Source: Acidobacteriota bacterium (GTDB lineage: Bacteria; Acidobacteriota; Terriglobia; UBA7540). From it: 32,071 bases of DNA. Shown piece by piece: positions 1 through 32,071 of the stretch (positions are counted from its first letter, which is position 1; the number at the start of each line of letters is the position of its first letter). The stretch lies in the NCBI GenBank assembly GCA_902812465.1, contig CADDZE010000043.1, positions 1 through 32,071 of the forward strand, given 5' to 3'. The notes under the pieces are model-generated. The model made no database searches. It had not been told where the DNA came from and saw only the letters and a program-made list of their open reading frames with translations. The translations under genes were made by a program, and so were the position numbers.

Positions 1-479
1 GCGGGGGCCGAGGCTTGAACCGGCGCGGCGGCAGACGACGGAGCCGTGGCCGCTTGGCTCGAGGCCTCGCCGCTGGCTCGGCGCGTGGGGCGTGGTTTCT
101 TGCGTTGCGCCTCTGGCTGGGCGGGCGGTGCGGCCGCGGTGGTCGCCGCCGGAGCTGGCTGGGCCGCCTCAGGCGCTGGTGGCGGAGGCACTACGTTAAG
201 CTGGTCGATGACCTGTTTCACGCCGTTGGCCTGGGAGGCCAGCCGCTCCACCGCCGCCTTCTCGAGGTCGCTCTGCACCGTCCCGGTCAGCGTCACTACG
301 CCCTTCTGCGAATCCACGTGAATGTCGCGAGTCTTGAGTGTAGGGTCCTGAAACAGCCGCGCCTGAACGTCCGTCGCAATGCTCTTGTCGTCCGGCGCCT
401 GCTGCCGGTTGATCAGGTTGCACGCGCCGAGCAGCAGCGTGCAGGCAACGATTCCCACTACGCGCGAATGCCGATTCAT
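1..479 (-). CDS. BON-domain lipoprotein, partial (3' end outside window)
   Basis: The reading frame starts at ATG 479-477 and stays open to the left edge (159 codons), so the C-terminus is missing. Residues 1-20 are a lipoprotein signal peptide with lipobox LLGAC, so Cys20 is the expected lipidated residue. Residues about 30-97 fit a BON domain: the segment around VTLTGTV and the following helix rich in Ala/Glu, ending with GVKQVIDQLNVV, is the family pattern. From about residue 98 the chain becomes Pro/Ala-rich and then basic (RKKPRPTRR), a low-complexity tail. BON domains are thought to bind phospholipid or to sit in envelope-stress proteins such as OsmY; the role here is inferred only from that. 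The start is supported by a strong Shine-Dalgarno, AAGGAG, 5 bases before the ATG. A promoter lies about 100 bases upstream. Confidence 0.85.
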   Translation of the reverse strand, partial: MNRHSRVVGIVACTLLLGACNLINRQQAPDDKSIATDVQARLFQDPTLKTRDIHVDSQKGVVTLTGTVQSDLEKAAVERLASQANGVKQVIDQLNVVPPPPAPEAAQPAPAATTAAAPPAQPEAQRKKPRPTRRASGEASSQAATAPSSAAAPVQASAP

Positions 480-991
480 GATGTCTCCTTCCAAGCGGAT
501 CGGCCCACCATCATCTCGATGTTGGATTCCCCACAGAGAGGGTAGGATGCCACCCCCGCCAGGCGCGCTCCGCACCTCGTATCATAACCCGAAAAAAGAA
601 CGGCTGTTGACGCACTCTCAGGCCGGAGCCCGGCTGGCTAGCCGAGATAAGGGCGCGCAGGGCCCTTCCTGGGCCTTCCAGCGCGTTCGTCAATAGCGCA
701 CAGATGCGTTCTGCGCCCCGCCCGACCTCGACTTTTCAACGACTTTTCCGGTTCATTTGGGCAAACAATAGGGAGGACAGCACACCGCCGCGAACCAAGC
801 CTGCCACCCTTGATCCGACGTCGACAATGTCGACACCCTATACAGGAGCACGATGTGTGTGAATCATGGCTTCGAAGGCGGGAGAGCTGGGATGTGCGGC
901 TGCGAGAAGCGAGCTAGTGAAGGACCGCGCACCCTAAGGCGTCCCTTCCCCGCCTCACAGCCTATGGAGAAACGCCGTCAGGGTTCAATAG
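480..991. other. Intergenic region without a convincing gene
   Basis: Apart from the minus-strand promoter at 581-610 and the ribosome binding site next to 480, I see no gene or RNA here. Short open frames on both strands have no Shine-Dalgarno and look like random GC-rich sequence. One small dyad, GTCGAC-AAT-GTCGAC, lies near 822-836. Confidence 0.5.
581..610 (-). promoter_or_regulatory. Putative sigma-70 promoter of the BON lipoprotein gene
   Basis: On the minus strand TCAACA (610-605) and TATGAT (586-581) are separated by 18 bases. The -10 matches the consensus at 5 of 6 positions and the -35 at 4 of 6. Transcription would start near 574, giving a leader of about 95 bases before the ATG at 479. 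Found by eye, with no experimental support. Confidence 0.4.
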
Positions 992-1822
992 CTATTCAGC
1001 GGTGCGGAAGGTGTTCAGGGCACCTTGCCGATAGCCTTCGAGGTCAAGGGTGACAAAGTGAAAGCCCAGAGACTTGAAAATGGCGACGAACCGCTGAGCC
1101 ATCTCTGGCGAGAGGGCGCGGGGCAGTTCGTCCGGTGCGATTTCGAGGCGTACCAGCATGCCGTGGTGGCGTACGCGGAACTGGCGGAAACCGAAGGCGC
1201 GGAGCGCTTCCTCGCCCTTTTCTATCACCCGCAGGCGCTCCGGTGTCACCTCAATGCCGTAGGCGATGCGGGAAGCCAGGCAGGCGGAGGCAGGCCTATC
1301 CCACACAGCGATGCCGGCGCGCCGTGCCAGTTCGCGTATTTCCGCCTTGGTCAGGCCGGCGTCGAGCAGCGGGGTCAGGACGCGATGCTCGCGCGCCGCG
1401 CGCTGGCCGGGGCGCCAGTCCCCTTGGTCATCGAGGTTGACTCCATAGGCCACTGCAGCGAAGCCCCGGCTCGCGGCTAGCCGATCCAGTTGGTCGAACA
1501 GTTCGTCCTTGCAGAAGTAGCAGCGGTCCGGGCGGTTAGCGCGATAGGCGGGATTATCCAGCTCGCGGGTTTCGATGAACTCGTGCGGCAAGCCGAGCTG
1601 GCGAACGCACGCTTCCGCCTGCTGCCGGTCACGCGCGGAATAGCTGGGGCTGAGCGCGGTCACCGCTAACATGCGCTCGCCCAGCGCCCGGTGCGCGGCA
1701 TAGGCCAGGTAGGCCGAATCCACCCCGCCCGAGTACGCGACGAGCAGGGAGGGGAGGCCCCTTAAGGCAGTGCTGAGGTGCTGCGCTTTGGCCTCGAGAG
1801 TTTCCAGGGTGCCTGCTGCCAT
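992..1822 (-). CDS. larE: LarE-type ATP-dependent sulfur transferase (PP-loop)
   Basis: A 276-residue protein of the LarE family, which converts the pyridinium biscarboxylate precursor to the thiocarboxylated form in synthesis of the nickel-pincer nucleotide (NPN) of lactate racemase and related enzymes. The ATP-binding PP-loop SGGVDS is at residues 31-36. A CxxC in RCYFCK (Cys101, Cys104) and a third cysteine in ASACLASR (Cys181) are present. Known LarE proteins are either sacrificial single-cysteine types or three-cysteine types that bind a [4Fe-4S] cluster; the cysteine pattern here fits the latter. The open frame extends upstream to 2014, but that part overlaps the divergent peptidase gene and has no family character. 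I chose ATG 1822, with an upstream GGAGA; ATG 1831 is possible. No larB, larC or larA is in the window. A general PP-loop sulfurtransferase of unknown substrate is the alternative. Confidence 0.82.
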   Translation of the reverse strand: MAAGTLETLEAKAQHLSTALRGLPSLLVAYSGGVDSAYLAYAAHRALGERMLAVTALSPSYSARDRQQAEACVRQLGLPHEFIETRELDNPAYRANRPDRCYFCKDELFDQLDRLAASRGFAAVAYGVNLDDQGDWRPGQRAAREHRVLTPLLDAGLTKAEIRELARRAGIAVWDRPASACLASRIAYGIEVTPERLRVIEKGEEALRAFGFRQFRVRHHGMLVRLEIAPDELPRALSPEMAQRFVAIFKSLGFHFVTLDLEGYRQGALNTFRTAE

Positions 1823-1885
1823 GTCTCCCATTCTCCGCCCACACCATTGACCGCCGCAAGTGCGGCTGTTTATTCTGAGCCGGCG

Positions 1886-2980
1886 ATGGGCCTCGGCGAA
1901 GGTCGATGCAACGTTCTGGCCTTGAGCATCCTGCTGGGAGCTTGGCTGGCGCCACCCGCGCTGGCTTCCGTCAGGATCACGCCTGACCCTCGAATCCTGC
2001 CCCTGGCGCGGCAAGTACTGCAGACGCTGCGGTCGACTCCTTTAGGGCAGACGGCGCCTGCGCTCCTTAACCAGGTCGTTATCGTCAACGGCGCACCGAA
2101 TGCGATCCTGCTGGCCAACGGCGTGCTGGAAGTTACTGCTAGCCTGGCGCTGGTCCTGCGCCTCGACCGGGGCGTGTGGGCGGCGGCGCTGGCCCATGAG
2201 CTGGGACACGCCATCGAAGGCCGGCCGGAAGCGTGGCGAGCCTTCCGCGAAGCGCTACGCCAAGAGTACGCCCAAGCCCGCGGATCGTCGGCCCACCCCT
2301 CGCCGCTTGACGCCCTGCTCGACCGCCTGGACCACGGCTGGTCAGGGTCGCGGCAGAGCCAGGACCGCGAGTTGGTGGCAGACGTCATCGGCTTACTGCT
2401 GATGGCGGAGGCCGGATACCAGCCGGAATTCTCCGCCATTCTTGATCAGCGGATGCGCGCCTGTTGCGGCGATTCGCCGCGGCTGATTGCTCTCCTGGCC
2501 GCTCATCCGCGCTGGTCGACGCGCGAGGGGCGGACGCGAGCGTTCTTCGACGTGGCGGAGACCCTCTTTCGCTGGCGATATCCGGACGCTGCCCGTTCGC
2601 CGGGGGGAATGCCGCCGCCCGAAGGCCGGATCACCGCCCTGCGAGCAGCGCCGGACGAACGTGATTTGGTGCTCGAGGTCTCCTACGAAATTCAGAACCC
2701 CGCCCATCAGCCCCTGCGCCTGGCGGCTGTGCTTCTGGATCGAAACGGTCGACACGTCGCCACCGATCTCGCCCCGTATCGCTCGGTCGATGGATCGCTG
2801 GTCGTGTACGCCGATCTACCGGCTCCCCCGCCTCACGCCCGCCGCTCGGCATCGGCCGCGCTGCGCATTCCATGGCAAGCTGTTTCCTCAGGGGAGCCGC
2901 GGCTTCGGGCGGTCGTCTTCCTGCTGGCGGGTGAGGACAGCCTCGACCGGTGGACTGTCCGCGTACACCCGCCCCGGTGA
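1886..2980 (+). CDS. Secreted M48-family zinc metallopeptidase
   Basis: A 364-residue protein starting at ATG 1886. An N-terminal signal peptide (hydrophobic stretch about residues 10-26, likely cleavage after ALA near residue 28) points to export. The zinc motif HELGH is at residues 104-108, and the third ligand glutamate with the family's AD pair is in RELVADVIG (Glu152, Asp156). Spacing and flanking helices match M48 peptidases such as BepA/LoiP-like periplasmic proteases. Residues from about 230 onward form a separate C-terminal part without a domain I recognise. The frame is open further upstream (to 1778), but those codons lie inside larE on the other strand and would precede the signal peptide. 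The gene diverges from larE with about 63 bases between starts, so the two promoters must overlap. It ends 13 bases from the end of gyrA (convergent). Substrate unknown. Confidence 0.85.
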   Translation: MGLGEGRCNVLALSILLGAWLAPPALASVRITPDPRILPLARQVLQTLRSTPLGQTAPALLNQVVIVNGAPNAILLANGVLEVTASLALVLRLDRGVWAAALAHELGHAIEGRPEAWRAFREALRQEYAQARGSSAHPSPLDALLDRLDHGWSGSRQSQDRELVADVIGLLLMAEAGYQPEFSAILDQRMRACCGDSPRLIALLAAHPRWSTREGRTRAFFDVAETLFRWRYPDAARSPGGMPPPEGRITALRAAPDERDLVLEVSYEIQNPAHQPLRLAAVLLDRNGRHVATDLAPYRSVDGSLVVYADLPAPPPHARRSASAALRIPWQAVSSGEPRLRAVVFLLAGEDSLDRWTVRVHPPR

Positions 2981-2993
2981 TCGCTCCGCAGCG

Positions 2994-5510
2994 TTACTGG
3001 ATAAGCGTACCCTGGGCGGGCGTGGTGCCCCCGTTGCCCTCCTCGACCAGGCAAGCGGCAGCCACCAGATCGCCTTCCTCGAGCGTGATCAGCCGCACAC
3101 CCTGCGCCGAGCGGCCGCACTCGCGAATCTCGCTCGAATCCAACCGCGTGATCTTGCCCTGCTGCGTGATCAGCATCACTTCGGAGTCCTCCGTGACGCT
3201 AAGCACGCTCACCACCTTGCCATTGCGCTCCGTGGTTTTCACATTGATCACGCCCTTGCCGGCGCGGGACTGCAGACGGTACTCGGTGATGGGCGTGCGC
3301 TTGCCGTACCCTTTCTCCGTCACGGTGAGAATCAGTTCCTTCTCGCCGACAATCTGCATGCCCACAATGGAGTCGCCCTGATCGAGGTCCATGGCGCGGA
3401 CACCAAACGCCTGCCGGCCCATATCGCGCACGTCGCTTTCCGGGAAGCGGATGGCCATGCCCTCGCGGGTCGCCAGGAAGATGGTGTCGCGGCCCGAGGT
3501 CAGCTTGGCGGCAATCAACTCGTCGCCCTCCTCGATCTTCATAGCAATGATGCCGCGCGAGTTAGGATTGGCGAACTCGGCCAAGCGCGTCTTCTTGATG
3601 AGGCCGTGTTTCGTGACCAACGTCACGTAACCCTCGGCGGCATAGGTCTCGCCGTTCATCGTCACGTCCTTAGGCTCGTCGGGCAATTCTTTTACGGCCA
3701 CGACCGCCGCCACCTTCTCATCTTTCGCCAAGTTCACCAAGTTCAAGATGTGCTTGCCTTTGCCAGCCGCACCCACATCGGGAATTTCGTACACCTTCAG
3801 CCAATAGAGCTTGCCCGTATTGGTGAAGACGAGGATGTAGCTATGGGTGGAAGCAATGAAGAGGTGCTCGACGAAATCTTCCTCGCGCGTCTTCATGCCC
3901 ATGCGCCCCTTGCCGCCGCGTCCCTGCTGGCGATAAGTGGAAAGCGGCGTGCGCTTGAGGTAGCCCGAGTGTGAGACGGTGATGACCACATCCTCGACGG
4001 CAATCAGATCCTCCAGCTTGATTTCCGCCTGCTCCTCGATGATTTCGGTGCGGCGCGCATCGCCGAACTCCTTCTGAACCGCCCGCAACTCTTCCACGAT
4101 CACCTTGCGCAGCGCCTTCTCGCTGGCCAGAATTTCCTGGTACTCGGCGATCTTTTTCTGGAGCGCCTCGTACTCCTCTTGAATCTTGGTCCGTTCCAGG
4201 GCCGTAAGGCGTTGCAGTTGCAGCTCCAGGATGGCTTGCGCCTGGCGGTCGGTGAAGCCGAAGCGTGTCATCAGGCCTTCACGCGCTTCCTTGGGCGACG
4301 GCGAGCTGCGGATCAGCTTGATGACGGCGTCGAGGTTTTGCAGCGCCTGGAGGAAGCCCTGCAGAAGGTGGGCGCGCTCTTCGGCCTTGCGCAGGTCGTA
4401 GGCCGTGCGTCGGCGGACCACGTTGACGCGGTGCTCGATAAAGAGCTGCAGGGCCTCGATCAGCGACAGGGTGCGGGGCTGGCCGTTGACGATGGCCAGC
4501 ATAATCATGCCAAAGTTTTCCTGCAGCTGGGTGTGTTTGTACAGGTTGTTCAGGATGACCTCGGGCTGCTCGCCCCGCTTGAGCTCGATCACCACCCGAT
4601 AGCCCTCGCGGTCGGATTCATCGCGCACATCGGCGATGCCCTCGATCTTCTTCTCCTGCACCAGCTCGGCAATGCGCTTGATGAGGTGGGCCTTGTTCAC
4701 CTGATAGGGAATTTCCGTGATGACGATTTGCTGCTTCTCCTTGGTCGGCCGCTCGATGGCCGCCTTGGCCCGCATGGTGAACTGGCCGCGGCCGGTGGCG
4801 TAGGCCGCCTTGATGCCGCTGCGCCCGTAGATGTATCCGCCCGTGGGGAAGTCGGGGCCGGGAACCAGGGCCAGCACTTCCTCCAAGGTAGCGCCGGGCT
4901 TGTTGACCAGCAAAATGCAGGCCTCGATGATTTCTGTAAGGTTATGAGGCGGAATTTTGGTGGCCATGCCAACGGCGATGCCTTCGGAGCCATTGATGAG
5001 CAGGTTCGGCACCTGGGCGGGAAGCACCACGGGCTCCTGGAGACTTTCATCGAAGTTGGGAACGAAATCGACAGTCTCCTTCTCAATGTCGGCCAGCATG
5101 GCTTCGGCGATGCGCGACAGGCGCGCCTCCGTGTAGCGCATGGCCGCTGGCGGGTCGTCATCAATGGAGCCGAAATTCCCCTGACCATCGATCAAGGGGT
5201 ACCGCATATTGAAATCTTGGGCCAGGCGCACTAGCGCATCGTAGACCGGTGCGTCGCCATGGGGGTGATACTTGCCCAGCACCTCGCCGACGATCTTGGC
5301 GCACTTGCGGTAAGGCTTGGTGGACGTGAGTCCCAGTTCGTACATACCGTAGAGAATGCGGCGATGGACGGGTTTCAGCCCGTCACGCACGTCGGGCAGC
5401 GCGCGCCCGATGATCACGCTCATGGCGTAATCGAGGTAGGAAGCGCGCATCTCGTCTTCGATGTTGACGGGTATGTACCGCGTTGGGGGAATTAGCTCCT
5501 GGTCACCCAT
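2994..5510 (-). CDS. gyrA: DNA gyrase subunit A
   Basis: An 838-residue type IIA topoisomerase A subunit, normal length for GyrA. With GyrB it introduces negative supercoils using ATP. The N-terminal breakage-reunion domain is intact: the catalytic tyrosine is Tyr126 in AAMRYTEAR, and the quinolone-determining region reads [10 protein letters not shown] (82-91). The C-terminal beta-pinwheel starts near residue 500 and carries a GyrA box QGRGGKG (529-535), which marks it as gyrase rather than topoisomerase IV. The residue matching E. coli Ser83 is Ala87; the acidic position matching Asp87 is kept (Asp91). The start at ATG 5510 is supported by conserved sequence from about residue 10 ([11 protein letters not shown]) and by AAAGG upstream. 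gyrB is not adjacent; a 640-bp gap lies upstream. Confidence 0.97.
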
Positions 5511-5736
5511 ACATCGTCAGCCTTTCTTCCTCTGGTTTGATTACAGATCCTCAGGCGCCACTCGGACACGAAACTACCCCATGCTTGCCGCTTCGCGTCG
5601 CCACGCTCTGCGGCCGCGCCAGCGAAGGGGTCGCGGCCCGGTGCACCCCTAGCCCTCAAACGACGGTGTCGCAAATCAGCAAGCGTGCCGGAACCTTCGA
5701 ATGCAGCGCAGCCCGGCGACACTGAGCCGCCACCTG

Positions 5737-5759
5737 GGGTTATCCTAACCCTGGCCAGG
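5737..5759. repeat. Two abutting inverted repeats
   Basis: GGGTTA-TCC-TAACCC (5737-5751) is a perfect 6-bp dyad with a 3-base centre. It runs directly into the 10-base palindrome CCTGGCCAGG (5750-5759). They lie about 230 bases upstream of the gyrA start. No T-tract follows on either strand, so a terminator is unlikely; an operator or structured leader is possible. Confidence 0.45.
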
Positions 5760-5833
5760 TCGTGAACATGGTTGCTCAACGCGAACGTCCAGTGACGAAA
5801 GAAGCGCGAGGCAACAGCCTCGGCGTGGCAACG

Positions 5834-5863
5834 GTACCCAAAAGGGTACACTTCGAAGTATAC
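5834..5863. repeat. Two overlapping inverted repeats
   Basis: GTACCC-AAAA-GGGTAC (5834-5849) is a perfect 6-bp stem with a 4-base loop. Its right arm is reused by GTACACTTCGAAGTATAC (5846-5863), an 18-base near-palindrome with one mismatched pair around a perfect ACTTCGAAGT core. The shared arm would make the two structures mutually exclusive in RNA. Function unknown. Confidence 0.5.
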
Positions 5864-6048
5864 ACTCGGCCGGGCTAAGCGCCAACGGTCTGCAGGATGG
5901 ATTCCGTTTCTCGAGGGCGGCTCTTCCCCGAAGCAGCAACTGCCCGGCGTTTTCCGGCCCAGCCCCTTGGTGAATTCCCTGATCCGGCATGCACGACGCA
6001 CTGTTCTCCGGACGCATCCAATTAAGAGCTGATCAGGTAGAGGCCGAG

Positions 6049-6078
6049 GGCTAGCAGCTAGCCTTGGTTCCAGGAACC
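6049..6078. repeat. Tandem odd-centred perfect dyads upstream of the secreted protein gene
   Basis: GGCTAGC-A-GCTAGCC (6049-6063) and GGTTCC-A-GGAACC (6066-6078) are both perfect, both have a single A at the centre, and lie 2 bases apart with centres 16 bases apart. They are followed by an AT-rich TATATTAGA and lie about 75-100 bases before the start at 6151. The arrangement resembles paired operator half-sites, but no regulator is known. Confidence 0.5.
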
Positions 6079-6150
6079 CGATATATTAGAGAGTAACAGC
6101 CAGCGGCCCATGCTTCCGCCGTTCGCACCGTCCCTGGGAGAGCACGGACG

Positions 6151-8595
6151 TTGAGGAGATATCACGCTCTGAAGGCGCTCTTCGCGCTGGTAATTTTAAG
6201 CAGCCTCGCCCGGTCGAGCGGCCCGACATTCGACCTGGACGGGCCACCCATCGAAATCAGGGTGAATCGCGGGGGCGAGTCGCTTCCCATCGGCGAGGTC
6301 CCCAACCTCCTCCCGGGCGACCGTGTCTGGTTGCATCCGGATCTTCCCCAAGGCCAGTCCGTGCACTACCTGCTGATTGCAGCCTTCCTGCGCGGGCCCA
6401 CGAATCCGCCGCCGGAAAGCTGGTTCACCAAGGCGGAGACTTGGAGCAAAGATGTACGCGAAGAGGGGATTACGGTAACTGTGCCCGCGTGTGCGGAGCA
6501 GGCGCTGATCTTCCTGGCTCCCGCCACGGGGGGTGACTTTAGCACCCTGCGCAACGCCGTCCGCGGCCGGCCGGGAGCTTTCGTACGCGCCGTCCAGGAG
6601 CTGAACCAAGCCAGCCTCGACCGCCTGCGTCTGGAAAAGTATCTCTCCAGCATCGAGGAAGCCTCTGAGAACGATCCTGGCGCCCTGCACGAGCGTTCGA
6701 CGATGCTGGCGCGCAGCCTCAACCTGAAGCTGAATCAGGCCTGCTTCGATAAGCCCTCGCCGCAGCAGTTGCCCTGCTTGCTGCAGCAGGACCCCGCCGA
6801 CCTGGTGCTCAATGACGGTCACAGCCAATCGCTGGTGGCGGCGCTGACCACCGGTCCTTCTGCGGACCTGATTGGAGCGGTCACCTCCACCCCGGTGGCA
6901 GGCAACGGATATTACAGCATCTACCTGGGCGTGATCTTTGACTTGGCTCACCTCATGGACAACCTGCACACCGCCCAGTACCAGTACCTGGCTGCTCTCG
7001 GCCTTCCGGACAAGGACCGCCTGAACCTCAAGTTGAATACCCCTCCCTCGTTTCACAACCCTAAATCCGTGCTGGTCATTGCCCTGCCTGCCATCCAACG
7101 CGCCAAGCTACCTCCGCTTCGCGCCGTGGATCCCAACCGGGTCTACTGCCTGGAGCAGCGCCAGCTGGTCCTGCCGGCCCACGGGGCTCCTTTGGTCTTC
7201 GCCACCAACTTTGCCCATGACTTTCGGCTTCACCTTCAGGGAAAGACGGGCAAGAGCGTTGATCTCCCTGCCTTCCCGGACGCAGAACGAGGGGGATTCG
7301 TGATCGATACGGAGATGCTCAAGCCCGCGAACCTGGACATGGTGCTCGAAGGAACCTTACACGGCTATTGGGGATTTGATCCTTACACCGGACCCACCTT
7401 TCACCTCCGGAACGCACACCCGGTCAAGTGGACGATTCCGTCGCAAGAGCAGAAGGCGTTGGTGGTGGGCCGCGTGGACACCCTCCACCTGGAGTCCGAA
7501 GAGGCCTGCTGCACGGAGAAGGTCGCGCTGAAGGACAGTCAAGGAAAGGAGTTCAACGCCGTCTGGAAGTTGTTGAAACCCAACCAACTGGAGGTCCAAT
7601 TTCCCCTTCAGGAGGCGGCGCCCGGGCCGGCCATCCTGCTCTTGAGGCAAGCCGGACTCGACACCCCGGATACGGTGCCCGTCGTTGCCTATGCGGAAGC
7701 GGCGCGGCTGGACCGTTTCGCGATCCACGCTGGCGACCACGAAGGCGTGCTGGAGGGCGCCCGGCTGGATGAGGTGGCCAGCCTCGACTTAGCGGGTCTT
7801 CATTTCACTCCCGGCGAGCTCAGGCATTCCGGCGACAACGACGAGCTAGCGATGTCCGCCGAAGAGTCGAGCGCTGGCGGTCTGCAGCCTGGGGCGAAGC
7901 TCATGGCGCACGTGCCCCTGCGCGACGGGCGCACTCTAGAATTGCCGGTCACCGTCCAGGCGCCACGCCCTAGGGTTACCCTGATCGCCAAGAGTGTCCA
8001 AGCGGACTCGGAAGCCGCTGCGATTCATCTCGGCAGCCCGGACGAGCTCCCCCTCGGCGCCCAGCTCACTTTCGTTTTTAGGAGTGATCTCCCGGAGGCA
8101 TTTCCCAAGACGGAAAAGATCGAAGTGGCGAGCGCCGACGAGTCGGCCGTCCTAAGCATCGCCAAGGGCACCCTAACCCTCCAGGACTGGCAAACCGTCG
8201 TGGCGGTGCTGGATCCGCTCAAAAGCTTGGGACCCTCCGCCTTTGGTCCGCTGCGATTTCGGCCTGTGGCACCTGACGGAACGCCGGGAGACTGGCAACC
8301 CCTGGCGACTCTGGTGCGCGTCCCCACGCTGAAAGAAGTCCGCTGCCCCTCCGACCCCAGCGCGGCCTGCAAACTTAGCGGAACGAACCTCTTCCTCCTC
8401 GACTCGGTGGCTGCAGATCCCGACTTCGTTCACTTCGTCTCCGTGCCCAGAGGGTTTGTTGACACGGCGCTGGATATACCGCGTCCCAGCGGCAAGGTGC
8501 TGTACTTCAGGCTGCGAGACGATCCGTCGGCCGTGAACTCCGTGACCCTTCCGCTCCCCGCCGAGTTGAAGCAAGAAGCTGGATCGTCGAACTGA
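6151..8595 (+). CDS. Secreted protein of unknown function, 814 aa
   Basis: I do not recognise this family. The start is a TTG at 6151, with GGGAG ending 10 bases before it; there is no in-frame ATG near the N-terminus, and the first 22 residues form a signal peptide (basic MRRYHALK, then a hydrophobic stretch). No transmembrane segment follows, so it is probably periplasmic or exported. Residues about 25-350 are mixed, with a helical, Leu/Gln-rich part near 140-240. From about 390 to the end the sequence looks like successive beta-sandwich modules, with short strands, turns with Gly/Pro/Asp and no catalytic signature. Cysteines occur in small groups (a CC pair near residue 452, and CPSDPSAAC near the C-terminus), which suggests disulfides. 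Coding character and length argue that it is a real gene. Possible roles such as surface binding or scaffold are guesses. Confidence 0.8.
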   Translation: MRRYHALKALFALVILSSLARSSGPTFDLDGPPIEIRVNRGGESLPIGEVPNLLPGDRVWLHPDLPQGQSVHYLLIAAFLRGPTNPPPESWFTKAETWSKDVREEGITVTVPACAEQALIFLAPATGGDFSTLRNAVRGRPGAFVRAVQELNQASLDRLRLEKYLSSIEEASENDPGALHERSTMLARSLNLKLNQACFDKPSPQQLPCLLQQDPADLVLNDGHSQSLVAALTTGPSADLIGAVTSTPVAGNGYYSIYLGVIFDLAHLMDNLHTAQYQYLAALGLPDKDRLNLKLNTPPSFHNPKSVLVIALPAIQRAKLPPLRAVDPNRVYCLEQRQLVLPAHGAPLVFATNFAHDFRLHLQGKTGKSVDLPAFPDAERGGFVIDTEMLKPANLDMVLEGTLHGYWGFDPYTGPTFHLRNAHPVKWTIPSQEQKALVVGRVDTLHLESEEACCTEKVALKDSQGKEFNAVWKLLKPNQLEVQFPLQEAAPGPAILLLRQAGLDTPDTVPVVAYAEAARLDRFAIHAGDHEGVLEGARLDEVASLDLAGLHFTPGELRHSGDNDELAMSAEESSAGGLQPGAKLMAHVPLRDGRTLELPVTVQAPRPRVTLIAKSVQADSEAAAIHLGSPDELPLGAQLTFVFRSDLPEAFPKTEKIEVASADESAVLSIAKGTLTLQDWQTVVAVLDPLKSLGPSAFGPLRFRPVAPDGTPGDWQPLATLVRVPTLKEVRCPSDPSAACKLSGTNLFLLDSVAADPDFVHFVSVPRGFVDTALDIPRPSGKVLYFRLRDDPSAVNSVTLPLPAELKQEAGSSN

Positions 8596-8690
8596 GACTG
8601 GCCTTCGGGCCGCTTCCGAGACCAGCACGGCAATTGGCCCAACGCCATCTGACGCAGCAGGTGCGGAGGAACGTAAAGAGGCCGCAGTCA

Positions 8691-9090
8691 CCCACCGCGT
8701 GACCACGATGTAGCGCGTGGAAGGCTAAAGTGGATGGGCGTATCGCTCGGTGCCTTCCTGGGAGGCTTGGTGATGAAAGCCGACTCGGAAGGCCGCACTG
8801 GTCCTTCGGCCTACGATCCCAAGGCAGACCGGGCGCGCCGCCTCCGAGAATTTCCAGCTTCTCGACGGACGATTCGACGGCAACGTCCGGATCCAGATCA
8901 AGAATGGCCCCGTCGATTCTCAGATGGGCGCGTCTCTCGGCTTTCTTTTGGAGGCCGGGAACGTATGAACCAGGCCGATAGACCAGGCCGGCGCGCCACC
9001 TGGTGTTTGGTAGCTCTGTGGAAAGAAACGCTGGATATGCACGTCGCCGGAGCCAGGCCCCCGGTAAGGACCATCCTCACCGGACGCCCC
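8691..9090 (+). pseudogene. Remnant of a GH67 alpha-glucuronidase gene
   Basis: Pieces of an alpha-glucuronidase (removes 4-O-methyl-glucuronic acid from xylan oligosaccharides) appear in family order but in different frames. PTA, then an in-frame TGA (8700-8702), then WKAKVD lie in one frame (8691-8735). YRSVPS is in a second (from 8741). GGLVMKADSEGRTGP and AYDPKADRA are in a third (8761-8835). GNVRIQIKNGPVD is back in the second (within 8852-8923). VSRLSFGG, then WCLVALWKETLDMHVAG (9001-9051) and RTILTGR are in the third again. These match, from memory of the family, blocks such as VVKADSE..GP, LQIKNGPxDFQ and WKEVLDF. The acid glutamate (DSE) and one catalytic aspartate (GPVD) survive, but the QITQE block with the other catalytic glutamate is gone, and about 25-40 residues are missing between GP and AYDP. 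Only about 20% of a normal gene remains. It cannot make an enzyme. Confidence 0.85.
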
Positions 9091-9194
9091 TCCGTCATCC
9101 ACAGAGGGCCGCTCCCACTTCGGAGGTACCGTACGGAACCGCGGCCTCTCAGCATCGAGCCCACCGCCGCGCTACAATCCTCCCAGGGACAGTG

Positions 9195-10625
9195 ATGGCG
9201 AGGGCGCTGGAGACCTATGCTCGATGGGCGCAGGAGATGCGCAAGGGGCGATTCTTCCGCGCGGGCGAGCGGGTAGGCGTGGCCGCCTCAGGCGGGGCCG
9301 ATTCGACGCTACTCCTCGAATTTATGACCCAGTTCGGGCACGAAGCGGGCCTGGCCGTTGCCGCCGTCCATTTCAATCATCACTTGCGTGGCGCCGAATC
9401 AGACCGCGACGAAGGCTTCGTAGCCGAACGCGCGCAAGCCTTGGGCATTCCCCTGTTCCGGGACGAGGCGGACGTGGCCGCCGTGGCCCATCGCCAGCAC
9501 CGCAACTTGGAAGCCACCGCCCGGGAGCTGCGCTACCGCTTCTTCTTCTCGCTGATTCGGCACGGCACGCTGGATAAGGTGGCCACCGCACACACCGCTC
9601 ACGACCAGGCGGAGACCGTCCTGTTGCGCCTTTTGCGAGGGGCCGGCGCGCGGGGCCTCAGCGGCATCTATCCCGTGCTGGATGGGGTGATCGTACGGCC
9701 CTTTCTCAACCTCACGCGGCGGGAAGTGGAAGACGCCTTGGCCCAGCGCGGGCTGGCATTTCGCACCGATGCTTCGAACCAGGATACGCGGCTGGTTCGC
9801 AACCGTGTGCGGACTCACCTGTTGCCGCTGCTCGAGCGGGAGTTCAACCCAAACATCGTCCGGGAGCTGAAAGACCTGGCCGACCGGGCTCGCCACGATG
9901 AAGCCTTCCTGGAAGAGGCGGCGCGTGAGCGTGCCTTGCCCTGGCGGGTCCGCGAGGGAAGGGAGGAAAGGATTCCGGCCCGGACACTCGCCGATTTCCC
10001 CCCGGCCCTGGCGCGGCGTGTGCTCAGGCAGATGACAGCCAGCGCTGGCGGCCGCCTTCCCAGGCTCACCCACGCGCACCTGCGGCAGCTCGAGCGCTTT
10101 GCCGCCGAAGCGCAGAGCGGACGGAGACTCCTGTTGCCGGGCGGCCTGGAAGCATGCCGTGAATTCGACTGGCTCGTCATCCGGCCGGCAGCCAGCGAGG
10201 CACAGCCTGGAAGGGAGGGTTATGCCTACCCCGTTCGCGTGCCAGGGACGGTGGTAGTGTCCGAGGCGAAGGCTCGCTTTGTCTTCGCGAGAATTCCGGC
10301 TCCCACCAGGGGTGAGAAGCTGTACAATAGCTGCAGGACCGTGTACCTGAACTCAGTTTTCGCTTCTCGGGATGATCTGCTGTTACGCAGCTGGCGGCCA
10401 GGGGATCGCTTTCATCCTGCCGGCAGCCAGCATCCGCACAAGCTGAAGGAATTGCTGCAGCGGCGCAAAATTCCGTTAGCGCAACGGGCGCAGTGGCCGC
10501 TGCTCGTCTCAGGAAACGAGATTGTTTGGGTGCGAGGTATTGCAGTGGCCGCCAGAGCTGTGCTGGAGCCTTCAGCCACGGAGGCATTGAGGATTGTCGA
10601 AGAGCCGCTTGACGGAGGCGCTTAG
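9195..10625 (+). CDS. tilS: tRNA(Ile)-lysidine synthase
   Basis: A 476-residue TilS, which ligates lysine to C34 of the CAU-anticodon tRNA-Ile using ATP, so that the tRNA reads AUA as isoleucine. The PP-loop SGGADS is at residues 32-37, followed by the family block VHFNHHLRG and the helix with HTAHDQAETVLLRLLRGAG. The C-terminal TilS domain is present (WRPGDRF, then KLKELLQRRKIP and the final WVRGIAV). ATG 9195 is preceded by AGGGA. The frame is open further upstream to 9003, but that part overlaps the GH67 remnant and has no TilS character. It is the first gene of the tilS-hpt-ftsH-folP group, with 393 bases to the next gene. Confidence 0.95.
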   Translation: MARALETYARWAQEMRKGRFFRAGERVGVAASGGADSTLLLEFMTQFGHEAGLAVAAVHFNHHLRGAESDRDEGFVAERAQALGIPLFRDEADVAAVAHRQHRNLEATARELRYRFFFSLIRHGTLDKVATAHTAHDQAETVLLRLLRGAGARGLSGIYPVLDGVIVRPFLNLTRREVEDALAQRGLAFRTDASNQDTRLVRNRVRTHLLPLLEREFNPNIVRELKDLADRARHDEAFLEEAARERALPWRVREGREERIPARTLADFPPALARRVLRQMTASAGGRLPRLTHAHLRQLERFAAEAQSGRRLLLPGGLEACREFDWLVIRPAASEAQPGREGYAYPVRVPGTVVVSEAKARFVFARIPAPTRGEKLYNSCRTVYLNSVFASRDDLLLRSWRPGDRFHPAGSQHPHKLKELLQRRKIPLAQRAQWPLLVSGNEIVWVRGIAVAARAVLEPSATEALRIVEEPLDGGA

Positions 10626-10783
10626 CAGCCACCGGAATCACTTGCTCTCATTCCGATGCGCGTCGGCCATCAATCCGCCAAACTGGATCGTGACCCTGCT
10701 TAGAATCGGTAGCTACGGTTGGCCCTAATTTGAACGCGGGGGCTTGGCTCAGAAGAACGGAAAGGCCGGCGCAAAAGGGACGA

Positions 10784-10858
10784 ATGAAGAAATTGGTCTT
10801 ACAAAACCGAAGCAAGTCTAAATTCGCTTCAGAAAAATGGGGCAGGGGGACTGAGTAA
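10784..10858 (+). CDS. Possible 24-residue small protein or leader peptide
   Basis: The ATG at 10784 has AAGGGA 4 bases upstream and runs to TAA at 10856-10858. The product would be basic and begins MKKLVLQNRSKSKF. Base composition is AT-richer than neighbouring genes. I know no family for it. The good ribosome site is the only support, so chance is a serious alternative. Confidence 0.2.
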   Translation: MKKLVLQNRSKSKFASEKWGRGTE

Positions 10859-10892
10859 GCCATCGAAAACGAATGACACATTAGAATTGACG

Positions 10893-10937
10893 AGTCGCTT
10901 ATTTGCGACTTGATTGTTTCTGGCCTACTTCAGTAGG
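10893..10937 (+). repeat. Two hairpins upstream of the HPRT-like gene
   Basis: AGTCGC-TTATTT-GCGACT (10893-10910) and CCTAC-TTCA-GTAGG (10924-10937) are perfect stems of 6 and 5 bp. The second is followed by only three T's, so it is a poor terminator. Both lie 80-130 bases before the start at 11019. Confidence 0.35.
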
Positions 10938-11018
10938 TTTGAGTGAAGCGGCGTTGGCGCACTGTCGGCGGGGGACCGTTCGCTAACCTCGCATCCCGGA
11001 TCTAGGAAAACTCGTGCA

Positions 11019-11585
11019 ATGTACATGCAGGGTAGGACGAAGCAAGGCTGGCGCGTCCTCTACTCAAGGCGGCAGGTTGAGCAGCGAATCGCGCAAATGG
11101 GCCGACAGATCAACCGAGACTATCGCGGCAAGACCGTCCACATGGTCGGCCTCATGGATAATGGCTTCGTCTTCCTGGCCGACCTCGTGCGCTGCCTTAA
11201 AGTCCCCCTGGTCTGCCATTTCGTCAACGTTTCCATGCGGGACGGCACGAAGGTGCGAGAGATTCGGTTTACGCCGCACGTCGATTTAAAGGGTAAACAC
11301 GTTATTTTGGTGGACGCGGTGCTCCGCACGGGCGTCACGCTCGACTATCTATGCAGCCAGATTCTGGCCCAGAAACCCCGCTCCCTGCGCGCCGCGGCGC
11401 TCGTTGATATCGCGGAGGAGCGCAAAGTGGACTTGCCGGTCAGCTACGTAGGATTCCGGCCAGCAGTTAAGGGCAAATACTTGGTGGGCTACGGTCTGGG
11501 GCGGGGCCAGCGGTACCGCAATCTGCGCTGCCTGGCGACGGTGGGGTCGGCGAGCACCCCACGCCGGCACAATGGACCACCCTGA
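11019..11585 (+). CDS. HPRT-like phosphoribosyltransferase-fold protein, active site degenerate
   Basis: A 188-residue protein in the usual place of hpt between tilS and ftsH. The fold is clear: VGLMDNGFVFLADL (43-56) matches the first phosphate-binding strand, HVILVDAVLRTGVTL (94-108) the PRPP loop, and YVGF...LVGYGLG..QRYRNL (143-169) the C-terminal part. The key residues are changed. Aligned to human HPRT, Lys68 is Asp47, Asp134 is Ala100, the general base Asp137 is Arg103, Lys165 is about Ile131, and the metal-binding Asp193 is Gly161. The PRPP-loop TG is kept. Normal HPRT makes IMP/GMP from hypoxanthine/guanine; catalysis here looks unlikely. The frame is intact and codon use normal, so it is not simple decay. 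A regulatory or binding role is an inference. ATG 11019 has AGGA upstream; ATG 11025 is an alternative. Confidence 0.8.
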   Translation: MYMQGRTKQGWRVLYSRRQVEQRIAQMGRQINRDYRGKTVHMVGLMDNGFVFLADLVRCLKVPLVCHFVNVSMRDGTKVREIRFTPHVDLKGKHVILVDAVLRTGVTLDYLCSQILAQKPRSLRAAALVDIAEERKVDLPVSYVGFRPAVKGKYLVGYGLGRGQRYRNLRCLATVGSASTPRRHNGPP

Positions 11586-11680
11586 CGCTTGAGCGGAAGG
11601 GCTAGCCCATGCATCTAAGGAAGTAGGGGATCTATGCAAGTCGTAGCCGGGGTTGGAGCAACGAGGGAGGGAAGGAGGAC

Positions 11681-13591
11681 GTGAGTCCAGCCATCAAGAA
11701 CATCGTCTTCTGGGTGATCATGGTAGCGACCGCCCTAGTGCTCTACCTCGTTTTCAAAAGCAGCACTGCCGAGCGCCCCGAGGATTTCACCTTCACCACC
11801 TTCATGACGGAAGTTAGCCACGATGAGGTGAAGGATGTCACCATCGTCGGCAACGAAGTGACGGGACACCTGCGCAAGGACAACCGCGCCTTCCGCACCA
11901 TGATCCCCAGCAACTACCCTGACGTTTACAAGAACCTGCAAGAGAAGAACGTCAACGTCACGATTAAAGATAATTCGGGAAACTCCTGGCTAGCGTGGCT
12001 GGGGAATGGTCTGCTTCCCATCATTATTTTGGTGGTGTTTTGGATCTTCTTTATGCGCCAGATGCAAAGCGGCGGCAACAAAGCGCTGTCGTTCGGGAAG
12101 AGCAGGGCCCGGCTACTTTCCAGCCAGCAGAAGAAGGTGACGTTCAAGGATGTAGCGGGTGTGGACGAGGCGAAGGAAGAGCTCCACGAAATCATTGATT
12201 TTTTGCGGGAACCGCAGAAGTTTCAGAAGCTGGGGGGCCGCATTCCGAAGGGTGTGCTGCTGGTGGGTCCACCCGGCACCGGCAAGACGCTGCTGGCCCG
12301 GGCCATTGCTGGCGAGGCCAACGTCCCCTTCTTCTCCATCTCTGGCTCAGACTTTGTCGAGATGTTTGTGGGCGTAGGTGCTTCGCGCGTCCGGGACCTC
12401 TTCGAGCAGGGCAAGAAGAATGCCCCGTGCATCATCTTCATCGATGAGATCGACGCCGTCGGCCGTCATCGCGGCGCCGGCCTGGGAGGCGGCCACGACG
12501 AGCGCGAGCAGACCTTAAACGCCCTGCTCGTCGAAATGGACGGCTTCGAATCAAACGAAGGGGTCATCCTGATTGCAGCCACTAACCGCCCGGACGTGCT
12601 CGATCCCGCGCTGCTGCGCCCCGGCCGCTTCGACCGCCGCGTAGTGGTGCCCCGGCCAGATGTGGGCGGACGCGAAGGCATCCTGCGCGTCCACACCAAG
12701 AAGATTCCGCTGGCCGATGACGTCGATATTTCCATCTTGGCGCGCGGCACGCCTGGCTTCTCCGGGGCGGATTTAGCCAACTTGGTGAACGAAGCGGCCT
12801 TGCTGGCGGCCCGCCAGAACCGCAAGCAGGTGTCGATGCGCGACTTCGAGGCGGCGAAGGACAAGGTCCTGATGGGAGCGGAGCGCAAGTCGATGATCCT
12901 CTCCGAGGAGGAGAAGCGTAATACCGCCTACCACGAAGCTGGCCACGCGCTGGTGGCCTGCATGATGCCTTACGCCGATCCCATCCACAAGGTGACGATC
13001 ATTCCCCGCGGCATGGCCCTGGGCGTCACCATGCAGCTTCCCGTCGACGACAAGCACACCTACACCAAGGACTACCTCCAGTCGCAGATCGCCATCATGA
13101 TGGGCGGGCGCGTTGCCGAGGAACTTTTCCTCAACCACATCACCACCGGCGCCGGCAATGACATTGAGCAAGCCACCGAGCTGGCCCGCCGTATGGTCTG
13201 CGAGTTCGGTATGTCGGACCTCGGGCCTCTGGCTTTTGGCAAAAACCAGCAGGAAATCTTCCTGGGACGCGACCTGGCGACGACGCGCGATTTCAGTGAG
13301 GACACCGCCATCAAGATCGACCACGAGGTCAAGAAGCTCGTCACCACCGGGTACGAGCGGGCCAAGGACATTCTTTCATCGAACCGCGACGCCCTAATCC
13401 GCATTGCCGAGGCTTTGCTCGAGCGCGAGGTGCTAGACGCCAGCGATGTGAAACTGCTGGTGGAGGGAAAACCGTTGCCGGAGCGCGTCGTGCCCGAGAC
13501 ACCCAAGCCTGCGGTCCCCGAAACCGCGCAGGTGGTTAAGCCTTCGCCGCCCTCCGCGGTTCCCGGCCGTGAGCGGCCGGCGCCTGCGTAG
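11681..13591 (+). CDS. ftsH: ATP-dependent zinc metalloprotease FtsH
   Basis: A 636-residue membrane-anchored AAA+ protease that degrades misfolded membrane proteins and short-lived regulators as a hexamer. Transmembrane segments are at about residues 8-26 and 108-125, with the small periplasmic FtsH_ext domain between them. Walker A is GPPGTGKT (196-203), Walker B IIFIDEID (251-258), the second region of homology ends in RPGRFDRR (313-320), and the zinc site is HEAGH (418-422). The tail after about 600 is Pro/Val-rich and poorly conserved. The start is a GTG at 11681 behind a purine run containing GGGAGG and AAGGAGG; the first hydrophobic segment begins right after it, so no later start is acceptable. 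It lies 95 bases downstream of the HPRT-like gene. Confidence 0.96.
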
Positions 13592-13710
13592 CCTAGCAGA
13601 CTTAGGTTCGCAGGGCTCAGGACCCTCCAGCCCCGGTCCCATTCCCATTCAGCGCCGAGGGCTGGGGGTTCACGCTCTCCCTGCGGCTCGATCACGCGGG
13701 TGTCCCGACC

Positions 13711-14712
13711 ATGGCGGTTCGCCCCCAGTTTCAAGTGCAAGTGGCTGGCCAAACTGTCCACCTGGGCCAGCGCACGCTGATTATGGGCGTGCTGAACGTC
13801 ACGCCCGACTCGTTCTCCGACGGCGGCCGCTACTTCAGCCTCCAGCGGGCGGTAGCGCATGGCGTCGAGCTGGCGCGCGCGGGCGCGGACTGGATCGACG
13901 TGGGCGGCGAGTCCACGCGACCGGGTGCCGAGCCAGTTTCCGCCGAAGAAGAGCTCCGCCGCGTAATTCCCGTCATCCAACGCCTGCGAGAGATGCTTCC
14001 CGCGATTCCCATCTCGGTGGACACCACGAAGGCTGTCGTGGCGGAAGAAGCCTTACGCGCCGGCGCCTCGGTGGTGAATGACGTCAGCGGCTTGCGCTTC
14101 GACCCCGCTATCGCCGACGTCGCGCGGGCGCATCGCGCGCCACTTATCCTGATGCACCTGCGCGGCCGCCCGGCAACGATGCAGCAGGGGCCTTTCGCCC
14201 GCTCCATCTGGAGATCTGTCATCGTGGGATTAAATGCAGCGATCCGACGGGCGCTGGCGCGGGGCGTGAGGCGCGAGCAGCTCATTATCGATCCGGGGCT
14301 CGGATTCGGCAAGACGCGCCGCCAGAATTATGAAATCGCCGCCGGGCTTCGGCGCTTGCGGCGCTTCCACTTGCCGGTGATGGTGGGCGCGTCGCGGAAG
14401 TCGTTCGTCCAGGCGGTGGTGGCAGGCGAAGGGCTGGCCGTTCCGGGAAACTCCGCCCGTAGCGGACGGCTGTGGCCTTTGGCCGAGCGGACGGGGCGGG
14501 GCAGTCCCGCAGCGCGCAAGACCCGCCATGCGCCTCAGGGTTCGAAGCACCCACCACTCCTCGAAGTAGGCGACGCGGCATTCACCGTGGCTACCATCCT
14601 CGCCGGAGCCCACATCGTCCGGGTCCACGACGTCGCCAGCATCCTTCCTGCGGTTCGCATTGCCGATGCCATCCTCTTCGTATCTTCGGGGCAGGTTGCT
14701 CGCCGGCCCTGA
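13711..14712 (+). CDS. folP: Dihydropteroate synthase with internal insertion
   Basis: A 333-residue DHPS, which joins pterin pyrophosphate and p-aminobenzoate to make dihydropteroate in folate synthesis; it is the sulfonamide target. Family blocks are intact: GVLNVTPDSFSDGG (26-39), DVGGESTRPG (63-72), VNDVSG (122-127), MHLRGRPATMQ (148-158), DPGLGFGK (194-201), GASRKSF (226-232) and HIVRVHDV (301-308). The protein is about 50 residues longer than usual because of an Arg/Gly/Pro-rich stretch at about 244-286, between the SRKSF loop and the last barrel strand. The reading frame through it is open and the downstream part is in frame. No clear Shine-Dalgarno precedes ATG 13711; the start is chosen from family length. 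It follows ftsH by 119 bases. Confidence 0.93.
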   Translation: MAVRPQFQVQVAGQTVHLGQRTLIMGVLNVTPDSFSDGGRYFSLQRAVAHGVELARAGADWIDVGGESTRPGAEPVSAEEELRRVIPVIQRLREMLPAIPISVDTTKAVVAEEALRAGASVVNDVSGLRFDPAIADVARAHRAPLILMHLRGRPATMQQGPFARSIWRSVIVGLNAAIRRALARGVRREQLIIDPGLGFGKTRRQNYEIAAGLRRLRRFHLPVMVGASRKSFVQAVVAGEGLAVPGNSARSGRLWPLAERTGRGSPAARKTRHAPQGSKHPPLLEVGDAAFTVATILAGAHIVRVHDVASILPAVRIADAILFVSSGQVARRP

Positions 14713-14830
14713 TCTGAACGACGTCGACGAATACCTGCGATCTGCGCACGGCGTGGCTGAATCTATCCGCGGGAACTCACTTTTTGACACTGCGATTGAC
14801 GACGTGTGATCATGAAGCGGGAGTTGCCTT

Positions 14831-17587
14831 GTGAAACCGAACCGACTTGCCCGCGTCATCGCCGGCCTGGCGTTACTCTTCTTCGTGATCGGCCCCTTGC
14901 TCTCCCGCAGCGTCGACCTGCTGACCGACTGGCTGTGGTTCAACCAGGAAGGGTTTCGCGTACTCTACACCCGGGCGCTGGCGGCGCAGGTCGGGCTCAG
15001 CAGTACGGCCGGCATGGGCTTCATGGCAGTGCTGGCGGCCAATCTGCTGCTGGCCCGGTCATTGGCGCGGCGGCAGGCGTTCCGCGTCTACGGGGAAGTC
15101 ATCGAGTTCCCTATACTGGAGAGGTTCACCGCACTCTTTCGTGGGCTCCTGTGGTTTGGCGTGCTGGTGGTGGGATACCTAGTGGGCCACTGGGCGGCCA
15201 CACACTGGCTGGACTATCTGCTGGCGCAGCATCCTGTGACCATGCACCAGGTCGATCCGCTGTTTGGCCTTGACCTCAGCTTCTATCTCTTCCGCTTGCC
15301 ATTCCTCTGGTTCCTCTATCACCTGGCACTGGTCACGCTGATCTTCTGCTTGCTGGTGAGCGTCTTCAGCTATCTGATCGAGGGCGGCCTATGGGTCACT
15401 GGCCGCGGGCTCTCGACGGGCCGCCACACGCGCATGCACTTGACGGGGCTGGCTGCCCTGCTTTTCCTGCTCTTCGCTTACCGTGCCCGCCTGGCGATGT
15501 ACGAGCTGCTCTACTCGCCGCGCGGCCTGATCTACGGTGCCGGTTACACGGACGTCCACGCCACGCTGCCGGTGCTGCGCCTGATGCTTGTGTTGTGCTT
15601 GGTAACGGCGTTGGTGCTGCTCGCTGAGGCGAGGCGCGGCCGCCTGCGCCGCTCGATTATCTCCGGGCTGGCTTTGGTGGCGGTATCGGTGGTAGGTGGT
15701 GGCATTTATCCCGAACTGATCCAGCGCTTCGTGGTCGCGCCCAATGAAATTGATCGCGAGCAGCCCTACATTGCCCGTTCCATCGAGTTCACCCGCCGCG
15801 CCTACGCGCTCGACCGTTTTGAGGAGCGCGAGTTTGCTGCCCTCGAGAACCTTTCACTTCAGGACTTGCGCGCCAACGATGCCACCTTGCGTAACGTGCG
15901 CTTGTGGGACCACCAGCCGTTGCTCACTACCTTTTCCCAACTCCAGGAAATTCGCACCTACTACGACTTCGCCCGCGTGGATAATGACCGCTATTGGGTG
16001 AACGGTGTCTACCGCCAAGTGTCGCTCTCGCCGCGCGAGCTGAACGCCGCCAGCCTACCGAGCCGCAATTGGATCAACGAGCACCTCACCTACACCCACG
16101 GCTACGGCCTGTGCCTGGGACCAGTCAATGAGTCGACCAGCGACGGCCTGCCCCAGCTCTTCGTTCGGGATATTCCTCCCGTCAGCGACGACGCCATCTT
16201 CCGCATCACCCGCCCCGAAATCTACTTCGGTGAACTGCCGGCCGACTATTGCATTGTCGATACCCGGGTGAAAGAGTTTGACTATCCCTCCGGCGACCGC
16301 AACGTCTACTGCACTTACGCCGGCAGCGGCGGGATTCCCGTTCACAGTTTTTGGCGGCGCCTGCTTTTCGCGCTCAAGTTCGGCGAGCTCAAGGTGCTAC
16401 TTTCCAGCGACATTCAGAACTCAAGCCGCGTCATGATCTACCGCCGCGTGCTCGAGCGCGCCCAGCGCCTTACGCCCTTTTTGCAATACGACAACGATCC
16501 CTACATGGTCATTGGCGCGGACGGCGAACTCTACTGGATGCTCGACGGCTATACGACGTCCGACCGCTACCCCTACTCCGATCCGGTCCCGGGCGTGGGG
16601 AACTACATCCGCAACGCGGTCAAAGCGACCATTAATGCCTACACCGGCCGTGTGCACTTCTACGTCGCCGATTTGACAGATCCTTTGATACGCTCCTACG
16701 CGGAAATTTTTCCCGGAGTTTTTCAGCCGCTCGACCAGATGCCCGCGGACTTGCGCGCCCACATCCGCTACCCCGAGGGATTCTTCAGCATTCAGGCAGG
16801 GCAGTACGCCATCTTTCACATGACCGACCCGCGCGTCTTCTACAACCGGGAGGACTTGTGGCGCGTGGCGCAGAGCGCCGCCCGCGGATCCTCGGCGCCC
16901 ATGACGCCCTACTACACCATCATGAAGCTGGCCGAGGTCGGCACGACGGAAGAGTTCATCCTGATGGTGCCCTTCACCCCTGCCAAGAAAGACAACATGA
17001 TTGCCTGGATCGCCGCCCGCTGCGATCCGCCAAATTACGGCCGGGTGCTAGTGTTCACCTTTCCCAAGCAAAAGCTGGTTTACGGCCCGCAACAGATCGA
17101 GGCGCGTATTGACCAGGACCCGGGCATCTCGCAGCAGCTTACCCTGTGGGACCAGCGGGGGTCCAGGGTAATTCGGGGAACGCTGCTGGTCATTCCGGTA
17201 CTCAACTCGGTGCTCTACGTCGAACCCATCTACCTGGCGGCCGAAGCGGGCGGCAGCCTGCCGCAGCTGAAGCGGGTGATTATCTCCTATGCCGACAATG
17301 TGGTGATGGAAGCCAGCCTCGACGCGGCACTCAGCCGCATCTTTGGTGGCGCGGTCGAGTCGGCTCAGGTGCCGGGAGTGAGCGGCACAGTCCCAGCTGC
17401 CCTCCCGGCGACCGCACTCGCTCAGGCCACCAAGGCGCTCGACCTCCGGGCGTTGGCCCGCGAAGCCAATCAGCACTACGAGCGAGCGCAGCAGCTGCTC
17501 CGCCAGGGTGACTGGAAAGGATACGGCGACGAGATTAAGAGGCTGGGCGAAGTGCTGAAGCAGATGGCTGAGGACCAAAGGCGGTAG
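14831..17587 (+). CDS. UPF0182 family membrane protein
   Basis: A 918-residue member of UPF0182, a family of large membrane proteins of unknown function found in actinobacteria, cyanobacteria and acidobacteria. About seven transmembrane segments occupy residues 1-300 (for example 8-26, 52-75, 97-120, 150-180, 207-225, 255-275 and 282-300). The large soluble domain that follows has family-like stretches such as VAPNEIDREQPYI, TYYDFARVDNDRYW, FTYTHGYG-type (here LTYTHGYG) and NREDLW. The last ~60 residues are a charged helix after an Ala/Pro linker. The GTG at 14831 has GGGAG 7 bases upstream and fits the first transmembrane segment. It is a single gene followed by a strong promoter for the exporter genes. 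Function cannot be given. Confidence 0.93.
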   Translation: MKPNRLARVIAGLALLFFVIGPLLSRSVDLLTDWLWFNQEGFRVLYTRALAAQVGLSSTAGMGFMAVLAANLLLARSLARRQAFRVYGEVIEFPILERFTALFRGLLWFGVLVVGYLVGHWAATHWLDYLLAQHPVTMHQVDPLFGLDLSFYLFRLPFLWFLYHLALVTLIFCLLVSVFSYLIEGGLWVTGRGLSTGRHTRMHLTGLAALLFLLFAYRARLAMYELLYSPRGLIYGAGYTDVHATLPVLRLMLVLCLVTALVLLAEARRGRLRRSIISGLALVAVSVVGGGIYPELIQRFVVAPNEIDREQPYIARSIEFTRRAYALDRFEEREFAALENLSLQDLRANDATLRNVRLWDHQPLLTTFSQLQEIRTYYDFARVDNDRYWVNGVYRQVSLSPRELNAASLPSRNWINEHLTYTHGYGLCLGPVNESTSDGLPQLFVRDIPPVSDDAIFRITRPEIYFGELPADYCIVDTRVKEFDYPSGDRNVYCTYAGSGGIPVHSFWRRLLFALKFGELKVLLSSDIQNSSRVMIYRRVLERAQRLTPFLQYDNDPYMVIGADGELYWMLDGYTTSDRYPYSDPVPGVGNYIRNAVKATINAYTGRVHFYVADLTDPLIRSYAEIFPGVFQPLDQMPADLRAHIRYPEGFFSIQAGQYAIFHMTDPRVFYNREDLWRVAQSAARGSSAPMTPYYTIMKLAEVGTTEEFILMVPFTPAKKDNMIAWIAARCDPPNYGRVLVFTFPKQKLVYGPQQIEARIDQDPGISQQLTLWDQRGSRVIRGTLLVIPVLNSVLYVEPIYLAAEAGGSLPQLKRVIISYADNVVMEASLDAALSRIFGGAVESAQVPGVSGTVPAALPATALAQATKALDLRALAREANQHYERAQQLLRQGDWKGYGDEIKRLGEVLKQMAEDQRR

Positions 17588-18040
17588 CGTCCAGGTCGTG
17601 CGGCATCGGTATGCTATAATGAAGCAAGGCGATTCCAACCTTGATCGGAGGCGGAGCCAGTGCTGACTGCCGGAGGGTCGGTCTGAGAAGGGGCTGGCGG
17701 CGGTCACGGTGGGGCTTGGCTGTCTATCACACCGTCCTAGCAGGCAAAGAGCAACACCGAGCGGCGTAACCCAAGAGTCTGGCATCTGTTGGGGAGCGCC
17801 CGAGTGAGATGTTGTTGAAGCGGTTTCTCCCCCGGTGTGCGGTCGCCCCCTGGACACGCTTCGAGACCCGCGCCGCCGAGCCGGCAGCGGAGAACTGCCA
17901 CCGGGGCAATTCCGCCACGTTCTCGGAAACTTTTGGCCAGTGGGAGACGTAAGAGAAGGTTGGAAGCAAGCGGGGCGCAAGCCGCAGGTAGGCCTGTTCC
18001 TGCTGCCTTAGGTGCCGGCAGGTCAAACTAAGGGAATCTC
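17588..18040. other. Long untranslated leader upstream of the exporter genes
   Basis: No gene or known RNA family is evident between the promoter and the start at 18041. A GC-rich hairpin can form near 17881-17904 (arms GGCAG/CTGCC). I looked for cobalamin-riboswitch, RNase P, tmRNA and 6S hallmarks and found none. Minus-strand frames of 99 and 310 codons here show no family character. Confidence 0.4.
17612..17620 (+). promoter_or_regulatory. Extended -10 promoter for the exporter genes
   Basis: TGCTATAAT is an extended -10 element (TGnTATAAT) with a perfect TATAAT. No good -35 lies 17 bases upstream, which is typical of extended -10 promoters. Transcription would start near 17627, leaving a leader of about 410 bases before the adaptor gene at 18041. 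Confidence 0.55.
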
Positions 18041-19489
18041 ATGAGCAAACGCAAAAAGATTACGGCTGTGGCCGGCGTAGTCATCCTGGTGGCTCTAGTG
18101 ATTGGTGGCATCGCCTGGAGCAGGCGCGGTCAGGTAACTGTCCAGACCGGCAAGGTAATCCGCCAGGACCTTTCCTCGGTCGTCACCGCGTCGGGGCAGA
18201 TTAAGCCTCCGCCCGAGAAGCTGGCCAACGTGAACGCTAACTCCTACGGGAAAATTACCGCCATTTACGTGAAGGAGGGAGATCACGTCAAGAAGGGGCA
18301 ACTCCTTCTTCGCACGGAGGATGTTCAGGCCAGTGCCGATGTGGAAGCTCAGGAAGCGGCCCTGAGGAACGCGCAAGCCAACCTCGATGCCCAGAACGCT
18401 AACGTCCAGTCCGCGGCGGCGAATCTGAACACGGCTCAGGCCAATCTGGCCCAGGCTGAGGCCAAACTGAAGCAGGCGGAAGAAGACTTTAAACGCTATC
18501 AGGAGATGTTCAAGGAGCAGATTGCCGCACAGAAGGACTTTGACCAGTACCTGAGCAACTACCAGGTGGCCAAGGCAGCCGTCCAGTCCGCTCAGGCTCA
18601 GGTGGAGCAGGCCAAGGCGCAATATACGCAGGCGGTTTACAACCGCGACATGGCGAAAGCCAATATCATGCAAGCCAAAGCGCAACTGCTCCACTACGCC
18701 GACGTGCGCAACAAGACGTTTTACACGTCGCCGCTCGATGGCATTATCACCTCGCTTCCTGTCCACGAGGGGGAGAATGTCGTACCAGGTATTCAGAACC
18801 AGCCAGGCAGCGTCCTCTTTCAGGTGGCGGACCTTTCGGTGATTACCGCGGAAGTTCGCGTGGACGAGACGGATATCGTAAACGTGAGACTGGGGCAGCC
18901 TGCCGAGGTAACCATTGACGCTATACCAAACAAGACGTTCACGGGCAAGGTAACGCAGATCGGTCAAAGCGCCGTGAGCCGTACTACCGGCCAGACCACC
19001 ACGGCCTCGAGCACCAACACCACCGAAGAAGCGAAGGATTTTCTTGTGGTGGTTACACTCGATAATCCACCTCCCAACCTGCGCCCCGGCCTCTCGACCA
19101 CGGCTAAGATCACCACGGCGACGCGCAAGAATGCCGTGACCATCCCGATCCAGGCGCTGACTGTCCGCACACGGCGCGAGCTGGAGCCCCCGGAGGAAGG
19201 GAAAGGGGGGCAGACACTGGCGGCTGAGCGCAGGCCGCTCACGGAGAAGGAGCTGGAAAGGGAGAAAGAGGAGCTGCAGGGTGTCTTCGTGGTGCGCAAC
19301 GGCAGGGCAGTCTTCGTGCCTGTCCAGACCGGGATCATGGGCTCGACAGACGTCGAGATCACTTCCGGCCTGCAGCCCGGAGACGAGATCGTGACGGGGA
19401 GCTACCAGGTGCTGCGCACCCTGAAGAATAACACCAAGGTGAAGATCGACAACAGCCAGGCTAACATGCCGGCCCCCGTTGCATCCTAG
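18041..19489 (+). CDS. HlyD/MacA-type periplasmic adaptor of an ABC exporter
   Basis: A 482-residue membrane-fusion protein that would link the ABC permeases downstream to an outer-membrane channel. A single N-terminal membrane anchor is at about residues 8-26. The biotinyl-lipoyl-like half motif ([19 protein letters not shown]) is at about 65-83, and a long Ala/Gln/Asn-rich coiled coil at about 102-215. The second lipoyl half ([17 protein letters not shown]) follows near 228, then the beta-barrel and membrane-proximal domains to about 455. Asn/Ala repeats in the coiled coil are typical of MacA-like proteins. A charged insertion at about 385-410 separates two strands of the last domain. AAGGGA lies 6 bases before ATG 18041. 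The next gene, the ATPase, starts 26 bases downstream. Confidence 0.92.
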
Positions 19490-19515
19490 GGACTGCCGCG
19501 CTGATAAAGGCCAAC

Positions 19516-20253
19516 ATGAGCTCCCGCACCTTAACTGCGCCTCTGCAGCAAACGATGACGCCCAAAGACGGCGTGATCATCCGGACAGAGAACTTGTGGA
19601 AGACCTATGATATGGGTGCGGTCCAGGTCCACGCCCTGTGTGATGTTTCCTTTGACATCGAGCGAGGCGAATACGTCGCCATCATGGGCCCTTCGGGTTC
19701 GGGCAAGTCGACGCTAATGAATCTCATCGGCTGCCTGGACACGCCGACACAGGGCAAGTACTGGTTGAACGGGCGGCTGGTCAGTGAGCTCTCCGACGAC
19801 GAGCTAGCCTACATCCGCAACAAGGAAATAGGGTTTGTCTTCCAAACCTTTAACTTGCTTTCCCGGGCCACCGCCCTCCATAACGTCGAACTCCCCCTCA
19901 TCTACAGCGGCACACCTGCCGCCGAGCGGCTGGAGCGGGCCCGCGAAGCCCTGCGCAAGGTCGAGCTGGGCGACCGCATGCACCACAAGCCCAATGAGCT
20001 CTCAGGAGGCCAGCGGCAGCGCGTAGCCATCGCCCGCGCCTTAGTGAATGAGCCCTCCATCATCCTCGCCGACGAACCGACGGGAAACCTGGATTCAGCT
20101 ACCGGTGACGAGATCATGAACCTCTTTGACCGCCTCCACCAGGCCGGCAACACCATTGTCCTGGTGACGCACGAGCACGATATCGCCGCCCGCGCGCACC
20201 GCATCATCCATATCCGCGACGGCAAGGTGGCGCGCGACGAAAGAGTGAAATAG
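19516..20253 (+). CDS. ABC transporter ATPase, MacB/LolD type
   Basis: A 245-residue stand-alone nucleotide-binding subunit. Walker A is GPSGSGKST (58-66), the Q-loop FVFQTFNLL (107-115), the signature LSGGQ (162-166), Walker B IILADEP (182-188), and the switch histidine is in LVTHEHD. The sequence type (family 3.A.1.122/125 in transporter nomenclature) works with FtsX-fold permeases in mechanotransmission rather than classical substrate channels. It is the only ATPase of the cluster and must serve both permeases downstream. ATG 19516 is taken; ATG 19555 is a possible later start. It ends 18 bases before the first permease. Confidence 0.95.
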
Positions 20254-20271
20254 AGGGAGCGGCGCCGGTTC

Positions 20272-21567
20272 ATGGCTACCCTCGCCCGAGCTCGCAGCCT
20301 GATTCACGAGCGCGCACGGCGCCTCGAAGCAGCCAGTTTCTGGGTTATGGCGCGCGAGGCTTTCTGGATTGCCCTCGAAGGCCTGCGCACGCACAAGCTG
20401 CGCTCGTTCCTCACCCTCTTGGGCGTAGTGATTGCTACCACCACCCTCATCGTGGTGATGTCCATCATCAACGGCATGAACCTTTACATAGCCGACCATA
20501 TTGCTAACCTGGGAGCCAACGTCTTTGTCCTTTCGCAGTACAACTGGGCAACTAGCGACGAGGAGTGGATCCGTGAGCGACATCGCAACAAACCGATCCT
20601 GATGGATGATTACACTTACCTGAGGGATGTTCTATCTGGATACAAGAACATTGGCGCCTCCGCCTGGGTGCAACCATCGCCGCAAGTGAAGTACAAAAAC
20701 CAGATTATTTACGAGGTCAACGTCACCGGCGAGACGCCTTCCATAATCGAGATGGAGCAGGAGCAGGTAGATTACGGCCGCTTCTTCTCCGAATCGGAAT
20801 ACGAACACAGCGCTTCGGTCTGCTTCATCGGCACCGACTTGGTGGAAAAGTTCTTCCCGAACGTTGACCCCATCGACAAGGTGATTTTTGTCGGCGGCCA
20901 GCCTTTTCGCGTGGTGGGCGTAGCCAAGCATATCGGCAGTACGCTGGGGCAGAGCCAGGACAACTTCGTCCAAATCCCGTTGACCACCCTGCAGAAGCTC
21001 TTTTCCGCCCGCCCTCGCATGAACATCCACATTCAGGCGCAGGATGTGCGGCAGATGGCGGCGCTCGAAGATCAGGTGCGCGCGGTGATGCGCTCCCGCC
21101 ACCACCTGCCCTACAAGGAGCCGGACGATTTCGGACTCAACGCCTCGGCCACCATCCTCGGGGTGTGGGAACAGCTCACCGGCTCGATCTTTGCCGGAGG
21201 CATTGGCATTGTGGCGGTGTTCATGGTGGTGGGCGGCATCGTGATTATGAATATCATGCTCGCCAGCGTTACTGAGCGCACGCATGAGATCGGCATCCGT
21301 AAGTCTTTGGGCGCCCGAAGGCGTGACATCCTGATGCAGTTCGTGATTGAGTCAGCCGTGATGGCCGCTACTGGAGGTCTCATCGGCATCCTGCTGGCCA
21401 TCGGCGTCGCCAAGCTCGTCGACGTGTTTTTCACTGCGTCCGTACCGGTGAAGGCCATTCTAATCGGCATCGCCCTGTCGACCAGCGTCGGCCTCTTCTT
21501 CGGCATCTATCCGGCGAGACAGGCCGCCAAACTCAATCCCATCGAGGCGCTCAGAACGGATGGGTGA
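20272..21567 (+). CDS. FtsX/MacB-type ABC permease (first)
   Basis: A 431-residue permease with the usual MacB layout: an N-terminal amphipathic part, a first transmembrane segment at about 45-68 (LRSFLTLLGVVIATTTLIVVM), a large periplasmic MacB_PCD domain (about 70-300), then three transmembrane segments (about 305-330, 355-378 and 390-412). The cytoplasmic coupling loop TERTHEIGIRKSLGARRRDI after the second segment is the family hallmark. No ATPase domain is fused, unlike E. coli MacB. It probably pairs with the next permease and the ATPase upstream. Ribosome site weak (GGGAG, far from the ATG). Confidence 0.93.
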   Translation: MATLARARSLIHERARRLEAASFWVMAREAFWIALEGLRTHKLRSFLTLLGVVIATTTLIVVMSIINGMNLYIADHIANLGANVFVLSQYNWATSDEEWIRERHRNKPILMDDYTYLRDVLSGYKNIGASAWVQPSPQVKYKNQIIYEVNVTGETPSIIEMEQEQVDYGRFFSESEYEHSASVCFIGTDLVEKFFPNVDPIDKVIFVGGQPFRVVGVAKHIGSTLGQSQDNFVQIPLTTLQKLFSARPRMNIHIQAQDVRQMAALEDQVRAVMRSRHHLPYKEPDDFGLNASATILGVWEQLTGSIFAGGIGIVAVFMVVGGIVIMNIMLASVTERTHEIGIRKSLGARRRDILMQFVIESAVMAATGGLIGILLAIGVAKLVDVFFTASVPVKAILIGIALSTSVGLFFGIYPARQAAKLNPIEALRTDG

Positions 21568-21705
21568 GGCGAATGAAGGAATGGGAGGCTCAGGACGGTT
21601 TGGACAGAAAGGCGAGTAGGGGCAGGGAAGGGGGTGCTGGGAAATTAACGGATCAGCCAGGTGTTGCCTCCCTGCTCGTTGTTTCGATCCCAATTCGGTC
21701 TTGAG

Positions 21706-22950
21706 ATGAGGGCTTACCACCAAAATTTCCGCGAAAATCTGCGGCTGGCGCTGGACACCCTGCGTACGCACAAGTTCCGCTCTTTCTTAACCATTCTGGG
21801 AGTGTTGATCGGGACTACTACGGTGATTGCCGTAGCCTCGATCTTTGCCGGGCTCGACCGCCAGGTATCCGACGCCGCGAAGGATTTCGGCACTAACACG
21901 CTGGCCATCTTCAAGTTCACACCGGGTTTCCACTTCAGACTTTCGCGGGAGGAGCGCCTGCGCAAGCCGCTCACCTACGAGGACGCCGTGGCGATCAAGG
22001 AGGCGTGCCCGAGCGTCGAGAGCGTGGCAGTGGAGAATTTCCTCTGGTGGGGACCTCCACCGTTGCTCAAGTACAAGGGCAAAGAAGTAGTGGACTACGA
22101 CCTTAGTGGAGCCACGGCCGAAGACTTTCGGGTGACCAATACTAACCTTGCCGACGGCCGCTTCTTCACCGCCGTTGATGACGCCCACCGCCGCAATGTC
22201 GCCGTGATTGGTCCCGACATCGTCAAGCGGCTGTTCGACCACGAGGATGCCATCGGCAAGATTATCATGATCGGTAGCAACGCGTTCGAAGTCATCGGAA
22301 CCGCAGCGCCCAGGAAAGCTTTTCCGGGCGACAACAGCATCAACCGCTGGGTAAAGATCCCGTACCTGACATTCAAAAAGATCTACCCCAACGAGCGGGA
22401 GAACTTCATACTCGCCATGGCTTATGAGGGCCGAATGGCCGAGGCTAAAGAAGAGATCAGTAACGTGCTGCGCCATCGCCGCCACGTGAAACCGGCCGAG
22501 CCGGATAGCTTCGGCATCTCAAGCGCCGAAGCGTTCATCCAGCAGTTCCGCCAGATCATAGGTACCGTCGTACTCGTAACCGTCGTGATCTCGTCGATTG
22601 GCCTGCTGGTGGGCGGCATCGGCGTCATGAACATCATGCTAGTATCGGTCACCGAGCGCACGCGGGAAATCGGGGTGCGTAAGGCCATCGGAGCACGCCG
22701 CCGTGACATTACCTGGCAGTTCCTACTTGAGGCCATGACACTGACGGGAGCGGGCGGGGTGCTGGGAATCCTGGTGGGGGCGGGTATCAGCCTTCTCATC
22801 CGGACCTTGTCCAGCTTTCCTTCCAGCGTCCCGCTGTGGTCGGTGGCCGTCGGATTTATCATCGCCGTCAGTATTGGCCTCTTCTTCGGCCTGTGGCCGG
22901 CCATGAAAGCCTCGCGCTTGGATCCTATCGTCGCCCTGCGCTACGAGTGA
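21706..22950 (+). CDS. FtsX/MacB-type ABC permease (second)
   Basis: A 414-residue permease, homologous to the previous one: first transmembrane segment LRTHKFRSFLTILGVLIGTTTVIAV-type at about 20-45, a MacB_PCD periplasmic domain, then three more segments with the coupling loop TERTREIGVRKAIGARRRDI. The two share layout and motifs but differ clearly in the periplasmic domain, suggesting a heterodimer rather than a recent duplication. The start is ATG 21706, at the same position relative to TM1 as in related permeases; an in-frame GTG at 21661 is possible. A purine-rich stretch of about 90 bases separates it from the first permease. Confidence 0.92.
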   Translation: MRAYHQNFRENLRLALDTLRTHKFRSFLTILGVLIGTTTVIAVASIFAGLDRQVSDAAKDFGTNTLAIFKFTPGFHFRLSREERLRKPLTYEDAVAIKEACPSVESVAVENFLWWGPPPLLKYKGKEVVDYDLSGATAEDFRVTNTNLADGRFFTAVDDAHRRNVAVIGPDIVKRLFDHEDAIGKIIMIGSNAFEVIGTAAPRKAFPGDNSINRWVKIPYLTFKKIYPNERENFILAMAYEGRMAEAKEEISNVLRHRRHVKPAEPDSFGISSAEAFIQQFRQIIGTVVLVTVVISSIGLLVGGIGVMNIMLVSVTERTREIGVRKAIGARRRDITWQFLLEAMTLTGAGGVLGILVGAGISLLIRTLSSFPSSVPLWSVAVGFIIAVSIGLFFGLWPAMKASRLDPIVALRYE

Positions 22951-22964
22951 AGGACAACTGACCC

Positions 22965-22994
22965 TTGCCAATCACTGCAAGCGTCCGCTATATA
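22965..22994 (+). promoter_or_regulatory. Sigma-70 promoter of argR
   Basis: TTGCCA (22965-22970, 5 of 6 to consensus) and TATATA (22989-22994) are 18 bases apart. The start of transcription would fall near 23001, so the leader before argR is only about 16 bases and has no Shine-Dalgarno. The operator at 23005-23018 sits exactly there. Confidence 0.55.
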
Positions 22995-23004
22995 ACAAGA
23001 CTGC

Positions 23005-23018
23005 TGCATAAAAATTCA
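23005..23018 (+). promoter_or_regulatory. ARG-box-like operator over the argR start codon
   Basis: TGCATAAAAATTCA matches the ArgR/AhrC half-site consensus TGAATAAAAATTCA at 13 of 14 positions. Its last base is the A of the argR ATG. It overlaps the predicted transcription start, so ArgR bound here would block its own promoter. Known ARG boxes usually occur in pairs; I see only one good copy. Confidence 0.65.
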
Positions 23019-23470
23019 TGGATCGGCTTTACCGGCGTAGGCAAATTCTGGAACTACTCATGGAAGGCGCCGTCGCCACCCAGGCTGAGCTGCGGGAGCG
23101 GCTAGCCCAACGCGGAATCGAAGTGACCCAGGCCACCGTTTCGCGCGATTTAATGGCCCTAAACGCCATCAAAACGCGCGACGGATACCGCCTTCCGGGG
23201 TCGCGCCCCGAGTCCATGCCGCCTTCGTTACAACCCACTTTGTCCATAGTGCTCAAGGAGTTTGTGCGTGAGGTACGCCGAGCCGCCAACCTCGTGATCG
23301 TCAAGACTCACCCCGGCAATGCTCATACAGTTGCGGCAGCCCTCGATGCGGCCGGGTGGGCCGAAGTCGTGGGCACCGTGGCCGGCGATGATACGATCTT
23401 TGTCGCCAGCCGGGAACCGCGTGAGGCGGCAAAGCTCGGAAGGAAGATTCGAGGCCTCCTCGCGTCGTGA
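23018..23470 (+). CDS. argR: Arginine repressor ArgR
   Basis: A 150-residue ArgR/AhrC, the hexameric arginine-sensing repressor of arginine genes. The N-terminal winged helix contains the DNA-contacting Ser-Arg pair in ATVSRDL (Ser42, Arg43). The C-terminal oligomerisation and arginine-binding domain has GTVAGDDTIFV (119-129), with the two aspartates (124, 125) that bind arginine. Length is normal. The start at ATG 23018 fits the conserved helix beginning at residue 3; there is no ribosome site, consistent with a nearly leaderless message. It precedes argG by 147 bases, in which a small hairpin GGACC-GTC-GGTCC (23507-23519) lies. Confidence 0.95.
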   Translation: MDRLYRRRQILELLMEGAVATQAELRERLAQRGIEVTQATVSRDLMALNAIKTRDGYRLPGSRPESMPPSLQPTLSIVLKEFVREVRRAANLVIVKTHPGNAHTVAAALDAAGWAEVVGTVAGDDTIFVASREPREAAKLGRKIRGLLAS

Positions 23471-23617
23471 GTTCGTCGTCCCGAACGCAGCTGGATTGGA
23501 GGCAAAGGACCGTCGGTCCCGGGCGGAAGGGGCCCCAGCCGCCTCCACGGAGGCGTTCAGGACCAGATCGAACTCGCCGCGTGCGGCGTTATTAAATGCT
23601 TGCGATGAGGGCAACCT

Positions 23618-24852
<1,235 letters not shown>

Positions 24853-24856
<4 letters not shown>

Positions 24857-26283
24857 AGCTCTGGGGTGGCCGCTTCGCCCGGCGCGCGCGCGATCCGTTT
24901 TTCGAGGGGTTTTCTGAATCCTTCTCCGTCGATCACCGGCTGGTCCACTATGACCTCCAAGTGAATCGGGCCTACGTCGAAGCACTGGGCGAGGCAGGGG
25001 TACTGAGCAGCGCGGAAGTCCGGCGGCTAGTGCGGGGACTCGAGGCGATCGCGCGCCGGGTCAACCATAGCCCTAACTGGCCCTACGGGAATTCGGCTGA
25101 AGACGTTCACACTTGGGTGGAGGGCCAGCTTGGGCGTCACGCCGGCTCGCTGGCAGGTAAGCTGCGCACCGGCCGCAGCCGCAACGACCTTGTCGCGACC
25201 GACGCCCGCCTGTACGCCAAGGACGCTGCCCGGGAGCTTCAGCGAGCGCTCACACATCTGCTCGAGAGCCTGCTCACCAAGGCTCGCGAACATCGGGACG
25301 TCATCCTACCCGGTTACACCCACCTGCAGCCCGCGCAGCCCATCCTCTTCGCCCACTATCTGTTGGCCTATTTCGAGGCATTCTCCAGGGACATAAGCCG
25401 TCTTGAGGACTGCCGTCACCGTGCCGACGAGCTCCCGCTAGCTGCCGGAGCACTGGCGGGCACTACCTTCCCGATTAACCGTTCGCGGCTGGCGCGTCGG
25501 TTAGGCTTCAAGCGAGTTGCCGTCAACAGCCTCGACGCGACCAGCGACCGGGACTTCGTCTGCGAGCTGCTCTTCGCCTCGGCGCTCACCGGGATTCACC
25601 TCAGCCGCCTAGCGGAAGACTTGGTGATCTACGCCAGTCCGGCGTTCGGTTACATCGAACTGGCGGACGAGTACTCGACCGGTAGCAGCATTATGCCGCA
25701 AAAGAAGAATCCGGACTCGCTCGAGCTCATCCGCGGCAAGGCGGCGCGCGTCTTAGGGAGGCTTACAGGCATACTAGCGCTCCTCAAGGGCCTGCCCTCC
25801 GCTTATAACCGCGATTTGCAGGAAGACAAGACAGCGCTCTTTGACGGTGTCGATACGATCTGCGCGAGCGCCGAACTGATGGCCAGAGTCCTTGGCACGT
25901 TGCGCGTCAACACCGCCCGAATGAAAGCCGCGATTGATCAGGGCTTCCTTATGGCCACCGACCTAGCGGACGAGCTCGTCCGCCGCGGCATGCCATTTGC
26001 CCAAGCCCACAAGCGAGTTGGCCAGCTTGTGCTTTACTGCGTCGAGCGCGGCAAGACCTTCGCCACACTCTCTGCGGACGAAGCCCGCCGCTTCATTCCG
26101 GGGTGGGACCGGACACTAGCGGCGGCCGCTCAATTGCCCGAGCGAGCCCTGAACCGCCGCCGCGCGGTGGGTGGAACGGCACCCGCGCAGGTGAACCGGC
26201 AAATGCGATTCGCGACGGCATCGCTAGCAGAACTCAAGCGGCGGCTGCAAACTAACGCAAGATCGATGAGACGTTGGGCTTGA
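24853..26283 (+). CDS. argH: Argininosuccinate lyase
   Basis: A 476-residue fumarase/aspartase-superfamily lyase that splits argininosuccinate into arginine and fumarate. It begins with the family N-terminus MKLWGGRF. The signature loop GSSIMPQKKNP (277-287) carries the catalytic serine. TGRSRND near residue 109 and HLQPAQP near 158 are the other conserved blocks. An open frame extends upstream within argG, but ATG 24853 is fixed by the family N-terminus and the 4-base overlap with the argG stop. The extreme C-terminus is Arg-rich (NARSMRRWA). It converges on the response regulator gene 86 bases away. Confidence 0.97.
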
Positions 26284-26292
26284 AGATGGCCC

Positions 26293-26346
26293 AGTGGGAG
26301 CTGAGATGGCCCTGGAATTTTGGATGGAACCGGCACCCGTCCCACT
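26293..26346. repeat. Inverted repeat in the argH / response-regulator convergent gap
   Basis: AGTGGGA (26293-26299) and TCCCACT (26340-26346) are perfect 7-base arms 40 bases apart, filling most of the 86-bp gap between convergent genes. There is no T-tract, so an intrinsic terminator is not clear; a bidirectional stem is possible. Confidence 0.3.
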
Positions 26347-26369
26347 GACACGTTCAGGCCGCACTTCCG

Positions 26370-27725
26370 TTAGATTTTCATCCTGTGCCGTTCCGCCATG
26401 CGGTACAGCGTCTTGCGGTCGATTCCCATGATGCTAGCGGCCCGGAGCTTGTTATACCCGGTGATTTTAAGCACGTGCAGAAGGTAGCGGCGCTCTAACT
26501 CATCCACGGTGGGTAGGTCGCTGTAAAGGTCGTCGGGGCGGCGCTGGTCCTGCGAAGCCTCCCGGATTTTGGCCGGTAAGTCATCGGCCGAGATGACGCC
26601 CGTGCGGTTCAGCGCTACGGCGGCTTCCAAGGTGTTCTCGAGCTCGCGAACGTTGCCCGGCCAGCTATAGCCCAGCAGAAGGGATAGCGCAGGCGGGGAA
26701 ATCGTGAACGTCCGGTTCCTTTCTCGTCCTAGCACCTTGAGGAAGTGCTCGACCAGCAGGGGGATATCCTCGGCCCGTTCTCGCAGCGGCGGCAAGACGA
26801 TCTCTACTACCCGCAGGCGGTAGTAGAGGTCGGCGCGGAACTTGCCCTCTTCCACCAGCTGGCTCAATACCCGGTTGCTGGCCGCGATCAGGCGCACGTC
26901 GATGGGAATGATCTGGTTGCTGCCAATGCGCCGAACCTCTTGCTCCTCAATGGCTCGCAGGAGCTTCACCTGCAAGGCAGGGCTCATCTCCGAGACCTCG
27001 TCCAAGAACACGGTACCGCCACTGGCCTCTTCCAGGATGCCGCGCTTGTTCTCGACCGCACCGGTAAAAGCACCCCTCACGTGGCCGAAGAGCTCGCTCT
27101 CGAGAAGGGACTCCGCCAGAGCGCCGCAATTGACAGGGAAGAATCGCTGCTGGGCCCGGGGACCGTTGTGATGAATAGCCTTGGCCACCAACTCCTTGCC
27201 TGTGCCGCTTTCCCCGTAAATCAAGACCGTGGAGCGGGACTCGGCGACCATGGCGATGGTTTTGTACACTTCGAGCATCGCTGGGCTGCGCCCCACGAGG
27301 CTGGCGAGCTGGACCTGGCTGCCCAGCTGTCGCCGCAAATTGCGGTTCTCACGAATCAACTCGCGGCTCTCGAGCGCCCGGCGAACCTGCAGCACCACCT
27401 CGTCGATCTTGAAGGGCTTGGAGAGGTAATCGAATGCCCCAGCCTTCACCGCCTCAATCGCTGTCTCCATGGAACCGAAAGCGGTAATGAGTATCACTTC
27501 GGACTCGGGCTGGACGGCCTTGTAGGCACGCAGCACGTCGAGCCCATCAAGCCCCGGCCCGAGCTTCATGTCGCTGATGATGACGTCAAAGGATTCTTGT
27601 TCGCCGATCTTGAGCGCTTCTTCGCCGCTTCCGGAGGTGGTCACCTCGAAACCTTCGTCGGTGAGCACCTCGCGCAGGAGGTCCTGCGTCTCGCGATCAT
27701 CGTCCACAACCAGAATCCGTGCCAT
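26370..27725 (-). CDS. NtrC-family sigma-54 response regulator
   Basis: A 451-residue activator of sigma-54 promoters. The receiver domain (1-120) has the phosphorylation site Asp52, the acidic pair in VVDDD, Thr81 and Lys103. The AAA+ domain (about 140-370) has Walker A GESGTGKE (171-178), an intact GAFTGA loop (218-223) that contacts sigma-54, and Walker B GTVFLDEV. A Fis-type helix-turn-helix ends the protein (RAASIMGIDRKTLYRM). All functional residues look intact. It is downstream of the kinase gene on the same strand with 100 bases between them, so kinase and regulator are most likely cotranscribed and paired. Targets are not evident; no good -24/-12 promoter was found in the window. Confidence 0.95.
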   Translation of the reverse strand: MARILVVDDDRETQDLLREVLTDEGFEVTTSGSGEEALKIGEQESFDVIISDMKLGPGLDGLDVLRAYKAVQPESEVILITAFGSMETAIEAVKAGAFDYLSKPFKIDEVVLQVRRALESRELIRENRNLRRQLGSQVQLASLVGRSPAMLEVYKTIAMVAESRSTVLIYGESGTGKELVAKAIHHNGPRAQQRFFPVNCGALAESLLESELFGHVRGAFTGAVENKRGILEEASGGTVFLDEVSEMSPALQVKLLRAIEEQEVRRIGSNQIIPIDVRLIAASNRVLSQLVEEGKFRADLYYRLRVVEIVLPPLRERAEDIPLLVEHFLKVLGRERNRTFTISPPALSLLLGYSWPGNVRELENTLEAAVALNRTGVISADDLPAKIREASQDQRRPDDLYSDLPTVDELERRYLLHVLKITGYNKLRAASIMGIDRKTLYRMAERHRMKI

Positions 27726-27825
27726 GCCTTCTCTGGACTCCGCAGCCGCGACCGAGGCCTAGGCGCGAGTGTCCGCGGGACCGTCACCGCCATGGCCGGA
27801 ACCTGTTCGGCGCGGCAGGCAAGCT

Positions 27826-29415
27826 TCAGCGGCGCACACTGTCTGCCGTCTCGAGCACGCGTTCGGTTCGCTCCCGGCAGCAGACGGGGAGGGTTATAGT
27901 GAAGCAGGTACCGCGATTCTGTTGGCTTTCCACGCGTATAGTTCCCGAGTGCTGGCGAACAATCTGATCGCAGATCGCCAGGCCCAGGCCCGCACCGGTT
28001 CCCAAGTGCTTGGTGGTGAACATCGGCTCGAAGATATGAGCCAGCGCTTCGGGTTCGATGCCGCATCCGGTGTCGGACACCTCAATCGCCACCTGGTCGT
28101 TCTGGCCATTAGCCGGGTAACGCAGCCGCAGCTTCAGCTCGCCTCCCCCCGGCATGGCGTCCATGCTGTTATTGATCAAGTTGAGCAGCACGTGCTGAAG
28201 GTAACCCGGGTCGCCTTCTACTGGCGGGCAGTCTTGCGGCAGGTCCATCTGCACCTTAATGCCGCGGTGGTGCAGGGCGGGGCCGGATAGTAGCGCGGAT
28301 TCCTTCACCAGACGCCGCAGATCAACAGGCTCCATCTTCAATTCGAAATGACGCGTCCAGGAAAGCAGTTGCTTCACCGTACGGACAATGTTTTCGATTT
28401 GCTTCTCAATGATCTGTAGCCGCCGCTGGGCCCCATCATCCATCGACTTCCGCCGGGCGAGCAGTTGCACGTGGCCGGAGATCGAGTTGAGTGGATTGCC
28501 GATCTCGTGCGCGAGACTGGCAGCTAACTGCCCCGCCACGGCCAGCCGCTCCGAGCGTGCCAAATTCTTCTGAGTCGCAAAGAGCTCCTGGTTGATCTGC
28601 TTTAACTCCTCATTGGCGCGCGCGAGTTCGGCCGTTGCGTTCTTCACCTGGCGCGCCAGTTCCGTCTGAAAGTTTTCGATGCGCCCCAGCATGAGGTTCA
28701 GGTGGCGGGCCAGCTCCCCGATTTCATCCCGGCTAGCCACCTCCGCGCGCGCGTTCAGCTGGCCGCCCTCTGTAGCTTCCATTACCCGGATCATCGCGTT
28801 CACCGGCTCCCGCACGCTCTTCAGGAAGAAGATGTGAATCACCAGGATCAGCACAGCGAGGCTCCCCAGCATGAGGAGCAGGTTCTGCTTCACCAGGGCC
28901 CATGTCACCACGTTGGAACGCGACTTGGAAACACGCAGAACCAAGCAGCCGATTGGGTGGTCCTGGCTGCTGCGCAGGGAGGTCCCGAAAATCCAGTAGG
29001 CGCCATCGGCCGTCTCGATGCTCATCTGATCCCGATTCGGCTGTTCAAACTCGTTGAATTGCTCGATGCCGGGTGTCCGATCCAGTTCCACATGGGGGCC
29101 GTGCACGTCCGCGGTGGCAAGTAACGTGTGCACCGGCGAATGGAGATAGACGTCGGCTTGCTTGACACCGGGAAACTCCCGCTGCATCTGCCGAAGTGCG
29201 CTGTCAAGGCGGGCAGCGTCCTCCAACTTATGAGTCTCGGTCAGTTGCTGGGCGGTCGACCTAGCCTGGAGCAACGTTTTACGATAGATCTCTTCTTCCA
29301 CCGGGCCGCGGGTCAGCAGTAAGGCAATATAGGTGGACACCACGACTATCAGGACCACCGCCGTGGCAATAATGGTGTTAATCTTCCCTTGGAGGCTCAG
29401 TGGGCCAAACAGCAT
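27826..29415 (-). CDS. Membrane sensor histidine kinase, NtrB/AtoS-like
   Basis: A 529-residue kinase. Transmembrane segments are at about 12-35 and 177-198, with a periplasmic sensor domain of about 140 residues between (mixed helix then strands, Cache-like by layout only). A HAMP domain (about 199-251) and a coiled coil follow. The HisKA motif is LAHEIGNPLN with the phosphorylated His303. The ATPase domain has the N box (NLINNSMDAM), G1 (VSDTGCGI) and G2 (GTGAGLGLAI). The frame is open upstream to 29508, but the first 31 residues have no family character; ATG 29415 puts a short basic N-terminus before TM1. On the minus strand TTGCAT and TACCTT 17 bases apart just upstream of 29415 may be a weak promoter. 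Signal unknown. Confidence 0.93.
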   Translation of the reverse strand: MLFGPLSLQGKINTIIATAVVLIVVVSTYIALLLTRGPVEEEIYRKTLLQARSTAQQLTETHKLEDAARLDSALRQMQREFPGVKQADVYLHSPVHTLLATADVHGPHVELDRTPGIEQFNEFEQPNRDQMSIETADGAYWIFGTSLRSSQDHPIGCLVLRVSKSRSNVVTWALVKQNLLLMLGSLAVLILVIHIFFLKSVREPVNAMIRVMEATEGGQLNARAEVASRDEIGELARHLNLMLGRIENFQTELARQVKNATAELARANEELKQINQELFATQKNLARSERLAVAGQLAASLAHEIGNPLNSISGHVQLLARRKSMDDGAQRRLQIIEKQIENIVRTVKQLLSWTRHFELKMEPVDLRRLVKESALLSGPALHHRGIKVQMDLPQDCPPVEGDPGYLQHVLLNLINNSMDAMPGGGELKLRLRYPANGQNDQVAIEVSDTGCGIEPEALAHIFEPMFTTKHLGTGAGLGLAICDQIVRQHSGTIRVESQQNRGTCFTITLPVCCRERTERVLETADSVRR

Positions 29416-29564
29416 GCCGCAACCCAAGGTAGCACGGGGTGTGGCAAAATGCAACACTTCGCCGTAGCGAACTATGTGCTTTAGAATGTGCGCGATGTAG
29501 GCTCCCACTTGGGGAGATGGAGCAGTGGAGGTGCACCGAGCATCGGGCTTGGCAAAGGTTAGGC

Positions 29565-31298
29565 ATGGAAAATCGAGAGATTGCAGCGGTCTTCGAAGAA
29601 ATTGCTAACGTCATCCGCATACTTCAGGATGACCCGAAGTGGCAGTTCAAGGCGGTAGCCTACGAGCGTGCCAAACGATCCATCGAAAGCTACCCCGAGC
29701 GCTTGGAGGACATCGCCCGCGACCCCAACCGCAAATTGACTGAGGTGCCTGGAGTCGGCGCCGACCTGGCAGGCAAGATCAAGGAGCTGATCGAAACCGG
29801 CAAGTGCCAATACCTCGAAGAGCGCTTGCAGAAGATTCCTCGGAGCCTCCTGGACCTTCTCCAACTCCAGTCGGTCGGGCCCCAGAAGGTGCGGCTGTTT
29901 TACCAAAAGCTGAACATTCAGAATTTGGACGACCTCGAAGCGGCGGCTAGGGCCAACAAGTTGCGAGAGCTGCCGGGCATGAGCGCCAAGTCCGAGGAGA
30001 ACATCCTCAAGGCTCTCGAGGCGCTGCGCAAGGCCTCCGGACGTTTCCGGCTGGACGTGGCTGACAAGGCTGCGGAAGAGCTATCGAGTCACATTCGAGA
30101 GTTTCCGGGCGTCGAACAGGTAACCCCCGCTGGCTCGCTGCGGCGGGGACGCGACACGATCGGCGACCTCGATCTGCTCGTGACCGGCCGCCAGCTCGAA
30201 AAGCTGCCGGATCACCTGCTGAAATTCCCCCGCCTGAGCCAGGTACTTGCTAAGGGCGCGGACAAGGTGAGTTTCAAGCTAGCGAACTCCATGCAAGTCG
30301 ACGTCCGCATTCTTGCGCCTGAATCCTACGGGGCAGCGCTCATGTACTTCACGGGCTCCAAGGAGCACAACGTGGCGCTGCGCGAGCGGGCCAAGAAACG
30401 CGGCTGGAAACTCAGCGAGTACGGCCTCTACGAAGGTGACAGGGTCATTGCCGGGCGCACCGAGGAAGACGTCTATCAAAAGCTTGGCTTGCCCTGGATC
30501 CCGCCGGAGCTGCGCGAGAACACGGGTGAGATTGAGGCGGCCGAAGCGGGCCAGTTACCCGCGCTAGTCGAGCTTAGCGACATTCGCGGCGACTTGCAGA
30601 TGCATACTTCCGCTTCCGACGGTCACAACAGCGTCGAGGAGATGGCAGCGGCAGCCAAAAGACTTGGCTACCGGTACATCCTAATCACCGACCACTCCAA
30701 GGCTGTCACCATCGCCAACGGGCTCGACGAAAAGCGCGCCCTTGAGAACATCGCCCGCATTCGGGCGGCACGCAAGAAGGTGAAAGGCATCGAGATCTGG
30801 GCGGGAGCGGAGGTGGATATCCTCGGCGACGGAAGCCTGGACTACCCCGACGACGTGCTGCGGCAGTTTGACATCGTCGTGGCGAGTGTGCACTCGCGCA
30901 TGACCCAGCCAGGCGAGGAAATGACTAAGCGCCTCATCAAGGGGCTCCGGAACCCCTATGTGCGAATCCTCGGCCACCCGACCGGGCGCTATGTTTTGCG
31001 ACGCGATCCCTTCCAGTTTGACCTCGACGCCGTCTTCAACGAAGCCAAAAAGCTGGGCGTCATCCTTGAGGTAAACGCCAGCCCCGAGCGCCTGGACCTC
31101 TGCGACCGGCACGTCAAGCTAGTGCGCGACCGCGGCATGAAGGTGATCATCTCGACCGACGCACACCGTCCCGAACATTTGGCCTTCATGCGCTATGGAG
31201 TTCTGACGGCAAGGCGCGGCTGGATGGACAAGCAGCACGTTCTGAACACCTACCCGCCGGAGAAGCTGCTGGCCGAATTGCGCCCCCTACCGAGCTGA
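29565..31298 (+). CDS. polX: DNA polymerase/3'-5' exonuclease PolX
   Basis: A 577-residue bacterial family X polymerase, used in gap filling and base-excision repair. The N-terminal 8-kDa-like part and helix-hairpin-helix motifs ([15 protein letters not shown] near 58-73; [15 protein letters not shown] near 134-148) bind DNA. The palm has GSLRRG and GDLDLL with metal ligands Asp201, Asp203 and Asp246. The C-terminal PHP domain has [11 protein letters not shown] (343-353), TDHS (375-378) and [10 protein letters not shown], so the exonuclease metal site looks intact. ATG 29565 is chosen because it starts the conserved N-terminus ([14 protein letters not shown]); the open frame upstream is not family-like. 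It diverges from the kinase gene with 149 bases between starts. Confidence 0.95.
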
Positions 31299-31396
31299 AG
31301 TATAGCTTGTGGCTCCTCGTGCGTGGCGCGTCGTCATATGCCCAGAGGCAGAGGGAAAACGAGCAAACTCGAGTGGCCGCGAACGACTAACAGCAA

Positions 31397-32071
31397 ATGG
31401 AGATGCTGCACTTACCAGCTGCGCTGGTCTTCGATATGGATGGTGTTCTGGTGGACAGCAACCCGTTTCACTTGCAGAAATGGGTTGAGCTTCTGAACGA
31501 ACGCCGTATTCCTTTCGACCCATCTGAACTGCCGCGCACCATTCTCGGCCAGAGGAACGATACGGCACTGCGGTTCTATTTTGGCCCCGCGTTGAGCGAT
31601 GAGGAGTGCCGCCGGCTCAGCGAAGCACTCGAAGCAAGATTTCGCTCTGCGTTTGCGCCGCACGCAAAGCCGCTGCCCGGACTGGCACGTCTGATCGCTG
31701 AATGCGACGTCGCGGGCATCCCCATGGCGGTGGCGTCCTCCGCGACGGCCAAGAACATTGAGTTCATTGTGGACGCCCTCGGCTTCGGCCGTTACTTCCG
31801 TTATCTGATCAGCGGCGACGAAGTTACCCGCCCGAAACCTGATCCTGAAATTTACCTTGCCGCCGCCCAGCGGCTGGGCGTCACTCCGGAATCCTGTGTG
31901 GCATTTGAAGACTCACCGGTGGGTATCGAGTCCGCGAAGCGCGCCGGCATGAAATGCGTAGGCATCGCCTCCACCTTCCCGGCTGACCAGTTGCGGACGG
32001 AAACGAAGGCCGAGCGTGTGGTGGCGAGCTTTGAGGAACTTAGTTTGCTGGCGCTACGCCAGCTTTGGAAC
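31397..32071 (+). CDS. HAD-superfamily hydrolase, partial (3' end outside window)
   Basis: The frame starts at ATG 31397 and is open to the right edge (225 codons), so the stop lies beyond the window. It is a HAD subfamily IA enzyme with a helical cap, like beta-phosphoglucomutase or sugar-phosphatases. Motif I is DMDGVLVDS with nucleophile Asp13 and acid Asp15, motif II is AVASSA, motif III is around RPKPDPEIY, and motif IV is FEDSPVGIESAKRAGM. Nearly the whole domain is present. The exact substrate cannot be read from the sequence; the acid Asp two residues after the nucleophile allows either phosphatase or mutase activity. There is no clear ribosome site. It follows polX by 98 bases on the same strand. 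Confidence 0.88.
   Translation, partial: MEMLHLPAALVFDMDGVLVDSNPFHLQKWVELLNERRIPFDPSELPRTILGQRNDTALRFYFGPALSDEECRRLSEALEARFRSAFAPHAKPLPGLARLIAECDVAGIPMAVASSATAKNIEFIVDALGFGRYFRYLISGDEVTRPKPDPEIYLAAAQRLGVTPESCVAFEDSPVGIESAKRAGMKCVGIASTFPADQLRTETKAERVVASFEELSLLALRQLWN

Follow-up and report, generated by a model that had tools for sequence, protein, structure and literature searches.

An HPRT homologue between tilS and ftsH in Acidobacteriota: a probable pseudoenzyme family and its candidate role in nucleotide binding

The gene between tilS and ftsH in the acidobacterial genome studied here encodes an HPRT homologue in which nearly all catalytic residues are replaced, and its orthologues throughout the class share these losses. 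The alignments make it very likely that such copies at the tilS–ftsH locus, here called linked copies, constitute a distinct pseudoenzyme family, marked by loss of catalytic residues together with conservation of the remaining protein. This corrects the annotation of these genes, which homology alone would label as purine-salvage enzymes. In the literature that we searched, which omits most subscription journals, no earlier description of an inactive HPRT at tilS–ftsH was found.

The window, i.e., the whole stretch of 32,071 nucleotides that was analysed (contig CADDZE010000043.1), carries the HPRT homologue on the plus strand at 11019–11585, with the ATG at 11019 and the stop codon at 11583–11585. 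The frame is open over 188 codons and, as the initial annotation had placed it, lies between tilS and ftsH. Both neighbours are on the same strand and were matched by Pfam or NCBIfam profiles: the tRNA-Ile lysidine synthetase gene tilS at about 9195–10625 (ATP_bind_3, TilS and TilS_C; TIGR02432/TIGR02433) and the ATP-dependent zinc metalloprotease gene ftsH at 11681–13591 (TIGR01241, 887 bits). The gap between tilS and the HPRT-like gene (10626–11018) measures about 393 bp and contains two short inverted repeats, AGTCGC..GCGACT and CCTACT..AGTAGG; most relatives within the family have a gap of some 100 bp here. A terminator-like hairpin on the plus strand at 10891–10912 is a consensus match only, and it is weak evidence since three such sites occur in the region compared with 1.3 expected. 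No match to a sigma-70-like promoter was found in the tilS–ftsH region, and no Rfam match to a conserved RNA element within the window. Further downstream, a folP-like ORF (13711–14712) matches dihydropteroate synthase up to residue ~237, after which an unlike stretch of ~50–60 residues, either an insertion or a frameshift pair, precedes the resumed C-terminal part. It is followed at 14831–17587 by a gene for a UPF0182 family membrane protein (920 bits).

By sequence homology and by its type I phosphoribosyltransferase (PRT) fold the window protein belongs with the HPRTs. It scored 67 bits with Pfam PF00156, its only Pfam domain, and 121 bits with NCBIfam TIGR01203, which is under the equivalog cut-off of 150; its best PDB match was Thermus HGPRT (3acb, E 5e-31). 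The PyrR profile gave 27 bits against a cut-off of 218, and among PDB chains a UPRT matched weakly (E 3e-4). An identity as PyrR or UPRT was hence ruled out, with scores far below those for HPRT. Structure prediction had been proposed as a check in the initial annotation and was informative in part: the best Foldseek matches of the AlphaFold2 model were HGPRTs, but at a mean pLDDT of 59 the model is too poor for its pocket geometry to be used.

Residue changes were read from an alignment to human HPRT, and human numbering is given first. In loop I, the pyrophosphate loop (11154–11165, plus strand), M46-D47-N48-G49 replaces L-K-G-G/A, with K68 changed to D47 and G69 to N48. In loop II, the flexible catalytic loop (residues 69–82; 11223–11264), the Ser-Tyr pair S103/Y104 has become M73/R74, and the loop aligns as about five residues shorter than in relatives. 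Loop III, D99-A-V-L-R103-T-G-V-T107 (11313–11339), has lost the second acid (D134 to A100) and the general base (D137 to R103), and it retains the 5'-phosphate loop T138-G139-x-T141 as T-G-V-T. Finally, Ile131 (11409–11411) stands in place of the base-contacting K165, and Gly161 (11499–11501) in place of the metal-binding D193. The substitutions first reported at the K68, D134, D137, K165 and D193 sites are thus all borne out. The loss in loop III is incomplete, however: E133, its other acid, survives as Asp99, the only member left of the catalytic and metal-binding set K68, E133/D134, D137, D193 and the Ser-Tyr loop. Misalignment was ruled out as an explanation: there are no gaps in the aligned loops I and III, and searches with the single sequence gave results consistent with those from profiles.

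Among 61 genomes of the family, order and class, counting typed HPRT homologues only, the catalytic set was lost in every copy located at tilS–ftsH and kept in every unlinked one, apart from conservative exceptions at single positions that include K68 to M (L093) and D137 to E (L089). Residues were tallied over 41 linked class copies from the nine families in which the linked copy could be typed. Lys occurs in none of them at the K68 site (E in 31, D in 9, G in 1), nor Asp at the D134 site (G in 29, A in 9, others in the remainder). The general-base site D137 is more varied (Q21, D8, E5, H4 and others), and D193 is mostly Gly (G34, S3, P2, D1 and one other). D/E133 is present in 31/41. The same losses in 41 class copies rule out chance or decay in a single genome, and the losses seen against human HPRT stand when the linked homologues are aligned as well.

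Other parts of the linked copies are strikingly constant. G139 occurs in all 41 and T141 in 40, and F52, D55, L56 and R58 are invariant; the FxxADLxR, GF, GYGL and RNL motifs are retained. Conserved residues specific to the class also lie outside the catalytic set, e.g., Cys66 (40/41) and Pro86 (33/41). Position 165 is Lys or Arg in 40 copies, the sole exception being the window's own Ile131: the K165 change was read correctly, but it is peculiar to this protein. Given Ile131, the window protein is predicted to be the least typical member of the family for base recognition.

The same genome encodes a canonical HPRT elsewhere (C22:59626–60120), with a complete catalytic set (ILKGA, ASYG, VEDILDTGET, LLDKP, GLDYD) and 206 bits with TIGR01203; the third match of the genome reaches 42 bits, the level of a PyrR-like paralogue. 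Many relatives likewise carry a second, intact HPRT. From the presence of the C22 enzyme it follows that purine salvage is not what keeps the window gene. The initial annotation had assumed a task other than salvage, and this part is upheld by linked orthologues with the same losses, by low dN/dS and by the canonical second HPRT; which task it would be is a matter of inference.

Pairwise dN/dS between close linked copies was 0.04–0.10, compared with 0.03–0.18 for canonical pairs. The linked copies are hence under strong purifying selection, and fast pseudogene drift was ruled out by these values. They nevertheless evolve faster than free copies, with a mean identity of 46% versus 59% over the same genome pairs, and linked and canonical proteins are 34% identical on average. 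In a tree of 123 proteins, the linked and free labels require 3 changes, compared with 40.7 in shuffles. Two of the exceptions are degenerate copies of family f41 that fall into the linked group but have been relocated outside the tilS–ftsH locus (L198:8020–8541 in G108, and L122 in G120); the former has an intact frame and adjoins a putative acyltransferase-like gene and ABC transporter genes. In 23 class genomes the gene is absent and tilS and ftsH are still adjacent, spaced by 101–416 bp versus 599–1059 bp where it is present. The gene thus is dispensable, i.e., useful rather than essential and not a fixed partner of TilS, and the persisting adjacency indicates that the gene order does not depend on the HPRT copy.

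Across the phylum, linked copies can be ordered by increasing loss of the active site. They are intact in f21, f31 and f47; only the loop II Tyr is changed in f13 and f40, loop II with or without E133 in f57, f27, f17 and f28, and G69 or loop I in addition in f48 and f63. K68 and D134, and finally D193 and D137, are lost in f16, f26, f41, f78, f86, f19 and the class. This graded series would allow the origin of a pseudoenzyme to be traced. Where the linked copy is intact or near-intact, nine families have no free HPRT and two have a second copy (f48, f63); where it is degenerate, a free HPRT is present in 14 families and absent from two (Fisher p = 0.0009, a family-level value that ignores phylogenetic dependence). 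We take this association as a lead, not as proof. The pattern looks like subfunctionalisation, with salvage performed by the free copy and another task by the linked one. A degenerate copy without any second HPRT was seen in several fairly complete genomes (G005, G008, G030, G042, G065 and G075). Because a free copy is present in relatives of most of them, its absence probably reflects a secondary loss or a gap in the draft assembly. Two further genomes show unusual arrangements. G078 has two HPRT-like genes (L142, L170), each adjoining an ftsH-like gene, with loops I and II altered in the second. G057 has an HPRT-like stretch (C18:22877–23422, 86 bits) that is interrupted by an in-frame TAG and may be a canonical copy disrupted not long ago; the only other HPRT of this genome is degenerate.

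A copy that is selected although predicted dead, together with a normal copy elsewhere, suggests that the linked protein is probably a nucleotide-binding regulator or a partner protein. Judging by its residues, it is a PRT domain that has kept the 5'-phosphate loop and lost catalysis. A nucleotide-binding regulator is favoured since the parts that hold a nucleotide (5'-phosphate loop, Lys/Arg165) remain while those for pyrophosphate, metal and general base are gone. We therefore tentatively prefer, at somewhat less than even weight, a PurR-like non-catalytic phosphoribosyltransferase that regulates by binding nucleotide. For its ligand, partner and regulatory output we infer the following course. 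The tilS–hpt–ftsH copy and a separate free HPRT would have coexisted in the phylum for long; with salvage carried by the free copy, the linked copy may have been released from catalysis, retaining the fold and the 5'-phosphate loop as well as, almost always, the Lys/Arg that contacts the 6-oxopurine. The old active site would then bind GMP/IMP or (p)ppGpp as its purine nucleotide, with neither metal nor turnover involved. Its occupancy could alter contacts with TilS and/or, via a basic tail, with nucleic acid, and the changed contacts might tune expression or activity at the tilS–ftsH locus, in the way that the catalytic HprT acts with TilS on the ftsH promoter of B. subtilis. A more specific version, in which linked copies are stand-alone purine-nucleotide or (p)ppGpp sensors that couple nucleotide status to TilS/FtsH, we regard as rather doubtful. 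The mean N-terminal charge is +4.4 in linked and −0.3 in free copies, for start codons chosen by rule and with phylogeny ignored. Strongly basic tails are confined to f1 (N-terminal, +8 to +12 in most) and f6 (C-terminal), and those of the window protein carry +3 (N-terminal) and +2 (C-terminal). The tails may thus lend weak support to a partner role. Against a regulator stand the loss of the gene from 23 class genomes, the f41 copy kept off the locus, the missing DNA-binding domain and the several genomes that have a degenerate copy without a second HPRT. Furthermore, I131 and the acidic loop I of the window protein would weaken phosphate binding.

The strongest rival, although in itself unlikely, is a non-catalytic scaffold that can no longer bind nucleotides and whose retention would be due solely to a role as dimerising partner for TilS, FtsH or some other protein. 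Destruction of loop I and of the metal site, replacement of loop II and the class-specific C66 and P86 would all suit a scaffold, as would the fact that the most conserved block is the FxxADLxR helix with its four invariant residues. However, a scaffold gives no reason why G-x-T and K/R165 should be kept in 40–41 of 41 copies. It is distinctly less probable that the protein is still a phosphoribosyltransferase and has switched to another base. Uracil phosphoribosyltransferases have a D-P-M-L-A-T-G type of loop III and function without the second acid or the general base, and the window's D-A-V-L-R-T-G resembles this loop; the weak UPRT match, D/E133 in 31/41, the kept T/S-G-x-T and the strong purifying selection point the same way. 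Yet the change of the pyrophosphate-loop Lys-Gly to Glu/Asp-Asn/Asp should repel pyrophosphate, the metal ligand Asp193 is gone, and profile scores place the protein much nearer to HPRT than to either UPRT or PyrR.

More improbable again is a low-level or regulatory subunit that joins the cell's canonical HPRT in hetero-oligomers and modulates that enzyme. Both copies do co-occur in many genomes, and dimer/tetramer assembly of HPRT is regulatory (PMC6783271), but several fairly complete genomes, e.g., G005 and G008, have the degenerate copy without a canonical one, and the average identity between the two proteins is only 34%. A pseudogene in the course of being lost, in turn, would agree with the faster evolution and with the 23 class genomes without a copy; it is already contradicted by open frames and fold motifs across the class, by the dN/dS of 0.04–0.10 and by pocket columns kept in 40–41 of 41, and we consider it very improbable.

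To our knowledge, the widespread tilS–hpt–ftsH gene order has been explained only by one study in B. subtilis. Evolution seemingly removed the enzymatic role here and kept the rest, so any phenotype of the gene would show directly what HPRT does at tilS–ftsH apart from catalysis. Should the rather doubtful sensor version prove right, the linked copies would represent a natural separation of HPRT moonlighting from its enzymatic role, and both the modification of tRNA-Ile by TilS and membrane proteolysis by FtsH would be tied to nucleotide status.

With the HPRT enzyme of tilS–hpt–ftsH loci in Firmicutes and Actinobacteria (EC 2.4.2.8, TIGR01203), the window protein shares fold and gene order, 32–40% identity over 160 residues, and the 5'-phosphate loop, FxxADLxR, GYGL and YRNL motifs. 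It differs in that K68, G69, S103/Y104, D134, D137, K165 and D193 are replaced, in that it scores under the HGPRTase cut-off and in that a canonical HPRT is encoded elsewhere in the genome. According to PMC8152036, which cites Lin et al. 2014, a complex of TilS and HprT activates ftsH transcription in B. subtilis, where the same three genes adjoin. A dead HPRT at tilS–ftsH would fit a specialist for this role; B. subtilis HprT, however, is an active enzyme, whereas the window gene is predicted dead from its sequence, and many relatives lack the gene. Contacts in the (p)ppGpp site of Bacillus HPRT are made, among others, by K131, by the E99/D100 side chains, by the backbone of loop I and by backbone amides of loop III (PMC6783271). 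Bacillus PurR, a PRT that lacks enzymatic activity, needs no Mg to bind ppGpp, whose 3' phosphates are contacted by Lys207 (Arg in the remainder; PMC8789054). The window protein shares with PurR the PRT fold, a 5'-phosphate loop and, as predicted, the missing activity. By motif, Lys/Arg207 apparently falls at the place of the general base, which is Arg103 in the window protein and Gln in most relatives, so that among these proteins the likeness would be confined to that of the window. Unlike PurR, which has an N-terminal winged helix DNA-binding domain, the 188-residue window protein has only PF00156. Among vertebrates, PRTFDC1 (PDB 2jbh) is an HPRT paralogue that is reportedly nearly inactive through a change of the general base. 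Like the window protein it derives from the HPRT family, but few of its residues are changed, whereas the window protein has lost the pyrophosphate loop and the metal sites as well.
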